Assembly: GCA_024409235.1 (NCBI GenBank)
Contig: JAKSUA010000007.1
Coordinates: forward strand, 1-64,000
From: Bacteroidales bacterium
GTDB lineage: Bacteria; Bacteroidota; Bacteroidia; Bacteroidales; UBA1715
DNA: 64,000 nucleotides
Direction of reading: 5' to 3'
Shown: one piece after another, positions 1 to 64,000 of the stretch
Layout of the letters: each line of letters opens with the position of its first letter
How positions within the stretch are numbered: the first letter of the stretch is position 1
The notes under the pieces: generated by a model
Databases searched by the model: none
Seen by the model: the letters and a program-made list of their open reading frames with translations, nothing else
Told to the model about the DNA's origin: nothing
Made by a program: the position numbers and the translations under genes

Positions 1-67
1 TTTATTAATTATTTTTGTCCTATAAAAACTGTAACGCTATTTTAGGACTAGACATGCTGTTTCGTAA

Positions 68-1807
68 TTATTTAACGGAAGGATTTTTTGCTCGTTTGTC
101 AAGTTTTACTCTCTTTATTTTACCTTTTTTGTATTTCGCAAAATAAACTAATTCGCCTCTAACTTCGTAAGCTTTATAGTTACCATGACGTTCACCATCT
201 TTGTAATTAGATTCTTCTTTTAAAGGTCCTTCTTTGTAACGAATAATCCATTTTCCATTAGGGCGTTCGTCTTTAAACGAAATGTTTCGTTCGCATACTC
301 CTGATTCGTTATAGTATTGCCATGAACCAGTCATCTTTCCTTTTGAATATTCTCCAATAATATTTGGTTTGCCATTAAGGAAGTATGTTTTAGAACTTCC
401 GTGTAGGTCGCCGTTTGCATAATTTTTTTCTGACTGAACGATTCCTTTTTCGTTCCAATATGTTGCTGTACCGTGATTTACACCTTTCTTATATTCAACC
501 TTATATTTAATCTGATCTGGATTTTCTTGATACCAGCCAGTCCAAGTTCCTGTCATCAAGCCTTTTTCAAAGTAACCAATTGTCATTGTACGGCCGTTTT
601 CAAACCATTGAGTAAACTCTCCGTTTTCAAGGTTGTTTTCAAATGTACCAGCGTGTTCTTTTTGTCCATTCTCGTAATAGAAAGTCCAATTACCTGTTTT
701 CATATCATTTTGGTAGTCACCTTCTTTCCAGACAGCTCCATCGGCGTAATACCAAATCCAATGTCCTGTTTTCTTACCTTGAGAGAAATTACCTGTATTT
801 CCAATTTTTCCATTATCATGACGATAATAAATCCATTTACCATCTTGTAAATCATTTACAAATGAACCTTCCATGTCAAGCTCTCCTGTAGGTAACCACC
901 ATTTTGCAGAACCGTTTTTCTTATTGTCTTTATATTCTATTGCAGAAAGTTGTTGGTTTCCATCTTCTGTCCATATTTCTTGAAGCCCGTTTAATGCACC
1001 TTCTTCATAATGATTTTTTCTGATAATTTTTCCTTCGCTATTCCAGACAGTCCAGTCACCATGTTTCTTTTCGTTACGGAAAAATCCTTTTGACTGCATA
1101 TTCCCGTTTTCAAAGTAGCTTTCGTATGTGCAGTCCGTCATACTCGTTTTTTCTTTGATTTTTCCGTTTTTGTAATATTCAATCCAGTTTCCTACCTTTT
1201 CTCCTCGTCTGTAAACACCTTTTGAATTTAGCGTGTTGTCTTCGTGATAAGAAATCCATTCTCCTTCTCTATATCCGTCTTTTATTGTTCCTTGGGTTTT
1301 TATGTTACCAGACGACGGCCATGTTTCCTGATACGTTCCGTTACCGTTAGAAACCAAACATCCGCCTCGAATATAGCAGTTATTCCAAATTAGGACAGTG
1401 TCATTCTTGTAGATGTATTCTTTCTTTAACATTCCTTGAGGGTAAAAGTATTTCCATGAAGAGTCTTGCTTGTTACGTTTGTAATAGCCTTCAACCATTT
1501 TTTTACCTTCATCATTCCATTCTGTGTATGGACCAGATAATTCGTTTAAAACATACGTTGCTTCCTGAATCTTTACACCATTTTTGTAAATTATGTTCTT
1601 TCCGTTTAAACGTCCTCTTAAAAATGTTGATTCCTGAATTTTGTTTCCTAAAGAATCCCAGTAAGTCCATAAACCTTGTTCTGTTCCATCAACCCATGAA
1701 CCTTTTGCTTTTGGTTTTCCGTTTTTCCAATAATAAGTGGAGTCTTGAGCAAACGTTTGAATTCCTAAAAAAAGAATTGAAAAGATGAAAATGCTTATTT
1801 TTTTCAT
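68..1807 (-). CDS. Secreted MORN-variant (MORN_2/YwqK-like) repeat protein
   Basis: A 579-residue protein starting with a clear Sec signal peptide (about residues 1-20, ending FAQ). The rest is an almost uninterrupted array of units of about 23 residues with the pattern G-x-W-x-x-Y-x-x-x-G-x-x-x-x-x-G-x-Y, roughly two dozen in all, as in the MORN_2 family often labelled YwqK antitoxin. I see no catalytic motif and no lipobox. The last residues are Lys/Arg-rich (KRVKLDKRAKN) and there is no type IX sorting domain. The array should form a long beta-hairpin solenoid in the periplasm or on the outer membrane; ligand and role are unknown. It lies downstream of the ilv operon but is separated from it by a strong terminator, so it is probably transcribed alone. 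I found no good -7 box upstream. The family call is secure, the function is not. Confidence 0.8.
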   Translation of the reverse strand: MKKISIFIFSILFLGIQTFAQDSTYYWKNGKPKAKGSWVDGTEQGLWTYWDSLGNKIQESTFLRGRLNGKNIIYKNGVKIQEATYVLNELSGPYTEWNDEGKKMVEGYYKRNKQDSSWKYFYPQGMLKKEYIYKNDTVLIWNNCYIRGGCLVSNGNGTYQETWPSSGNIKTQGTIKDGYREGEWISYHEDNTLNSKGVYRRGEKVGNWIEYYKNGKIKEKTSMTDCTYESYFENGNMQSKGFFRNEKKHGDWTVWNSEGKIIRKNHYEEGALNGLQEIWTEDGNQQLSAIEYKDNKKNGSAKWWLPTGELDMEGSFVNDLQDGKWIYYRHDNGKIGNTGNFSQGKKTGHWIWYYADGAVWKEGDYQNDMKTGNWTFYYENGQKEHAGTFENNLENGEFTQWFENGRTMTIGYFEKGLMTGTWTGWYQENPDQIKYKVEYKKGVNHGTATYWNEKGIVQSEKNYANGDLHGSSKTYFLNGKPNIIGEYSKGKMTGSWQYYNESGVCERNISFKDERPNGKWIIRYKEGPLKEESNYKDGERHGNYKAYEVRGELVYFAKYKKGKIKRVKLDKRAKNPSVK

Positions 1808-1934
1808 TTGTGTATTTGTTTGAAAATCAGTACGAAATAATTTTTAGATATGTTGAATAAAACTTTTACAAGTTAATGGAGTTTTTGGTATGATAAATAA
1901 TAAGTGGGATGTTTTTCTTAACAGAATATTAAAC

Positions 1935-1974
1935 AAAAAAAAGGTTGACTCTCAATAAGAATCAACCTTTTTTA
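1935..1974 (-). terminator. Terminator at the end of the ilvDBN operon
   Basis: An inverted repeat of about 10 bp (AAGGTTGA with TCAACCTT, extended by A:T pairs) around a 13-base loop, flanked by A-rich and T-rich runs. It sits 20 bases beyond the ilvN stop codon and fits a rho-independent terminator on the minus strand. Its symmetry would also let it act on the plus strand. Confidence 0.85.
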
Positions 1975-1993
1975 TTTGTGCTATATTGAATTG

Positions 1994-2539
1994 TTATTCA
2001 ATAGTATAGAAATAACTATTGTTTTTGTCATCCATATATTCGTCCAATGTCTTCATTGGTTTTGTAATGATAACTCGGCCGGAACGAATGAATTCCAAAA
2101 TTCCAAGTGGACGAAGTTTTTCCAACAAATCTTGTGTTTCCTGAGCAGTTCCTGTTTTTTCAATAACAAAATATTCTTGTTGCATATCAAGAATACGGGC
2201 ATTATTTTCACGGATAAAACGACCCATATTTATCATCTTTATTGCCGACATAGGCATTTTGTACAATGCAAGTTCTTGTGCAATAAGTTGGTCTTCTTCA
2301 TAGTAAAAAGCCTTGATAACTTCAACAAGTTTGTCAATTTGACTGGCAACTTTCTCAACCATTGATTTTGTTGAATTAACAACTATGGTGAAACTGTGAA
2401 TTCCCTTAATCTGTGATTCTGAAACAGTTAAACTTTCAATGTTGATTTTTCGGCGTGTGAAAACAATAGTGATTTTATTCAATAAACCAATATGGTTTTC
2501 AGTAAAAGCCGTGATTGTATATAATTTCTTTTCTTCCAT
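1994..2539 (-). CDS. ilvN: Acetolactate synthase small (regulatory) subunit
   Basis: A 181-residue regulatory subunit of acetohydroxyacid synthase, which makes 2-acetolactate or 2-aceto-2-hydroxybutyrate in valine, leucine and isoleucine synthesis. The N-terminus carries an ACT domain (about residues 5-80; ITAFTENHIGLLNKITIVF), where valine feedback usually binds. A second regulatory domain follows and ends with the family pattern TGTAQETQDLLEKL...GILEFIRSGRV. It starts 5 bases after the ilvB stop codon, so the two are surely co-transcribed and probably translationally coupled. A terminator follows. ilvC does not follow ilvN here and must lie elsewhere. Confidence 0.95.
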   Translation of the reverse strand: MEEKKLYTITAFTENHIGLLNKITIVFTRRKINIESLTVSESQIKGIHSFTIVVNSTKSMVEKVASQIDKLVEVIKAFYYEEDQLIAQELALYKMPMSAIKMINMGRFIRENNARILDMQQEYFVIEKTGTAQETQDLLEKLRPLGILEFIRSGRVIITKPMKTLDEYMDDKNNSYFYTIE

Positions 2540-2544
2540 ACTCG

Positions 2545-4227
2545 TTATTTTATTTTCATTTCTGAAACACCTGCACCTGGTTCTACCATTGGTAGAATAT
2601 TTTCTTCTGGTTCAATTGCTACTTCCAATACATATGGTTTATCGTCGGCTAACATTTCGTCTATTGCGGCAGACAAATCTTTGCGTTCAACAACGCGTTT
2701 ACTTGCTACATTCCAACCTTTTGCAATTGTAACAAAGTCTGGACCGGCAATATCAACGAAAGAATAACGGCCGCCAAAGAACATTTCTTGCCATTGGCGA
2801 ACATTTCCAAGATAAGTATTGTTCAAAAGAACAATCTTTAATCCAATATTGTTTGCCGACATAGTACCAAGTTCTTGTGCTGTCATTTGGAAACCACCAT
2901 CACCAACAAATGTAATTACTTGTTTTTCTGGACGTGCGACCTTTGCTCCAACCCCAGCAGGAATGCCATACCCCATAGTTCCTAAACCACCAGATGTAAG
3001 AATTTCAGAACCTTGTTTGAATTTATAGTAACGACAAGCAGCCATTTGGTTTTGACCAACATCGGTTACAACTATCGCAGAACCTTTTGTTTTCTCTGAA
3101 ATCATATTGATAACTTCACCCATTTTAATATCGCCTGATTTTGGATGAATTGCTTTCTCTATGACTTCGTCAATTTCAATCTGACGCAATGGTTTAAAAC
3201 TTTCTATCCATTCTTTGTGATTAGCAGTTTTTACCGATTTGCTCAAAGCATCCAATGCTGTTTTTGCATCACAATTGATAGAAACTGTTGGATGAATCAA
3301 TTTTCCGATTTCAGCCTGATCAATTTCTATATGAATAATCTTAGCCTGCTTTGCATATTTATTCAAATTACCTGTTACACGGCTATCAAAACGAAGACCA
3401 ACACCAATAATCACATCGGCTTCGTTCGTTTTTAAATTTGCCGCATAACTTCCGTGCATACCAAGCATTCCCACATAATTTGGATGATCGTTATCCATAC
3501 CATTTAGGTTCATAATTGTTGCCGCAACAGGAATATTTGCTTTCTCTGAAAGAGCAGCCAATTCTTTCTGTGCGCGACTTAAACTTACACCGTGACCGGC
3601 AAGAATAAGTGGTTTTTCCGCATTGTTGATTAACTCAACCGCTTTGGCAACATCTTCTTCGTTCAACTTTGGATATGGATAATAACCACGAACATACGTA
3701 CAAGGAGTATATTTCGTGAAATTACATTCATTAACCAAAGCATCTTTGGTAATGTCAATTAAGATTGGACCAGGACGACCTGTTTGTGCCAAATAGAATG
3801 CTTTTGCAATTATTTCTGGAATTTCATCTGCCGATGTTACCTGATAGTTCCATTTTGTGATAGGCATTGTAACACCAATAATATCAACTTCTTGGAACTC
3901 GTCAGTACCCAACGATTGTGACACGACTTGTGCTGTTATTGCTATAATAGGTGTTGAATCAATCATTGCATCTGCAATACCTGTCACAAGATTGGTAGCA
4001 CCTGGACCTGATGTTGCCATACACACACCGACTTTTCCCGTTGCTCGTGCAAAGCCCTGAGCAGCATGAACAGCACCTTGCTCATGACGAGTTAGAATGT
4101 GATTAATTTTATCTCCGTAATAATATAGTTTGTCATACAAAGGCATAATTGTTCCGCCAGGATATCCAAAAACGGTCTTTACACCTTCTTGTAATAAACA
4201 TTGTAATAAAGCTTCTGCGCCTGTCAT
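2545..4227 (-). CDS. ilvB: Acetolactate synthase large (catalytic) subunit
   Basis: A 560-residue thiamine-diphosphate enzyme. Visible features: the N-terminal GYPGG motif (residues 21-25), the catalytic Glu49 in RHEQGAVHAAQG, the SGPGATN stretch, a central FAD-type domain (GLRFDSRVTG) and the C-terminal ThDP motif VGDGGFQM...LNNTYLGNVRQWQ. Length is normal for the family. It is the middle gene of ilvD-ilvB-ilvN and works with the adjacent ilvN product as holoenzyme. The gap to ilvD is 61 bases and holds a GC-rich palindrome that could tune expression or mRNA ends. The ATG at 4227 gives the expected N-terminus. Confidence 0.97.
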   Translation of the reverse strand: MTGAEALLQCLLQEGVKTVFGYPGGTIMPLYDKLYYYGDKINHILTRHEQGAVHAAQGFARATGKVGVCMATSGPGATNLVTGIADAMIDSTPIIAITAQVVSQSLGTDEFQEVDIIGVTMPITKWNYQVTSADEIPEIIAKAFYLAQTGRPGPILIDITKDALVNECNFTKYTPCTYVRGYYPYPKLNEEDVAKAVELINNAEKPLILAGHGVSLSRAQKELAALSEKANIPVAATIMNLNGMDNDHPNYVGMLGMHGSYAANLKTNEADVIIGVGLRFDSRVTGNLNKYAKQAKIIHIEIDQAEIGKLIHPTVSINCDAKTALDALSKSVKTANHKEWIESFKPLRQIEIDEVIEKAIHPKSGDIKMGEVINMISEKTKGSAIVVTDVGQNQMAACRYYKFKQGSEILTSGGLGTMGYGIPAGVGAKVARPEKQVITFVGDGGFQMTAQELGTMSANNIGLKIVLLNNTYLGNVRQWQEMFFGGRYSFVDIAGPDFVTIAKGWNVASKRVVERKDLSAAIDEMLADDKPYVLEVAIEPEENILPMVEPGAGVSEMKIK

Positions 4228-4255
4228 ATCAAATGATTATAGGTTATTTATTGTT

Positions 4256-4282
4256 GTAGAGATGCGGAAACCGCACCTCTAC
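4256..4282. repeat. REP-like palindrome between ilvD and ilvB
   Basis: A 27-base near-perfect palindrome with 12-base arms (GTAGAGATGCGG against CCGCACCTCTAC, one mismatch) and an AAA loop. It is GC-rich in an AT-rich operon and has no T-tract, so it looks less like a terminator than a REP-type element or an mRNA-stabilising hairpin. It starts with GTAG and ends with CTAC, like the CGTAGGGG-type palindromes around the RAYT gene at 33-35 kb, but the rest of its sequence differs. Confidence 0.6.
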
Positions 4283-4288
4283 GAAATT

Positions 4289-6118
4289 TTATTCTATGAT
4301 TCGTACACCACCAAGATCGGCCGATGCAACATTTTGTGCATATACTTTTAATGAATTTGGCACAAAGCGTTCTCTGTTTGGTTTGAATGCTTGTTTGCCT
4401 TTTGCCAATTCTTCTTTTCTACGATTTTCTAATTCTTCATCAGAAATTAAAAGTTCTACTTTTCGATTTGGTATGTCAAATAAGATTTGGTCGCCATTAC
4501 GAACCAATCCAATTTCACCACCACTTGCAGCTTCAGGAGAAACGTGACCAATAGAAAGACCAGATGTTCCTCCAGAGAAACGACCGTCAGTAATCAAAGC
4601 ACATGCTTTTCCAAGATGTTTTGATTTCAAATATGATGTTGGGTACAACATTTCTTGCATACCTGGACCACCTTTGGGACCTTCGTAAATAATTACGACA
4701 ACATCGCCTGCTTGAATTTCATCTTTGATAATTGCATCACACGCATCTTCTTGAGAGTGATATACTTTAGCGTTTCCTTTGAATGTAAACAACGATTCGT
4801 CTACACCAGCAACCTTAACAATACATCCTTCTTTTGCAATATTACCGAAAAGAACTGCAAGACCACCATCTTTTGTATAAGCATGATCAATATCGCGAAT
4901 GCAACCTTCTGCACGATCCTTGTCAAATTCTTTATACATAGTGTTTTGAGAACCCATTTTAGTAGTTCTGTCACCTTTTGGTGCACTCTTATAGATTTCT
5001 GTAAGATTAGCATCTGCAGAGCTACGAAGAATATCGTAAGTATTCAAAGCTTCAGCCAACGTCATACCATCAACACGGCGAACACTTGTATCAAGAAGAC
5101 CTTTTTGGTCAAGAACACCAAGAATACCCATTACACCACCTGCACGGTTTACATCTTCGATATGGTATTTCTTAGTATTTGGAGCAACTTTACATACACA
5201 TGGAACTTGACGAGACAATTGGTCTATATCCTTCATCTTAAATTCAACACCAGCTTCGTGAGCAACAGCCAACAAGTGAAGAACCGTATTTGAAGAACCA
5301 CCCATTGCGATATCCATCTTCATTGAGTTCAAGAATGCTGCACGAGTTGCAATTGAGCGTGGAAGTACCGAAGTGTCTCCATCTTCATAATATTTCTTTG
5401 TATTTGCTACGATTTGTTTTGCTGCACGAACAAACAAATTTTCTCTGTTAATGTGAGTAGAAACAATACTTCCGTTTCCTGGCAAAGACAATCCCAATGC
5501 TTCTGTCAAACAGTTCATTGAGTTTGCTGTAAACATACCAGAGCAAGAACCACAAGTAGGACAAGCATTCTTTTCTACGGCATCAAGCGTTGCATCGTCA
5601 ACATTAGAATCAAGAGCCATAACCATAGCGTCAATCAAGTCATATTTTTCTTTATTGATTACGCCGGCTTCCATTGGGCCACCAGAAACAAATATTGTAG
5701 GAATGTTCAAACGCATTGCTGCAATCAACATACCCGGAGTGATTTTATCACAGTTGCTAATACATACAAGAGCATCAACTTTATGTGCATTACACATATA
5801 TTCAACACTGTCGGCAATAATTTCACGAGAAGGCAACGAGTACAACATACCAGTGTGTCCCATAGCGATTCCATCGTCAATAGCAATAGTATTGAATTCA
5901 GCCGCGAAACATCCTTCTGCTTCTATTGCAGCCTTAACTTTTTGACCGATTTCGTGTAAATGAACATGACCTGGCACCAATTGAGTGAATGAGTTTGCGA
6001 TAGCAATAATTGGCTTACCAATTTGTTCTTCTTTCATACCATTTGCACGCCATAAGCTTCGTGCACCAGCCATCAATCGGCCTTGTGTAGATGTTTCACT
6101 TCTTAAAGGGAATCCCAT
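4289..6118 (-). CDS. ilvD: Dihydroxy-acid dehydratase
   Basis: A 609-residue Fe-S dehydratase that converts 2,3-dihydroxy-isovalerate or -methylvalerate to the 2-keto acids of Val/Leu and Ile synthesis. Cluster ligands are visible as NCDKITPG (Cys123) and [10 protein letters not shown] (Cys186, Cys189, Cys192). The C-terminal part contains the family signature [14 protein letters not shown] ([11 protein letters not shown]). Length matches the long IlvD form. It is the first structural gene of the operon and is preceded by a leader peptide and an attenuator-like terminator (6152-6292), so all three enzymes are probably controlled by charged branched-chain tRNA supply. Confidence 0.97.
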
Positions 6119-6151
6119 TGTATTTAATTTTTAAGTTCTTTTTTATTATGC

Positions 6152-6192
6152 CTTCAAAACAAAAGCACCATACTCTAAGAGAATGGTGCTTT
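6152..6192 (-). promoter_or_regulatory. Attenuator terminator in the ilv leader
   Basis: A perfect 10-bp stem (AAAGCACCAT with ATGGTGCTTT, arms 6183-6192 and 6162-6171), followed on the minus strand by the T-rich tail TTGTTTTG, 34 bases before ilvD. A terminator just upstream of a biosynthetic gene and just downstream of a leader peptide is the hallmark of attenuation. Its promoter-proximal arm can instead pair over 8 bp with GAATGGTG (plus coordinates 6211-6218), forming an antiterminator. That segment can in turn pair with CATTCA inside the leader peptide gene (6224-6229). These are the three alternative pairings 1:2, 2:3 and 3:4 of classical attenuators. Confidence 0.85.
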
Positions 6193-6219
6193 CTTAATTG
6201 TATAGTCAAACACCATTCA

Positions 6220-6267
6220 TTACTGAATGACATCCACGACTACCACATATATTGTATTGTAAAGCAT
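6220..6267 (-). CDS. ilv operon leader peptide (Val/Ile-rich)
   Basis: A 15-codon reading frame encoding MLYNTIYVVVVDVIQ. Five of fifteen codons are Val (four in a row), two are Ile and one is Leu, as expected of a sensor peptide for branched-chain aminoacyl-tRNA. It begins about 17 bases after a -7 promoter box. Its TAA stop codon lies in the loop of the CATTCA/TGAATG hairpin. A ribosome stalled on the Val run would cover arm 1 and free arm 2 to form the antiterminator. A ribosome reaching the stop would cover arm 2 and let the terminator form. No strong Shine-Dalgarno is visible, which is usual in this phylum. Inferred from codon content and RNA pairing. Confidence 0.8.
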   Translation of the reverse strand: MLYNTIYVVVVDVIQ

Positions 6268-6283
6268 TTTTATTTCTTTTTTG

Positions 6284-6291
6284 CAAAGATA
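6284..6291 (-). promoter_or_regulatory. -7 box for the ilv operon
   Basis: TATCTTTG on the minus strand matches the Bacteroidetes -7 consensus TAnnTTTG exactly. The predicted start, about 6-8 bases downstream, leaves only about ten bases before the leader peptide ATG. I do not see a convincing -33 TTTG at the usual spacing. Confidence 0.7.
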
Positions 6292-6402
6292 CAAATTTAT
6301 TTCAAAAAAGTATTGCTCTCAAATAAAGAAAACACGCTTTTTTCAAACTGAAAAGAAAGGTTTTTTAGTAAAAAGTGGATTTGTGTGAGATTTTGTAGTT
6401 TT

Positions 6403-7197
6403 TCAATCAGCTTTATAAGATTCTTGATAAACAGAAAAAGCGTTTTTCCCGTTTTCAATGATTCTACCCATTGCCTCTTGGTTTCCCATAATTCCTTTTG
6501 TGTACAAGTTGAAATCAATTGTATTGGTGGCAGAGAACCATTTGTCAATATTCATTCGTATTTTTACATGAAAATCATTATTCGGTTTGTTGAAATCAGT
6601 ATGTTCAACAGGAAGTGTTACGGTAAAATCATTATCTACGAAATTGTCACCGACAACACCTCTACCTAGGTGGCAATTAAATAACGACACTAACTCCTGG
6701 TTATCAATGAATTTAATGTTTAGTTTCATGTAATGATATCCTCCACCAAGTGCTTCAGGCCAATACATTCGTGCCAATTCTGAATCTGTAAGGCTATAGG
6801 GAATATTTAAATTCTTGGGTATTCCAAATGTGAATCGAATAGAGTCAATTTTCAATTTGCGTTTTTTTACTTCAAATGAAATATAATTTTGCTTGAGTGT
6901 ATCTTCTGCATCAAAATAATATGGCTCACAATATTGTTTTGTTATTCCGTCAAAATCTTTAAATTGAACAGATTTTTGCGTCCATGCACCATTAATGCAA
7001 ACTGCTACGTTGGAGATGAAAAACTGTAAATCGTTTATCTGGTAACTTGTTCCTAATGAATTTACGTAGAAATATTTGTTGGTTTGTAAAGGTTGTCCGT
7101 TGCAATAATATTCGAATTCAACGAACACTCTTTTTTGAGAAAAAGAAAGTGCCGTTAATAATAGGGAAAAAATAACCGAACAGCAGAATCTTTTCAT
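6403..7197 (-). CDS. Secreted MbnP-like family protein
   Basis: A 264-residue protein with a signal peptide (residues 1-20, ending SFSQ). The body is beta-rich. It has an N-terminal FEYYCNGQPLQ strand, a YQINDLQFFISNV segment, and a central FGIPKNLN...ARMYWPEALGGGYHYMKL block. The last two resemble the MbnP family (a periplasmic protein found with methanobactin or MbnH-type dihaem proteins and widespread alone in Bacteroidetes), where a WP...GYHFMKLEG block is typical. No MbnH-like or TonB-receptor partner gene is adjacent. A possible -7 box (TATCTTTTG at 7208-7216) lies just before the start. Metal or cofactor binding is inferred from the family only. Confidence 0.55.
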   Translation of the reverse strand: MKRFCCSVIFSLLLTALSFSQKRVFVEFEYYCNGQPLQTNKYFYVNSLGTSYQINDLQFFISNVAVCINGAWTQKSVQFKDFDGITKQYCEPYYFDAEDTLKQNYISFEVKKRKLKIDSIRFTFGIPKNLNIPYSLTDSELARMYWPEALGGGYHYMKLNIKFIDNQELVSLFNCHLGRGVVGDNFVDNDFTVTLPVEHTDFNKPNNDFHVKIRMNIDKWFSATNTIDFNLYTKGIMGNQEAMGRIIENGKNAFSVYQESYKAD

Positions 7198-7270
7198 ATT
7201 AATACATCAAAAGATACGCAAAATTACACTAGTGAAACAGCAAATCTTTTCTGTGAAAATACAGAAGAAA

Positions 7271-7606
7271 TTACATGTTTTCTTTCAAGATAGTCAGCTG
7301 ATTTTTTATAGCAGTAAGTTTTTCAACGATTTGCATTTTAGAAATGCCGTCGTCGTTGCCCTCTTTTAATTTTTTCTTAGCTCCTTCTAAAGTTAGACCA
7401 AGATCTTTTACGTAATAATGTATTAGCTTGAAATTCTCTATGTCAGCAGGAGTGAAGAGTCTGTTGCCTTTTGCATTTTTTTTAGGTTTTATGATGTTGA
7501 ATTCTTTCTCCCAAAAACGAATCAAAGATGTGTTTTCGTCAAACATTTTTGCAACTTCTCCGATGGAGTAGAACATTTTTTCTGGGTCTAATTCAATATT
7601 TTTCAT
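7271..7606 (-). CDS. MerR-family transcriptional regulator
   Basis: Residues 10-75 form a MerR-type winged helix-turn-helix (YSIGEVAKMFDENTSLIRFWEKEF, then KKNAKGNRLFTPADIE). A short C-terminal helix follows, with no effector-binding domain and no Cys cluster, so this is a small one-domain MerR of about 111 residues. I start it at MKNIELDPEK (ATG at 7606); a 17-residue upstream extension is open but not MerR-like. Such genes are common as stand-alone regulators in Bacteroidetes. The divergent neighbour at 7693 is the esterase, 86 bases away, with a weak TATATTTA -7 candidate for the regulator at 7627-7634. Target unknown. Confidence 0.85.
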   Translation of the reverse strand: MKNIELDPEKMFYSIGEVAKMFDENTSLIRFWEKEFNIIKPKKNAKGNRLFTPADIENFKLIHYYVKDLGLTLEGAKKKLKEGNDDGISKMQIVEKLTAIKNQLTILKENM

Positions 7607-7692
7607 AAAATCTAAAATTGGATGTGTAAATATAGATAAAAATTGTATTTTTAGCACAATAAATAAAAAATGAATTTATTTTTTGTAACAAT

Positions 7693-10600
7693 ATGAGATG
7701 TAGTTTTTTACAAGCAATTAAAGGTCTTATGGCTATGACAGTTTTAGGTGCAAGTTTGTCTGTATCGGCACAAATTACTCCTTGTAAGATGTTTCAATCG
7801 GGTATGGTTTTGCAGCGTGATGTGGTTGTTCCTATATGGGGAACGGCATCGGCAAATGCTGAAATCACTATTTCATGGAATGGTTCGGAAGCAAAATCAA
7901 CAGCAGATGCTGATGGTAAGTGGAAAGTCGAATTTCCTGCCACAAACTATGGTGGTCCATTTGATATGACTATTGCAAGTTCTGCGGAAGATGAAACTAC
8001 GGTGACATTGAAAGATGTCTATTTTGGTGAAGTTTTGTACTGCTCAGGACAATCAAATATGGAGTTGCGTGTTGATCAATGCGACGATTATGCAAATGTA
8101 AAGGCTGCCGCAAACGATCAAACGATTCGTCAGATGAAGGTGGAAAAAGGTACTGCTTATGAATTGTCGGAAACATTGCCGACAGTTTCTTGGAAACCAG
8201 CAACATCGGCTAATGTCGGTAATTTCTCTGCGGCTGCGTATTTCTGTGTGTTGGAATTGAAAAAATTAGATGCGTATAAAGATATTCCATTTGGTATTTT
8301 GAATAACTCATACGGTGGTGCTCGTGTAGAAGCGTGGATGAGTAAGGAAATGCTTGGTTACGATGCTTACGATATCACTTTGGCGCAAGGCGAAGCAGAA
8401 CGACAACCTACTTTGATTTACAATAAGATGGTACATCCGCTTATTGGATTACCATTTAAGGCTATGTTGTGGTATCAGGCAGAATCAAACTGCGATATTT
8501 CAGCAGATGCTATCGTTTATAGCGAGCAGTTTAATACTATGATTACTTCGTATAGAAAATTGTGGAATAATGAATTCCCTGTGATTTGGGTACAATTACC
8601 AAACTATAAATCGGAAACTCGTACGGAAGTAAATAATGTGGAATCAAATTCTATTGCTTCTGATCCTTGGATCTCAATGCGTGAAGAACAAACAAAGTCT
8701 TTGTCTATTTTGTCTAAATCTGCTCAAATTGTAACGATAGATGCTGGACTTGCGGGAAATATTCACCCAACAGATAAACAAACTATAGGAACTCGTTTGG
8801 CTTTGGCTGTTCGTAAATTGGTATATGGTGAAGAAACTGCATATTCTCCTATGTATAAATCATTTACGAAAAATGATGATGGTTCTATTACCATAGAATT
8901 TTCTAATGTAAATGATGGCTTGGTTGCAAAAGATGGCGCTGAAACTATCACTTGGTTTCAAGTTGTAGATGTAGCGGGAAAAAGTTCTAAGGTTGCGGCA
9001 ACTTTGGCAGACAATAAGATTACGATTGCCAAAGGCGAGGCTGATATCGCAGCAGTATATTATGCTTGGAACCGTTGTCCTGGTGGTATGAATTTGTATT
9101 CAAAGGTTGGTGAAGTGTATTTGCCAGTCGCACCATTTATGTTTGAGGTGGAAACTTCTGAATTTGGCATACAAGAATTTTCATCAACGAAAGGAGTTGG
9201 AGAGGTTACTGCGGAAGGTGGTAATTTCGTTACATTCACTTGGAAAACTGGCGGAAATGTTGAAACAGCCAGATTTAATGGTGTAGAAGTAGATCCTAAC
9301 ACTTCGGCAAAAGTAATGTTGAGCGAAACGAAAGATTATGTGTTGGAAATTGTGGAAAAAGAAATAGGAAAAATTGATTCAAAAACAATACATTTTACTG
9401 TTGTTCCTGCAAAGCCAACAATAAAACTATCGTCAGTTTCGGGTGTACTTGCTAATCCAACAGACGAAGTTGAAATTGCTATAAATGCTGCTGCTCCTGG
9501 TGGTTTTTCGGTAACCAAGGTAGACTTGTATTTGGGAGAGGCATTATTGACAACCTTGACAGAAGCGCCATATTCGTATGTATGGACGGCTCCTAATGAA
9601 TTAGGTGAATATGTATTCAAAGGTATTGTGTATAATAATAACTCGGATGATGCTGTTTCTGAACCTCTTACATTGGTTGTAACTGATCAGAAAAAAGTTC
9701 GTTTTGAAGCAGAAAAGGCTGTCTTGGTTGATGGAGAAGGAAGTGGCAGTGCCGCTATAACAGATGCCAATTGCAGTAATGGAAAATATATGGCGTTGCA
9801 GGATTTTGTAACATTAACATTTAAGAATATCTATGCGCCAGAAGCGGGAACATATCCGGTTTATATAAAATATATGTGTAATTATGAGGCTCCAAAGCGT
9901 CAGAGTATTTCGGTGAACGGTGTTTCACAAGGTGAAATAGAATTTACTTCCGAAGATTGGGATACCTATAAAATGACTTTGCCTCTTCAACAAGGAATGA
10001 ATACCATTACTATCGGTGCATCTTGGAAATGGATGTCATTTGATTACATTGATATTTTGGGAGTACAGGAGCGTGCAATGGGGGAGTTGACAACGGATTT
10101 GGGAAATTTCGCAAATCCAGGAGATAATTTCTCTATACATATAAATGCTTCGTTGCCAGAAGGTAAAACTTTGGAAAAAATTGATTTGTATATGGTTGGT
10201 ACCGACGAACCATTGCAGACATTTACTTCTGTTTCAGATACATACACTTGGTTAGTTCCTGATGCAAAAGGTGAATATACATTTTATGCTCGCGTGTATG
10301 TTGATGGTGAATATACGCAATCGGAAGATTTAGTTGTTACTGTTACGAATCTACAAAAAACTCGTTTTGAAGCAGAAGATGCTGTGTTAGTTGGTTCTGG
10401 TGGCGTTGGTAAAGATAAATCTTGTAGTGGTGGAAAATATATGGATGTGACAGATTTTGAAACTCTAACTTTTGAGCATATTGTCGCTCCGGAAGATGGA
10501 ACTTACGAGATTTATGTTGGATATATGTGTAATTATCAGGCTCCAAAAGATCAAATCCTTCTTGTCAATGGTAAGACAGTAGAGAATATGACATTTACTT

Positions 10601-11001
10601 CTACAACTTGGGATGTATATAAAACTTCGGTTCCTTTGAAGCAAGGTGAAAATACCATTCAAATTAAAGCATCTTGGAAATGGATGTCATTTGATTACAT
10701 TGATATTTTGGGTGTTACAAAAGGTAGCAGTACAACAACTTCGGTACAAGAAGTAAAAGGTACAGCTTCGTCACTTGTTGCGTATTGTAATAGTCAATCT
10801 TTGGTTGTTGTAAATTATCAAACAGAAGCACCTGTTGTTTCTTTGGAAATTATAGATATGAACGGAAAAAGAGTTGCAAAAACTGCAATGAAAGATTCAA
10901 ATGGTTCATATATCTGTAATGAAAAATTGGATTGCGGAGTATATGCAGTCAAAATGATTGCTGGAAACGAAGTAATCGTAAAACAAGTTGTTGTTAAATA
11001 G
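7693..11001 (+). CDS. Type IX-secreted sialate O-acetylesterase with twin CBM-like modules
   Basis: A 1,102-residue multidomain carbohydrate esterase. Signal peptide about 1-26 (ends SVSAQ). The catalytic SGNH/SASA domain has Ser121 in CSGQSNME, the WYQAESN block and His358 in NIHPTDK, as in enzymes that remove O-acetyl groups from sialic acid or xylan. Two Ig-like linkers and two CBM6/35-like modules follow (about residues 669-790 and 890-1010, each starting RFEAE and ending [12 protein letters not shown]). The C-terminus (about 1025-1102) is a type IX sorting domain with the NGKRVAKT...G-Y-x-V pattern ending KQVVVK. The product should be exported by the SprA machine. The two CBM modules share an exact 44-base identity, a sign of recent duplication or conversion. 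hisA begins 7 bases downstream. Confidence 0.9.
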
Positions 11002-11008
11002 TAGAAAA

Positions 11009-11731
11009 ATGATAGAAATAATTCCTGCCATAGATATTATTGATGCGAAATGTGTCCGTCTATCGCAAGGAGACTATGCGCAAAAGAAAGTCTATAATGA
11101 GAATCCTTTGGAAGTAGCAAAGGAGTTTGAGGCAAATGGCATAAAACGCTTGCATTTAGTTGATTTGGATGGAGCAAAAAGTAGCCGTATTGTAAACTAT
11201 AAAGTCTTGGAAAATATAGCTACTCACACTAATTTAATGATAGATTTTGGTGGTGGTTTAAAGACGGATGATGATTTGCGTATTGCTTTTGAATCGGGTG
11301 CGAGTATGGTTACCGGTGGCAGTATTGCAGTAAAAAATCGTCCAGTGTTTACATCGTGGTTGCAAAAATATGGTAGCGAAAAAATCATACTTGGCGCTGA
11401 TGCTATGAATGAAAAAATAGCCGTAAGTGGTTGGCAAGAAGGTACGAATTTGGATTTGTTTGACTTTCTAAAAGACTATACCGCAGAAGGTGTGTCAAAG
11501 ATTATTTGTACTGACATCAGTAAAGATGGTATGTTGCAAGGTGCTAATGTTGATTTGTATGTGAAAATCAAAAAACAATTTCCTGCATTGTTTGTAATTG
11601 CAAGTGGTGGTATCTCCAAAATGGATGATATACTTGCATTGAATGACAATGGTATAGATGGCGTTATCACAGGAAAAGCGATATACGAAGGAAAGATATC
11701 GTTGAAGGAAATTTCAAAATTCTATGAATAG
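11009..11731 (+). CDS. hisA: Phosphoribosylformimino-AICAR ribotide isomerase
   Basis: A 240-residue TIM-barrel isomerase of histidine biosynthesis (ProFAR to PRFAR). It opens with [23 protein letters not shown]; the AID aspartate is the usual catalytic base. It also has DFGGGLK for phosphate binding, and [13 protein letters not shown] matches the HisA signature TDI-x-x-DG-x-L-x-G-x-N. I place the start at ATG 11009 because that gives the canonical HisA N-terminus; an earlier start would overlap the esterase. No other his gene is in the window, which is unusual for the Bacteroidetes, where hisA normally sits in a his operon. It appears co-oriented and closely spaced with pnuC. Confidence 0.93.
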
Positions 11732-11734
11732 GCT

Positions 11735-12355
11735 ATGTTGAGTTTTCTTCAAAGCTATATTTCTGAATTTAACTTTTTTAGACTTTGTGAATTAATTGGA
11801 ACAGTTTCTGGTTTCTTGGTGTTGTATTTTCAAGTAAAGCAGAAACCTGTCATGTGGAATTTTAACGTAATTTCTGCAACGTTTCTCGGCATAAATTTCT
11901 TCGCAAACGAAATCTATGCTTATGCTTTTTTTCAAATATATTATGTTGTGGCAAGCATTTATGGTTTGTATGTTTGGTTGCATGGACAAGAAGATTCAGG
12001 TAAAGAATTACCAATAAAGAGATTGTCAAAAATGCGGTGGGGAGCAGTTGTGGGTGTTTTTGTTTTGCTTTATGCGGTGTTATATGGAATAATAAAACGC
12101 ACAGGCTCAGAACTAGTCGGTTTTGATACTTTTGTAACTACAGCAAGCAGTATTGCAACATTCTTGTTGGCAAAGAAATTTTTTGAGCAATGGTATTTTT
12201 GGCTGTTGTCAGATATTGTGTACGTATCAGCAATTATATATTATGAGCAAAGTGGTTTGTATATAACTTTTACCTTGTATAGTTGTTATATAATTTCGGC
12301 ATTTATAGGAATCTTTGCTTGGAAAAGGCAGATAGAGGCACAAAACAAATTATAA
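11735..12355 (+). CDS. pnuC: PnuC-family nicotinamide riboside transporter
   Basis: A 206-residue inner-membrane protein with about seven hydrophobic segments. Family patterns visible include FFQIYYVVASIYGLYVW and the C-terminal FVTTASSIATFLLAKKF-EQWYFWLLSDIV block, which matches PnuC vitamin transporters (facilitated uptake of nicotinamide riboside; some relatives take thiamine). It starts 3 bases after hisA and ends 11 bases before the convergent 1,328-residue gene. No TPP or NAD riboswitch and no thiamine kinase are adjacent, so substrate choice is by family only. Confidence 0.85.
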   Translation: MLSFLQSYISEFNFFRLCELIGTVSGFLVLYFQVKQKPVMWNFNVISATFLGINFFANEIYAYAFFQIYYVVASIYGLYVWLHGQEDSGKELPIKRLSKMRWGAVVGVFVLLYAVLYGIIKRTGSELVGFDTFVTTASSIATFLLAKKFFEQWYFWLLSDIVYVSAIIYYEQSGLYITFTLYSCYIISAFIGIFAWKRQIEAQNKL

Positions 12356-12366
12356 CGCTTCTGTTA

Positions 12367-15300
12367 TTACCAATTTTTTACAACAGCTTTTGATGTATTG
12401 CAGCATTTTATAAGATACGTTCCAATAGGAAGTTTTTCTATTGCAATAGAAACTTTTGACGTACTTATCGGATTGAAGGCGATATTTGTGATTTTATGTC
12501 CAAGAATGTCATATAATTCTATTGTACAGGCTGCAATTGATTCTCCTTCAACAATGAATGTGTTATTATTTGCGTTAGTATATGCCGTAAATGCATTTTC
12601 ACTATTGTCTGGACGGTTTATGCATTTTATGCTTGAATAGGTGTATTTGCCATTATAATCCGTTTGTTTTAAGCGGTAGTAAGAAATTCCTGTGGCAGGA
12701 TGAATGTCTTCGTATGAATATGAATGAGACATGCTGGTTGTTCCTGCTCCGTGAATTTTGCCAATATATTCCCAAGTTGTTCCGTCAGTAGAACGTTCTA
12801 TTGTGAAAAAATCGTTGTTGTCTTCCGAGGCAGTAGCCCATTCTAATAAAACAGATTTAGAAAGATTTCTAACGTTCCATTTGTATAATTCAACTGGTAA
12901 TAAAACAGCTGGACTGTACTCCGTAAGTTTTAAAACATTAACACCCTTCGCTTCAATACCATTCCACCAGGTATTTATGATGTGTGTATTTCCAAATTGT
13001 TCTTTTGGGAAAATATGACCACCGGCTTCGGAACCATAATATCCTCCGGCAGATACATTTTCAATTCCGTAACAATTGTCCGAAGCAGGTGTTGTTTCTG
13101 CTTTTGGATAATAACTTTTACAAGTAGCTCCGGCTTTTAACGTTACACAATAATATTTAGAAGATGTTTTTCCGTTTTCTGTAACTTGTATTTGTTTGGT
13201 ACTTTTTACTAAACAGTCTTTATTTCCGTATGATATGCAGTATTGAACATCAGGAACTCTTGTGACAGCATCTTGATGTACTGTATTTCCGATTACAAAG
13301 CCATTTAGAACTGTTTGATCGCAAGGTTTATTTGCGTATGAGGCCGATCCAGATACATTTGCATTCACTGTAATTTTTCTATCATCCCAATATAATTTCA
13401 TTTCGATGCCTTTTTCTGTATCGTTAAGAGCATCTGTTCTATAGTATTCTTTTGGTAGTGAAGAGTAACCATAAAGGGAAGGATCTGCGGCATCTTTTAT
13501 CGTGTCTTGTATTGGTGCAATACGATATACTACAAGTCCTCTTTTATCAGGAGTTCCATTACTATGATCTTGGTATTTTATATTCTCAGGATCGAAGAAT
13601 GGAAAGTGGGTAACTCCTGTATTTTTTTGATAATTAACCGTAACTTCACCTACTACGCATTCTCCATTGTCATATTTCCCATCCCATGCAAGGTAAAAGT
13701 TTGTTGTGTTGATAAATAAATGTCCTGCTTCCTCGTTTCTCCATATTCTTCCACAACAGAAACTTTTGGGTAATATAATGTTGCCAAATTCATCTAAGCT
13801 AAAGTGATCGCTTCCTAATGCGGATATAGAAGGTGTTTCCTCAGAAATATCATTTAAAATGTATAACGGGTTGGTTCCAAGAGATAGACAATTTTTTATG
13901 ATTGAAGGGTCGCCGGAATCTTCATCTTCTGCAAAAACTAAATCGTCATCATTGCTAATGCTACCAGTGTTAAGGCAGTAGCTGATGGAAAAAATCGCAT
14001 CATTGGTATTCATACCTATGATGCTGTTGCCGTTCGTTATACTTCCACTATTTTCACAATCAGAAATTGTTGTTGAGCCGATGTTGTATCCCAATATGCC
14101 GGAAGCAGCGAGGCTTGTTGCTGCAACAGCGTTTATATTTCTACAGTTGGAAATGTTACATGTGCCGGAAAATAAGTTCCCTACGATACCTCCTAAATAA
14201 CATTCTCCATTTAATAATCCTGCGTTGTAACAGAAATTAACCGTGGTGTTACTAATACCTCCTACAATACCTCCGGTTCCACCATATATATTTTTTTTTG
14301 TCGTAATAGTTCCTGTATTTTTGCAAGAATCTATCTCACAATTTTCGCCATAGCCAAGTATTCCTCCTGTAAAATACAGTTGTGAATTACTAAAATTGGA
14401 ATTTGAATGCTCTATTTTGATGTCATTAGAACATTGTTTAAATTTAGTTCCTTTTGCGTAGCTACAAATTCCTCCGAAGGCTTTTTTATCGCTGTCTATT
14501 TCTTGATAATGAGTAGGGGATAAAGATAAAGTATCGCCTTTTACATGAACATTATCAATAACTGCACCTTCTCCGCAATAATTAAATAGACCTTTGTTTC
14601 CTGTGATTGTAATTGTATCTTGATCTCCAACTAAATCGGGAAGAGATTTTTGTTCAGGGTCAGGAATGTATTTGCCACATCTAAAGGTTCCTCTAAATGG
14701 ATTTGCAAGTGTGCCTATTCCTTCCCATGTGTTGTCTAAAACAATATTTTTTGTTGGTGCGGTAAGATAAAAATGTATTCCTGCAAAACCATCCGTACTT
14801 GTTATTGTTTGTGTAAAAGAAGCATCGGTATATGACGTGTCTGTTCCAGAAATGATTCTTTTTGTCATAGGAATTTTGTATTCATATTTACCTGATATTA
14901 CTGCGGCTGCTAATTGTTCAAGTTCGGTTTTTGATGAAATAAGAATAGGATTATCTTTATCACCTAGTGGTTTAGACCAGCTAATAACTCCAATATCAAG
15001 GTCGGTCGTATCACCGATAGTAAACGTCTTTCCTCCCATGGTAAAACGTTGGTCAAATAAAGACAGCTTATAAACACGTAAGCAGCCTGCTGCATTTGGT
15101 GTATAGAAATAGTTGTCGTTTGCTTCCGTAATTTCTTTTTTGTCTTTCCATGGATAGTGATAACCTCTGTCTTCTAATGTACTTGATTTTAAAACGTCGA
15201 TGAGAACTTTGTCTGAATTACCATCTTCGTCTTTGTTTAAATAAAGTTCTATCGTGGCATCTTCATTAGTTGCCAATTTCATAATAAAGATTAAATCTTC

Positions 15301-16353
15301 GCACGTCATTGCGTCACCTGCAAAAGACAATTGTTTTGGTAAATTAGGAAGGCTTGGCTCTCCATAAAATTTTGTGTCCGGGGAGGTTAAGAAAATCTTG
15401 TACTCAGGAATATAATATTGTACAGTTGTTCCATCAGGAATCGGATATGACTGACGATTTTCTTCTACTGTTTTGTTATTTATAGAACCAAAAGAATTGC
15501 AGCAGAACACAAATCTGTAGGGCATTGGTCCAGAAAAATATACTTTTGAGGTATAATGATCCAAGGAATACGTGTAGAATGTTGACCATACCTCGTTAGT
15601 ACTACCATTTGCGTTTAATCCCCAAGCGCGTGAATACACACGTCCGTCAACAGCTGAAGATTGACCATTTTCAGTTTTAACAACAGTTACATCAAAATAT
15701 TGGAAATCAATTGGTTTCGCTTCTCCTTTTGCACCTATGTCGCATCCAATGTAGAATTCTAAGTAATATAATCCGTTTCTTGGAACTGAAATTATATTTG
15801 CGTTATAGCCATTAGGGTTTAAAGTTTTTGGACCATAATATGCTTCCGGATAACTTGTTATATAACCAGTACCACTCGTGGGAACATCTGTTTCGGAAAA
15901 CACTATCGGGTCGTCACCTGCACGTTCCGATTCTGTTAGTCCATTATCAACTTTAGGGTCTATATCTTTATCGTCATCAGCATCTTGCCTTAATCGATAT
16001 TTAATAGTTAATTTTTTCCCATTATAATAAAAAGAATTACCACTTATGGTGGTTGCATATCCATCATAAAGAATTCCTCCGAAACCTAGGTGGATTTGTT
16101 CTTTTGTGTGGTCGTCAATACGAATGTATAATCTGTTTTCTTCGGTACAACTTGTTCCGTCGCTATTATAACGTGCAAAAGGTCTGGATGGACCATCTCC
16201 ACCTTCTCTGGAACCAAGCGCAATATAGCATGTTCCTTTTGGCTCAGGAGTACCAGAATTATTTTTATTTGGCATAAGTTGTTTGGTTCCGTCGGCTAAA
16301 ACTGTCGTGGAAACAATGCAAAATGCTAATAATATGCCTAAAAAGTGTTTCAT
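12367..16353 (-). CDS. Large type IX-secreted protein with GLUG-like repeats
   Basis: A 1,328-residue secreted protein. Signal peptide about 1-20 (ends VLADG). The N-terminal 480 residues are a beta-rich region I do not recognise, with many Cys/Tyr. Residues about 590-850 hold a parallel-beta GLUG-like array (ILGYGENCEIDSCKNTG, GGIVGGISNTTVNFCYNAG and relatives) of the kind seen in surface adhesins. After another unknown beta-region, a WATASEDNNDFFTIERSTDG fibronectin-like segment precedes a C-terminal type IX sorting domain (IELYDILGHKI...LPIGTYLIKC). It is transcribed alone, converging on pnuC. Probably a surface adhesin or matrix protein; no enzyme signature seen. Confidence 0.8.
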   Translation of the reverse strand: MKHFLGILLAFCIVSTTVLADGTKQLMPNKNNSGTPEPKGTCYIALGSREGGDGPSRPFARYNSDGTSCTEENRLYIRIDDHTKEQIHLGFGGILYDGYATTISGNSFYYNGKKLTIKYRLRQDADDDKDIDPKVDNGLTESERAGDDPIVFSETDVPTSGTGYITSYPEAYYGPKTLNPNGYNANIISVPRNGLYYLEFYIGCDIGAKGEAKPIDFQYFDVTVVKTENGQSSAVDGRVYSRAWGLNANGSTNEVWSTFYTYSLDHYTSKVYFSGPMPYRFVFCCNSFGSINNKTVEENRQSYPIPDGTTVQYYIPEYKIFLTSPDTKFYGEPSLPNLPKQLSFAGDAMTCEDLIFIMKLATNEDATIELYLNKDEDGNSDKVLIDVLKSSTLEDRGYHYPWKDKKEITEANDNYFYTPNAAGCLRVYKLSLFDQRFTMGGKTFTIGDTTDLDIGVISWSKPLGDKDNPILISSKTELEQLAAAVISGKYEYKIPMTKRIISGTDTSYTDASFTQTITSTDGFAGIHFYLTAPTKNIVLDNTWEGIGTLANPFRGTFRCGKYIPDPEQKSLPDLVGDQDTITITGNKGLFNYCGEGAVIDNVHVKGDTLSLSPTHYQEIDSDKKAFGGICSYAKGTKFKQCSNDIKIEHSNSNFSNSQLYFTGGILGYGENCEIDSCKNTGTITTKKNIYGGTGGIVGGISNTTVNFCYNAGLLNGECYLGGIVGNLFSGTCNISNCRNINAVAATSLAASGILGYNIGSTTISDCENSGSITNGNSIIGMNTNDAIFSISYCLNTGSISNDDDLVFAEDEDSGDPSIIKNCLSLGTNPLYILNDISEETPSISALGSDHFSLDEFGNIILPKSFCCGRIWRNEEAGHLFINTTNFYLAWDGKYDNGECVVGEVTVNYQKNTGVTHFPFFDPENIKYQDHSNGTPDKRGLVVYRIAPIQDTIKDAADPSLYGYSSLPKEYYRTDALNDTEKGIEMKLYWDDRKITVNANVSGSASYANKPCDQTVLNGFVIGNTVHQDAVTRVPDVQYCISYGNKDCLVKSTKQIQVTENGKTSSKYYCVTLKAGATCKSYYPKAETTPASDNCYGIENVSAGGYYGSEAGGHIFPKEQFGNTHIINTWWNGIEAKGVNVLKLTEYSPAVLLPVELYKWNVRNLSKSVLLEWATASEDNNDFFTIERSTDGTTWEYIGKIHGAGTTSMSHSYSYEDIHPATGISYYRLKQTDYNGKYTYSSIKCINRPDNSENAFTAYTNANNNTFIVEGESIAACTIELYDILGHKITNIAFNPISTSKVSIAIEKLPIGTYLIKCCNTSKAVVKNW

Positions 16354-16464
16354 AAGAGGTTTAGTTTGAGATAGTTAACAAACTAATGAAACTTTTGGCA
16401 ATTTATAAAAAAAATATAGGCAAATGCAAGGGTTATTGAGGAAGTTTTTCAACAGATGTTCATT

Positions 16465-16881
16465 TTAAAAACAAATTTCTCTTGTTTTATCTTCCAACAC
16501 AGAAATTTTTATGTTTAAAACATTGTCAGGAAATAATGGCTCTGCCAATTCGGGCCATTCAACTAAACAGATTTTCCCACTGTAGAAATAGTCTTCTGCT
16601 CCAATGTTTTGCAGATCTTCTAGAGTTTCTAAGCGATATAAATCAAAGTGATATATGGTAGTATTCTCTGGGGTATTGTATTCGTTAATAATGGCAAACG
16701 TTGGACTGGATACATTGTCTGTTACACCAAATTCGGAGCATAAAGCTTTTATAAATGTGGTTTTTCCTGCTCCCATTTCGCCATGAAATGCAAGCACGGT
16801 ATGGTTCCCTAAAGCATTCTTTACTGCTTTTGCTGCTTGTGGCAAATCCTCTAATACTTTGATTTTTATGCAATTATTCAT
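16465..16881 (-). CDS. tsaE: tRNA t6A biosynthesis ATPase TsaE
   Basis: A 138-residue P-loop protein with Walker A GEMGAGKTT (residues 34-42). It has the TsaE signatures SSPTFAIINEY and HFDLYRL, and LVEWPE in the Walker B/aromatic segment. It drives the TsaB-TsaD-TsaE complex that installs N6-threonylcarbamoyl on A37 of ANN-decoding tRNAs. It starts 9 bases after the ABC permease stop codon, so it is the last gene of the export operon. That is a housekeeping gene riding on a transport transcript, with no obvious functional link. Confidence 0.93.
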   Translation of the reverse strand: MNNCIKIKVLEDLPQAAKAVKNALGNHTVLAFHGEMGAGKTTFIKALCSEFGVTDNVSSPTFAIINEYNTPENTTIYHFDLYRLETLEDLQNIGAEDYFYSGKICLVEWPELAEPLFPDNVLNIKISVLEDKTREICF

Positions 16882-16890
16882 CTCTACAAA

Positions 16891-18108
16891 TTATTCGTAG
16901 CGAAGTGCTACAATTGGGTCCAAATTTGCAGCTTTTTTTGCAGGATACCAACCAAAAAATATACCAGTTACAGCACAAACAAAAAATGAGATAATTAACG
17001 AAGAAACGGTGATTATAGTCGGCCATTGTGTGAAGATTGTAATGATTTTTGCTGCAGAAATTCCCACAACAACACCGATTAATCCTCCTGTTACGCTGAT
17101 AAAAATTGCTTCGGTAAGGAATTGTAGTAGAATATCTTTGCTCCTTGCTCCAACTGCCATACGCAAACCAATTTCTCTAGTTCGTTCTTTTACTGAGACA
17201 TACATAATGTTCATGATACCAATACCTCCAATAAGAAGCGAGATTCCTGCTATGGCAACAAGTAGTGTTGTTAAAATATCGGTAGTGGAACTCGCAGTTG
17301 TTAATAATTCTTCCATAGACATGATTCTGAATGGATCGTTTTCTCCATTACTTTTATGAACTTTTTGAAGAATTTCAGTTACTTCGTCAACTGCTTGCTC
17401 TGCCACACTCTCGTCTTTTGCTGAGGCAACAATTGAGTTGACGTAGTTAATTGACAGTAATCTTTTTTGTACCGTTGAAAATGGCGCAAGAATAACGTTG
17501 TCCTGATCTTGTCCAAATGTGTTTTCTCCTTTTGATTCTAAAACACCAATAATTTGAAAAGGTGTGTTTTTGAATCGTATTGTTTGACCAATAGGATTTT
17601 CATTTTCTTTGAAAAGGTTATCTACAACGGTTTGTCCTATTACAGCAACTTTTGCAGATTGATTAATGTGGCGCTCAGTAAACATGCTACCACTTTTTAA
17701 CTCCATCTTTTTTATACTTAAATATTCTGGATATACACCGTAAATGCTTGATGGCCAGTTTGATGATTCATGTATTGTTTGTCCGCTGCTCTGAACAATA
17801 GGAGAAACGTATTCTATATTTTTTGCGTTTTTCTGAATTGCTTCAACATCTTTTATTGTCATGCTTCGTTGTGAACCGTCGTCAACTCTAACGCCGCCGA
17901 TACGTTCAGAACCGGCACGAATGGTAATCATATTCGATCCCATCTGGGAAATTTGTGATTTTATGCTTTGTTTGGAGCCTTCTCCGATTGCAAGCATGGT
18001 GATTACGGAACCAACACCAATTATAATTCCAAGCATAGTTAAGAATGTTCTCAACTTGTTGAGAATAATTGCTTTCCATGCAACTTTTGTAAGATTGGAG
18101 AATACCAT
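16891..18108 (-). CDS. MacB-like ABC transporter permease
   Basis: A 405-residue permease of the MacB/FtsX type: one N-terminal transmembrane helix (TFLTMLGIIIGVGSVITML), a periplasmic MacB_PCD domain (about 60-270), then three C-terminal helices (about 280-395) including the conserved ERTREIGLRMAVGA coupling segment. Unlike E. coli MacB, the ATPase is a separate gene just upstream (gap of 3 bases). With the adaptor and TolC genes it makes a tripartite macrolide/peptide/lipid-type exporter. The actual substrate cannot be read from the sequence. Confidence 0.9.
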   Translation of the reverse strand: MVFSNLTKVAWKAIILNKLRTFLTMLGIIIGVGSVITMLAIGEGSKQSIKSQISQMGSNMITIRAGSERIGGVRVDDGSQRSMTIKDVEAIQKNAKNIEYVSPIVQSSGQTIHESSNWPSSIYGVYPEYLSIKKMELKSGSMFTERHINQSAKVAVIGQTVVDNLFKENENPIGQTIRFKNTPFQIIGVLESKGENTFGQDQDNVILAPFSTVQKRLLSINYVNSIVASAKDESVAEQAVDEVTEILQKVHKSNGENDPFRIMSMEELLTTASSTTDILTTLLVAIAGISLLIGGIGIMNIMYVSVKERTREIGLRMAVGARSKDILLQFLTEAIFISVTGGLIGVVVGISAAKIITIFTQWPTIITVSSLIISFFVCAVTGIFFGWYPAKKAANLDPIVALRYE

Positions 18109-18111
18109 AAA

Positions 18112-18858
18112 TTAATCTGTTAAAGGTAATTTTGCAAGTTCTTCTTTTGCATCTACTTGATGCTCATGTATTTCGTCGCTAATAACCAAACCGTCGCGAA
18201 GTGTTATTGTACGTTTGCTCATTTTTGCAATATCTGGCTCATGGGTTACAAAGACAATGGTTTTTCCTTGTTTGTTTAAGTCTTGAAATAATCCCATAAT
18301 CTCGTATGACATTCGTGTGTCAAGGTTTCCTGTTGCTTCATCAGCAAAAATAACGACAGGATCGTTTACTAATGCTCGGGCAATTGCCACACGCTGTTGC
18401 TGACCTCCTGATAATTGGTTGGGAGTATGGAGCAGACGTTGTTGTAAACCAACCAGATTTAATGCTTCAATTGCTCGCTGCTGTCTTTCTGCCGAGGAAA
18501 TTCCTTGATGATAGAATAGGGGCAATTCAGCATTTTCTATACAGGTTGTGCGGGGAAGAAGATTATATGATTGGAAAACAAATCCGATTTTATTGTTTCT
18601 GATTTTAGCTAAATCATCTTTTGATAACGATGCTGTTTCAACAGAATCAAGTTCATAGGAGCCTTTTGTTGGTTTATCAAGACAGCCAAGAATGTTCAGC
18701 ATAGTTGATTTTCCAGAACCGCTTGTTCCCATAATGGTTACAAATTCGCCTTCAAAAATATCAAACGATACTCCTTTTAAGGCACGAACAACCTCGTCTC
18801 CAACAATAAATTCTTTGCAGAGATTTTGAATCCGTATGATAGGTTTCTTTTCTTCCAT
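18112..18858 (-). CDS. ABC transporter ATPase (MacB/LolD type)
   Basis: A 248-residue ATPase. Walker A GTSGSGKST (residues 44-52), signature LSGGQQQRVAIARAL, Walker B VIFADEATGNLDT and switch His in VFVTHEPD are all intact. The VFQSYNLLPRTTC block is typical of the MacB/LolD/FtsE group. It works with the permease whose gene follows by 3 bases. The C-terminus carries about 20 residues beyond the core (HEHQVDAKEELAK). Confidence 0.92.
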   Translation of the reverse strand: MEEKKPIIRIQNLCKEFIVGDEVVRALKGVSFDIFEGEFVTIMGTSGSGKSTMLNILGCLDKPTKGSYELDSVETASLSKDDLAKIRNNKIGFVFQSYNLLPRTTCIENAELPLFYHQGISSAERQQRAIEALNLVGLQQRLLHTPNQLSGGQQQRVAIARALVNDPVVIFADEATGNLDTRMSYEIMGLFQDLNKQGKTIVFVTHEPDIAKMSKRTITLRDGLVISDEIHEHQVDAKEELAKLPLTD

Positions 18859-18863
18859 TGTGT

Positions 18864-20123
18864 TTATCTTTTTCCTTTACCTCTTTGTCCTGGAGGTCCT
18901 TGCATAAATGGACTGGATGTTTTGGCTAAATCTTTTTTATTATTTGTTTTAAGTGATGTTACGATAGAGTCTTGTTCATTTAAACCAGAAAGAATTTGTA
19001 TATTGATTTCATCACTGACGCCTACAGTAACTTTTTTTCTTTCAAGTTTTTTGTTAGAAATAACCCATACAAAGTTGCTTTTTTCTTTTGCTGACATTTC
19101 TTTTTCAAAGTCTTCAGGTGCTATGTCTGGGCGTTGTGCGTGTTCTGGTTTCTGAGGACGTTCCATTTTTATACCATTTTGGGCATAGTATTTCTGCATC
19201 AAATCAAAATCAATTTGATAGTTTAATGCTCCTTCTGGAATAGTTAGAATATCGTTTATTTCAAGAGTATAGATAGAAACAGTTGCTGTTAATCCTGGCA
19301 TTAATTTAAGGTCAGGATTATCTGCCTCGATAATTACGGTGTAAGTAACCACATTTGATGTTACTTTTGGATCTAGTCGAACTTGGGTAACTTTACCTTG
19401 AAAAATATCGTTCTGGAATGCGTCAACGGTAAATGTAACTCGTTGTCCTTCTTTTATTTGACCTATATCTGCTTCGTCAATGTCTGCTTCTACCTGCATT
19501 TTTGTAAGATCCTGAGCAATTGTAAATAGAGTAGGTGTGCTGAAACTTGCCGCTACGGTTTGTCCTACTTCTATACTTTTGGAAAGTACAACTCCGTCAA
19601 CAGGAGAATAAATGTCGGCGTAGCTCAGGTTTGTTTTTGCTTTTTCAAGACTCGCTTTGGCTTGAGTTAAAGATGATTTTGAATTATTGTATTTGTATTC
19701 AACTTCATCAAAATCCGCTTGGCTGATTAGATTGTCTTTATATAAAGCTTTTTGTCTCTCGTAATTTTTCTTGTTGTAGTTAAGTTCGTTAAGGGCTTTC
19801 TCGTAGCTTGTTTGAGATTCTTCCACAGATGCTTTTAGATTAGTTTTATCTAATTCTGCAATTAGTTGACCTTCTTTTACTTGGCTGTTGTAGTCAACGT
19901 AAACTTTCTTTACTTCACCGGAAACTTGCGTACCGATTTCCACTTGCTGAATAGGTTCAATTGTACCAGTGGCGGTAACGATATTTGCGATGGAACCGTA
20001 TTTTACGGGTTGTGCTGAAACAACAATTACGTTGTTTTTGTTGCTGGAGAAGAACATAAAATAAGCTCCAGCTCCTATTGCCGCAATAATAACAAGAATT
20101 AAAAGTATTTTTATTTTTTTCAT
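18864..20123 (-). CDS. Periplasmic adaptor (HlyD/MacA family)
   Basis: A 419-residue membrane-fusion protein. One N-terminal transmembrane anchor (IKILLILVIIAAIGAGAYFMFF) is followed by a lipoyl/barrel-sandwich half (PIQQVEIGTQVSGEVKKVYV), a coiled-coil hairpin (about 95-170, Lys/Glu/Ala-rich), the second lipoyl half (SPVDGVVLSKSIEVGQTV) and beta-barrel domains. The tail is Gly/Arg/Lys-rich (PPGQRGKGKR) and there is an unusual proline- and acidic-rich insert near residues 325-345. It links the ABC permease to the TolC-like channel. The gene abuts the TolC gene with a 1-base gap. Confidence 0.9.
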   Translation of the reverse strand: MKKIKILLILVIIAAIGAGAYFMFFSSNKNNVIVVSAQPVKYGSIANIVTATGTIEPIQQVEIGTQVSGEVKKVYVDYNSQVKEGQLIAELDKTNLKASVEESQTSYEKALNELNYNKKNYERQKALYKDNLISQADFDEVEYKYNNSKSSLTQAKASLEKAKTNLSYADIYSPVDGVVLSKSIEVGQTVAASFSTPTLFTIAQDLTKMQVEADIDEADIGQIKEGQRVTFTVDAFQNDIFQGKVTQVRLDPKVTSNVVTYTVIIEADNPDLKLMPGLTATVSIYTLEINDILTIPEGALNYQIDFDLMQKYYAQNGIKMERPQKPEHAQRPDIAPEDFEKEMSAKEKSNFVWVISNKKLERKKVTVGVSDEINIQILSGLNEQDSIVTSLKTNNKKDLAKTSSPFMQGPPGQRGKGKR

Positions 20124-20124
20124 A

Positions 20125-21393
20125 TTAAAGAGATATGGATTTACCTTGATAATGATCTATAACAATACGGCTTAATATTGCCATATATTTAGCTTGTATT
20201 TGTGATAAACTAACTTCTATAAATTTTGATTCTGCAAGAAGTAGGGCTGTTGCGTTGGTTGCACCTACAGAGAATTGTTTTTGAGCAAGTTGATAAGACT
20301 CTTCTGCAGCTTCCAATGACATTTGTAAGGCTTCAAGTTCTTTTTGGTAAGCTTCTGCATTCTGACAAGCCTGCTCAATTTCTTTGTAAAGTTTTTTCTT
20401 TGTTGATTCTATTGCAAGAACATTATATTCTGAGTTGATTTTTGTTGTTTCAACATTAGTTTTTGTCTGCCATTTGTTGAAAATAGGTACCGAAAGAGAC
20501 AGTCTTAAAGATTTATTGCCAGACCACTCAGATTCATTGTCAAAAAAATCTCCGTTTGCTCCAACTCCTGCAGAAAGTGAAAGAGATGGATAATATGCAG
20601 ATTTTGCGATTTTTAGAGATATACTGTCAATCGCAAGCTGTTGTTCAGCATTCCTTATTTCAGGAAGAGTTTGACAAGCTTCGTTGAAAACGTCTATTGG
20701 AGCAGGAACTTCAAAAGCAACATTCTCTATTTCAGGCTCATATATTTCGATATTTTCGCCAGGCGCAAGTTCTAGTAATTGTTTTAATGTAAGAATCTGT
20801 TGAGCATACGTGTTTTTTGCACGGATTAAAGAATATTCATTGTTGGCATATTGTGCCTTAATATCGGTGTAGTCTTTTTTTGCAATTGAACCAACTTTGA
20901 ATTTTGCTTCTGCAACTCTTAGCTCATCTGCACTCGATTCAAGCGTTTTTTCTGCAGTTTTTATGTTGTCCTTGTAATAAAGACATTGTAGATATGCTTC
21001 GGCAACAGCAATTTCAATTTCGTATTTTGCTTGTTCTGTTTGCAATGCTTGTTTGTCGAATTCAAGTTTGTTTTTCTTGATAGTGTTTTCGGTGTTGAAT
21101 CCGTTAAAAAGGTTCATACTTGCACTAAGTCCAATACTTGATGAAGTAGGTTCCAATAAAGACTGTGAAGCAGAGGCATTTACAGATGGAAGTCGATTTA
21201 GTTTTGACTGATTGTATTGGAGTTCTGATGATCTTTGTTTCAGATATGATTGCGAAACGGTAAGATTATTTGTTAATGCGTGGGAAACACATTGTTGCAA
21301 GTCCCATTGTTGATTTTGACTCTCCTGAGCATAAGAAATTGTGCTCGTTAATAAGGCAACGAGAAGAAAATATTGAAATGTGAGTCTAAACAT
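20125..21393 (-). CDS. TolC-family outer-membrane efflux protein
   Basis: A 422-residue outer-membrane factor. Signal peptide about 1-22 (ends SYAQ). Two long heptad-rich outer-membrane-efflux repeats follow (about 30-215 and 230-415), with the typical VAEAYLQCLYYKDN and EESYQLAQKQFSVGATNATAL segments. It is the first gene of the exporter operon (tolC-like, adaptor, ATPase, permease, tsaE) and has an exact -7 box 15 bases before its start. Confidence 0.9.
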   Translation of the reverse strand: MFRLTFQYFLLVALLTSTISYAQESQNQQWDLQQCVSHALTNNLTVSQSYLKQRSSELQYNQSKLNRLPSVNASASQSLLEPTSSSIGLSASMNLFNGFNTENTIKKNKLEFDKQALQTEQAKYEIEIAVAEAYLQCLYYKDNIKTAEKTLESSADELRVAEAKFKVGSIAKKDYTDIKAQYANNEYSLIRAKNTYAQQILTLKQLLELAPGENIEIYEPEIENVAFEVPAPIDVFNEACQTLPEIRNAEQQLAIDSISLKIAKSAYYPSLSLSAGVGANGDFFDNESEWSGNKSLRLSLSVPIFNKWQTKTNVETTKINSEYNVLAIESTKKKLYKEIEQACQNAEAYQKELEALQMSLEAAEESYQLAQKQFSVGATNATALLLAESKFIEVSLSQIQAKYMAILSRIVIDHYQGKSISL

Positions 21394-21407
21394 AAATTAC
21401 TTTTTGT

Positions 21408-21415
21408 CAAAAATA
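21408..21415 (-). promoter_or_regulatory. -7 box of the exporter operon
   Basis: TATTTTTG on the minus strand matches the TAnnTTTG consensus, 15 bases upstream of the TolC-family ATG. This makes a very short leader, as often seen in this phylum. Confidence 0.55.
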
Positions 21416-21470
21416 CTTTTTTTTAGAATCTTAATTCGAATTTATCTACAAAATAAAAGCAAAAAGATTT

Positions 21471-23024
21471 CTAAATAGCTTTTAATGAAATGTATGGGAT
21501 AATCATTTCTTCCAAAGAGATTCCGCCATGTTGAAATGTGTCTTTGTAATATTTTGCGTAGTAATTGTAATTGTTTGGGTAAGCAAAAAAATCTTGATTT
21601 GTTGCAAAAATATAAGTGGAACTCAAATGGCATTTCGGTAGTCTCGCTTCTATTGGTTTTGTTATCTCAAATACTTCTTTGGGATTGTACTGAAGTGCCT
21701 TACCTTGTTTATACCGAAGATTTGTTGTAACATTTTTATCGCCAAGCACTTTTATTGGATTTTGAATATTTACAGAACCGTGGTCGGTAGTGATAAGCAC
21801 GTTGATTTTCTTTTTAGAGAGTTCCTGTAAAAGTTCGAAAAGAGGTGAGTGGCTGAACCATGAAACTGTTAATGAACGATATGCAGATTCGTCGTTTGCA
21901 AGTTCTTTTATCATGTTCATCTCAGTTCGTGCGTGAGACAAAATGTCGATGAAATTATGGACTAGTACCGAAAATTTGTGTTGTGAGATTTTATATAATC
22001 TATCTGTAATTTTCTTGCCAGTATTAATGGAAGTAACTTTGTCAAAGTATATTTTTTCGTTGTATCCAAGACGTTTTAGTTGAGAAATAAGCATTTCTTC
22101 CTCATGCAGATTCTTCATTTCGTCATCTTCGTCGTCAACCCACAAATCTGGATACATTTTCTCTAAATCTGCAGGCATGAAACCTGAAAACAATGCATTT
22201 CGGGCGTATTGGGTAGTTGTAGGAAGAATACTGTAATATAGAGAATCTTCTTCAACGGTAAAATATTCGCTAAGCAAAGGACGGAGAGCCATCCAGTGGT
22301 CATAGCGTAAGTTGTCTATTACTAACAAAAGAGTCTGTGAGTTTTCTTGTATTTTCTGAAAAACTTTTTCTTTGATAATATTGGGAGAAAGTAAAGGTTT
22401 TTCTGTGCAGTTTGGTTGAAACCAGTTAATGTAATTCTTCTTTATAAATTTAGCAAAATTGACGTTTGCGTCGTTTTTCTGCATTAGAAGTAATTCGTTC
22501 ATACTGTGGTCTTTGGACTGCACAAGTTGCATTTCCCAATACACAAGGTGACGATAAACTTCTTTCCAGTCTTCGTACGAATTTGCATTTGCGATTTCCA
22601 TACCAAGCTGAGAAAAATCTCGCTGGTATTTCATCGTTGTGTTTTGTGTGAGCAGGTCGTTTTTGTTTAGGTTTTTCTTTAAAGCAAGAATAATTTGATT
22701 TGGATTGATCGGTTTTATCAGATAGTCGTTAATCTGTGCCCCGATGGCTTTATCCATAATGTTTTCTTCTTCGCTTTTTGTTATCATGATTACCGGTAAT
22801 TCCGGCTGCTTAGATTTTATTGCGTCCAAAACTTCAATTCCGCTGAGACCAGGCATTTGTTCATCAAGAAAAACTATGTCGAACTTTTGATTTGCAACTT
22901 CTGAAATAGCGTCGTTTCCGTTGTTTACAGGAAAAACCTCGTAGCCTTTGGCTTCAAGAAACATGATGTGTGGTTTCAAAAGTTCAATTTCGTCATCAGC
23001 CCAAAGTATTTTGATTTGTCGCAT
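21471..23024 (-). CDS. porX: PorX, response regulator / PglZ phosphodiesterase of type IX secretion
   Basis: A 517-residue two-domain protein. The receiver domain (1-120) has the acidic pocket DDE (10-12), phospho-acceptor Asp54 in FLDEQMPG and Lys in LIKP. After a helical linker, residues about 210-515 form a PglZ alkaline-phosphatase-like domain with VIDNLRYDHW (metal Asp near 236), STTQYARNALFSG and ITTDHGS (near 411). This is the PorX architecture, known to regulate type IX secretion with the kinase PorY and, in Porphyromonas, to hydrolyse oligonucleotide substrates. No PorY kinase gene is in the window. The gene lies 60 bases downstream of porW in the same direction. Confidence 0.93.
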   Translation of the reverse strand: MRQIKILWADDEIELLKPHIMFLEAKGYEVFPVNNGNDAISEVANQKFDIVFLDEQMPGLSGIEVLDAIKSKQPELPVIMITKSEEENIMDKAIGAQINDYLIKPINPNQIILALKKNLNKNDLLTQNTTMKYQRDFSQLGMEIANANSYEDWKEVYRHLVYWEMQLVQSKDHSMNELLLMQKNDANVNFAKFIKKNYINWFQPNCTEKPLLSPNIIKEKVFQKIQENSQTLLLVIDNLRYDHWMALRPLLSEYFTVEEDSLYYSILPTTTQYARNALFSGFMPADLEKMYPDLWVDDEDDEMKNLHEEEMLISQLKRLGYNEKIYFDKVTSINTGKKITDRLYKISQHKFSVLVHNFIDILSHARTEMNMIKELANDESAYRSLTVSWFSHSPLFELLQELSKKKINVLITTDHGSVNIQNPIKVLGDKNVTTNLRYKQGKALQYNPKEVFEITKPIEARLPKCHLSSTYIFATNQDFFAYPNNYNYYAKYYKDTFQHGGISLEEMIIPYISLKAI

Positions 23025-23084
23025 AAGTATGTTTTTTTCTTGATAACAAAAACGGAAGATGTATTGTTTTAGTATCTGTGAGAA

Positions 23085-25796
23085 TTATTGAGCGTAATAT
23101 TCCTCAAAAAATTTTAAGTATTTTGAAATGTCTTTATCTTGAAGTAAAGATTGGTAGTTCTTCTCGGAAATAACATATTTTGATGTAAAGATTTTATCAA
23201 TGCCGTCATAAATTTCCGGATTGTATTCAATCAGTTCTAAATAGCTCATTGCTTGTTTTTTAGCAGGTAGAGTTTTTATGAGCAGCATTGCAATTTTTGA
23301 ATCGACTTCTTTAATTTCTATTTCGAAGTTAAAGTTTGTAAAATAATCAAGGTTATAGTTTATAAAGTTGAATTTCAATCTGTTAAAGTCTATAAATTCT
23401 TGCTTTCCGCTGATTACAAAATAATGAGGAGTATTTTCTTCAAATACGTACAGTTCTTTTTCTTCTTGAACTTCTTCTTCTGGTTTTTCGCTGTCGTTGT
23501 TTGACAACGCCTGGCTTTGTGCAATTATTGCTGATTCAAAAGAAGCATTTGATTCATTATTGTTAAGGAATGTAAGGATTTTCTTTGCATAGATACCTTC
23601 TTCTGTTTTTGGATATTCTTTAACAAAAGCATCGAGGTTTTTCTTGAGGATATCGGTTCCGTTCTGTTTGCCGTCAGCCATTGCCAGTAACAGTTTGAAT
23701 TTTGGAACAAGATATGAATCCTCGTTTTGGGCAATAAGTGTCTTACATTTTCTGTTGATTGTTGTAAAGTCGTTTCTAATGTATGATTTATAACATTCTG
23801 CGTAATCTTTCTCAAGTTGTTTGTCACGCGCTTTTAAATTTTTCTGAAAATCAGGGTCGGAAAGAGCTTTTGCATAGTTGCTTTCAGGATATTTTGAAAT
23901 ACATTCCTGCTTTGCAGCATTTGCTTTTGCTGTGTTGTTTGTTTCGTTATAAAGCTTGTGAAGATAATAGAGCACCATTGGTTTGTAATCGCTTTTAGGA
24001 AATCTTGCAATAAAATCTTCTAAAGCCTTGATTGCGTATGGGTTGTCATGAATAAGGTTCATGTATGTCATACCCGTATTGAACATGTAGTTCTCTATTT
24101 TGTTAGTAGAAATTCGTTTTAGAGAATCTGTTAAAGGAAGATTCTGAAGATAGTATTCTCTTGATTTTTTATCGGTTACAAGTTTTTTCTTTTCTCCATT
24201 TTCTTCGTTCTCTTCTTCATCTTCTTCGTTGCTGCTGTTGTCGGCAAATAGATCTATGCTGGAGTTTTTGTTGCTTCGTCGCCAGTTATCTTCTAGAGGA
24301 CGGTCGCCCCAACGTTTTTTAAATTCTGCTTTTCCAAATTTTGCAACACTTTCATTATAGAAATACCAGTTTCCGGAAACTTTCTGATTGTTTAAACCAA
24401 ATTCCTGATTGTACAAATTGGAATTCATGTTTGCTATTTCTTCTTCTTGGCGTTGTTTTTCTTCTTCTTGACGGATTTTGTCTATAATTTTATCAATATA
24501 TCTGTTTCGTTCGCCGGAAGTCATGTTTGCAATTCTTTGCACACTGTCTTCATATTCAACACCGTGGACATTCTTTGCCAAAATGTTCAAGTTTTCGGTT
24601 TTTGTTTTTATGTCGCTGTAATTCCTGTATGATTCAGGAAGCACTTTTAAACAACTGTCGAAATAGGGTTGTGCATTGATATATTTTCGATAACTATAAT
24701 AAATTTCTCCGATTGCGAGATATGACATTGCTTTTTGCTGTGGATTTGAAACACTTGTTTCTATCGATTTTTCATAACATTCAATGGCGTCGTCTTCTGC
24801 TCCGTCGGCATAATAAACGTTTGCCATAGCAAAGTAAATCTGATCTTTGTATTCTTTATTTTTCTCGTCTTTTAGCAGTTTGTTCAAAGAATTAATAACT
24901 TCTTTGCTCGAAGTACTTCCGTCGAAAGCCGTTGCTTTATTGATTTTTGCGTTAAAAGCAATGTCATATTTTGGGTTCATTTTAATGACTTCGTCGTAGT
25001 ATTTCAATGCGTTGGAATTATCGCCAAGTTCCTGATACAGTTGTGCAATAATATATTTGTAACGAATTCTGGTCTTTTTCTTTCGTGTGTTGTCGCAGGA
25101 GAGTGTAAGGTATTGAATAGCATCCTCATACATTTTTTTCTGAATGTAAATGTCTGCATAGATTGGATAGCATTGTTTCTTGATTTTTTTCGGAATGTCG
25201 TTTTCTTCTTCCATTAATTTGTCAAGAATATCTTTTGCGTCATCGTATTGGCCCATTTCAACTTTTGTACGTGCAAGCCAAAGATTTGTTTCGTTACATA
25301 TTTCCTGACCTTTGTATTCATTCAGAACGTACATGAAGTTCTTTTGTGCTTCGAAAGAATTGTTTTTATAGAAAAATGATTTTCCCATTAACAAATAGGA
25401 GTCGTCAACCCATTTGTTGAATTCGCGTTGTGCGAAAAATGCTTTTTGCCGTGGTGTAGATGCCTGATGCTTTGTTATTGGTTTCGAAGTAATTGAGTGT
25501 TCTTTGATTACTTTGCCGGCTTTTTCGTAAGCTTTATCCATGTTAGACGAAATTCCGCTGTAAAGCGATTTGTCTTTGTAAAAAAATACCGGCAGAATGT
25601 CGTTGAAGTCTTCTTTATAGTTTTGTTCAAGTGTTTTCACACCATTTTTGAACGCTTCGTTTCCGTTAAAATAAATATTGTATCTGGAAGTAATGTTGTG
25701 ATAGGCTCTTGTTCGGAATGTGTTCTTTTTTGTGGAACAGCATATCAGTGCCAAAAGGCTCAGGAGAAAAAACGATTTGTATATAAAATTCTTCAA
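23085..25796 (-). CDS. porW: PorW/SprE, tetratricopeptide lipoprotein of type IX secretion
   Basis: A 903-residue lipoprotein. The lipobox LALIC-C (Cys19/20) follows a hydrophobic leader. The TRAYHNITSRYNIYFNGNEA start of the mature protein is characteristic of PorW/SprE. TPR repeats fill about 140-400 and 600-750, separated by a charged linker with a coiled coil (RQEEEKQRQEEE) and an acidic run (NEEDEEENEENGEKK). The start codon is TTG (25796): no ATG near it would keep the lipoprotein signal. The family anchors part of the type IX machine on the periplasmic side of the outer membrane and is needed for cargo export and gliding. Adjacent to porX. Confidence 0.92.
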   Translation of the reverse strand: MKNFIYKSFFLLSLLALICCSTKKNTFRTRAYHNITSRYNIYFNGNEAFKNGVKTLEQNYKEDFNDILPVFFYKDKSLYSGISSNMDKAYEKAGKVIKEHSITSKPITKHQASTPRQKAFFAQREFNKWVDDSYLLMGKSFFYKNNSFEAQKNFMYVLNEYKGQEICNETNLWLARTKVEMGQYDDAKDILDKLMEEENDIPKKIKKQCYPIYADIYIQKKMYEDAIQYLTLSCDNTRKKKTRIRYKYIIAQLYQELGDNSNALKYYDEVIKMNPKYDIAFNAKINKATAFDGSTSSKEVINSLNKLLKDEKNKEYKDQIYFAMANVYYADGAEDDAIECYEKSIETSVSNPQQKAMSYLAIGEIYYSYRKYINAQPYFDSCLKVLPESYRNYSDIKTKTENLNILAKNVHGVEYEDSVQRIANMTSGERNRYIDKIIDKIRQEEEKQRQEEEIANMNSNLYNQEFGLNNQKVSGNWYFYNESVAKFGKAEFKKRWGDRPLEDNWRRSNKNSSIDLFADNSSNEEDEEENEENGEKKKLVTDKKSREYYLQNLPLTDSLKRISTNKIENYMFNTGMTYMNLIHDNPYAIKALEDFIARFPKSDYKPMVLYYLHKLYNETNNTAKANAAKQECISKYPESNYAKALSDPDFQKNLKARDKQLEKDYAECYKSYIRNDFTTINRKCKTLIAQNEDSYLVPKFKLLLAMADGKQNGTDILKKNLDAFVKEYPKTEEGIYAKKILTFLNNNESNASFESAIIAQSQALSNNDSEKPEEEVQEEKELYVFEENTPHYFVISGKQEFIDFNRLKFNFINYNLDYFTNFNFEIEIKEVDSKIAMLLIKTLPAKKQAMSYLELIEYNPEIYDGIDKIFTSKYVISEKNYQSLLQDKDISKYLKFFEEYYAQ

Positions 25797-25905
25797 GTTA
25801 CCAGATATTTGTAATGGATGGAGTCGGAGTTGACTTCCATTGCAATAACTGCAAAATAACGAAAGTATTTTACAAGGAGCAAATTTTATTTTTAAGAAAA
25901 ATAAA

Positions 25906-25937
25906 AAAGCACATCATATATTATATAGATGTGCTTT
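25906..25937 (-). terminator. Terminator after rpmH
   Basis: A perfect 10-bp stem (AAAGCACATC with GATGTGCTTT) around an AT-rich loop, followed on the minus strand by a T-rich run, 36 bases after the rpmH stop codon. It separates rpmH from porW transcription. Confidence 0.85.
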
Positions 25938-25973
25938 GCAAATTTTATATGTTCAGTAGAAACTGAAAAACTC

Positions 25974-26132
25974 TTATTTTCTGTGACGGAATTCGTCAGA
26001 CACAGTTAATTTTTTTCTACCTTTTGCTCTACGTGCAGCCAACACTTTTCTACCGTTAGCAGTAGCCATTCTTTCTCTAAATCCGTGTTTGTTTCTTCTT
26101 CTTCTTACTGAAGGCTGAAATGTACGTTTCAT
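25974..26132 (-). CDS. rpmH: 50S ribosomal protein L34
   Basis: A 52-residue gene. The translation begins [20 protein letters not shown] and continues [15 protein letters not shown], the universally conserved L34 pattern. L34 is a small basic protein of the large ribosomal subunit. It is a single-gene transcript here, with an exact -7 box upstream and a strong terminator downstream. The usual bacterial partners rnpA and dnaA are not adjacent, which is normal for Bacteroidetes. Confidence 0.97.
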
Positions 26133-26185
26133 CTTATCTTATTATTTAAATAGTTCTACTTGTTGTATTTCCGTAAATCGGTTTG

Positions 26186-26193
26186 CAAAAGTA
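26186..26193 (-). promoter_or_regulatory. -7 box of rpmH
   Basis: TACTTTTG on the minus strand fits TAnnTTTG exactly, 54 bases before the rpmH ATG and inside the rpmH-rsmG gap. Confidence 0.65.
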
Positions 26194-26220
26194 CATGATT
26201 TTTTTTTATTACAAAATATT

Positions 26221-26853
26221 TTACGGCTCAATTGGTAAATAAATTATTTTTTTTGTTTCAAAAAACGGCTCTGAAAAATATGCGCTGATAGGGTAGATTT
26301 TATATTTCTTAAATCCTTGCATTTCTTCGTAGAAATCACCGCCTTTGATGTAGATGATTCCGTTGCAGAGAGAATTGTTCACAATTGAACTCACGTTTTT
26401 CTTTACTAACTTATAAAAATCGGGGAAAGCAGTAACTGCACGGCTTACAATGTAGTCGTATTTTTCTTTGTTTTCTTCTACAGTTTGTTGTCTTGCGGTA
26501 ACATTAGTAAGTCCTAATTCGGAAATTATGTTGTTTGCAACAGTGATTTTCTTTGCAATTCTATCAATGAGTGTGAATTGAACTTTTGGATAAAGAATTG
26601 CCAAAGGAATCCCAGGAAGTCCTCCGCCTGTTCCAACGTCAAGTATTCGGCTTCCTTGTTTGAAGTCGAAAAATTTGGCAATTGCCATGGAATGAAGAAT
26701 ATGATGCTCGAAAATGTTGTCTATGTCTTTTCTTGAGATAACATTTATTTTTTCGTTCCAGTACTGATATAATTCGCAAAGCATTTCGATTTGCTCGTAC
26801 TGTTTTTTTGTCAGTCCTGGAAAATATTCGTAAAGTGTGTTATGCATTACCAT
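26221..26853 (-). CDS. rsmG: 16S rRNA (guanine527-N7)-methyltransferase
   Basis: A 210-residue Rossmann-fold methyltransferase. Diagnostic blocks are YWNEKINVISRKD, the SAM-binding ILDVGTGGGLPGIPLAI, and DYIVSRAVTAFPDF. It methylates N7 of G527 in 16S rRNA. The frame can start at ATG 26853 or 26847; the first overlaps the glycosyltransferase gene end by 7 bases. The overlap implies one transcript for the pair. Confidence 0.95.
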   Translation of the reverse strand: MVMHNTLYEYFPGLTKKQYEQIEMLCELYQYWNEKINVISRKDIDNIFEHHILHSMAIAKFFDFKQGSRILDVGTGGGLPGIPLAILYPKVQFTLIDRIAKKITVANNIISELGLTNVTARQQTVEENKEKYDYIVSRAVTAFPDFYKLVKKNVSSIVNNSLCNGIIYIKGGDFYEEMQGFKKYKIYPISAYFSEPFFETKKIIYLPIEP

Positions 26854-27989
26854 AGATTTTTATTACGTGGTTGAAATTTATTTTTTGCATGTAACAAAGC
26901 TATTTGAATAGGAATGTATATGTCAAAAAATAGCGAGTAAATCCATAAATCTTTTTCTTGTAGTCTGCGTGTGTTTAGTATTGATGTAAGCAGGAACAAT
27001 AACATTCTGCAGGCGAAAAGAATTCCTATTGCCATATAAAGTGTTTCAGGTCTGAAAATACAATATATAATAGTGCATAGGTAAAACATTTCTCGGCTGA
27101 AAGGTTCCACACAGAGTAAAAGTTTATGAATGAATTTGTAATTTGGAGAGGTCGTTAAGTGTCTCATTTTTTGATATTTCCATCTTTTGAAAGAAGAAAC
27201 TTGTTCGGAACGGGTGAAACTTTCTGGCGAAAGAATAATTTCGGTGTTGTCGTGGTTCCCAACTTCGGAAACAAATAAATCATCGTCGCCAGACTTAATG
27301 TGATAGTGCGAGGTGAATTTACTGCTTTGGTCGTAGATGTTTTTTGTGTATCCTAAGTTTCTTCCTACGCCCATGTATGGTATGCCGGCGTGTGCAAAAG
27401 CCATGTAGTTTACGGCAATAGAATACGTGTCGTATCGCACTAATTTGTCTAAAAATCCTGGTTTAGGAATAAAACCTCCGTATCCTAAAATAATTTCCTT
27501 TTTATCTCTAAATTGCTGTGCCATTTGGTGAATCCATAATTCGGATTGAGGATAGCAGTCAGCATCGGTAAACAGCATTTTATTGTATTTCGCAGCTTTT
27601 ATTCCAATTGAAATGGCTAGTTTTTTCCCGTGAGAAAAAATCGGATCTTTTTTAATTGTTGATACCCGTAATTTGTTTGGATATTTTTCAAGGAAATCGT
27701 TTAAAACGTATTCACTGTCGTCTTCGGAACTGTCGTTTACAACAATAACTTCGTAAGTTGAATATTTTTGCTCAAGAATTAATGGCAGGAATTTACGTAG
27801 ATTTTCTTCTTCGTTTTTTGCACAAATTATAACAGAAACTGGTTCCTCCTGAATTTTAGGAGCTTCTTTCTTCTTTACGAAAGCTATTCTTAAATAAAAA
27901 AATAGGTAAAATAGAATTTGGATTCCTGTTACAATAATAAATATGACGCAGAACCAGAATTCAATTGTTGAGTATGATATTTCAATCAT
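26847..27989 (-). CDS. Membrane-anchored family 2 glycosyltransferase
   Basis: A 380-residue GT2 enzyme. An N-terminal transmembrane helix (about 8-35) is followed by the GT-A domain with VSVIICAKNEEENL, a DSSEDDS stretch, the DADCYPQ metal motif (near residue 150), an acceptor-site SGDDDLF and a QVSSFKRWKYQKMRH segment resembling the QxxRW motif. Two or three C-terminal helices follow. This layout is that of processive or lipid-linked sugar transferases acting at the cytoplasmic membrane. Donor and product cannot be inferred. It shares an overlap with rsmG and has its own -7 box. Confidence 0.85.
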   Translation of the reverse strand: MIEISYSTIEFWFCVIFIIVTGIQILFYLFFYLRIAFVKKKEAPKIQEEPVSVIICAKNEEENLRKFLPLILEQKYSTYEVIVVNDSSEDDSEYVLNDFLEKYPNKLRVSTIKKDPIFSHGKKLAISIGIKAAKYNKMLFTDADCYPQSELWIHQMAQQFRDKKEIILGYGGFIPKPGFLDKLVRYDTYSIAVNYMAFAHAGIPYMGVGRNLGYTKNIYDQSSKFTSHYHIKSGDDDLFVSEVGNHDNTEIILSPESFTRSEQVSSFKRWKYQKMRHLTTSPNYKFIHKLLLCVEPFSREMFYLCTIIYCIFRPETLYMAIGILFACRMLLFLLTSILNTRRLQEKDLWIYSLFFDIYIPIQIALLHAKNKFQPRNKNLW

Positions 27990-28009
27990 TTGTAGTAAAT
28001 CATTTTGAA

Positions 28010-28017
28010 CAAAAATA
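28010..28017 (-). promoter_or_regulatory. -7 box of the glycosyltransferase-rsmG pair
   Basis: TATTTTTG on the minus strand, 21 bases before the glycosyltransferase ATG; an exact fit to TAnnTTTG. Confidence 0.55.
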
Positions 28018-28080
28018 CTGCTTTGTGTGTTTCTTTTGTTGCTTTGAGGATTTACTTATGAACAAGTTTTGACAAAAATC

Positions 28081-28692
28081 CTAAATATGTATGGATAGCA
28101 GATATTCTTTGCTTTCGGGCCCTTTGTTGCAAAGTAAATCAAGAATGCTCAAGTTCGGGAAAAAGTCAAATTTATCTTCGAAAACTTGTGTGTATTCGGG
28201 AAAAATAATTTCAGAACATTTCTTTTTTGGCGAGATGGTGTAACGAAAGTCTTCTTCCTCGCTGTTGAGTGGAATGAAATCTGTTGTGAAAGAAGTTTCT
28301 GCCTGTATCTGCATCAATTTAAGAATGCATTGAAGTAATTCTTGGTTGTAGTCGATAAGAAATTGGAATTTTTCAGTGAAAAACGGCTCCAAATCGTCTC
28401 TGTAGTATTCAAAAAATGGTGAAGAATTGTAGGCGGAAACAATTGCGTTCCAGTGCTCTGCGTTCCATCTGTCGTTGTAGGCGATTTTTACGTCTTTAAG
28501 AATTGTTTTGCTTCCTTGCTGTTTTTCCAAGGGCATGATTAAGTCTAGCGGCCCGTTGGCGGACAGGATTGTGGCACGGTTTCTATATGATTGCTTTACG
28601 TAATGTTCCCAAATTTCAATGTGTGCTTTTTTCCTTTGTGCAAGTAGTGCAACGTATTGAACAGGTGGAAGATATGCAGATGAGAGAAGCAT
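28081..28692 (-). CDS. WbqC-family protein
   Basis: A 203-residue member of the WbqC-like family. The N-terminal SAYLPPVQYVALLAQ and the following EHYVKQSYRNRATILSANG block are the family hallmark. Members occur in O-antigen/glycan clusters and stand alone in nearly all Bacteroidetes; some are proposed to act on nucleotide-linked or modified sugars, but the reaction is not settled. Here it is divergent from secA, with its own -7 box 78 bases upstream. The usual Bacteroidetes neighbour, signal peptidase I, is not adjacent. Confidence 0.85.
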   Translation of the reverse strand: MLLSSAYLPPVQYVALLAQRKKAHIEIWEHYVKQSYRNRATILSANGPLDLIMPLEKQQGSKTILKDVKIAYNDRWNAEHWNAIVSAYNSSPFFEYYRDDLEPFFTEKFQFLIDYNQELLQCILKLMQIQAETSFTTDFIPLNSEEEDFRYTISPKKKCSEIIFPEYTQVFEDKFDFFPNLSILDLLCNKGPESKEYLLSIHI

Positions 28693-28769
28693 GAGATATG
28701 AATGTTACTGTGTTATATTCACAAAATAGGTCTGTTCCGCTTTCGGTGTACAGAATTGTTCTTTTGATG

Positions 28770-28777
28770 CAAAAGTA
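28770..28777 (-). promoter_or_regulatory. -7 box of the WbqC-family gene
   Basis: TACTTTTG on the minus strand, an exact TAnnTTTG match, giving a leader of about 70 bases. Confidence 0.5.
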
Positions 28778-28843
28778 TAAAATATCTGCTGTATGATTAT
28801 TCATTTTGCTTCAATAAAAAACAAAAATCCATGTTTTTTATGT

Positions 28844-28851
28844 ACCTTTGT
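28844..28851 (+). promoter_or_regulatory. -7 box of secA
   Basis: TACCTTTG, exact TAnnTTTG match, 33 bases before the secA ATG in the divergent wbqC/secA gap. Confidence 0.7.
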
Positions 28852-28884
28852 CAACTCAAAATGAATTTTTAAACAAAACTACGT

Positions 28885-31800
28885 ATGAGTCTCATTAACA
28901 GTGTAATACGAAAACTCTTCGGTGGAACGAAATCTGAAAAGGATATAAAGGAAATTCTTCCGTTGGTTGCAAAAATCAATGAAATAGAGGAAAAACTTAA
29001 TGCGGGAACAAACGATGAACTTCGTGAGGCAACCAGAAAGTTGCAGCAGAAAATCTCTGACGCTATAAAAGTTCAGGAAGATAAAATTGCTGAAATCCAA
29101 GCTAAATTGGAGGAAGAAGATATTACTTCGGTAGATGAACGTGAGGCTTTGTACGATACGATTGATTCCTTGAAAAAGGAAATCGACGAAATTATAAAGA
29201 ATACTCTTGATGAAATTCTTCCTGATGCATTTGCAATTGTGAAGAATACGGCACGTCGTTTTGCAAATAATGAATCTGTTGAAGTGACTGCAACTCAGTA
29301 TGATAGAGATTTGTCTGCAATTTACCCGAATATAACAATTGAAGGCGATAAGGCTATTTGGAGCAATACGTGGAATGCCGGCGGAAATCCTGTTACTTGG
29401 GATATGATTCATTATGATGTTCAGCTTATTGGAGGTACTATTTTACATCAGGGAAAAATTGCTGAGATGGCAACTGGTGAAGGTAAGACTTTGGTGGCAA
29501 CGTTGCCTGTTTTCTTGAATGCACTTGCGGGTAAAGGTGTTCATGTGGTTACTGTCAATGACTATTTGGCAAAACGTGACTCGGAATGGATGGGTCCTAT
29601 ATTCCAATTCCATGGTTTGAAGGTGGATTGTATTGATAAACATGATCCTAATTCGGAAGCGCGTCGCCGTGCTTATCAGGCTGATATTACCTATGGTACA
29701 AATAATGAATTTGGTTTCGATTATTTGCGTGATAACATGGCAATTCGTCCTGATGAATTGGTACAGCGTGAACATAACTATGCAATTGTCGATGAGGTTG
29801 ACTCTGTGTTGATTGATGATGCACGTACTCCGTTAATCATTTCCGGTCCGGTTGCAAAGAAAACAAACGGCGATGAATTGTTCAATGAATATCGCCCACG
29901 TGTGGAACGTTTGTATAACGCTCAAAAACTGTTGTTTAATAAAACATTTGCCGATGCAAAATCATTAATCGGTTCTCCAGATAAAGCAAAAGCTGAAGAA
30001 GGTGCAAAATTGTTGTTCCGTGCTTATAAGGCGCTGCCAAAAACTACTTCTCTTATTAAGTTCTTAAGTGAACAAGGTATGAAAACCTTGCTGAACAAGA
30101 CTGAAAATGTGTATATGGCTGAGAATAACAAATATATGCCTATAATCACTGATGAGTTGTTCTTTGTTATTGATGAGAAAAACAATATTATTGAATTAAC
30201 TGAAAAAGGTATTGATTTTCTTTCTTCTGATATGGAAGATAAGAATTTCTTCGTACTTCCTGATATTGGCGATAAGATTGCAGAAATAGAAAAATCTGCG
30301 GCTACTCCAGAGGAAAAATTAACAGCGAAAGACGAGTTAATTCAGGATTATGCGATAAAGTCTGAACGTGTTCATACAATTAATCAGCTTTTAAAAGCTT
30401 ATGCATTGTTCACTATCGACCAGGAATATGTGGTGATGGACAATCAGGTTAAGATTGTTGACGAACAAACTGGACGTATTATGGAAGGCCGCCGCTATTC
30501 CGATGGTCTGCATCAGGCTATTGAGGCAAAAGAACATGTAAAGGTTGAGGCTGCTACGCAAACTCATGCAACTATCACTTTACAGAACTACTTCCGTATG
30601 TACAAAAAGTTGGCTGGTATGACTGGTACTGCCGAAACGGAAGCAAAAGAATTCTGGGATATTTACAAAATGGAGGTTGTTGTTGCTCCTACAAACAAAC
30701 CAATTTCCCGTTTTGACCACGATGATTTGATTTATAAAACACGCCGTGAGAAATTCAACGCGGTGATAGATCATGTAGAGGAATTGATAAAAGAAGGCCG
30801 TCCTGTTTTGGTTGGTACAACTTCGGTGGAAATATCTGAATTGCTTTCACGTATGTTGAAAATCAGAAAATTGCCTCATACTGTATTGAATGCAAAACTG
30901 CACCAAAAAGAAGCAGAAATAGTTGCTCTTGCAGGTCAGCCGGGTCATATAACTATTGCAACAAACATGGCAGGACGTGGTACCGATATTAAATTGTCGC
31001 CGGAAGTGAAAGCTGCTGGCGGACTTGCAATTATTGGTACAGAACGACATGATTCCCGTCGTGTTGACCGTCAGTTGCGTGGTCGTGCCGGTCGTCAGGG
31101 TGATCCGGGAAGCTCGCAGTTCTTTGTTTCTTTGGAGGATGATTTGATGCGTAAATTCGGTTCCGAAAGAATTGCCGGAATTATGGACCGCATGGGATTG
31201 GAAGAAGGCGAGGTTATTCAGCATTCAATGATTTCGAAATCTATTGAAAGAGCTCAACAGAAAGTTGAGGAAAACTTCTTCGGTATTCGTAAACGTTTGT
31301 TGGAATACGATGATGTTATGAACTCGCAGCGTGAGGTTGTTTATACAAAACGCCGCCATGCCTTGTTCGGGGAACGTATCGGAATTGACTTCGCAAACAT
31401 GATGTATGATGTTTGTGTGAGCATTGTTTCGAATGCACATGGAAATATCGACTTTGATGAATTTAAATTCGAATTGTTGAGAAATCTATCTTTGGAATGT
31501 CCGATAGACGAACAGGAATATTTGAAGTTGAGTCAGGAGGAAATCGTAGAAAAAATCTACAATGCTTTGCTTGAAATCTACAATAACCGCGTGATGGCTA
31601 TTGCAAAACAGGCAAATCCGGTGATTCAGAAAGTATTTACTGAACAAAGCGGTACATATAAAAATATTGTTGTTCCAATTTCCGACGGACGCAGAGTTTT
31701 CAGTATTGTTACAAATCTGGAAAAAGCTGCAAAATCGGAAGGTCGCGAATTGGTACGTTCTTTCTTAAAAACTATCATCTTAGTCAGCATAGACGAGGCT

Positions 31801-32211
31801 TGGAAAGAACATTTGCGTGAACTTGACGACTTGAAACAGTCGGTACAAAATGCTTCCTACGAACACAAGGATCCTTTGTTGATTTATAAATTTGAGTCTT
31901 TTGACTTGTTCCAGGCAATGTTGGAAAAGGTTAATAAAGAAGTAGTTTCCTGCGTTTTAAAAGCTCATATTCCTGTACAGGCCGAAGCACAGGAAGCTCA
32001 GGAACGTCGTCGTTCGTCAATGAACAATATGCAGACGCGTAAGGATGACGCTCAGCAGAATCCGAACAATATGCAGGACACCCGTCAAAAACCAAGACAA
32101 ATGCCTGTTCATAACGAATTGAGAATTGGTAGAAACGATCCATGTCCTTGCGGAAGCGGCAAAAAATACAAAAACTGTCACGGACGAAGCGGTGCTGAAA
32201 GTTTAGAATAA
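28885..32211 (+). CDS. secA: Preprotein translocase ATPase SecA
   Basis: A 1,108-residue motor that drives Sec-dependent export through SecYEG. Walker A is MATGEGKT (near residue 200), the DEAD box is [15 protein letters not shown], the second nucleotide domain has [12 protein letters not shown] and the [12 protein letters not shown] arginine-finger block, and the C-terminus carries the zinc/SecB motif [13 protein letters not shown]. The length exceeds E. coli SecA (901) by about 200 residues, mainly an N-terminal coiled-coil insertion (about 50-110) and inserts near 330-500, as in other Bacteroidetes. It overlaps rimM by one base (TAATG). All signal-peptide proteins in this window depend on it. 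Confidence 0.98.
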
Positions 32212-32744
32212 TGAATATAAAGACTGTTCCTGATATTAATAACTGCGTGGAAGTCGGAAAAATTGTCCGGCCTCACGGAAAAGATGGTGAAGTGTTGGTA
32301 GCTCTTACGAATATCGACGCTTCTGATTTTCAGGAGAATGACTTTGTTTTCTTCTGTCTGCAGGAACGGCTTGTACCTTTTTATATGGAATCGGTTTCTT
32401 TAAAAAGTAATTCCGTTTTTGTTCGTTTTGAGGATATAAAAACAATGGAAAAAGCAGAGCTGTACAGCTCAACAAAATTGTATTTGGAATCGGCTGGAGA
32501 TGATGAAACGGATGATTATGATTCTGAATTTATCGGTTATTCTGTTGTTGATTATAAAACAAACGAAAAAATAGGCGAGATACAGGAAGTTATAGCCTAT
32601 TCCATGAATGTCGTTTTAGATATAAAAAGAGCCGACGGTTCATCGGTACTGATACCATTTGCTGAAGATTTGTTGAAAGAATGCAGCGAGGAACAAAAGC
32701 TTCTTGTTATGGAAATCCCCGACGGACTTTTAGATGAGGAATAA
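32211..32744 (+). CDS. rimM: Ribosome maturation factor RimM
   Basis: A 177-residue 16S rRNA processing factor for the 30S head. The N-terminal barrel has VGKIVRPHGKDGEVLV, and a PRC-barrel follows (IGYSVVDYKTNEKIGEI...VLIPFAEDLL). Its ATG shares its A with the secA stop codon, so translation is likely coupled. The usual partners rpsP and trmD are absent. Confidence 0.93.
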   Translation: MNIKTVPDINNCVEVGKIVRPHGKDGEVLVALTNIDASDFQENDFVFFCLQERLVPFYMESVSLKSNSVFVRFEDIKTMEKAELYSSTKLYLESAGDDETDDYDSEFIGYSVVDYKTNEKIGEIQEVIAYSMNVVLDIKRADGSSVLIPFAEDLLKECSEEQKLLVMEIPDGLLDEE

Positions 32745-32748
32745 GATT

Positions 32749-33211
32749 ATGAAGAAACTTGTTTCGTTATATGTTGCAATAATTGTTGTTTGTAGCCAAA
32801 CTGCAGCACAAAGTTCGATTGTTGCTTCCGGAGGAAATGTTTCTAGTCTGGATGGAGCTACAGCGGGAATAAGTTACGGACACTACTCTTGGAGGCAGTT
32901 GGCGAATGCCGACCGATGCAGAGTGGACAGAATTGAGAAATCAATGCGAATGGACATGGAAATCAAAAAATGGTGTGAATGGTTACGAAGTGAAGGCTTC
33001 CAATGGCAATTCCATATTCCTTCCTGCTGCGGGTTGTCGTGACGAGTCGAATCTTCGCAGCGCTGGTTCAGACGGTCACTACTGGTCTTCATCGCTTGAC
33101 GAGATTTACCCGTACCGCGCGTGGGGCGTGTACTTCAATTCCTACCTCGTGTTCAGGGGCAGCAACTACCGCAACAACGGTCTATCTGTGCGTCCCGTTC
33201 TGTCGAAATAA
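32749..33211 (+). pseudogene. Collapsed FISUMP-type secreted protein gene
   Basis: The first about 45 codons (ATG at 32749) encode a signal peptide (ends TAAQ) and the start of a mature protein (IVASGGNVSSLDGATAG). Near base 32880 the frame fails. The downstream part is in another frame and reads LGGSWRMPTDAEWTEL, then YWSSSL and NGLSVRPVLSK, the C-terminal half of FISUMP (Fibrobacter succinogenes major paralogous) domains. So the middle of the gene is missing and the two ends are out of frame: an internal deletion with frameshift. A start inside the second part (32906) is possible but would lack a signal. It follows rimM by 4 bases. A palindrome at 33234-33267 could be its old terminator. 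Confidence 0.75.
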
Positions 33212-33233
33212 ATATTGTATAATGATATAAATG

Positions 33234-33267
33234 CAACCGCATAATTCCGCACGGGGTTATGCGGTTG
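33234..33267. terminator. Palindrome after the FISUMP remnant
   Basis: Perfect 11-base arms (CAACCGCATAA with TTATGCGGTTG) around a 12-base loop. No long T-tract follows, so it could be a terminator or the first of the REP-like palindromes that lead into the RAYT gene. Confidence 0.5.
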
Positions 33268-33273
33268 TTGTTG

Positions 33274-33343
33274 GGGCGGGGTTCTACTCCGCCCTTGTTG
33301 TTTATATGTTTTTGTTCATATTGGGCAGAGCAGAGCCCTGCCC
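33274..33343. repeat. Two GC-rich REP-like hairpins upstream of the RAYT gene
   Basis: Hairpin one has arms GGGCGG/CCGCCC (33274-33294). Hairpin two has arms GGGCAGAGC and GCCCTGCCC with one mismatch (33323-33343) and is followed by CCCCTACGGG. The words GCAGAGCC and CCCCTACGG recur inside the RAYT reading frame, tying these hairpins to the same repeat family. Such palindromes are the expected substrate of RAYT enzymes. Confidence 0.65.
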
Positions 33344-33386
33344 CTACGGGCGGTGTTGATTTTGGATGGAAAAAATGTGATTGTTG

Positions 33387-33469
33387 GCGTATGCGACACG
33401 CCCGTACGGATGGCGTTGTGAATTTGTCATCAATTATTATCCATTTGTTTACGGATGTTAGAAAAAATA
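33387..33469. repeat. Flanking repeat copy A (upstream of RAYT)
   Basis: About 83 bases running from GCGTATGCGACACGCC through CCGTACGGAT to GAAAAAATA. It contains a short hairpin (GGCGT/ACGCC starting at 33386). It matches the second half of copy B (34106-34200) with a few substitutions and a small length difference. It immediately precedes the RAYT gene. Confidence 0.75.
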
Positions 33470-33526
33470 TTTTTTTATGGAATGGGTGAAGTCGGTATGT
33501 TTGCAAAACACAAACCAAAAAACATT

Positions 33527-34060
33527 ATGTCGCAAAAACATAACAGAAAATCCATTCGTTTAAAAGGATACGATTATTCATCCGCAGGATTATATTTCAT
33601 CACCATTTGTACCCAAAATCGCCTGCATCAATTTGGGGAAATAAAAAATGGCGAAATGATATTGAATGAAAATGGGAAAATTGTAAATCATGTTTGGGAT
33701 GATTTGCGCAATCGATTTGAAAATATTTTATTGCATTCATTTGTCATAATGCCCAATCATATTCACGGTATCGTGCAAATCGTAGGGGTGGGGCTCTGCT
33801 CCACCCAAAATAACGGTAATTTTGTTAATGATGGTGGACAAGGCAGAGCCGTTGCCCCTACGGTTGGTGATATTATTTGTGCGTTTAAATCAATAACGAC
33901 AAAATTGCATAATACGTTGAATGATACCCCCGGTTTTAAATTATGGCAACGTAATTATTTCGAACACATAATCCGCACCCAAAAATCGTATGAAATTATT
34001 TCAAATTACATACAATCAAATCCATCGAAATGGTCCATCGATTGCATGAATATCCCGTAG
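33527..34060 (+). CDS. REP-associated tyrosine transposase (RAYT, Y1-type)
   Basis: A 177-residue single-strand transposase of the HUH/Y1 superfamily. The metal motif is MPNHIHG (His78, His80), the N-terminal YFITICTQNR strand is typical, and a Tyr in EIISNYIQSNPSKW is the likely nucleophile. RAYTs cut and join REP palindromes and are usually domesticated. I start at MSQKHNRKS (ATG 33527), where family similarity begins; an upstream start at 33455 is possible. Residues about 85-112 are encoded by a REP-like palindrome (33781-33862) inserted in frame between the two catalytic halves. The stop codon TAG lies inside repeat copy B. The catalytic motifs are intact, so it may be active. Confidence 0.9.
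   Translation: MSQKHNRKSIRLKGYDYSSAGLYFITICTQNRLHQFGEIKNGEMILNENGKIVNHVWDDLRNRFENILLHSFVIMPNHIHGIVQIVGVGLCSTQNNGNFVNDGGQGRAVAPTVGDIICAFKSITTKLHNTLNDTPGFKLWQRNYFEHIIRTQKSYEIISNYIQSNPSKWSIDCMNIP
33781..33862. repeat. In-frame REP-like palindrome inside the RAYT gene
   Basis: Outer arms CGTAGGGG and CCCCTACG and inner arms GGCTCTGC and GCAGAGCC pair perfectly, with a small internal loop and about 43 bases between. The first arm can also form a local hairpin (GGTGG/CCACC). It is translated without a stop and falls between the HUH and Tyr motifs, where RAYT proteins vary in length. Confidence 0.75.
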
Positions 34061-34200
34061 GGGGGTACCGCGTACGCCTATGGAAAACGTGGGTGTATGT
34101 AACCAGGGTATATGCGACACGCCCGTACGGATTGTAATCGTGAATTTATCATCAATCATTCAATTATTGTCCATTTGTTTATGGATGTTTGGAAAAAATA
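34056..34200. repeat. Flanking repeat copy B (between RAYT and RhuM genes)
   Basis: A composite repeat. The first 77 bases (from CGTAGGGGGGTACCGCGTAC to CGTACGGAT) match copy C with about eleven differences over 78 bases by eye. The last about 95 bases (34106-34200) match copy A. The RAYT stop codon TAG is bases 34058-34060, within the repeat. Confidence 0.75.
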
Positions 34201-34226
34201 ATTCGTTGAAAATGAATATGTTTACC

Positions 34227-34234
34227 TATATTTG
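34227..34234 (+). promoter_or_regulatory. -7 box of the RhuM-family gene
   Basis: TATATTTG, exact TAnnTTTG, 23 bases before ATG 34258. GTTG at 34205-34208 is a possible -33 element. Its position argues for the ATG at 34258 and against an upstream GTG at 34234 that would fall in the promoter. Confidence 0.65.
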
Positions 34235-34257
34235 TGGCTGGAAGAAAGTCGCAAAAT

Positions 34258-35121
34258 ATGGAAAATAACAAAGGTGAGATTGTATTGTACAATCCTATTG
34301 AAACGATTAGTTTAGAGGTTCGTTTTGAATACGAAACCGTATGGTTAAATACAAGTCAAATGGCTTTGTTGTTTGCAAAGGAAGAATCAAATATTCGTAG
34401 GCATATAATAAATGTTTTTAATGAAGGTGAATTAAAACGTGATAATAACGTGCGTTTTTTACACGTTAATGGTGTAAAAAAGTCTGTTCCGTTTTATTCA
34501 TTGGATGTAATTATATCTGTCGGTTATCGTGTAAAGAGTTTTCGTGGAACTACATTTCGTCAATGGGCAAATAAAATCTTAAAAGAACATTTATTACGAG
34601 GTTATTCTTTGAGTCAACGTATTAGCGATATGGAAAGACGTATTGACTATCGATTTTATGAACATGAAAAAATCTTGCAAAATCATAGCGAACAAATAGA
34701 TTTTTTCATAAAAACTTCTTTACCGCCAAAAGAAGGTATCTTCTTTAATGGAGAAATTTTCGACGCCTATGTATTTGTTTCTGATTTAGTTAAACGAGCA
34801 AAAAAGCGAATTGTTTTGATAGATAATTATATAGATGAATCAGTGTTGCTGTTGCTTTCAAAGCGAAAAGAAAATGTAGAAGCAACAATTTATACACAGA
34901 AAATTTCGGAACAGTTACTATTAGATATTCAAAAACACAACAATCAATATCTTCCAATAGAAGTAAAGATGTTCAGACAATCTCATGACAGATTTATGAT
35001 AATCGATGATGAATTGTATTGGGTAGGAGCGAGTTTGAAAGATTTGGGAAAGAAATGGTTTGGATTCTCAAAAATGGAATCATTCTCTACCGATGCAATT
35101 ATTGCACGGTTGGAATCGTAG
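34258..35121 (+). CDS. RhuM-family protein with C-terminal PLD-like domain
   Basis: A 287-residue protein. The N-terminal half has the RhuM family pattern: YETVWLNTSQMALLFAKEES, IRRHIINVF, then YSLDVIISVGYRVKS and FRQWANKIL. A central helical linker (about 120-155) leads to a C-terminal domain resembling one phospholipase-D-like unit, with HDRFMIIDDELYWVGASLKD in place of a full HKD motif (the Lys of HxK is Arg here). RhuM was named from a Salmonella pathogenicity island; function is unknown, and family members travel with mobile DNA and phage-defence loci. The stop codon TAG lies inside repeat copy C, mirroring the RAYT gene. Confidence 0.8.
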   Translation: MENNKGEIVLYNPIETISLEVRFEYETVWLNTSQMALLFAKEESNIRRHIINVFNEGELKRDNNVRFLHVNGVKKSVPFYSLDVIISVGYRVKSFRGTTFRQWANKILKEHLLRGYSLSQRISDMERRIDYRFYEHEKILQNHSEQIDFFIKTSLPPKEGIFFNGEIFDAYVFVSDLVKRAKKRIVLIDNYIDESVLLLLSKRKENVEATIYTQKISEQLLLDIQKHNNQYLPIEVKMFRQSHDRFMIIDDELYWVGASLKDLGKKWFGFSKMESFSTDAIIARLES

Positions 35122-35194
35122 GAGCGTACCGCGTACGACCGTGGAAAAACGTGGGTGTATGTAACTGGGGCGTATGCGATACGCCCGTACGGAT
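35117..35194. repeat. Flanking repeat copy C (after the RhuM gene)
   Basis: From CGTAGGAGCGTACCGCGTAC to CGTACGGAT, the same 78-base unit as the first part of copy B. It lacks the A/B-type second half and abuts the next gene, whose stop codon is 26 bases on. The RhuM stop codon (35119-35121) is inside it. Confidence 0.75.
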
Positions 35195-35220
35195 GTGGAA
35201 CGCCTAACGGTAGTTTTGTT

Positions 35221-35832
35221 TTATTCCCAATTTGCAGGATTTCGAAGAGCCGTTTTTAATTCTTCTGATTCATTCTTTAATTCAGCTTCCAGATAGTCAA
35301 TGGCAAGGGTAATGGCATCTTTGCAGTTGTATGTGCAGTATCTTTTTACAATGTATTTTCCGTTTTCTTCTTTGTAAAAGTCTGCCAATACCGGACCGGA
35401 CATCATTTTTGCGGTGCATTTGTTTACAACTGTATTCAATAAATCGTCCACAGTAATTTTGCTCTTTTCCTGAATGCCGCCGTTTTGTTCTATGATAGCC
35501 TTCATTTTTAGGCAAATCGGATTAATTATTTCTAATACGGCTGCCTGTCTTGCCGAAGTTTTTGCCTGGCTAAAAATGCTGTCTGTGGCAGTACCTATTC
35601 CCATAAAATATTTTGGGGAACCGCCTGCTTCGTTTTTTGCATTTTGTTTTTCATAAACAATTTTTAACTGATGTTCCATTGGATGCAGAGCCTCTGGTAG
35701 AATTTTAAATCCTTCTTTCGACAATTTTTTTGCTTCAACTTTTGGCTTTGCTATAGAATTTTCCTGAGTCTGAGCCTGTAGCAATGTCGAAAAACCGAAA
35801 AGCACAGTGAAAAGTAACGATAAAGTTCTCAT
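35221..35832 (-). CDS. Secreted protein of unknown function
   Basis: A 203-residue protein with a signal peptide (1-20, ends LLQAQ) and a mature domain reading YFMGIGTATDSIFSQAKTSARQAAVLEI. A small beta strand followed by an Ala-rich helix resembles the layout of LPP20/DUF-type periplasmic domains in which G-x-G-x-A is followed by an A-x-x-x-A-R helix. Five Cys occur in the mature protein, two close together in RYCTYNCKDA. I do not recognise a specific family. It is divergent from pdxA, with an exact -7 box 20 bases upstream. Confidence 0.6.
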   Translation of the reverse strand: MRTLSLLFTVLFGFSTLLQAQTQENSIAKPKVEAKKLSKEGFKILPEALHPMEHQLKIVYEKQNAKNEAGGSPKYFMGIGTATDSIFSQAKTSARQAAVLEIINPICLKMKAIIEQNGGIQEKSKITVDDLLNTVVNKCTAKMMSGPVLADFYKEENGKYIVKRYCTYNCKDAITLAIDYLEAELKNESEELKTALRNPANWE

Positions 35833-35851
35833 AATATTTTCGTTTATTTCA

Positions 35852-35859
35852 CAAAGTTA
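35852..35859 (-). promoter_or_regulatory. -7 box of the small secreted protein gene
   Basis: TAACTTTG on the minus strand; exact TAnnTTTG match, 20 bases before the ATG. Confidence 0.65.
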
Positions 35860-36014
35860 AAAATTACTGCCGAAAACAAGTGTAAAAAAGCGTTTTGTTT
35901 TTCTGATTATCGTCGGAAGTTTACGTTCGGCAGCGAAAAAAAGATTTTATATAACGAAAGTAGATAATTCCGTAATATTGAAATTTTTTCGAACTTTTAT
36001 TCATACAAAAAGAC

Positions 36015-36022
36015 TATCTTTG
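36015..36022 (+). promoter_or_regulatory. -7 box of the pdxA-ruvA-sprA run
   Basis: TATCTTTG, exact TAnnTTTG, 43 bases before the pdxA ATG. No other clear box is seen before sprA, so pdxA, ruvA, sprA and the porin gene may share it. Confidence 0.65.
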
Positions 36023-36064
36023 CAAGGTATAATGTAGTATCAACAATAGCTTGGTTTTAGACAG

Positions 36065-37072
36065 ATGAGACACGTAAAAATAGGTATAACACAAGGTGAT
36101 GTAAACGGGATTTGCTATGAAGTAATCATGAAAGTCTTGGCGGAACAAAAGATTTACGATGGAAAAACTTTTATCGTTTATGGTTCTCCAAAGGCAGCGG
36201 CATATCACCGGAAATCTCTTGATATTCAGAACTTCAACTTTAACCTTATTACAACAGCAGACGAGGCTGCTCCAAAAAGACCAAATATTATAAATTGTGT
36301 GGAGGAAGACATCCGTGTAGATGCGGGAATGTCAACTGAAATTGCAGGAAAGGCCGCCGTGGAAGCGTTGAAAGTTGCTGTGGAAGATTTGAAAAATGGA
36401 AAAATCGACATTTTAATATCTATGCCGGTAAATAAACAGAATGTAAATTCTGCGGGAATAGAATTTAAAAGTCATACGGATTACATAGCAAAATGTTTTG
36501 GAACAACTCAACATTCGGAATTGTTGGTAAATGACGCAATGAAAGTTTGTTATGTTTCTAATGCTCCAATGATTTCGCAGATTGCAAAAACAATTTCACA
36601 GGATGCAATTTTGGAAAAAATTGTTGCGCTAACAGATTCTCTTCGTTCTGATTTTTGCCTTCAAAAGCCCAAAATTGCTGTTTTGGCATTGAACTCGGTA
36701 ATTGGAGAGGAAGAAAAGAATACAATAACAAAAGCTGTCGAAGCGGCAAACAATAGCGGTTATGTGACTGCGGGACCATATGTAACGGAACAATTTTTTG
36801 CAGATGCAGAATACAGCAAATTCGACGGTGTGATAGGAATGTATAGAGAGCAGGTTGTTGTTCCGTTTAAAGCATTGTCGTACGAGGATTCTTTTGCGTA
36901 CTCAATGGGATTTCCAAAAGTATGTGTGGAGCCTTCAATGTCGGTTGATTATGCGAAAGTTGACAAAAATTGCTCTGATGAGTCAGCCTTGCTGCAGGCA
37001 ATTTTTTCAGCCTGCGATTTGTTGGAAAAACGTGAACAGTATGCAGAACTGTCTAAAAATCGCTTAAAGTAA
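36065..37072 (+). CDS. pdxA: 4-hydroxythreonine-4-phosphate dehydrogenase
   Basis: A 335-residue NAD-dependent dehydrogenase of the DXP-independent branch of pyridoxal phosphate synthesis. It begins with the Bacteroidetes variant GITQGDVNGICYEVI of the GDPAGIGPE motif. SHTDYIAKCF supplies a metal-binding His and FDGVIGMYREQVVVPFKAL the second. The GMYHDQ of other phyla is GMYREQ here, so a metal ligand position may differ. It is the first gene of a four-gene run with ruvA and sprA. Confidence 0.93.
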   Translation: MRHVKIGITQGDVNGICYEVIMKVLAEQKIYDGKTFIVYGSPKAAAYHRKSLDIQNFNFNLITTADEAAPKRPNIINCVEEDIRVDAGMSTEIAGKAAVEALKVAVEDLKNGKIDILISMPVNKQNVNSAGIEFKSHTDYIAKCFGTTQHSELLVNDAMKVCYVSNAPMISQIAKTISQDAILEKIVALTDSLRSDFCLQKPKIAVLALNSVIGEEEKNTITKAVEAANNSGYVTAGPYVTEQFFADAEYSKFDGVIGMYREQVVVPFKALSYEDSFAYSMGFPKVCVEPSMSVDYAKVDKNCSDESALLQAIFSACDLLEKREQYAELSKNRLK

Positions 37073-37079
37073 AAAAGAT

Positions 37080-37661
37080 ATGTTAGAATCAATTTCAGGA
37101 AATGTTCAGAAATTAACGCCTACTTATGCGGTTGTAACTACTGTTGGTATAGGCTTTTATGTGAATATTTCATTAAATACTTGTGAAAAGTTACAGGAAA
37201 ATCAAACTTGTAATTTGTTGCTGCATGAAGTAATCCGCGAGGATGCCCATGAATTGTATGGCTTCTGGGATGAAAAAGAGCGTACAATGTTTCGTTTGCT
37301 GATTTCAATTTCGGGAATTGGTGCCAACACTGCGCGGGTAATTCTGTCAAAGATGAATCCGGAGGAATTGGCTGATGCAATCTTGTCCGGAAATTCTTCG
37401 GCAATACAAAGTATCAAGGGAATTGGTAGCAAAACTGCACAGCGGTTGGTGCTTGAATTAAAGGACAAAGTTAGTTTTGCAGAAGGAGAGAATAAAATAT
37501 TTGTAAGTCAAAGCAATACTTTAAAGATTGAATCGTTATCTGCTTTGGTTATGCTAGGTTATCAGAAAAACTCTGCGGAAAAAGTTATTGATGCAATTAT
37601 GCAGGAATCAGTTCAACATTCGGTTGAGGATATTGTGAAATTAGCATTAAAACGCTTGTAG
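37080..37661 (+). CDS. ruvA: Holliday junction branch migration protein RuvA
   Basis: A 193-residue subunit of the RuvAB branch-migration complex. The OB-fold start MLESISGNVQKLTPTYAVV, two helix-hairpin-helix motifs (ISGIGANTARVIL and IKGIGSKTAQRLVLEL) and a C-terminal RuvB-binding domain (LSALVMLGYQKNSAEKVI) are all present. It lies 7 bases after pdxA and 27 before sprA. ruvA next to sprA is a recurrent Bacteroidetes neighbourhood. Confidence 0.96.
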   Translation: MLESISGNVQKLTPTYAVVTTVGIGFYVNISLNTCEKLQENQTCNLLLHEVIREDAHELYGFWDEKERTMFRLLISISGIGANTARVILSKMNPEELADAILSGNSSAIQSIKGIGSKTAQRLVLELKDKVSFAEGENKIFVSQSNTLKIESLSALVMLGYQKNSAEKVIDAIMQESVQHSVEDIVKLALKRL

Positions 37662-37688
37662 TGAGTTTTTTGTATAATTGATTTTAGT

Positions 37689-40600
37689 TTGAAGTTCGTT
37701 AAACGAATATATATAGTTTTAATCTTTGCGGTGTTTAGCGTTATGCTTGCATCTGCTATGGGCGCATTGCAGTTTACAATGCCTGATGAAGTATTGCAGC
37801 CCGAAGATTCAATAAAACTAAAATCTCCGTTGCCAAAAGAAACTGGAAACTCATTTGAAGATGCGAACAACAGCTCAAATGGAATCCGCTTAAATGATTC
37901 TCCGGACTATGGTTACAAGATAGATTATAATCCAGAAACAGACGATTATGAAGCTACGAAAATGGTCGGCGATAATGCGGTAAGTCCGTCGTTTTCATTG
38001 CCTTCAAAGGATTTTTATAATATGTCGGGAAAACAACGCTCCCGAAACTATTGGCGTACCCGTGCAAGCGAAACCCGTACCGGAGCAGCATCTTCGTATG
38101 AACCTTCGCTTGATTTTCTTGGTGACGACAATATGTTGGGTGATTTGATTGACATTAAGCCGCAAGGAGCTGCAGAACTGAATTTCGGGCTGAAATTTAC
38201 AAACAATCACAACCCTCGTCTTTCGAAAAAACAACAACGTCAGCTGCAGTTTGATTTTGACAACAAAATTCAGATGAGTGTAACAGGTTCAATCGGTGAC
38301 CGTGTTTCTATGACAATAAAATACGATACGGAATCTCAGTTTGAATTTGAACAGGAAGTAAAGCTGCAGTACGAAGGTGATGAGGATGAGATAATAAAAA
38401 ATATTGAGGTGGGAAATGTTTCGTTTCCGCTTTCAAGTGCATTGATATCGGGAAGTCAGAGTTTGTTTGGTGTAAAGACAGATCTTCAGTTTGGTAAGTT
38501 ATATTTAAGTGGAGTTTTTTCCCGTCAGCAGGGCGAAATGTCGTCGATTGCGGTGCAGGGTGGTGCGCAGACAGAAGATTTTGAAATTCAATGTGATGAA
38601 TATGATAAGAACAAACACTTTTTCTTATCGCAGTTTTTCCGTGAACATTATGAAGAGGCATTGAAAAACCTTCCTGAAATTAACAGCGGAATAGAAATCC
38701 GTAAAGTGGAAGTTTGGGTTACGCAGACTTCGAGTGGAAAGGAAAATGCACGTAACATTTTGGCTTTAACCGATTTGGGTGATTCATATAACGGAGGTAT
38801 TGGCGGAAGTAAGGAATATGAGTTGCCGGAGAATGGAAAGTTGTATAAAAAAGTAAAAAATCTTTCTGGTATTAGAAGCATAAATACCGTTTCCACTGTG
38901 TTGAACGGAACTTTGGAACAAGGTCCTGACTACGAAAAAATAGAACAGGCGGTGCTTTTGAAATCATCTGAATATGATGTTAATACAAAATTAGGATACA
39001 TTTCTCTCCGCTCTTCGGTAAGTTCTTCAAAAGTGCTTGCGGTAGCTTATGAATATGAATATCGCGGAAAAGTGTATCAGGTCGGTGAATTTTCAAACGA
39101 CGGTATAGAGCATCCTGATGTTTTGATAGTAAAATTGTTGAAAGGAACACAGTCAAATCCAGAATACAATAACTGGGATTTGATGATGAAAAACGTGTAT
39201 TCTATCGGAAGTTATCAGATAAGCAAAGAGGATTTTGTATTGGATGTTTTGTATCAGGATGATAGAACAGGAACGCCAACTCCATATTTGTCGGAAGGAG
39301 AACTGAAGGGAAAAAGTCTGATTTCTGTATTGAATTTGGATAACCTATCTTCTGATTTACAACCATATTCAGATGGTTTGTTTGACTTTGTTGAAGGTGT
39401 GACTATAAAATCTGCACGAGGATTAATCTATTTTCCTGTTTTGGAACCATTTGGAAAATCGCTGGAAGAAAAAATTAATGACCCGGCATTATCTAAGAAG
39501 GTGGTTTATAACGAATTGTATGATTCAACGCAGAGTGCCGCACGGCAAGTTGCAGAGAAAAATAAGTTTGTATTAAAAGGCTCTTACAAATCAAGTGTTT
39601 CTTCGGAAATATCTTTGAATACAACGCAGGTGAAATCTGTGAAAGTAATGTGCGGTGGTTTAACGTTGGTGGAAGGTTCTGATTATACTGTGGATTATTC
39701 TTCAGGAACAGTTTCCATAATCAATGAAGGTATTTTGGAGTCTGGGTCAACGGTAAACATTACTTACGAAAACGATCCGTTGTTCAGTACTACAACCAAG
39801 ACTTATATGGGAACGAGAGCGGAATATAGATATAATGACAATATTAGCTTTGGCGGAACATTGATTCATTTGTCGGAAGTTCCTTCGGTGCAGAAAGTTG
39901 GTTTTGATGATTATCCAATAAGCAATACAATCTGGGGTGTTGATGCAAAATATTCAACGGAATCCATGTTTTTGACAAAGTTGGTTGATAAGATTCCGCT
40001 TATTAACACAAAAGAAATGTCTTATGTGGAAGCTTCGGCTGAGTTTGCACAGCTTTTACCAGGGCAGTCAAAATACATTTCTGATGCAGTTTCAATCGAC
40101 GATTTTGAAAGTTCCGAAGGTAGAATTTATTTAAAAGAACCAACATCTTGGCGTTTGGCAAGTACTCCGCAAGGACAGAAATCAAAATTTCCGGAGGCTT
40201 CGTTGGTGAATGATTTGGCTTTCAATTATAACAAGGCTTTAATTTCGTGGTATAACATAAATACCTCTTTTTATGAAAGAAGTTCTCCGGTAAGTAAATC
40301 TGTACAGGCTGAGCAATACTCACGAACGGTTTATCAGTCAAATTTATTCCCGAATAGAGATTTGTCAACATACGAGGATGTTCCGATGACGCTTTTGAAT
40401 ATTGCGTACTATCCTTACGAAAGAGGACAAAACAACTATGACACGAAAGGCCGTGCCGGTATATCTTCCGGATTGAACGAAGATGGTTCTTTGAAAAATC
40501 CTAAGTCACGTTGGGGCGGAATCATGCAGTCGCTAACAACAACTGATTTTGAGGAAAACAATGTTGAGTACATCGAGTTCTGGATGATGGATCCATTTTT

Positions 40601-43600
40601 GACAGACGAGGAAGGAAAACATAAAGGTGGTGATTTCTACATTAATATTGGTAGAATTTCAGAAGATGTTCTTCGTGATGGCCGTAAGTCTGCCGAAAAT
40701 GGTATGGTGAACGACAACACCCGTTTGGATGAAACAGTTTGGGGAAAAGTTCCAAATTATTCTATTGTTGAAACAGGTTTCAGCAGTGATATAGACCGCG
40801 AAATTCAGGATGTTGGTCTTGACGGATTGTCGGATTTGGCAGAACAGAGATTTTTTGCCCAGTATTTGAAGGATGTAAAAGAAGTCGTTACTCCTGAGGT
40901 TTATGAAACTATTTATAACGACCCTTCACACGATAACTTCTCTTCATATTTGAATAACCGTGGTGAAGAACACGACATTGTTTGGCGTTATAAATATTAT
41001 AATGGTACAGATGGTAATTCACCTTCAGGAACATCAACTGGTTTGTCGTCGTATAAACCGGATGTGGAAGATTTGAATCAGGACAATACTTTGCAGGAAA
41101 CAGAAGCATATTATCAATATCATATCAGTTTACGACCTGAAGACTTAGTTGTAGGAAAGAACTTTATAGAAGACGAGATAATTGAAGTTGTAAATAATGA
41201 CCATTATCAGTGTCAGGCGAAATGGTATCAGTTCAAAATTCCGATTAATTCGGAAGAAAAAGAACGTATAGGAAACATTGCTGATTTCCGTGATATTTCC
41301 ACAATGCGTATGTTCCTTCGAAATTTTGAGGATTCTATTGTTTTACGTATTGCTGAATTTGCGTTAGTGTACAGCAACTGGCGAATTTTCGAAGAACCGT
41401 TGTTTGAATCTGGAGAGTATGACTTGTTTTCTGATTCAAAAGTGGATTTGTCGAATGTAAATATTGAGGAAAATAGTACAAGAACTCCAGTAAACTACGT
41501 TCTTCCTCCAGGTGTTGACCGTGTGATTGATCCAACGAGTACCATGTTGGAAGAATTGAACGAATCAGCTTTGTCAATGAAAGTTGTTGATTTGGAAGAT
41601 GGTAACTCAAAGGCGATTTACAAGCAGGTAAACAAAGATTTACGTCAGTTTGGAACATTGGAAATGTTTATTCATGCCGAGGCGCTTATTGATGAAGAAA
41701 GTCTTTTACAGGATGATGATTTGTGTGCATTTATTCGTTTAGGCTCGGATTATGTTGACAATTATTATGAATATGAAATCCCATTGAAATTGACACCTCA
41801 TATTACCGAGGATGGCTCTCGTTATAGTAATAAAAGTCATAGCGACAGATTAATTGTTTGGCCTGCAGATAACAAATTGTCGCTGCCTTTGGAAGTCTTG
41901 TCTGATTTGAAGCTGGAAAGAAATAAGATGATTAACGACGGTATTATTCCTGATTTGGAAACATATCATGTTTATACAGTTTCCCATGGTGATAATCGTG
42001 TTAGTATAAAAGGTAATCCGAATACCGGAAATGTTCGTACCATCATGCTTGGTGTTAGGAATAGAAAGAAGAAAGCTTCAAATCCAGAAGATGATGGATT
42101 AAAAAAATCGGGTATTGTTTGGTTCAACGAATTACGCTTGACAGACATGAATGACCAGAGCGGTTGGGCTACGGTAGGTTCGTTACGAACAAGTCTTGCT
42201 GATTTTGCTACAGTTTCCTTGGCGGGAAAAATCAGTAAACCTGGTTTTGGTAGTGTCGATCAAAAAGTTTTTGAACGCAGCACTGAAAACTTGTATCAAT
42301 ATGATGTTGCTTCAAGCGTTTCGTTACAAAAATTCTTCCCGGAATCTTGGAAATTAGTATTGCCATTCTATATCGATTTGTCTGAAACATACATTACGCC
42401 TCAATACGATCCAACAAATCCTGATGTTACGTTAGCTCGCTCTTTGTCTAACTTCACTACACAACAGGAACGAGATTCTTTGTTGAACATCGCTCAGGAA
42501 TATACACAGAATTTCAGTTACAACTTTACGAATGTGAAGATTTCGAGAACTCCAAAGAAACAGCATCCGTTTAATATATCTAATTTCTCGGGTACGTTTG
42601 CGTATAACCGTTATCGTTCGCATGATGTTGACTATGAGGAAAATTATAAACATCAGTATAAAGTAGCCTTTAATTATGGTTACAATATGCGTCCGAAAAA
42701 CTATCAGCCATTTAAGTCTAATAAAATAAGACTTATAAAAGATTTTAATTTCTATTTACTTCCGTCGAGTGTTTCGTTCAAAAGTGAATGGGATAGAACG
42801 TATAAGGAACAACAGCGAAGAAATTTGTCTGCGTATAATTTTGAGTTGCCAAAAACTGCAAGTAAATGGTTCTATTGGTACAGAACTTACAATGTAAATT
42901 ATCCTATTTCAAAGGGAATAAAATTGTCGTATAGCGCGACAAACGATTCCCGTTTGAATGAACCGACAGGTGTTATAGACAAGACTGATGAGGATATATG
43001 GCGTGAATATAAACGTAGTGTATGGAGCAGTGCCAAAACGTTTGGTGAAAATATGGAATTCAATCAAAAGTGGAATTTAACATGGCAGGTTCCATTGAAT
43101 AAAATCTCATTCCTTGATTGGACAACAACAAATTATAAATATGCCGGAACATATAACTGGCAGATGGGAACAGAAACTACAGAAGATGATGAACTTGATT
43201 ATGGAAACAACATAACAAATACAGGAACACATACTATTGATGGAACTTTGAATTTTACGAAATTGTATAGTAAATCAAAATATCTTGCCGGTGTTCAAAA
43301 GAGAATGAAACAGACAAATAACGGTAAGAAAAACACAAATCAGAAGAAGAAGGAAACGGTAAAATTCACTAAGTCAAATGTACGTGTTGATGCAGATAAT
43401 GTCGCTTTCATTAACCATAAGTTGGGAACAACCGATGTGAAAGTAACAGTGATGGATGAAGACGGAAAACTTGTTCCTTCGGAAACCAAAGTTCTTTCTG
43501 CAAAGAAAGTTCAGATTACCTGCAAGGATGATGTAGATAAAGTAAAAGTAACTATTGTTGGTAAGAAAGATGTTGAACAAACTCCAATGACACGTGCAAC

Positions 43601-44978
43601 AGATCAGGTTGTAAACACATTGATGATGTTCAAAACTGCTACAATAAGTTATACTCAGTCAGAAGGAAGTTTTGTGCCGGGTTATAAATATGACTCAAAA
43701 ATATTTGGCTTGAATAAAGCATTCTCAGGTTCTTCAACTCCAGGCTGGGGATATGTGATGGGATTAGTTCCAAATGATTTGGAATCGCATTTGAACACAG
43801 ATGACTGGTTGGTAGATAATGATTATATAAGCGATAAGTTAAAATATTCTTATTCAAACAGATTAAAGATTCAATCTTCTGTTGAACCGTTTAAGAATAT
43901 GAAAATTACATTGTCTTCGGAACGTAGTTATTCACATAACTATTCTAAATATTTGTGGGGCGATAAAGATGAAAATGAGAAAAATCGTTTAACAACAGGT
44001 AACTTCTCGATTTCTTGTAATACTTTGTCTTCGGCATTTAATTCAGACAAAGCTTACGAAAGATTTAAAGAAAACAGACTTACTATAGCTCACCGTTTGG
44101 CACGTAAGAATTTTGGTCTGGAATACGAATCTGATATAGAAAGCGGCTTCCCTGTTTTGTATGATGAAATGTCTCAGGACGTTTTGATTCCGGCATTTTT
44201 CTCTGCTTATACAGGAAAGTCTGTTGATGATGTGAACATCGACACGTACTTTATTCCAATTTTCTCAAGTTTTAAAACATTCTTAAGTTCGTTAAACTGG
44301 AAGTTTACTTATAACGGATTATCTAAATTGCCATTTTTTAAAGAATATTTCAAGTCTGTCAATATCAATCATGCTTATACCTCGACATATAATATGGGTT
44401 CTTATGAAACATTCTCTCAGACAAATATGTTTGATGATGATTTCTATATAGATCCAATTGACGGTTCTTTGTATTATTCTCCTGAATATGACGTTTCTAC
44501 GATAAGTATTTCGGAACGTTTAAATCCTTTGATTGGTTTTGATTCTAAATTCAAAAATAACTTGACGGCCAAGTTTGATATTCGTAGAAATAGAACAGTT
44601 ACGTTATCATTTACAAATACAGAAATTTCGGAAGTTTCTAATTTCGAATATGTTGTAGGAGCGGGTTATGTATTTGAAGATTTTAAAGTGAATGTGAAAA
44701 CTGCTGGTGGAAGTCATCATTTTGAAAATGATTTGACTGTTCGTGTTGATTTTTCTGTACGTGATAATCAGACTATCCGTAGAAATCTAGCAGAGGATAT
44801 TACCCGAAAAATATCGGGAACAAAATCGTATGCATTAAAGTCGTATGCTGAATATATGTTGAGCCAAAGAATTACAATGCGCGTATATTTGGAATACACA
44901 ATGAATCAACCTTTAACGAATGGCTACAGAACGTCAACCACAAGTGGAGGTGTTAATATTAGATTTTCATTAATGTAG
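37689..44978 (+). CDS. sprA: SprA/Sov, outer-membrane translocon of type IX secretion
   Basis: A 2,429-residue outer-membrane protein, the size of known SprA/Sov (about 2,400-2,500). The signal peptide lies in residues 1-25. Characteristic blocks include LDFLGDDNMLGDLIDIKPQG, the LNFGLKFTNNHNPRLSKKQQ segment and YIEFWMMDPFLTDEEGKHKG; the C-terminus alternates hydrophobic/aromatic strands and ends in a strand-like VNIRFSLM. SprA forms the 36-strand pore through which sorting-domain cargo crosses the outer membrane. Translation must begin at TTG 37689, since the next ATG (in LASAMG) would remove the signal peptide. A Lys/Asn-rich insert (about residues 1875-1900, NGKKNTNQKKKETVKF) is unusual. 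Confidence 0.97.
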   Translation: MKFVKRIYIVLIFAVFSVMLASAMGALQFTMPDEVLQPEDSIKLKSPLPKETGNSFEDANNSSNGIRLNDSPDYGYKIDYNPETDDYEATKMVGDNAVSPSFSLPSKDFYNMSGKQRSRNYWRTRASETRTGAASSYEPSLDFLGDDNMLGDLIDIKPQGAAELNFGLKFTNNHNPRLSKKQQRQLQFDFDNKIQMSVTGSIGDRVSMTIKYDTESQFEFEQEVKLQYEGDEDEIIKNIEVGNVSFPLSSALISGSQSLFGVKTDLQFGKLYLSGVFSRQQGEMSSIAVQGGAQTEDFEIQCDEYDKNKHFFLSQFFREHYEEALKNLPEINSGIEIRKVEVWVTQTSSGKENARNILALTDLGDSYNGGIGGSKEYELPENGKLYKKVKNLSGIRSINTVSTVLNGTLEQGPDYEKIEQAVLLKSSEYDVNTKLGYISLRSSVSSSKVLAVAYEYEYRGKVYQVGEFSNDGIEHPDVLIVKLLKGTQSNPEYNNWDLMMKNVYSIGSYQISKEDFVLDVLYQDDRTGTPTPYLSEGELKGKSLISVLNLDNLSSDLQPYSDGLFDFVEGVTIKSARGLIYFPVLEPFGKSLEEKINDPALSKKVVYNELYDSTQSAARQVAEKNKFVLKGSYKSSVSSEISLNTTQVKSVKVMCGGLTLVEGSDYTVDYSSGTVSIINEGILESGSTVNITYENDPLFSTTTKTYMGTRAEYRYNDNISFGGTLIHLSEVPSVQKVGFDDYPISNTIWGVDAKYSTESMFLTKLVDKIPLINTKEMSYVEASAEFAQLLPGQSKYISDAVSIDDFESSEGRIYLKEPTSWRLASTPQGQKSKFPEASLVNDLAFNYNKALISWYNINTSFYERSSPVSKSVQAEQYSRTVYQSNLFPNRDLSTYEDVPMTLLNIAYYPYERGQNNYDTKGRAGISSGLNEDGSLKNPKSRWGGIMQSLTTTDFEENNVEYIEFWMMDPFLTDEEGKHKGGDFYINIGRISEDVLRDGRKSAENGMVNDNTRLDETVWGKVPNYSIVETGFSSDIDREIQDVGLDGLSDLAEQRFFAQYLKDVKEVVTPEVYETIYNDPSHDNFSSYLNNRGEEHDIVWRYKYYNGTDGNSPSGTSTGLSSYKPDVEDLNQDNTLQETEAYYQYHISLRPEDLVVGKNFIEDEIIEVVNNDHYQCQAKWYQFKIPINSEEKERIGNIADFRDISTMRMFLRNFEDSIVLRIAEFALVYSNWRIFEEPLFESGEYDLFSDSKVDLSNVNIEENSTRTPVNYVLPPGVDRVIDPTSTMLEELNESALSMKVVDLEDGNSKAIYKQVNKDLRQFGTLEMFIHAEALIDEESLLQDDDLCAFIRLGSDYVDNYYEYEIPLKLTPHITEDGSRYSNKSHSDRLIVWPADNKLSLPLEVLSDLKLERNKMINDGIIPDLETYHVYTVSHGDNRVSIKGNPNTGNVRTIMLGVRNRKKKASNPEDDGLKKSGIVWFNELRLTDMNDQSGWATVGSLRTSLADFATVSLAGKISKPGFGSVDQKVFERSTENLYQYDVASSVSLQKFFPESWKLVLPFYIDLSETYITPQYDPTNPDVTLARSLSNFTTQQERDSLLNIAQEYTQNFSYNFTNVKISRTPKKQHPFNISNFSGTFAYNRYRSHDVDYEENYKHQYKVAFNYGYNMRPKNYQPFKSNKIRLIKDFNFYLLPSSVSFKSEWDRTYKEQQRRNLSAYNFELPKTASKWFYWYRTYNVNYPISKGIKLSYSATNDSRLNEPTGVIDKTDEDIWREYKRSVWSSAKTFGENMEFNQKWNLTWQVPLNKISFLDWTTTNYKYAGTYNWQMGTETTEDDELDYGNNITNTGTHTIDGTLNFTKLYSKSKYLAGVQKRMKQTNNGKKNTNQKKKETVKFTKSNVRVDADNVAFINHKLGTTDVKVTVMDEDGKLVPSETKVLSAKKVQITCKDDVDKVKVTIVGKKDVEQTPMTRATDQVVNTLMMFKTATISYTQSEGSFVPGYKYDSKIFGLNKAFSGSSTPGWGYVMGLVPNDLESHLNTDDWLVDNDYISDKLKYSYSNRLKIQSSVEPFKNMKITLSSERSYSHNYSKYLWGDKDENEKNRLTTGNFSISCNTLSSAFNSDKAYERFKENRLTIAHRLARKNFGLEYESDIESGFPVLYDEMSQDVLIPAFFSAYTGKSVDDVNIDTYFIPIFSSFKTFLSSLNWKFTYNGLSKLPFFKEYFKSVNINHAYTSTYNMGSYETFSQTNMFDDDFYIDPIDGSLYYSPEYDVSTISISERLNPLIGFDSKFKNNLTAKFDIRRNRTVTLSFTNTEISEVSNFEYVVGAGYVFEDFKVNVKTAGGSHHFENDLTVRVDFSVRDNQTIRRNLAEDITRKISGTKSYALKSYAEYMLSQRITMRVYLEYTMNQPLTNGYRTSTTSGGVNIRFSLM

Positions 44979-44983
44979 TAGAA

Positions 44984-46846
44984 ATGAATAGACTCAAAAT
45001 ACAGATAATCTTGCTTGTTTCAATCTTTCTTTACGCAGGAAATATCTTTGCAACGGAGGTAAAGGACTCGCTGGAAGAAACAAAAAAGGACATTATTCAA
45101 TGGGAGTATAATTTGACTCATACCGAGCGTTACCGTGTTGATATAGATACTTCAATGGATTTCTTTTATCTGTATGAACCAAACGGAAGTATTGCGGATT
45201 ATTTGGTAAATGCTGCTGAATACGGTTCGCCGGCTTTCTCTATTTTATTTCAGCCGAAAACGGATCCATTTTGTATTGGTGCCTATAATTCTTCTGTACA
45301 ACATGCGGAAGAGCTTCCTGATTATACAGCTCAACGTCCGTATTCAAATCTTTTTTACTCTCAGGGATTGAATAGTGAACAGTCGGCACGTTTTTCACAT
45401 ATTCAAAATGTAAACAAATATTTTAATCTTGGGTTTAATCTGAATTTTTACAAAACAATAGGAGAATGGGATAATCAAGGTTTAAAAGGTCAGCATATAA
45501 CACCGTGGATAACTTACTACGGGCCACGTTTTTCTACGACTTTTAAATATGCATATAATCACATTAACCGTCAGGAAAATGGTGGTATTGCAGTGGATTC
45601 ATTATTGAATTATGAGAAGTTGCTCCGAATGAAATTCCCGAATGCGAGTTCAGATTTGCGCTTTCAAACTGCTGAATTTGTTCAAAAATGGAATTTGGGC
45701 AGACGAGCTAAGGAAGATAGTGCTTCATTGGATTTACTTCGTTATAAAAATGCGTTTGGATACAAATTGAATTATTATTCAACGAAACGTTCCTATACTG
45801 ACAAATATCCAGATACTACATTTTATACAAATGTGCTGTACGATTCTTTAGCAACAAACGACAGTTTGTTTGATAAACACGTTGAGGCTATTGTTTTTGT
45901 TGAATTCCAAAGAAAAATAAAGGACATTAATTTTGTGGCAAATTTTGGAATCGGTTCAGAATATTGTGCAACAATTTTCAGGGATTATAATTATTCCATT
46001 CCTGAATATTTCGACAATTCGCAGTTTTACGAAGGTATGTTTGATGTTTCAATGCCTAAAGAATTTTTTATAGAACACAAACATAGATTTTATTTTTCAG
46101 GAGAGAATGCTATAAATTGGGAAAGTTACACTGGTATTAAAAAGACATTTAATTTTTCTAATGAGGAAAATTTAGAGGTAAACGTATCTCATGAATATTC
46201 AAATTCGTATTTAGAGGAATCATGGAATGATTTTGAATCGAATCATTATTCATTCCATACAGAACTTGATGCAGAAAAGAAAAATGAGTTTTATTGTAAT
46301 GTGTCATCTTCCTGGGGTGATTTAGAAGCAGAAACACATTTTTATCTTATGAAGAACTATGTTTTCTTCGACGCAAATGGGGGTGTGAATCAATCGGATG
46401 AGTCGGGAAATGCTTTTACTTTAAAACTGCAGAAAACATCTCGGTTCTGGCATATTTTAATGAAGAATGGTTTGATATATCAAAATATAGCTGTTGGCGT
46501 TCAGGATTATCCAACTTGGGCAACATATAACTCTCTAGCTTTCCAAGGAGCATTTTTGAAAAAACTGATTCATTTTGGTATAGGTGCGGAATTATTGTAT
46601 TATCCTTCTTATAATGCGCCTACTTATGATCCTGTATTGGGAACATTTTTGCCTCAGAGTGAAAATGAATATGGAGGTTTTCCTATTGTAAATGTTTTTG
46701 CTACAATAAAATACAAACCGATTCGCTTATATGTGAAATATACAAGTTTGTATGCTCTGCTAAAAGAACAAAATTATGTGATAGCAGGATATCCTCAGAC
46801 AAATGGAACATTGTCATTTGGATTGTCTTGGTTGTTGTATAATTAA
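44984..46846 (+). CDS. Putative outer-membrane porin (Porin_10-like)
   Basis: A 620-residue protein with a signal peptide (1-23, ends IFATE) and a run of amphipathic beta strands rich in Tyr, Phe, Asn. Patterns such as SNLFYSQGLNSEQSARFSHIQN and FYKTIGEWDNQGLKGQH match the Bacteroidetes putative-porin family. It starts 5 bases after sprA. In this phylum such a gene often accompanies sprA, but a role in secretion has not been shown to my knowledge. Transport substrate unknown. Confidence 0.8.
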   Translation: MNRLKIQIILLVSIFLYAGNIFATEVKDSLEETKKDIIQWEYNLTHTERYRVDIDTSMDFFYLYEPNGSIADYLVNAAEYGSPAFSILFQPKTDPFCIGAYNSSVQHAEELPDYTAQRPYSNLFYSQGLNSEQSARFSHIQNVNKYFNLGFNLNFYKTIGEWDNQGLKGQHITPWITYYGPRFSTTFKYAYNHINRQENGGIAVDSLLNYEKLLRMKFPNASSDLRFQTAEFVQKWNLGRRAKEDSASLDLLRYKNAFGYKLNYYSTKRSYTDKYPDTTFYTNVLYDSLATNDSLFDKHVEAIVFVEFQRKIKDINFVANFGIGSEYCATIFRDYNYSIPEYFDNSQFYEGMFDVSMPKEFFIEHKHRFYFSGENAINWESYTGIKKTFNFSNEENLEVNVSHEYSNSYLEESWNDFESNHYSFHTELDAEKKNEFYCNVSSSWGDLEAETHFYLMKNYVFFDANGGVNQSDESGNAFTLKLQKTSRFWHILMKNGLIYQNIAVGVQDYPTWATYNSLAFQGAFLKKLIHFGIGAELLYYPSYNAPTYDPVLGTFLPQSENEYGGFPIVNVFATIKYKPIRLYVKYTSLYALLKEQNYVIAGYPQTNGTLSFGLSWLLYN

Positions 46847-46882
46847 GATTCAAAACAAAAATTAGCCTGAAATCTTACGGAT

Positions 46883-46916
46883 AAATCCATATACGTATTT
46901 GTACGTATATGGATTT
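46883..46916. terminator. 15-bp perfect palindrome after the porin gene
   Basis: Arms AAATCCATATACGTA and TACGTATATGGATTT pair perfectly with a four-base TTTG loop, 36 bases beyond the porin stop. A short T-rich run (TTTTACGTTT) follows. It is most simply a terminator dividing the sprA and hdr transcripts. Confidence 0.65.
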
Positions 46917-46964
46917 TACGTTTATGCACGGAATTTTTATACAAAAAAATTACCTATCTTAGTA

Positions 46965-46972
46965 CACTCAAA
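46965..46972 (+). promoter_or_regulatory. Weak -7 box before the hdr operon
   Basis: TATCTTAG differs by one base from TAnnTTTG and lies 5 bases before the first possible ATG (11 before the second), which would give an almost leaderless message. Confidence 0.35.
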
Positions 46973-46977
46973 AAAAT

Positions 46978-47685
46978 ATGTTTATGGATTATGTTGCAGA
47001 ATTAGAAAAAGACGTCCGTTTTCAGGAAGCTCTTCATTCTTGTTTGAACTGTGGCGTTTGTAGTGCTATATGTCCAGCTGCTGAATTTTACAATTACGAT
47101 CCGCGAATGATTGTTACAACAGTGCAACGTCGTAACAATGAGGAGATAGAACAATTGCTGAAGTCTAATACTATTTGGTATTGTGGTCAATGTATGTCTT
47201 GTAAAACACGTTGTCCTCGTGGAAATACAGCGGGAATGATTATTCAGGCTTTGCGTTTGTTGTCTCAAAAATGTGGTTTTTTTACTGAAAGCGAGAAAGG
47301 TCGTCAACAATATGGCTTGAAGAAAACCATAGGTGAGAGTATTTTAAAATATGGATATTGCGTACATCCAATATTGGTGAAACCAGAACTTCATCCGGAA
47401 CAAGGTGTTATTTGGGAATGGGTGCATAAGAATATGGATGCGGTGTATGATCGCCTTGGAGCAAATCTGTATAAAGATGGTGCAGGTGCAATGCGAAAGA
47501 TTCATCAAAAGAATTTAGATGAACTTGCTGAAATCTTTAAAGTTACTGGTGGTGAAGATTTCTATGATTTGATAGAAAAGGAATCACAAAAGAAAGCAGA
47601 AGAAATGAATATGAGCACAGCAGAAGATAATAATGAGTATTTGATGCATGTGCTTACATATAATAGTAACGAACACCAAGAATAG
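46978..47685 (+). CDS. HdrC-like 4Fe-4S subunit
   Basis: A 235-residue iron-sulfur protein. Two cubane-cluster motifs are intact: CLNCGVCSAICP (Cys22, 25, 28, 32) and CGQCMSCKTRCPRG about 50 residues later. The C-terminal part has HdrC-like features (GAMRKIHQKNLDELAEIFKVTGG). It would pass electrons between the flavin subunit and the HdrB-type catalytic subunit encoded next. ATG 46978 and ATG 46984 are both possible. The organism shows no methanogenesis genes, so the partner thiol is not CoM/CoB. Confidence 0.85.
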   Translation: MFMDYVAELEKDVRFQEALHSCLNCGVCSAICPAAEFYNYDPRMIVTTVQRRNNEEIEQLLKSNTIWYCGQCMSCKTRCPRGNTAGMIIQALRLLSQKCGFFTESEKGRQQYGLKKTIGESILKYGYCVHPILVKPELHPEQGVIWEWVHKNMDAVYDRLGANLYKDGAGAMRKIHQKNLDELAEIFKVTGGEDFYDLIEKESQKKAEEMNMSTAEDNNEYLMHVLTYNSNEHQE

Positions 47686-47690
47686 AAGCC

Positions 47691-48758
47691 ATGAATGTAG
47701 AAGGAAAGAAACAAATTTGGAGTTCTTATCAAAAGGATATAGCGGAAGATAATTATTACTATGCACGTAGTTGTATTCGTCAGAATTTTTATCCAGCATC
47801 GGAAGTTACATTCTTGCGCATTTTGCGTGAAGAATTAGGAAAAAATATCTTTGACGATCCAAATCATACAACGTGTACAGGTATTGGTTATCATTCTGAT
47901 ATTGTGCCATTTGACACAATTCAAACTGTTGTGGCTCGTCATTTTGCATTAATGACAGAAGCTGGTTTAGAAAATGTTGCAATTTCGTGTGTTACATCTT
48001 TTGGTATGTACACAGAGATTTTGGATTTATGGGAACATTTTCCAGAACAATTGGAAAAGATTCGTGAATATTTGTACAAATCAACAAAAAGAGAATTTAA
48101 CATTCCTAAGAATATTGCTCATACAAGCGATATTATCTATAAATTTAGAAATGAAATTGCTCAAAAGGCAAAACATACACTGATAAATGTTCATACTGGT
48201 GAACCTTTGAAAGTTGTTGAACATATTGGTTGTCACTATGCAAAAATGTTCCCGACCAAAGGTGTTGGTGGTGCTGAATTTCCACAAGTATTGACCGGAA
48301 TGATAGATGCATGGGGTGGAAGTGTTGTAGATTATCCAGAACGTCGTCATTGTTGTGGCTTTGGATTTAGAAACTATTTGGTACAAGCAAATCGAGGCTA
48401 TTCAGTTTCGAATACAAAGAAAAAAATGGAGTCGATGAAACCGTTTAAACCAGATTTTATTGTAGCAAATTGTCCAGGATGTGCAATGTTTATGGATAAA
48501 TGGCAATATACATTGGCAGAAATGGAAGGGGTAACTTACGATGAGGAAGGCTACGGAATTCCAGTGTTGACTTATGAAGAAATGGCTGGTTTAGTGTTAG
48601 GTTATAATCCGTGGGATTTAGGTTTACAGACACATCAAGTTCAATGTGAGTCTTTGTTGAATAAAATGGGTGTGGAATACGATCCAAAAGCAAAATATTT
48701 AGATAAAAACGGAAATCAATTACCAATTCCAGAAAAACCAATGAATCTTAAAGTGTAG
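47691..48758 (+). CDS. HdrB-like CCG-domain protein with a degenerate first site
   Basis: A 355-residue protein with two CCG-type domains. The second is intact: HIGCHYAKM, then RRHCCGFGFR and ANCPGCAMF, the ligands for one noncubane [4Fe-4S] cluster. In the first, the CCG is TCTGIG and the CPxC is SCVTSF, so most ligands of the first noncubane cluster are missing. It follows hdrC by 5 bases. Disulfide-reductase or thiol-transfer chemistry is inferred from the family. A single active cluster makes the reaction unlikely to be the canonical CoM-S-S-CoB cleavage. Confidence 0.85.
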   Translation: MNVEGKKQIWSSYQKDIAEDNYYYARSCIRQNFYPASEVTFLRILREELGKNIFDDPNHTTCTGIGYHSDIVPFDTIQTVVARHFALMTEAGLENVAISCVTSFGMYTEILDLWEHFPEQLEKIREYLYKSTKREFNIPKNIAHTSDIIYKFRNEIAQKAKHTLINVHTGEPLKVVEHIGCHYAKMFPTKGVGGAEFPQVLTGMIDAWGGSVVDYPERRHCCGFGFRNYLVQANRGYSVSNTKKKMESMKPFKPDFIVANCPGCAMFMDKWQYTLAEMEGVTYDEEGYGIPVLTYEEMAGLVLGYNPWDLGLQTHQVQCESLLNKMGVEYDPKAKYLDKNGNQLPIPEKPMNLKV

Positions 48759-48763
48759 ATATT

Positions 48764-48789
48764 TAGTGATTAGAGATTAGTGATTAGTT
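48764..48789. repeat. Left arm of an IVS-like element
   Basis: TAGTGATTAGAGATTAGTG and the following GATTAG form a run of GATTAG units just before the S23 remnant. Its complement, ACTAAT.ACTAATC, occurs to the right of the remnant at about 49156-49171, making an imperfect inverted repeat around it. Such arms fold the intervening sequences inserted in 23S rRNA genes. Confidence 0.6.
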
Positions 48790-49153
48790 ATGGCAAAGAG
48801 TGTGTTGATGGATAAGATTTTTGATTTTGCAGTTTCTATAGTTAATCTGTATAAATATTTACAAGAAGAAAAAAAGAATATGTAATTAGTAAACAAATAT
48901 TACGGAGTGGAACGAGTATCGGTGCAAATATTAGTGAAGCGAAGTATTTAGAAAGTAAATTAGATTTTATACATAAATTGTCAATTGCACAAAAAGAAGT
49001 AAATGAAACAAAATATTGTTAGAACTATTAGTGCGAACAGGTTACGTAAATAACGATTTATATAATTCATTAAGCACAACAGTTGTTGAGTTATTGAAAT
49101 TGGTGACTTCTTCAATAAAAACAGCAAAAACTTCATTAAACACTAACAACTAA
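48790..49153 (+). pseudogene. Decayed four-helix-bundle S23 (23S rRNA IVS) gene
   Basis: Three pieces in three frames give a full-length S23 protein: MAKSVLMDKIFDFAVSIVNL..., then SKQILRSGTSIGANISEAKY..., then LELLVRTGYVNNDLYNSL. The first break is in an A7 tract (near 48870-48880), the second is a lost base at TAT TG near 49015. Both look like single-base indels, so the gene is recently dead. It lies inside the hdr operon, between the hdrB-like and hdrA-like genes, in the same direction. Function of the family is unclear; members fold as pentamers and travel with rRNA intervening sequences. Confidence 0.88.
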
Positions 49154-49185
49154 ACACTAATAACTAATCGTTAAACACTAAAAAC
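49138..49185. repeat. Right arm of an IVS-like element
   Basis: A run of AACACTAA / AACTAA units ending two bases before the hdrA-like ATG. ACTAATAACTAATC is nearly the reverse complement of GATTAGTGATTAGT on the left. It overlaps the end of the S23 remnant and probably supplies the ribosome-binding context of the next gene. Confidence 0.55.
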
Positions 49186-49187
49186 TT

Positions 49188-50225
49188 ATGATAGATGTAC
49201 TTATAATCGGTGGCGGAATAGCAGGTATACAGGCTGCTTGTTCCTTACAAGATTTAGGATTGGAGACAGTTATTGTTGAAAAAGAAAAAACAATTGGAGG
49301 GCACCTGAATGATTGGGATACATTGTTTCCAACTTTTCGTTCAGCATCGGAAGTGATAGATTATTATACAGAAGAAACTCGAAAACGTGCATTGACAATT
49401 TATTTGAATACGAATGTCATTTCCATAAAAAAAGTGGATGAAGGCGTGTTCGAAGTACAGACATCACGTGATGTGTTGTTTAGAAGTAAATCTGTTGTGT
49501 TGGCGTCCGGTTATCAGTTGTTTAATGCTGAACGTAAGGAAGAATATGGTTATAAAATCTATGACAACGTATTAACTTCTGCAGATTTGGAAAAGAAATT
49601 CCGTCGGTTAAACGGACAGCCGTTCAAAACACCTACAGACAAAACTCCTAAACGCATTGGATTTATTCATTGTGTAGGTTCGAGAGATGAAAAATCTGGA
49701 AATCATTATTGCTCTAAACTTTGTTGTGTTACGGCGGTAAAACAGGCAATTCACATGAAACAGGTTTGTCCGGAAGCGGATGTTTTCTGTTGCTATATGG
49801 ATTTGCGTATGTACGGACCAGGCTTTGAGGAAATGTATCGCGAAGCTCAGGAAAAATATCATGTTCAGTTTATACGTGGACGTCTTTCAGAAGTTTCAGA
49901 GAATTCCGACGGTACGTTACAGTTGAAAGTGGAAGACACTTTGGCGGCCCGTCCTTGTAGAATACAGGCTGATATGTTAGTTCTTATGGTGGGAATGGAA
50001 GCATCTAAGAATACAGCTTTATTTAAGCAGTCATGTAATCTTGAATGTGCTTCGAATCGTTTTGTGAAACCGAACGATCACCATATTGGTTCAAATCAAA
50101 CGAATGTGCCTGGATTGTTTACTGCAGGAACGAGTATTGGACCAATGTCTGTTTTTGATACAGTAAATCATGCAAAATCTGTAGCTTTTGCAGTGAATGA
50201 ATACTTAAAGAATTCAGAATTATGA
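49188..50225 (+). CDS. HdrA-like FAD oxidoreductase
   Basis: A 345-residue flavoprotein. The N-terminus has the FAD-binding GGGIAGIQAACSL; the HdrA signature CVGSRDEKSG...YCSKLCCVTAVKQA is at about 163-190, and a C-terminal NVPGLFTAGTSIGPMSV loop closes the FAD site. It lacks the extra ferredoxin domains of methanogen HdrA (about 650 residues), so electrons must come from another donor. It begins right after the S23 remnant and overlaps the next gene by four bases (ATGA). Confidence 0.88.
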   Translation: MIDVLIIGGGIAGIQAACSLQDLGLETVIVEKEKTIGGHLNDWDTLFPTFRSASEVIDYYTEETRKRALTIYLNTNVISIKKVDEGVFEVQTSRDVLFRSKSVVLASGYQLFNAERKEEYGYKIYDNVLTSADLEKKFRRLNGQPFKTPTDKTPKRIGFIHCVGSRDEKSGNHYCSKLCCVTAVKQAIHMKQVCPEADVFCCYMDLRMYGPGFEEMYREAQEKYHVQFIRGRLSEVSENSDGTLQLKVEDTLAARPCRIQADMLVLMVGMEASKNTALFKQSCNLECASNRFVKPNDHHIGSNQTNVPGLFTAGTSIGPMSVFDTVNHAKSVAFAVNEYLKNSEL

Positions 50226-50569
50226 GAAATTTTGGATTTGCAACAACAAAATCGAGAACGGTAGATTATAGTAAAATCGATACTCGTCTTATTGGTTATA
50301 TTTTAGAAAATGAGCCAACATTCAATGCTTGTTTATCATGTGGCTCATGCACTGCAATTTGTAGTGCTGGTAATCTGACAAATTTCAATATCCGAAAGTT
50401 AAGTCTTTTAATCCGTTTAGGAGAATTGGAAAAAATTCACACGGAAATTGACAAATGTATGCTTTGTGGAAAATGTTTGTTGGAATGTCCTCGGGGAATC
50501 AATACTCGAAATGTGATAATGTTGATAAAAAAAGGTTTAACAATTTTTGATATAAAAGATCAGGAATAA
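50222..50569 (+). CDS. Second small HdrC-like ferredoxin subunit
   Basis: A 115-residue protein with two 4Fe-4S motifs, CLSCGSCTAICSAGN and CMLCGKCLLECPRG. It overlaps the hdrA-like gene by ATGA and the membrane subunit by TAATG, so the three are translated as a unit. Likely an electron wire between the flavin subunit and the membrane subunit. Confidence 0.85.
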   Translation: MRNFGFATTKSRTVDYSKIDTRLIGYILENEPTFNACLSCGSCTAICSAGNLTNFNIRKLSLLIRLGELEKIHTEIDKCMLCGKCLLECPRGINTRNVIMLIKKGLTIFDIKDQE

Positions 50570-52347
50570 TGGAGAACTATTTTGTATTGCCATTTACGGT
50601 AGGAACAGTTATTCTGTTTTCTATATTGCTTGTAAAATATGCTTTGTGGATTTCGAAACTTTCGAAAATCGATAAATTGCGTATTGTACAAAGTATATTT
50701 TCACGAAGAACACTTTCTGCTATAAAAGAGTGTTTTATGGAATGTTTGATTCACAGACGTATATTCAAACGAAATATTTTGTTGGGATATATGCACATGA
50801 GTCTTGCATTTGGATGGTTCTTGCTCATTGTTGTTGGGCATATAGAATGGGTCGTTTATTCAGGTACGTTTGTTACATATCCTTGGAATTCGATTTTCTT
50901 CCAATATTTTGTTCATGAAAGTTTTCCTGGTGAAAAAATTATGGCAAATATCATGGATTTCTTGTTGTTGTTTGTTTTGAGCGGTGTTTTGTTGGCATAT
51001 TTCAAACGTATAAACAGCAGAATGTATGGCATCAAGAAAACAACAAAACTGAAACCTCGTGATAGAATGACCATGTGTGCATTGTGGTTAATTTTTCCAT
51101 TGCGTTTATTGGCGGAAGGAGCAACAGCATCATTTTACCATAATGGCGGTTTTTTGACAAATAGTGTCGGCCGTTTTTTTGAATGGATACAAATTAGTCA
51201 TACAACTGAGGAAATTCTATGGTGGTCATATTCAATTAGTTTGGGTGTGTTCTTTGTTGGTTTACCATGGTCGCGTTATATGCATATATTCACCGAGGTT
51301 TTGTTGATAGGAATTCGCAGTACAGGTGTGAAACTGAAGAAAGAATTTAATTCGTATTCTCGAATTCAGGTATATTCCTGCTCTCGTTGTGGAATATGTA
51401 TCGATGTTTGTCAAATGCACATTTCGAACATTTCCAACAACCAGTCCGTTTATATTTTGAAAAATATCCGTGACCAGAACTTAACAGATAGAAAGTTATT
51501 CAACTGTTTGTTGTGTGGCCGTTGTGAACAGGCTTGTCCGGTAAATATTAACTTGAACGATTTACGCATATCTCAACGAATCCGTGCTACAAAAGAATAC
51601 AATTCCGACTATGCGTTTTTGAAAACTCTTCCTGTTGAGCAGCCAGTAGAGGATAAAACACCGGAAGTAATCTATTTTGCAGGATGTATGACGCACATGA
51701 CTCCTGGTATAAAAAAATCGGTGTTGAAGGTATTGGAAAAGGCAAATGTCAATTATCAGTTTATGGACAAAGATAAAGGTGCTTGCTGTGGACGTCCGTT
51801 GATGCTTGCCGGTCAATATGAAGCAGCCAAGAAATTGATTGCCCATAATCGTGAAAAAATACTTGAATCTGGAGCATCAACGTTGTTAGTTTCTTGTCCT
51901 ATTTGTTATAAAGTCTTTAAAGATGATTATGAATTGGGACAGATTTCAATAAAACATCATTCGGAGTACTTCTTGGAATTGGTGGAACAAGGAAAAATCA
52001 CATTAAAGAAATCCGACAAATCAATTGTATATCATGATCCATGCGAGTTGGGTAGAGGATGTGGTGTATATGAACCGCCAAGAAATCTGTTGAAGATGAC
52101 AGGAAATTTACAGAGCATACAGCAGGAAAAAGTAAACTCATTGTGTTGCAGCGGTTCGCTTGGAGATTTATGTTTGTCTATGTCTGACAGAAATACGATA
52201 AAAGCAGAAACATTAAAAGTATTATTGAACCAAAATCCAGATATGTTGGCGACAGCTTGTCCTTTATGCAAGAAAACTTTTGTAAAAGGTGTTGATATTC
52301 AGGTAAAAGACATTGCAGAAATAGTTGCTGAATCAATGGAAAATTAA
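50569..52347 (+). CDS. Membrane HdrE-HdrD-like fusion (haem-type membrane domain plus two CCG domains)
   Basis: A 592-residue protein. About residues 1-245 hold five hydrophobic helices with candidate haem/quinone-site His (GYMHMSLAFGWF, VVGHIEW, RYMHIFTE). Next come two 4Fe-4S motifs, CSRCGICIDVCQ and CLLCGRCEQACP (about 265-320). The last about 225 residues hold two complete CCG domains: GCMTHM...CCGRPL...CPICYKVF and DPCELGRGCG...CCSGSLGD...CPLCKKTF. This combines the parts of HdrE and HdrD in one chain. It should link a quinone or cytochrome pool to thiol/disulfide chemistry at the membrane. Product and substrate are not known. Confidence 0.85.
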   Translation: MENYFVLPFTVGTVILFSILLVKYALWISKLSKIDKLRIVQSIFSRRTLSAIKECFMECLIHRRIFKRNILLGYMHMSLAFGWFLLIVVGHIEWVVYSGTFVTYPWNSIFFQYFVHESFPGEKIMANIMDFLLLFVLSGVLLAYFKRINSRMYGIKKTTKLKPRDRMTMCALWLIFPLRLLAEGATASFYHNGGFLTNSVGRFFEWIQISHTTEEILWWSYSISLGVFFVGLPWSRYMHIFTEVLLIGIRSTGVKLKKEFNSYSRIQVYSCSRCGICIDVCQMHISNISNNQSVYILKNIRDQNLTDRKLFNCLLCGRCEQACPVNINLNDLRISQRIRATKEYNSDYAFLKTLPVEQPVEDKTPEVIYFAGCMTHMTPGIKKSVLKVLEKANVNYQFMDKDKGACCGRPLMLAGQYEAAKKLIAHNREKILESGASTLLVSCPICYKVFKDDYELGQISIKHHSEYFLELVEQGKITLKKSDKSIVYHDPCELGRGCGVYEPPRNLLKMTGNLQSIQQEKVNSLCCSGSLGDLCLSMSDRNTIKAETLKVLLNQNPDMLATACPLCKKTFVKGVDIQVKDIAEIVAESMEN

Positions 52348-52356
52348 GAAATTATA

Positions 52357-53769
52357 ATGGAAATAGTATTTAAAAGCACAGTTAATGCTGAAAATTATAA
52401 GAGCAGAATTTATTTAGTGAATTCGTTAGAAGATGCTGCAAACTGCAGTTTATCTGAATTTGAACAGAAAATGCTTTCTGCTAAGGTAAATCAAACGAGA
52501 TTCATCAAGATAGAAACGCCTGATTACACATCGTATGTTGTGATTCTAAAAAACGATAGCGATGATGAATCTTGTGAAACATTACGTAAATTAGGAAACG
52601 AGGTTTATAATTCAGCACAAGGCAAAAATGAGAAAGATGTCGTAATTGCAAATATTTCGTGTTTGCCAAACGTTGTCTATCCATTTTTGGAAGGATTTCT
52701 GTTGAGTCAATATTCTTTTTCTAAATATTCTAAAAAGTTAGAAATCAATTCTTTTGAGAATATAGTCTGTACAGGAAAAGACTGTGGAGATATAAATGAA
52801 TTAAATACCATAATAAAAGGTGTTTTTGTTACAAGGAATTTGATTAACGAGCCAAACAATGTTTGTACGGCAGAATATTTTGCACAACAAGCAGAAGAAT
52901 TGTTTGCGGGAACGGAAGCACAGGTTTTCGTGAGAGACAAAAAATGGATTGAGAACGAAAAAATGGGAGGTCTATTGGCTGTAAATAAGGGTAGTGTATT
53001 GCCTCCATATTTTGTTCATGTTGTTTGGAATCCGCAAAAAAATAATTCTCAACCGATTGTGTTGGTAGGAAAAGGAATTGTTTTTGATGCAGGTGGTTTG
53101 AGTTTGAAACCAAATCAATTTATGGAAACAATGAAATCAGATATGAGTGGTGCTGCAACAGTTTTAGGTACAATGAAAATTGTTGCAGAAACAAAACTTC
53201 CAGTTCATATAGAGGCACTGATTCCGTTGACTGATAATCGTCCGGGAGAAAATGCAATGGCTTTGGGCGATATTATTACAATGCATAATGGAAAAACCGT
53301 TGAAATATTAAATGCCGATGCTGAAGGTCGTTTAATCTTGGCAGATGCTTTAAGTTATGCTGCGTCGTTAAATCCAAAATTGACAATAGATGTAGCAACT
53401 TTAACCGGTGCTGCAAATCAGGCTGTAGGTGAACATGCCGCTGTATATTTTGCAACTGCTGAAAAAGATGATTGTGAAGCATTGGAAAAAACAAGCTTTA
53501 AGGAATGGGAACCGTTAGTTCGTTTCCCTCTTTGGAATTATTACAATGAATTGATTTCTTCGAATATGGCAGATATGAAAAACACAGGGGGACAATATGG
53601 AGGTGCAGTTTCTGCTGCGAAGTTTTTACAGCAGTATGTAAGTTATTCATGGATTCATCTTGATATAGCAGGATCTGCGTATTTCAAATCAAAATGGTCG
53701 TATAAGGGAGTTGGGGCAACTGGTTTTGGCGTTCGTTTGTTGTATATGTTTTTGAAACAGCTAGCTTAA
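52357..53769 (+). CDS. pepA: Leucyl aminopeptidase (M17 family)
   Basis: A 470-residue zinc aminopeptidase. Metal and catalytic residues are visible in LVGKGIVFDAGGLSLKP (Lys, Asp), MKSDMSGAATVLG (Asp), the signature NADAEGRLILADAL (Asp, Glu, Arg) and IDVATLTGA. The usual NTDAEGRL has Ala for Thr here. It follows the membrane Hdr gene by 9 bases and a palindromic terminator comes next, so it is the last gene of that operon. A link between peptide turnover (for example Cys-Gly release from glutathione-like thiols) and the Hdr complex is only a suggestion. Confidence 0.93.
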   Translation: MEIVFKSTVNAENYKSRIYLVNSLEDAANCSLSEFEQKMLSAKVNQTRFIKIETPDYTSYVVILKNDSDDESCETLRKLGNEVYNSAQGKNEKDVVIANISCLPNVVYPFLEGFLLSQYSFSKYSKKLEINSFENIVCTGKDCGDINELNTIIKGVFVTRNLINEPNNVCTAEYFAQQAEELFAGTEAQVFVRDKKWIENEKMGGLLAVNKGSVLPPYFVHVVWNPQKNNSQPIVLVGKGIVFDAGGLSLKPNQFMETMKSDMSGAATVLGTMKIVAETKLPVHIEALIPLTDNRPGENAMALGDIITMHNGKTVEILNADAEGRLILADALSYAASLNPKLTIDVATLTGAANQAVGEHAAVYFATAEKDDCEALEKTSFKEWEPLVRFPLWNYYNELISSNMADMKNTGGQYGGAVSAAKFLQQYVSYSWIHLDIAGSAYFKSKWSYKGVGATGFGVRLLYMFLKQLA

Positions 53770-53811
53770 AAAACTTGTTTCACGAAACTGAATGTGAATA
53801 GCCAAAAATAA

Positions 53812-53839
53812 AAAAGCCGAATCAATTGATTCGGCTTTT
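53812..53839. terminator. 28-base perfect palindrome between pepA and htpG
   Basis: AAAAGCCGAATCAA followed directly by its reverse complement TTGATTCGGCTTTT. It serves convergent genes from both sides, with A-rich and T-rich flanks for both strands. Confidence 0.9.
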
Positions 53840-53857
53840 CTGTTTATTTAGTGTCGC

Positions 53858-55897
53858 TTATAGTAGGCTAACACTTCGTTTTACGAATTCTTCAAGAGCT
53901 TCGCCTTTCAGCATGTTGTTTGAAATTAAAGCTAAATCAATTAACTGTTTTACCGTGTTATTTGATTTTCCGTAGCTTGTTAGAGTTTCTTTCTTTTTAT
54001 CTTCCAAACTTCCGATTTCTTTGTTCAAAGATTCAAGTCTTTCTTTGTCTGCTGCAGGAATCTCTTCGTCTTTCTTATCTTTTTTAGCATCTTCCAATTT
54101 TTGACGCTCGTCTTTCAAAGGTTTCAAATCAGCATTGATTTTGTCAAGATTATCCTTTGTTGCAGCAAGTTTGTCTGTGTTTATTTTGCTAATCAACGGA
54201 TGGTTTGCGTTTACAATCAAATTGTAGCTGTCTGGAATTTGGTTGTAGAAACTCATTCCAGGATTCATTTGAGCCATATCTTTCATACGGCGCATATATT
54301 CCGATTGAGTAACCATGATAGGCGCTTCGTCGGCTGCAAGATTAGCGAACTGAACCATGAAATCATTTGATGCCTGAGAAGAAAATACAACTGACAAATC
54401 GTCTTTTTCCTCTTGGCTAAGTTTTGATTCCTGTGAATCTTCTTTTTTGATTAGGTTGTCAATAATGTCAGCATCAACGCGTGAGAATGAAACCTTTTCG
54501 AATTTTTGTTCCAATTGACTGATAAGATGTGAATCCAAGTGTCCGTCCATCAATAAAACATCATAGCCTTTGTTTTTAGCTTTTTGAATGTAGCTATATT
54601 GAGTTTCTGGATCATTTGCATATAGGTAAATCAATGTTCCGTTTTTATCGGTTTGATTTTCTTTTATCAATGTCTTGTATTCTTCAAAAGTGAAAGATTT
54701 ACCGTCAACATTTTTTAATAAAGCAAAATCTTTTGCACGGTCGTAGAACTTTTCTTCACTAAGCATTCCGTATGTGATGAATAATTTCAAATCATCCCAT
54801 TTCTTCTCGTATTCATCACGGTTGTTTTTAAAGATATCCTGTAAGCGGTCTGCCACTTTTTTAGTAATGTGACTAGAAATTTGTTTCACATTCTTGTCGC
54901 TTTGCAAATAGCTACGTGATACATTAAGAGGAATGTCTGGGGAATCAAGAACACCATGAAGCAATGTTAAGAAATCAGGTACAATACCTTCAACAGAATC
55001 TGTTACAAAAACCTGGTTGCAGTATAACTGGATTTTATTTTTCTGAACTTCGAAGTTATTACGGATTTTAGGGAAGTAAAGAATACCAGTTAAATTGAAA
55101 GGATAATCTACGTTGAGGTGAATGTAGAACAATGGATCTTCTGCAATAGGATATAATTCTTTGTAAAAATTCTGATAATCTTCATCCTTTAATTCCGAAG
55201 GTTTTTTTGTCCATGCTGGAGTAGGGTTGTTGATAATGTTGTCTTCGTCTGTATCAACATATTTACCGTCTTTCCATTCTTGTTTTTTACCAAAAATAAT
55301 AGATACAGGTAAGAATTTACAGTATTTCTTTAATAGCTCTTCAATTTTACCTTTTTCAAGATATTCTTTGGCGTCGTCATCAACATGAAGAACAATGTCG
55401 GTTCCAACGTTTTCTTTTTCTATTTCGTCAAGAGTATAGTTTGGACTGCCGTCGCAAGACCATTTTACTGCTTTTGCACCATCTTGATAGGATTTTGTAA
55501 GAATATCAACTGTGCTTGCAACCATGAAAGCGGAGTAAAAACCTAAACCGAAATGTCCAATAATAGCTTCAGCTTTACCTTCGAATTTTTTCAAGAATTC
55601 ATCAGCTCCAGAAAAAGCAATTTGGTTGATATATTTATCAACTTCCTCGGCCGTCATACCAATACCGTCGTCGGAAATAGTAATAGTTTTTGCTTTCTCA
55701 TCAATTGAAACGCGAACTTGAGCTTTAGACATGTCTTTGTCATATTTTCCAAGTTTTGCAAGAGTTTTCAATTTTTGAGTTGCGTCAACTGCGTTAGAAA
55801 CAAGTTCACGAAGGAAAATTTCCTGGTCTGAATAAAGAAATTTCTTGATGACTGGAAAAATGTTTTCGGTTGTTACACCAATTTTACCTGATTGCAT
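53858..55897 (-). CDS. htpG: HSP90-family chaperone HtpG
   Basis: A 679-residue chaperone. The GHKL ATPase domain has ELVSNAVDA, DDGIGM and IGHFGLGFYSAFMV; the middle and C-terminal domains follow. It has the Bacteroidetes-type charged coiled segment near the C-terminus (DAKKDKKDEEIPAADKERLE). I start at ATG 55897 (MQSGKIGVTTEN), the canonical N-terminus; an upstream TTG would add 8 residues. Two TGACA-type palindromes stand immediately upstream. Confidence 0.96.
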   Translation of the reverse strand: MQSGKIGVTTENIFPVIKKFLYSDQEIFLRELVSNAVDATQKLKTLAKLGKYDKDMSKAQVRVSIDEKAKTITISDDGIGMTAEEVDKYINQIAFSGADEFLKKFEGKAEAIIGHFGLGFYSAFMVASTVDILTKSYQDGAKAVKWSCDGSPNYTLDEIEKENVGTDIVLHVDDDAKEYLEKGKIEELLKKYCKFLPVSIIFGKKQEWKDGKYVDTDEDNIINNPTPAWTKKPSELKDEDYQNFYKELYPIAEDPLFYIHLNVDYPFNLTGILYFPKIRNNFEVQKNKIQLYCNQVFVTDSVEGIVPDFLTLLHGVLDSPDIPLNVSRSYLQSDKNVKQISSHITKKVADRLQDIFKNNRDEYEKKWDDLKLFITYGMLSEEKFYDRAKDFALLKNVDGKSFTFEEYKTLIKENQTDKNGTLIYLYANDPETQYSYIQKAKNKGYDVLLMDGHLDSHLISQLEQKFEKVSFSRVDADIIDNLIKKEDSQESKLSQEEKDDLSVVFSSQASNDFMVQFANLAADEAPIMVTQSEYMRRMKDMAQMNPGMSFYNQIPDSYNLIVNANHPLISKINTDKLAATKDNLDKINADLKPLKDERQKLEDAKKDKKDEEIPAADKERLESLNKEIGSLEDKKKETLTSYGKSNNTVKQLIDLALISNNMLKGEALEEFVKRSVSLL

Positions 55898-55968
55898 ATC
55901 AATATAATTTAGTTTATACAAAAATTTCGTTGTTTGTGCTTGTCAATATGTGTGCCATCAAATCTTTG

Positions 55969-56006
55969 CTGACAGAGTGTCGGTTTTTGATTGGCAGAAC
56001 TGACAA
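55969..56006 (-). promoter_or_regulatory. Candidate heat-shock operator for htpG
   Basis: Two adjacent imperfect palindromes: CTGACA-GAG-TGTCGG (55969-55983) and TTGGCA-GAAC-TGACAA (55991-56006), both with a TGACA/TGTCA core. On the htpG strand they lie 70-110 bases before the start codon and just upstream of a one-mismatch -7 box (AAGATTTG, 55959-55966). Binding protein unknown; this is a candidate from pattern only. Confidence 0.35.
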
Positions 56007-56077
56007 GGATGATAAAATGACGATGAACACTTCGGAAACTAAAATGATTTTACCGTATTTTTTAACATGCTTTTTTG

Positions 56078-56085
56078 TATCTTTG
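56078..56085 (+). promoter_or_regulatory. -7 box of the GH8 giant gene
   Basis: TATCTTTG, exact TAnnTTTG match, 75 bases before ATG 56160. The resulting leader contains a strong hairpin. Confidence 0.65.
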
Positions 56086-56112
56086 TAGGATAAAAACTAC
56101 TGTAAAATATGT

Positions 56113-56143
56113 CGTAACTTTTCGGTGATAAAAAAAAGTTACG
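56113..56143 (+). promoter_or_regulatory. 5' leader hairpin of the GH8 giant gene
   Basis: Perfect 10-base arms CGTAACTTTT and AAAAGTTACG with an 11-base loop, located between the -7 box and the start codon, 16 bases before the ATG. It lacks a T-tract. It could affect mRNA stability or translation; no leader peptide was seen. Confidence 0.45.
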
Positions 56144-56159
56144 TGTGTAAAAATAAAAG

Positions 56160-59100
56160 ATGATGAAAAAAATATATCTATTGGGCTTGCTATGCACAAT
56201 TTTTGCTATAAATGTGTTTTCACAGGCATTAACGTACAATCCTTCTCTCTTTATAAAAACAGAAATAAATGTTGGAAATCCGGCATATCCGTTCCCTCAA
56301 TTCTTAGAGTACAAGGGGGGTGGAAAGTCTTTGGCGAAGTATAATGCAGAAGGTGTTACGCACGCGGATATGGAAAAAACGATGCGTGAGGCATACGAAA
56401 TTATGATGCACCGTTGTCGCTATATGGGTGGTACGCACTGTGGTGTGCCATACATTACATTTAACCATGAAAGTGTTCCGGGTAACTATGGAACATTCGT
56501 ATCCGAAGGTGATGGTTATGCATTGCTTGCAGCTGCAATTTTTGCAGATCAAAAGACATTCAATGGCTTGTACATGTGGATTCACGATAATCGTTTCAGT
56601 GGTGTGAAAAGATTTCAGGACGGCCGTGTGCTTCGTGCAACGGCGAATGATTATGCAGGTCCTTATTTGGCTGGATGGCAGTGTGATGAAACTACGACAA
56701 GTATGTCGCCTTCTCACTCGGCAACAGATGGTGACGTCGATATAGCGATGGCGATGCTGATTGCTTATAAACAATGGGGTGAGTGGATGAAGCACGATGG
56801 TGAGATTGTTAAAGATTATGCAGGAAATCCAATTTCATTAAAATACGAAACGCAACGTGTTGTAGGAGCTTTGGTTGACACGTTAGGACAATGGGATCCT
56901 GGAAGTGGAGCTTTGACGGGAGAACTATGTGGTGTTGTTGGTATTGACGGTTATGAAAAACGTGGAAACTCTTGGGGGGAATTAACTCGTTGGCGTTTTA
57001 CTGCAGAGGCTAATGCAATGTACCCTAATGTAAATGGACCATATAATGGAGGACCGAATCTATATGGAATATATGGAGGAAATTATATTGATTATGATGC
57101 TCCTTCGTACTTCGAGGAATTCTGGCGTTGGTTGAAAAATGGTGATGGAGTTGATGAAAACAATAAAGTGATGGCTCCGTGGGAAATCCATCAGTTTAAA
57201 CGTGCTGCGGCATCGGGTAACTGGCTGAACCAACAGGCGTATGAACAAGGTTATCAGGCGTCTATTGGTCAGGTTATGATGTCTGAGGATGGGAAACCAA
57301 CATTCTCTGTTTATGTGGGAGGTGAAGATTTCCGTTATCCATGGCGACATATGATGGATTATTTGTGGCATGGAAATGCAGATTATGATTGGGATCCAAA
57401 AACTCATCAGGTAATAGAAGGGAAAGTGAACAGATCTGAGTATGATATGGGGATGAGACATGCAGAACTGTTGAAAAATCCAACAAATGGTGGAAAACAA
57501 TTGTGTTCGAAAATGGGAGCATCTCCAGATCCTGGACAACCTTTATGGTTTGGTGTGTCTCAAATACCACAGCAATGGAACTTAGACGGTACAGTTGGGC
57601 AGGATTATCACACGGTATATTCTCCGGGTGCGGGTTCTCCAGCTGCTGTTATTTCAGGAGACTTGGATTTGTTGGCAGATATATATCGTCAGTGCGAATT
57701 GTTGTGGGATGGTAACAATACTGCTGCGAAGTTGGATCCTGAAGAAAGATATATCGGTAGCACTCCAAAATATTTCCATGGTTGGTTCCGTGTTCTTGGC
57801 TTATTAGTTTGTTCAGGAAATTTAGCTGCTCCTGAGGATATGAAACCGATTGCAAATATGAAAGTATATATGTCGGTAGATAAAACATACGCATACGAGG
57901 GCGATAAGGTTGGTTACACTGTTCAATATAGAAACTACGGAACTTTGGACGCCAAGGACGTAAAGATTCAAACTCCGCTTGATCCAGATTATACTTTTGT
58001 AAGTGCAACAAAAGGTGGTGTATATGATCCAGCAACGCATTCAATTACTTGGAATATAGGTACAGTTCCTGGTTTTAAAACAGGAGGGTTGGCTGCAACT
58101 CAGGATTCGGTTGCGTTTACGGTAAGAATAACAAGTTTGGAAAACTCGCGTGTATGCGAAACAAGTACAATTACAGGTTCAAATTTCGATGAATGGGTTA
58201 GTAACGAATATCCAAACCACGCAACATATACAATGGAACGCAACTGCGTAGATGTCTTGGCAAATCGTAGTTTGGTGTTGGAGAAAACGGCAAATAGAAC
58301 AGAATTGAATCCAAATGATGTTGTTACATTCACGGTTAATTTTGAAAATGTGTCGTCAGATGATGCATGGATGAATGGTGGGCGCGATAATGTTCGTTTG
58401 TCATATGGTAACTATTATATGCAGGGAAGTGCGTATCAATTTTATCATTTGTATCGTTTTTGGAATGATTCGTACGAGGCATATATAAATATGAGCAACT
58501 ATCGTTTGTCTTATTTTATGTATGACGCAGCTGCACAAGGTTTGTATGATGCAGCAAAAAATCCGACAGGATGGACATTTGTGGTGGATAACCAAAATGA
58601 CCTTGACAAATACGGATATAATCCAGAAACAGGACCGATTACTTTTGCTTACCAGAAAATTCCACAAGGAGAAGATGAATTTGGAAAATGGAATCAGCGT
58701 TTGATGATTCGTTTTGCCGATGTGTTGATGGCACCTTCTACTCATGTGTATGACAAATTGGATTCACAATATTTATTGCATAAAGGTGTTTGGGGACCAG
58801 GTTTTATTCGTGCTCGTTTGGCTTCGAATCCATATTCAGACTTGTCTACTCGTGTACAAGATGACTGGTCATTCTCTACGGATATTACGGCAAAAACTAT
58901 TGATGGTCAAGGTGAAACATTTACGTTGGTAACACCTTGTTGGGCAAATTACGATGATTTAGGTTACGAAATTGATAACTATTCTCGTCATACATGTAGT
59001 GCTCCAACATCTAAATTGAAAAATTTTGAAAGGGTTTTAGTTGAAGAATTCGATGGTTATACTTGGCGTCGTATTCAAGGTCGTGGACCGCTTCCTGGAA

Positions 59101-62100
59101 AAGAAGCTTATAATGTAACAATTGTTGATACAATACCTAAGGAATTGTCTTTCAAAGAATTTGTGACGAAAAAAGCTTTGGGGATAGAAGCAACATATAC
59201 GGCGGCTCCTGCAGGTGCTAATTACACAGGTATTGTAAAGTGGACAATCCCAGAAATGTTGGTAGGTGAGAGTGGAAAGCTTGTATATACTTGCGTGGCA
59301 AAAGATTTGGGCTGTCCAACAGTGGAAGATACATATTATATAAACGCTGCATGGATTTATTCCGACACGGATTCTCCAGATTCTTCTTCTGTGGAATTAA
59401 TGACAACATGTACAGATCTTCCTCCATATATTGAACCACAGACTTCGTTGTTTAAAACTGCTTCTCAGACAACGGCAACTGTTGGAGACGTGATTTCTTA
59501 TGAGGTAAAATATATAAATACAACAGGAACTATTGTGGATGAAGACTGTTCTTCGTCTGCAAACTGGATGGCTATGGGAGGAAAAACGCTTCCTAATCCA
59601 TCGGGAAGTAAATTCTCATTAAATACAAATGGTTCGAGTGCATATTTCTTTGGTCCGAAATATTCGTATGGTGAAAATGGTTCTGTGTATATTACATTTA
59701 GTGGATGTAATTCTACGACACAGGAATTGTATTTTGTTATGCGTTATGATAGTGGCATCCCTGGAACAGCATCATTTAAGGGCTTGGCTATGAAGTTGTT
59801 TATTAATAAGGACGGCAAGAATAATTTTGGATACGAATTGTATGATAATGGGACAATGGTTGCTCGAGAAGGAACATCTTGGCAGGATGCAATGCAATTT
59901 GCTGGAAGTAATACAAATCCAACATTCAAGTTCGTATTAAATGAAGATCATTTATATATGTATGTAAATGATGAAGAAAATGAGTGGACAAGTGTGATGA
60001 AAGATTGGAAAGGTCTTTCAAAAGGAGCAGGGTACTTTGGTATATATGTCAATAGTAATGGTAACGGAGCCACTGCCTTAGATAATTTCAAAACAGAATT
60101 GGATTATGCGTTTAATGTTACGTTGTATGATGAATTACCATCTGAGTTGACTGACATAAAAAATATTTCAGGTAACGGAAAACTTGCTTCAAATAAAATT
60201 ACCTGGCCTATGGTTGCAGGTCCAGTGAAACCAAATGAGGTAATAGCATATACATTTGATGCGACAGTAGATGAATGTAATAGTTTCATCAACAATTATG
60301 GATTGGCTGATGTGTATGGTCAGGAAACATTGAAAGTCGTAAATTCTGTGAAATGTGGCGCAACAATTTGTCCTGATGCTCCTGATGTTGTGTCTCCAAT
60401 TACATATTGTAAAGGTCAAACTGCTCCGTCATTAATTGCAGATGGAAAGAAATTAAAATGGTACGATGCTGATATGGAATTTCTTGCATCTGGAACCGGA
60501 CCTGTCCCATCAACGGAAAAAGTAGGCAGTTTTACATATTATGTTACTCAAACTGGTTCGTGTGAAAGTGATCCGTCGGAAATTGTGGTGGAAGTAATAG
60601 AAACAGAAAAACCAACAGTTGAAGACATAACATTATGTAAAAATGATATGAATGTTTCTGCATTGACAGCAGAAGGAGAGGATTTGAAATGGTATAATAG
60701 TGATGATGTTCAGTTGGATGCTGCACCAAAACCAGATGTCGCAGAAGAAGGTGATTTTTCTTTCTTTGTGACACAGACTGTGAACGAGTGTGAAAGTGAA
60801 AAGGCTGAAATCATTGTGACTGTAGGTGCTTTGGCAAAACCAACAGTAGAATCTCCTGTGAATTATTGTCAGGGATTGGAGGCTGAAGAATTGTCTGCAA
60901 CTGCAGATGGAGGTGTGTTGCAGTGGTATTCTGTTGCTATAAACGGTACAGCTTTAGCGTCAACTCCAGTGCCAAGTACGGAAAATGTAGGTTCTGTATC
61001 GTATTTTGTCTCACAAAAATCAGGAACTTGTGAAAGTGAACGTTCGGAAATTGTTGTCAATGTAAAATCTAATCCAGTAAGTTCAATTTCTGCAACTGCA
61101 GAATCTTATTGTGGGGATAATTCTCCTATAACATTGTCGATAGAACCGAAGGATAAAAACTTTGATATGTCAAGCGCTTCATATCAATGGTATATTGATG
61201 GAAGTAAGTCGGGTAGTGTGGAATCAATATCTGAAGCTCAAGCCGGAACATATTCTTGTGTTCTTTCGCTTGATGGCTGTTCTTATACTACGGAAGAAGT
61301 CACAATATCTCAATATGAAAATCCTACCTATACTATAACTGGTGCGGGAAGTTACTGCCCTGAATCGACAGAAAAAGAACCGGTTGTAATTACATTCACT
61401 TCTGGTGAAGCTCCGTTCTCTTTTACGGATGCGGTATTAGGTGAAGTCGTTTCAGAAACTAACGTTTATACAGTTGAGAATCCTAAGGGTGGAACATATA
61501 AAATATCTATTTTAAAGGATGCACATGAATGTTCTATGGTTGAGGTTGGCTCAAGTGTTACTGTTGAGGATTTAGAAACTCCAGATTTGACAATTTCATC
61601 AATTCCAGGAGTGTGCGCGGAAACAGAGTCGGTTGATATTAGTAAGTATGTTTCTGCTGGAAGGGAATCTGTTTCTTATTCAACAGACAAAGGAACTGTT
61701 AGTGCTGCTGGTATTCTAACAGGCTTGACAGCTGCTGGAGAATATAATGTATCCGTAACGGTTACAGGAAAAGTTGCTCCATATTGTACAAATACAAAAA
61801 TTGCTACAGTGACTGTATTCTCTTTACCTGAAATTGCATTTGAAGAAGAATTGTCAGTGTGTGCTGATGCTGATTTACAAATAAATCCAACTATTACAAC
61901 TGCTACGAGAAATTATTCTGTTGCATGGTCGGGAGATGCTGCTGAAAAATTAAATAGTAAAACGCTGATTCAACCAACGTTCAACGCTTCTGTCGAGAAT
62001 GAGGAAATATTTACATTGAATTTAACCGTTATAGATGAAAATAAATGTTCTTCTAAAGAGGCAACAACTGTAAAAGTTAATCCTGTTCCAACAGTTTCGT

Positions 62101-64000
62101 TGACAATGTCTGAAACAAGTTTTTGTGTTTCAGAATCAGAACCGCAGACAATAACAGCGAAGATTAGTCCAGAAGGAATAAAAGGAGATTATACTTGGGA
62201 GGCTGGAGATGCGGTAACTACTGCTAGTTCCGCAAAAATTACTCCAAGTTCTTGTCTGGTAGGAAAGAATGAAATAAAATATATGTTCGAAACAGAATCT
62301 GGTTGTGCTTCCGAATGGGCTGTACAGAACTTTACAGTGAAAGCATTGCCGGAAATTAGTCTTGCTCCAAGCAAAGCAGATATTTGTGTAAGTGGAGAAA
62401 ATAGTTCCGATGTAACAATGATTCCTTCTCAGTCTGTGGGAACATTTGAATATTCTATAAACAAAGGTACTATAGAAACAGATGGAACTTTTTCTGCATC
62501 AAACGGTGTAGGTGAGTATGAAATAACACTGACATATACAGGAACAAATTCTTGTCAGAATGTTGCAACAACAACGGTGACAGTACATAAATTGCCTCAG
62601 GTTTCGTTTGCAGAAACAAATCCTAAAAAAGCTTGTTACAACTCAACATTAGTAGAATTAACAGTGCAACCTTCAGTTGAATCAGCTGCTGCATATAGCT
62701 TTATAGGAACAGCGTCATCAACTACTTCAGATTTCAATCCTTCTGCAGCGGCAGTAGGGGAAAATACAATGACTTATATTTATACAGATGAAAATGGTTG
62801 TCAGAATTCTGCTTCTTGGATTATAAATGTGGAAAAAGTTGAGGCACCATCAATTGAGGCTCCAAATCCAAGAACTGTTACGGTGGAAGATGGAAATCTA
62901 TTGGATGTGACAACAATGAAAGCAGTACCAAGCGTCGTGACAGATAATTTGATTTGGCAAGATGCGTCTAGAATAAAGTTGGCTGATGGAGCAGAATATA
63001 CAAGTCCGGCAACAACGGAAGGTGTTTATCAGTTATTTGTGAAAGAATATAGAAATATAGAAGGCAATGATTGTTACAGCGATAGCACTCTTGCTACATT
63101 GGTTTTGTCTGACTGTAATGCAAAATCACCTATAGTTACAAATGAGAATGTTTGTGTTGGGGCAGGTGAAAATAATGAAGTAACAGTTACTTTAAATGCA
63201 AATTATGCAGGAGAATCTACGGGTAGAAAAATCTCTTGGTTCGCATCATCTGATAATATAGAAAGTCAAACTCCAATGGTGGCAGGAGACGATGTAACAA
63301 CATGGGAAACTGTGGTAAATACAGAACAAGCGGATGTGTTCACATTTTATGTTGCTGAGTATTCTTCGGATAAGGATTGTTGGTCTTTCCCAACGCCGAT
63401 AAGTGTTATAGTTAAACCGCTTCCAGAAATAGCAATAGAAGAGTTTACAAATAATGGAATCTTATGTTATTTTGAAGGTAGTTACTCTGCAGTGGGAACA
63501 ATTAATGGTGTTCGTTCTTCTGCGGGAACATGGTCGATAAAGGATGATGCTCTAGAAATTGGTGCAAATACAGGAGTAATTAGTACAAAATCGGCAGGAA
63601 AAACTGATGGAAATTATACGGCAGTATATACATACACGGATGGATTCGGATGTACTGGTTCTGGCGAAAAAGACTTTTCTGTAGAATATCCAGAAATACC
63701 AACATCTGACGGTTATCTTGGAATTGTAGCAGATCCAAAGCAAGTGTCAATTTCGGTGAACAAAACTTCTTTGGAAAAAGATGACGCTACAGTTCGTTGG
63801 TATGGAAGTGAGACTTCTACAACGGCTTCAGCAACAGGAAATAGCTGGAGTCCTGACTTTGATCCTTCATTTGTTCATACTGCAACATATTATTTGACTC
63901 AGGAAGTAAATGGTTGTGAGAGTGAAAAAGGAACTTCTTTGGTGAAAATTGTGGAATGTCCATTTGAAAAACCTGAACCTACAAAAGAGACTGTTTCTCA
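56160..64000 (+). CDS. Secreted giant glycoside hydrolase family 8 protein, incomplete at window end
   Basis: Open from ATG 56160 to the window end (over 2,610 codons), with no stop. Signal peptide about 1-23 (ends NVFSQA). The GH8 domain (about 70-560) has the likely acid Glu116 in VSEGDGYALLAAAIF and Asp190/Asp192 in ATDGDVDIAMAM, typical of family 8 endoglucanases, chitosanases and xylanases. Then come DUF11 domains (near 567, 702 and 1096). The last has a jelly-roll/concanavalin-like insert (about 1125-1310). From about 1400 on there are many Ig-like repeats with C-x-x-E-x-x-A/S endings (YYVTQTGSCESDPSEI and relatives). A type IX sorting domain is expected beyond the window. The substrate is a beta-glycan; which one is not clear. 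Confidence 0.85.
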   Translation, partial: MMKKIYLLGLLCTIFAINVFSQALTYNPSLFIKTEINVGNPAYPFPQFLEYKGGGKSLAKYNAEGVTHADMEKTMREAYEIMMHRCRYMGGTHCGVPYITFNHESVPGNYGTFVSEGDGYALLAAAIFADQKTFNGLYMWIHDNRFSGVKRFQDGRVLRATANDYAGPYLAGWQCDETTTSMSPSHSATDGDVDIAMAMLIAYKQWGEWMKHDGEIVKDYAGNPISLKYETQRVVGALVDTLGQWDPGSGALTGELCGVVGIDGYEKRGNSWGELTRWRFTAEANAMYPNVNGPYNGGPNLYGIYGGNYIDYDAPSYFEEFWRWLKNGDGVDENNKVMAPWEIHQFKRAAASGNWLNQQAYEQGYQASIGQVMMSEDGKPTFSVYVGGEDFRYPWRHMMDYLWHGNADYDWDPKTHQVIEGKVNRSEYDMGMRHAELLKNPTNGGKQLCSKMGASPDPGQPLWFGVSQIPQQWNLDGTVGQDYHTVYSPGAGSPAAVISGDLDLLADIYRQCELLWDGNNTAAKLDPEERYIGSTPKYFHGWFRVLGLLVCSGNLAAPEDMKPIANMKVYMSVDKTYAYEGDKVGYTVQYRNYGTLDAKDVKIQTPLDPDYTFVSATKGGVYDPATHSITWNIGTVPGFKTGGLAATQDSVAFTVRITSLENSRVCETSTITGSNFDEWVSNEYPNHATYTMERNCVDVLANRSLVLEKTANRTELNPNDVVTFTVNFENVSSDDAWMNGGRDNVRLSYGNYYMQGSAYQFYHLYRFWNDSYEAYINMSNYRLSYFMYDAAAQGLYDAAKNPTGWTFVVDNQNDLDKYGYNPETGPITFAYQKIPQGEDEFGKWNQRLMIRFADVLMAPSTHVYDKLDSQYLLHKGVWGPGFIRARLASNPYSDLSTRVQDDWSFSTDITAKTIDGQGETFTLVTPCWANYDDLGYEIDNYSRHTCSAPTSKLKNFERVLVEEFDGYTWRRIQGRGPLPGKEAYNVTIVDTIPKELSFKEFVTKKALGIEATYTAAPAGANYTGIVKWTIPEMLVGESGKLVYTCVAKDLGCPTVEDTYYINAAWIYSDTDSPDSSSVELMTTCTDLPPYIEPQTSLFKTASQTTATVGDVISYEVKYINTTGTIVDEDCSSSANWMAMGGKTLPNPSGSKFSLNTNGSSAYFFGPKYSYGENGSVYITFSGCNSTTQELYFVMRYDSGIPGTASFKGLAMKLFINKDGKNNFGYELYDNGTMVAREGTSWQDAMQFAGSNTNPTFKFVLNEDHLYMYVNDEENEWTSVMKDWKGLSKGAGYFGIYVNSNGNGATALDNFKTELDYAFNVTLYDELPSELTDIKNISGNGKLASNKITWPMVAGPVKPNEVIAYTFDATVDECNSFINNYGLADVYGQETLKVVNSVKCGATICPDAPDVVSPITYCKGQTAPSLIADGKKLKWYDADMEFLASGTGPVPSTEKVGSFTYYVTQTGSCESDPSEIVVEVIETEKPTVEDITLCKNDMNVSALTAEGEDLKWYNSDDVQLDAAPKPDVAEEGDFSFFVTQTVNECESEKAEIIVTVGALAKPTVESPVNYCQGLEAEELSATADGGVLQWYSVAINGTALASTPVPSTENVGSVSYFVSQKSGTCESERSEIVVNVKSNPVSSISATAESYCGDNSPITLSIEPKDKNFDMSSASYQWYIDGSKSGSVESISEAQAGTYSCVLSLDGCSYTTEEVTISQYENPTYTITGAGSYCPESTEKEPVVITFTSGEAPFSFTDAVLGEVVSETNVYTVENPKGGTYKISILKDAHECSMVEVGSSVTVEDLETPDLTISSIPGVCAETESVDISKYVSAGRESVSYSTDKGTVSAAGILTGLTAAGEYNVSVTVTGKVAPYCTNTKIATVTVFSLPEIAFEEELSVCADADLQINPTITTATRNYSVAWSGDAAEKLNSKTLIQPTFNASVENEEIFTLNLTVIDENKCSSKEATTVKVNPVPTVSLTMSETSFCVSESEPQTITAKISPEGIKGDYTWEAGDAVTTASSAKITPSSCLVGKNEIKYMFETESGCASEWAVQNFTVKALPEISLAPSKADICVSGENSSDVTMIPSQSVGTFEYSINKGTIETDGTFSASNGVGEYEITLTYTGTNSCQNVATTTVTVHKLPQVSFAETNPKKACYNSTLVELTVQPSVESAAAYSFIGTASSTTSDFNPSAAAVGENTMTYIYTDENGCQNSASWIINVEKVEAPSIEAPNPRTVTVEDGNLLDVTTMKAVPSVVTDNLIWQDASRIKLADGAEYTSPATTEGVYQLFVKEYRNIEGNDCYSDSTLATLVLSDCNAKSPIVTNENVCVGAGENNEVTVTLNANYAGESTGRKISWFASSDNIESQTPMVAGDDVTTWETVVNTEQADVFTFYVAEYSSDKDCWSFPTPISVIVKPLPEIAIEEFTNNGILCYFEGSYSAVGTINGVRSSAGTWSIKDDALEIGANTGVISTKSAGKTDGNYTAVYTYTDGFGCTGSGEKDFSVEYPEIPTSDGYLGIVADPKQVSISVNKTSLEKDDATVRWYGSETSTTASATGNSWSPDFDPSFVHTATYYLTQEVNGCESEKGTSLVKIVECPFEKPEPTKETVS

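Follow-up and report, generated by a model that had tools for sequence, protein, structure and literature searches.

Transcription of the ilvD-ilvB-ilvN operon is very probably controlled by ribosome-mediated attenuation of the trp/his/ilv type, at an element located upstream of ilvD on the minus strand of the window (the whole 64,000-nucleotide stretch analysed). The first-pass annotation had described a complete leader-peptide attenuator of these three genes, and this description was supported by the anatomy of the locus, by the identities of the genes, which were assigned with NCBIfam equivalog models, and by a comparative test in related genomes. The features of the operon and its leader were as follows.

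1994..2539, minus strand: ilvN, acetolactate synthase small subunit (TIGR00119, above cut-off)
2545..4227, minus strand: ilvB, acetolactate synthase large subunit (TIGR00118, above cut-off)
4289..6118, minus strand: ilvD, dihydroxy-acid dehydratase (NF009103 and TIGR00110, above cut-off)
6153..6161, minus strand: U-rich tail TGTTTTGAA of the terminator (sequence)
6162..6171, minus strand: region 4, ATGGTGCTTT, 3' arm of the intrinsic terminator 3:4 (fold; changes on both sides of three pairs in the family)
6181..6192, minus strand: region 3, AAAGCACCATTC, used by both antiterminator 2:3 and terminator 3:4 (fold and duplex tests)
6202..6219, minus strand: region 2, TGAATGGTGTTT (6219-6208) and GACTAT (6207-6202) (fold and duplex tests)
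6224..6243, minus strand: region 1, GTAGTC (6243-6238) and GGATGTCATTCA (6235-6224), within the Val codons (minimum-energy fold)
6220..6267, minus strand: leader ORF, MLYNTIYVVVVDVIQ and a stop (sequence; branched-chain-rich leaders before ilvD in homologues)
6284..6291, minus strand: promoter box TATCTTTG, Bacteroidetes-type -7 element (TAnnTTTG) of the operon (sequence)

The leader MLYNTIYVVVVDVIQ consisted of 15 codons and a stop (ATG CTT TAC AAT ACA ATA TAT GTG GTA GTC GTG GAT GTC ATT CAG TAA), and 8 of its 15 residues were Val, Ile, or Leu. The control codons were Ile6, Val8-11, Val13, and Ile14. No Shine-Dalgarno-like sequence was found upstream of the leader ORF, and the Bacteroidetes phylum is thought to use Shine-Dalgarno initiation little. 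A TATATTTG-like box was present at the position corresponding to the promoter box in close homologues. In the minimum-energy fold, regions 1 and 2 formed a protector hairpin of about 17-18 bp (6243..6202), whose loop contained the stop codon and whose 5' arm consisted largely of Val codons. The 15-codon leader, its eight branched-chain residues, and a stop in a hairpin loop had all been recorded in the first-pass annotation and were all present, on the minus strand. The annotated 1:2 pairing CATTCA/TGAATG was also present, but its length had been understated at 6 bp; the hairpin extended into the Val codons. Similarly, the 2:3 pairing GAATGGTG/CACCATTC was found where 8 bp had been reported, but the antiterminator was actually 11 bp long (6218..6208 with 6191..6181). 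Region 2 had two alternative partners, region 1 in the protector hairpin or, through 6218-6208, region 3 in the antiterminator. The 3:4 pairing AAAGCACCAT/ATGGTGCTTT of 10 bp with a T-rich tail was present as annotated; together with an inner CTC/GAG, it formed a terminator of -15.5 kcal/mol followed by TGTTTTGA. This tail was interrupted, with 5 T of 8, and termination may therefore be incomplete. After ilvN, a repeat protein (68-1807, minus strand) resembled the LIC20035 adhesin family (NF033566) at a level below threshold, scoring 153 bits where the cut-off is 250.

The term "translational" attenuation, under which the element had been annotated, is used for the erm/cat-type control of translation initiation and was wrong here, because the output of the switch was an intrinsic terminator upstream of the ilvD start. 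Systems in which translation of the leader governs ribosome access to the start codon also combine a leader with alternative hairpins, and elsewhere in the phylum there were ilvD leaders with no terminator whose hairpins adjoined the start codon. The 3' hairpin of the window locus, however, carried a U-rich tail and ended 43 nt before the ilvD ATG (6118), no pairing with the ilvD start region occurred in the predicted fold, and the terminator-type architecture was kept throughout the Bacteroidales leaders tested. Control of ribosome access to ilvD was thus considered very unlikely as the function of this leader.

Statistical tests were carried out on the components of the element and on their combination. 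The 2:3 duplex was better than those of 300 dinucleotide shuffles (p = 0.003). The leader alone was no more than moderately surprising in AT-rich DNA, with its score reached by 7 of 100 shuffles, and would not be convincing by itself; it was regarded as certain because its core was conserved in the genus. A composite search required a branched-chain leader, a stop 10-60 nt before a terminator, and a 2:3 pairing of at least -12 kcal/mol. The ilvD site was by far the best in the 64-kb window (-15.5 and -15.9 kcal/mol), and one other, marginal site passed (58315-58447, plus strand, -9.6 kcal/mol). No site passed in six shuffled windows searched on one strand each.

Within the genus, a core of 45 nt, GTGGTAGTCGTGGATGTCATTCAGTAATGAATGGTGTTTGACTAT, which ran from the Val codons through region 2, was identical in all seven genomes examined, synonymous positions included. 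The third codon positions of ilvD in the other six genomes were 50-75% identical to those of the window. The N-terminal half of the peptide varied (MLYNTIY, MLYNIVT, MLLETVF, and MILETVF). Such invariance might be expected if the leader RNA or peptide acted mainly in trans, as a small RNA or small protein, with the terminator merely making its 3' end, and the trp leader of Sinorhizobium is reported to yield a leader peptide that acts in trans (PMC7298713). However, the conservation of the core was already explained by the triple overlap of the codons, 1:2, and 2:3. Moreover, the cis pairing was kept between genera while the sequence diverged, and the genome held no second copy of the core except for an AT-rich, promoter-like match. 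A mainly trans-acting element was consequently judged extremely unlikely. It is improbable, too, that the core has a second role beside attenuation, in which the terminated leader RNA or peptide would act in trans when valine is plentiful; if true, this role would couple the branched-chain supply to a wider response.

Family members outside the genus had leaders of different sequence, but the anatomy of the attenuator was kept. The gene ilvD was found in 12 of 14 family genomes, and all 12 carried a leader before it, such as MNRIFNIVLVVVVISSIQRKV, MNNLLHTVHVVRIILKLK, MKNLLNIVLVVVVVISEMK, and MKFFQTIVVVQVIFQM, each with its own 2:3 pairing. This pairing was assessed in the family by duplex tests on each sequence instead of alignment columns because region 2 shifted its register between genera. 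The terminator contained three pairs with changes on both sides within the family, and its covariation score was 0.128, compared with 0.053 for shuffled sequences; sliding the partner gave no more than 0.043.

The distribution beyond the family was examined in 80 loci with IlvD homologues from public genomes, whose upstream regions were scanned. A branched-chain-rich leader preceded ilvD in 39 of the 59 loci labelled as Bacteroidota and in none of the 21 labelled as other phyla. Roughly one in three of the loci labelled as Bacteroidota, including many with the label Prevotella, had no detectable leader. Examples of the leaders were INLAVLHIIRVVVV... in Bacteroides/Phocaeicola and MYSGLFIIINLILVVLRR in Alistipes, and others were found in Prolixibacteraceae and Marinifilaceae. 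With family and phylum members added, the test set for the terminator and the 2:3 pairing comprised 63 leaders. A terminator, defined in this comparison as a hairpin of -10 kcal/mol or lower plus a U tract, was found in 56 of the 63 leader-bearing upstream regions, compared with 14 of 35 leaderless regions and 25 of 63 reverse complements. Among the 58 leader-plus-terminator loci, 51 had a 2:3 pairing stronger than that of shuffled sequences (p<0.05), although their sequences differed between genera. Since the loci share ancestry, combined p-values would overstate their independence, and these counts give prevalence and not independent events. Region 2 mostly started no more than about 5 nt from the last base of the stop codon; in the long leaders (L076, L102, and L108-L113), a wider search region placed it further upstream, inside the coding part. 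The protector pairing 1:2 was clear in the window and reached p<0.05 in 16 of 49 loci, with weak support outside the genus. Overall, the comparison of ilvD upstream regions in related Bacteroidales, which the first-pass annotation had proposed as a check, showed that the branched-chain runs and the 2:3 pairing were kept across genera.

The same comparison bears on whether the element is a riboswitch or T-box that binds a metabolite or a tRNA directly and whose short ORF is fortuitous. A layout of terminator and antiterminator is common to these classes. Outside the genus core, however, the primary sequence was not conserved between genera and the runs of Val, Ile, and Leu codons were, and an Rfam scan of the whole 64-kb window, which covered the T-box and riboswitch families, gave no match at gathering thresholds. 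Direct binding of a ligand is therefore exceedingly improbable.

We infer a course of attenuation in which the start of transcription, leader translation, the signal from charged tRNA, and termination would proceed in the cell as follows. RNA polymerase would start just downstream of TATCTTTG, and a ribosome would follow on the leader. When Val-tRNA, together with Ile-tRNA, is plentiful, the ribosome at the stop would cover region 2, so that 3:4 would form and transcription would stop short of ilvD. A shortage of Val-tRNA or Ile-tRNA would stall the ribosome on the Ile or Val codons, where it would cover region 1; 2:3 would then pair while region 4 is still to be synthesised, the terminator would not form, and ilvDBN would be transcribed. 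If the leader is untranslated, 1:2 and 2:3 would compete. This logic was evaluated with a ribosome-masking calculation, in which the RNA was hidden up to and including the 12th nucleotide after the first A-site base, and the free part was folded to the end of region 3; the values are computed ones that assume a 12-nt footprint and equilibrium folding. In the window, the predicted probability of 2:3 was about 0.8 with A-site codons from Ile6 to Val13 and 0.6 at Ile14. At codons 2-5 it was 0.1-0.4, and the stop gave 0.07. The predicted antiterminating stall codons were the Ile and Val codons because earlier stalls left 1:2 free to form. Averaged over the 58 loci, the probability of 2:3 was 0.78 with the ribosome on control codons and 0.20 with the ribosome at the stop, and 2:3 was often predicted to form in the calculation without a ribosome. 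The ilvDBN operon may be subject to further control beside the attenuator, including by a protein regulator.

Ribosome-mediated attenuation is textbook knowledge for Proteobacteria, with the ilvGMEDA, ilvBN, trp, and his operons of enterobacteria. The element described here shared with the enterobacterial attenuators a short leader with runs of end-product codons, a stop adjoining region 2, the competition among 1:2, 2:3, and 3:4, an intrinsic terminator, and a cognate biosynthetic operon. It differed in the ilvD-ilvB-ilvN order, the Bacteroidetes promoter, a leader with no Shine-Dalgarno-like site, the predominance of Val codons, and the weak 1:2 pairing in many relatives of the window locus; no sequence homology is claimed. 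The first-pass annotation gave attenuation of this design as best documented in proteobacterial operons; in the literature it is not confined to Proteobacteria, as seen from RF01692, Flavobacterium psychrophilum, and the actinobacterial ilvB leaders. RF01692 (Bacteroid-trp), the "Bacteroidete tryptophan peptide leader RNA" (Rfam; PMC2864571), is likewise a leader-peptide attenuator in Bacteroidetes, but for another amino acid and operon. The ilvD leader did not match its model in the scan of the whole window, and the trpE leader of a family relative was a weak match to it, with 41.7 bits where the cut-off is 49. Transcriptome maps of Flavobacterium psychrophilum gave strong clues for leader-peptide attenuation before amino-acid operons; these candidates share the phylum and the proposed mechanism, whereas the main text of that paper names no ilv genes and its relevant passage has no order-wide comparison (PMC9723704). 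Short ORFs resembling attenuation leaders were reported in Bacteroides thetaiotaomicron (PMC7366714). Leader peptides with terminators are also known for the actinobacterial ilvB (PMC1262725) and for ilvBNC of Corynebacterium glutamicum (PMC11857589). The actinobacterial elements had in common with ours a branched-chain leader, a terminator, and an antiterminator before acetolactate synthase genes, but differed in phylum, gene order, and the leucine codons marked in their leaders. No literature naming an ilvD leader in Bacteroidales was found; the survey of attenuation in bacteria by Lopatovskaya 2010 (Mol Biol 44:128; cited in PMC4833913) might list some. The type of switch is well known, and the order-wide distribution of the predicted ilvD attenuators in gut and environmental Bacteroidales is hardly documented before.

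Leaders of the same kind were present before other amino-acid operons, which were looked at one by one in the window genome. A Leu leader, MNRFQLDILLLLLVSKC with its stop, was located before leuA (L193:6755-6808, plus strand), and its pairing segments GCTAAGGGG, CCCCTTAGC, and GAGGGGTTTTTT provided an antiterminator and a terminator. A very short His leader (MIHHHSI and a stop) followed by a terminator was located before hisG (L192:about 2340-2420, plus strand), and another genus had the His leader MKHIHHHI. Leu-rich leaders were kept in most of the family relatives and His leaders in several. In two further genera of the family (L197, L201, L205, and L206), Trp leaders (IWWW) stood before trpE, and none was found before trpE of the window genome. 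Because the trpE leader occurred in these two genera and was absent from that of the window, it was apparently lost or replaced within the family. Near the leu region of the window genome, a SAM-II riboswitch was also found (RF01726, 65.5 bits, L193:4251-4310, minus strand).

Ribosome-mediated attenuation requires a ribosome close behind RNA polymerase. Because of this requirement, the predicted ilvD attenuators across Bacteroidales, together with the leaders of the Leu, His, and Trp type within the family, argue for the coupling of transcription and translation, at least in these leaders, and the ilvD leader would be a ready reporter for the question of coupling in Bacteroides. The attenuator also allows the synthesis of branched-chain amino acids to be annotated for regulation in abundant gut bacteria, where the Rfam scan gave no match.

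Several ilvD loci of other lineages had different arrangements. In Desulfobulbaceae and their relatives (L046-L050, L055, L061, L086, L096, and L099), IlvD was 67-72% identical to that of the window and the leader was absent, which suggests that the gene of these Desulfobacterota-labelled loci was transferred without the attenuator. In another part of the phylum, a Val/Leu/Ile-rich leader preceded ilvD with no intrinsic terminator (L211, L212, L213, L215, L243, L244, L247, L250, and L252; also L217, L163, L155, and L216). The motif x (GGTCAAYCC) lay about 4-10 nt after the stop of these leaders and was followed by y (GGGGTTGACC) and then z (CCCC), whose end was 3-20 nt before the ilvD start; the pairings x:y and y:z were mutually exclusive. 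Four of these loci were tested against Rfam and gave no match. The arrangement looks like a leader-controlled translational switch. In Labilibaculum, Marinifilum, and Marinifilaceae (L108, L112, and L113), two tandem Ile-rich leader-plus-terminator units, MQFNSVIIISVIIRVLLDTIRG and then MLSFKVVIIVIIISIVIIRM..., were located in the 450 nt before ilvD, and such an arrangement would give a two-step attenuation.

Follow-up and report, generated by a model that had tools for sequence, protein, structure and literature searches.

A giant family 8 glycoside hydrolase protein of a Bacteroidales bacterium with a predicted CBM3-like domain nested in a DUF11 module

The giant gene and its genomic setting

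The window, a stretch of 64,000 nucleotides from contig JAKSUA010000007.1 of the Bacteroidales assembly GCA_024409235.1, ends inside a gene for a giant protein headed by a glycoside hydrolase family 8 (GH8) domain (Table 1). Read on the assembly past the window, the full ORF (L009:2161-13569, contig G000:C64) encodes 3,802 amino acids, with a computed mass of 417 kDa and a pI of 4.5. The original prediction of a GH8 head on a protein of more than 2,600 residues with DUF11 and Ig modules is real, and the protein is larger than proposed. That prediction had named a frameshift between the GH8 domain and the repeats as the finding that would undo it; all 3,802 codons form one unbroken frame in the assembly sequence, with no internal stop or frameshift.

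From N- to C-terminus, the protein consists of the GH8 domain, three DUF11 modules, an Ig-like stalk of ~2,300 residues and a C-terminus resembling T9SS type B sorting domains. Pfam gave a partial Glyco_hydro_8 match of 35 bits over residues 113-208 (cut-off 24), a DUF11 match of 65 bits and Ig_7 matches of 133 bits in 6 stretches. The N-terminal hydrophobic stretch is probably a signal peptide. Sequence beyond the window had been proposed as the place to look for a sorting domain, and the type-B-like C-terminus was found there, although its scores of 24.1 and 30.4 bits against TIGR04131 (T9SS type B) are both under the curated cut-off of 35. The genome encodes 17 type-B-like sorting domains, 10 of them under the cut-off including that of the window gene (30.4 bits), as well as eight PorP/SprF genes. 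Five other giants have the stalk (31-35%) and C-terminus (71-76%) of the window protein but not its head, so one type of stalk bears a range of exchangeable heads. These giants are located at L139, L140, L141 and L142 (G000:C1, C5, C65 and C28), and one of their heads is RCC1-like.

Table 1. Features of the giant GH8 gene in the window
Feature	Position	Strand	Basis
Giant GH8 protein gene, window part	56160..63998	+	2,613 of 3,802 codons; open at window end
N-terminal hydrophobic stretch, residues 1-21	56160..56222	+	sequence; AlphaFold helix 2-19
GH8 (alpha/alpha)6 domain, residues 32-560	56253..57839	+	Pfam, predicted model, fold match
Glu116, general acid position	56505..56507	+	Glu in 89/89 rows
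DGDVD motif, Asp190/192/194	56727..56741	+	every Asp in 89/89 rows
Glu389 at CelA Asp278 position (GH8a general base)	57324..57326	+	row alignment, CelA alignment
DUF11 module 1, residues ~568-690	57861..58229	+	Pfam; Z 13.4 to CLIPPER domain of fibrillar adhesin
DUF11 module 2, residues ~705-1090, split by nested domain 1	58272..59429	+	model, Pfam pieces
Nested domain 1, CBM3-like (predicted), residues ~737-978	58368..59093	+	fold match to 2xbt; hhalign
DDWS, residues 901-904, on CBM3 NDYS calcium motif	58860..58871	+	hhalign alignment (DDWSF on NDYSF)
EEFDGYTWRR, end motif of nested domain 1	59043..59072	+	conserved in relatives
DUF11 module 3, residues ~1095-1400, split by nested domain 2	59442..60359	+	model, Pfam
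Nested domain 2, ConA-like lectin fold, residues ~1122-1316	59523..60107	+	fold match
Ig-like stalk, first part, residues 1401-2613	60360..63998	+	Ig_7 matches; stalk runs to ~3690 past window

The 2.62 Mb genome (66 contigs) has eight PF01270 places, five of them in ORFs of more than 2,600 amino acids; giant size is not unique to the window gene. A ninth GH8-like gene (L014:9743-11707) is visible by alignment only. At L014:6553-14903 (G000:C23), three related GH8 genes lie side by side and carry type A sorting domains; the middle one is outside the PF01270 places, and protein scans of the first two gave no PF01270 match, though the genome search matched the first. Another giant of 2,716 amino acids (L013:3210-11357, G000:C5) combines a polysaccharide deacetylase (CE4), GH8, CBM35 and GH26.

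Downstream of the giant gene, ORFs at L009:13639-19999 resemble, by eye, genes of glycogen/alpha-glucan metabolism. Any of five neighbor genes was found nearby in only 3 of the best 80 of 135 relatives' loci (L045, L052 and L055; E 1e-20). The flanks checked were at most 10 kb, many ended at contig ends, and what lies downstream of giant copies was seldom in view, so the context is uninformative about a glycogen-cluster link rather than evidence against one. Elsewhere in the window, three adjacent ORFs (49188-52347) resemble, by eye, heterodisulfide-reductase-type subunits.

The GH8 domain and its active site

Structure prediction, recommended with the original prediction, confirmed the GH8 fold. 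AlphaFold modeled residues 1-561 with a pLDDT of 91.2, and a structure aligner run on this model showed that the partial Pfam match corresponds to a full GH8 fold, aligning with substrate-bound CelA (1kwf) at Z 35.7 and rmsd 2.5 over 351 residues. The beta-1,3-1,4-glucanase scored Z 34.9, chitosanases ~33, xylanases at most 29.4 and BcsZ ~26, where values within 1 of each other count as ties. A GH8 profile built from 61 rows matches known GH8 structures, and by sequence the domain taken singly came closest to a chitosanase (E 6e-7). By fold, profile, acid Glu and Asp motif, the domain belongs to glycoside hydrolase family 8.

Alignment of the catalytic Glu and Asp residues with those of active GH8 enzymes had been singled out as decisive. 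Glu116 and Asp190/192/194 do align and are invariant, as is Tyr312 (89 of 89 aligned rows), whereas the general base does not: the position of CelA Asp278 holds Glu389 here, and across the 89 rows it is Glu in 84, Gly in 4 and Thr in 1. Two pairs of identical sequences (L114/L031 and L115/L028) are included in the 89 rows; alignment A4 comprises 60 of the 80 loci. In six ordinary GH8 proteins encoded by the same genome this residue is Asp, a comparison that leaves out L013 because the slice used lacked its GH8 domain. One GH8 study takes Asp at the CelA Asp278 position, acting as proton acceptor, as the mark of GH8a, and notes that the place of the acceptor differs within the family (PMC5407803). 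Because it carries Glu389 and not Asp, the window protein is not filed as GH8a. Glu389 would then be a substituted general base. The refuting finding named with the original prediction is present in part, and the Asp-to-Glu change weakens the case for activity without making it void.

A type II paralogue of 3,959 amino acids in the same genome (L016:1981-13857, G000:C3) keeps the acid and the CBM3-like motifs described below, but has GGRFR for GEDFR at the base site. The four type II copies read from this genus (L032-L035; 7 genomes of the genus in the set) all have Gly at the base position, and the GGRFR-type site also occurs in L033-L035; retention of the CBM3-like motifs was shown for the own-genome paralogue. 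Judged from these residues, type II paralogues with Gly may be inactive, possibly dead enzymes kept as adhesins. The Thr occurs in a Fibrobacter MAG (L105), where Glu389 and the WRR end motif (see below) are both gone.

Two domains nested in DUF11 modules

A model of the 870-residue middle region (pLDDT 87.1) places two domains within DUF11 modules. The nesting of a jelly-roll domain in a DUF11 repeat was thus predicted correctly, but there are two such domains (residues ~737-978 and ~1122-1316) and not one. For the 870-residue model, Foldseek listed integrin and multi-Ig chains at TM ~0.1, and its first 50 matches included no CBM3. A second aligner, run afterwards on the same model, matched nested domain 1 to the CBM3 structure 2xbt (Z 15.4, rmsd 2.4, 157 residues, 16% identity). 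Sixteen of the 50 matches listed fell on nested domain 1 alone, every one a CBM3 chain, and in the predicted model the CBM3 fold is present over its whole length. Nested domain 2 aligned at Z 13-14.7 with the lectin domain of GALC (galactocerebrosidase), lichenases, legume lectins and CBM66, and HMMER also picked up legume lectins faintly (best E 0.04), in agreement with a ConA-like fold.

Sequence comparison gave a fainter picture of nested domain 1. Pfam CBM_3 (PF00942) matched 0 of 57 members, and an HMMER search of the PDB with the domain gave no match at E 10. When hhalign was run against a set of 18 CBM3 sequences, of which three came from the PDB and 15 from six Bacteroidota genomes (some mutual near copies), the domain scored 32.3 in local mode, with P 3e-4, a probability of 40% and 122 collinear columns, and reached a probability of 60% in global mode; with three CBM3 sequences alone there was no signal (P 0.02 and 0.05). 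Reversed alignments, the three DUF11 modules and the ConA domain scored at most 19.6, and 40 column-shuffled CBM3 alignments at most 23.4, so that the weak sequence signal to CBM3 exceeds every control. Since no CBM_3 profile match was found, we named the domain CBM3-like and did not file it in CBM3; its CBM3-like fold is a prediction from the model. CBM_3 (PF00942) is itself absent from this genome; among the 392 Bacteroidota sampled, 7 have it, 6 of them with scores above the cut-off.

Residues at two functional sites of CBM3 were compared. The planar strip of CBM3a includes Trp118; this Trp is not conserved, and those members that were read have Tyr, Asn or Ser in the aligned stretch. At the place aligned with the calcium motif, Asp902 occurs in 57 of 57 rows and Asp901 in 52 of 57, counts that represent long versions only because of a length filter (alignments A5 and A6 cover 56 of 80 loci; 61 passed the filter and five near copies were dropped). 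These residues align with the Asn-Asp of CBM3 and are candidate metal ligands. The excerpt available for the Cel9I CBM3c gives Asn576 and Asp577 as calcium ligands (PMC4579020), which we take as the Asn-Asp of NDYS.

The middle region (residues 561-1,430) travels with this GH8 domain: in 21 genomes searched with an 836-position profile, strong matches were confined to frames with the same GH8 domain and, at G008:C86, to a frame adjoining such a frame in what looks like one split gene. The remaining matches are two weak ones in a single genome. Among the best 80 of 135 relatives, the end motif E[EQ]x[DE]GxxWRR is present in 74 of the 75 with at least 420 residues past GH8, the other five loci being too short to count. 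The same set contains ten complete ORFs of 992-1,158 amino acids. One of these is probably a split gene (L053), and L105 is without the end motif and Glu389. The other eight stop ~110-215 residues past the end motif, so the minimal unit looks like GH8-DUF11-DUF11[CBM3-like], with the ConA domain and stalk apparently optional.

A broader reading, which we raise only tentatively, is that GH8 and the nested CBM3-like domain are a fixed catalytic unit in two phyla of contact-dependent fibre degraders, with a hidden cellulose-binding module joined to a new Glu-base GH8 subfamily in the manner of GH9-CBM3c. In the literature searched, with subscription journals largely out of reach, we came across no mention of a CBM3-like domain for the giant GH8 proteins.

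Distribution, proposed role and known systems

At E 1e-10, the window GH8 domain matched 13 of 60 genomes, its own included, all within its own family (13 of 14 members); the single family member without a match is 79% complete. A profile of this domain run across a phylum sample matched 1 of 392 Bacteroidota, the genome itself. Carriers among the best 80 of 135 relatives are Paludibacteraceae, Sporocytophaga, Cytophaga aurantiaca, other Cytophagaceae, Aquimarina (one being Aquimarina agarivorans), MAGs labelled Fibrobacter and Chitinispirillales (Fibrobacterota) and a few others, the nearest named relatives being Paludibacteraceae and Bacteroidales MAGs from rumen and hindgut. The family of Cytophaga has 11 carriers among 19 genomes, and that of one Fibrobacterota carrier has 19 among 24. 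A phage origin was rejected, as 33 pattern matches in viral contigs included none encoding a relative.

One genome (G465), which we take to be C. hutchinsonii, has a tandem pair of giant GH8 genes next to two other large ORFs. These two ORFs (G465:C1:3926480-3941260, L135/L136) have a C-terminal sequence in common with one giant of the pair. The window head is 48% identical over 1,433 amino acids to one tandem giant and 33% to its neighbor, and the own-genome type II paralogue is 41% identical to the other giant of the pair. In a tree made by a quick method (20 of 89 rows dropped, two C. hutchinsonii and five ordinary GH8 rows added), type I (99) and type II (98) form separate clades. Each mixes Cytophagaceae with Paludibacteraceae, suggesting that the type I/II duplication is old. 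The tandem giants are inferred to be CHU_3441 and CHU_3440, and their gene order fits the CHU_3437-3441 cluster as given in the accessible part of PMC6247017. By closer identity and shared clade, the window protein is the orthologue of the presumed CHU_3441.

The giant GH8 surface protein is a known but uncharacterised kind, and its function must be inferred. We consider it somewhat probable that it is a T9SS-delivered, surface-displayed beta-glucan hydrolase acting on plant-wall glucan. The N-terminal 1,400 residues would form the working head, made up of an inverting GH8 domain, with Glu116 as acid and Glu389 as proposed base, and of CBM3-like and ConA-like lectin domains each held within a DUF11 module; both nested domains may bind glycan. 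The type-B-like domain would route the giant through the T9SS, and the stalk of ~2,300 residues would keep the head clear of the cell's outer membrane. The substrate bound and cleaved by the head would be the beta-1,4-linked glucan, either cellulose or mixed-linkage glucan, of the plant fibres that carry the attached cell.

Several results argue for this hydrolase. Its GH8 fold is nearest to CelA and the beta-1,3-1,4-glucanase, with an invariant acid and Asp motif and Glu389 nearly so, and the CBM3-like domain with its end motif is kept even in versions of ~1,000-1,160 amino acids. Fibre-degrading lineages predominate among carriers; the eight PorP/SprF genes and the five giants with the same stalk and C-terminus are consistent with the secretion route. 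GH9 is present at three places in this genome and in 14 of 14 genomes of its family compared to 7 of 46 genomes from other families of the order, a difference confounded by descent. The early concept of a fibre-like enzyme on the cell surface, its tip cutting glycans, fits the frame, GH8 fold and acid, nested domains, stalk and C-terminus, and is weakened by the altered general base.

Published data, each from the accessible portion of its source, point both ways. C. hutchinsonii has six GH8 proteins, all found in its proteome, with the role of the large ones not known; on filter paper CHU_3440 was seen early, which favors the hydrolase, while CHU_3441 was the sole GH8 protein missed early and was seen late, and most GH8 proteins of S. 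myxococcoides went undetected (PMC6247017). Deletion of chu_1075, another giant GH8 gene, or of chu_3437 did not impair cellulose degradation (PMC5891637). Cockroach Paludibacteraceae are proposed to profit from cellobiose freed by Fibrobacterota, which counts against a primary cellulolytic role for them (PMC12871809, preprint). Also against the hydrolase are a base unlike that of active GH8a enzymes, Gly in the type II copies of the genus, the lack of a Pfam or HMMER CBM3 match, the local hhalign probability of 40%, the lack of conservation of the planar Trp, the C-terminal score under the cut-off and the Aquimarina agarivorans carrier.

The altered base gives some weight to a rather unlikely alternative, a fibre adhesin in which a largely or wholly inactive GH8 domain is a binding tip and the CBM3-like and lectin-like domains provide the grip. 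The Gly-bearing type II copies, with CBM3-like motifs kept in the own-genome one, the very long Ig stalk and the resemblance of DUF11 module 1 to a fibrillar-adhesin CLIPPER domain would all suit such a protein. An unused site would not be expected to keep Glu116 and Asp190/192/194 in every row and Glu389 in 84 of 89, however, and the base position still holds a carboxylate.

We regard it as improbable that the protein is a GH8 enzyme with a repurposed CBM3-like domain whose target is a different polymer of plant walls or algae, be it xylan, chitosan or solely mixed-linkage glucan. GH8 includes xylanases, lichenases and chitosanases, and the chitosanase sequence match, the Aquimarina carriers and the unconserved planar Trp are in keeping with this, but the structural ranking favors CelA and the beta-1,3-1,4-glucanase, albeit with ties, and the cellulose specialists Cytophaga and Sporocytophaga are among the carriers. 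The own exopolysaccharide, suggested as substrate by the original prediction, is very improbable and was rejected on a BcsB search that found none in this genome while E. coli and B. subtilis controls were positive: BcsZ is a GH8 enzyme and polysaccharide-biosynthesis-like ORFs lie on the same contig past the window (L010, by eye), but BcsZ is among the weaker fold matches, the neighbor genes recur at only 3 of 80 loci (with the downstream side often out of reach), the genome has GH9 and the CE4-GH8-CBM35-GH26 giant, and carriers are largely fibre-degrading.

Cytophaga and Fibrobacter open crystalline cellulose with neither free cellulases nor cellulosomes, and how they do so is a puzzle. According to the available excerpts, the annotated C. 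hutchinsonii endoglucanases all have no recognisable CBMs (PMC12016534), and 0 of 31 cellulases of F. succinogenes have a CBM of families 1, 2 or 3 (PMC3079729). What is new here is the prediction of a CBM3-like domain nested in DUF11, the constancy with which it accompanies GH8, and the replacement of Asp by Glu at the base position. If a CBM3-like domain is indeed hidden in DUF11 and fixed to GH8 in both phyla, it would offer a concrete domain with invariant residues for testing, with the orthologues CHU_3441 and CHU_3440 as a handle in a laboratory species, and may throw light on the way certain bacteria that feed on plant fibre hold on to it.

Among known systems, CHU_3441 (in tandem with CHU_3440) has the same GH8 head, 840-residue DUF11 region, Glu at the base position and end motif; it differs in length (2,807 amino acids compared to 3,802), stalk and C-terminus, and the C. 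hutchinsonii giants are in tandem while those of this genome occupy separate loci. CHU_1075, as far as its published description is available, likewise has a giant T9SS-type GH8 architecture (2,690 amino acids, GH8, Ig folds and T9SS CTD) with a GH8 domain 32% identical to CelA (PMC6247017); the likeness to the window protein is by description only. HycP of Clostridium cellulolyticum (~250 kDa) resembles the window protein in joining one CBM3 to a stalk of Ig-like HYR repeats, but is from a Gram-positive, is not T9SS-dependent and, in the accessible text, had no detected hydrolytic activity or adherence role (PMC3723904). CelA of Clostridium thermocellum, a GH8a endoglucanase, has the GH8 fold, acid Glu and Asp motif in common with the window protein, but a core of ~360 residues with an Asp base, compared to ~530 residues with Glu. 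By analogy, a parallel for the pairing is GH9-CBM3c, as in Cel9I, where the available excerpt describes a catalytic domain fixed to a CBM3-type domain without the usual binding strip (PMC4579020); there the enzyme is GH9 and its CBM3c is not nested, whereas the window protein couples GH8 to a CBM3-like domain predicted to be nested in DUF11.
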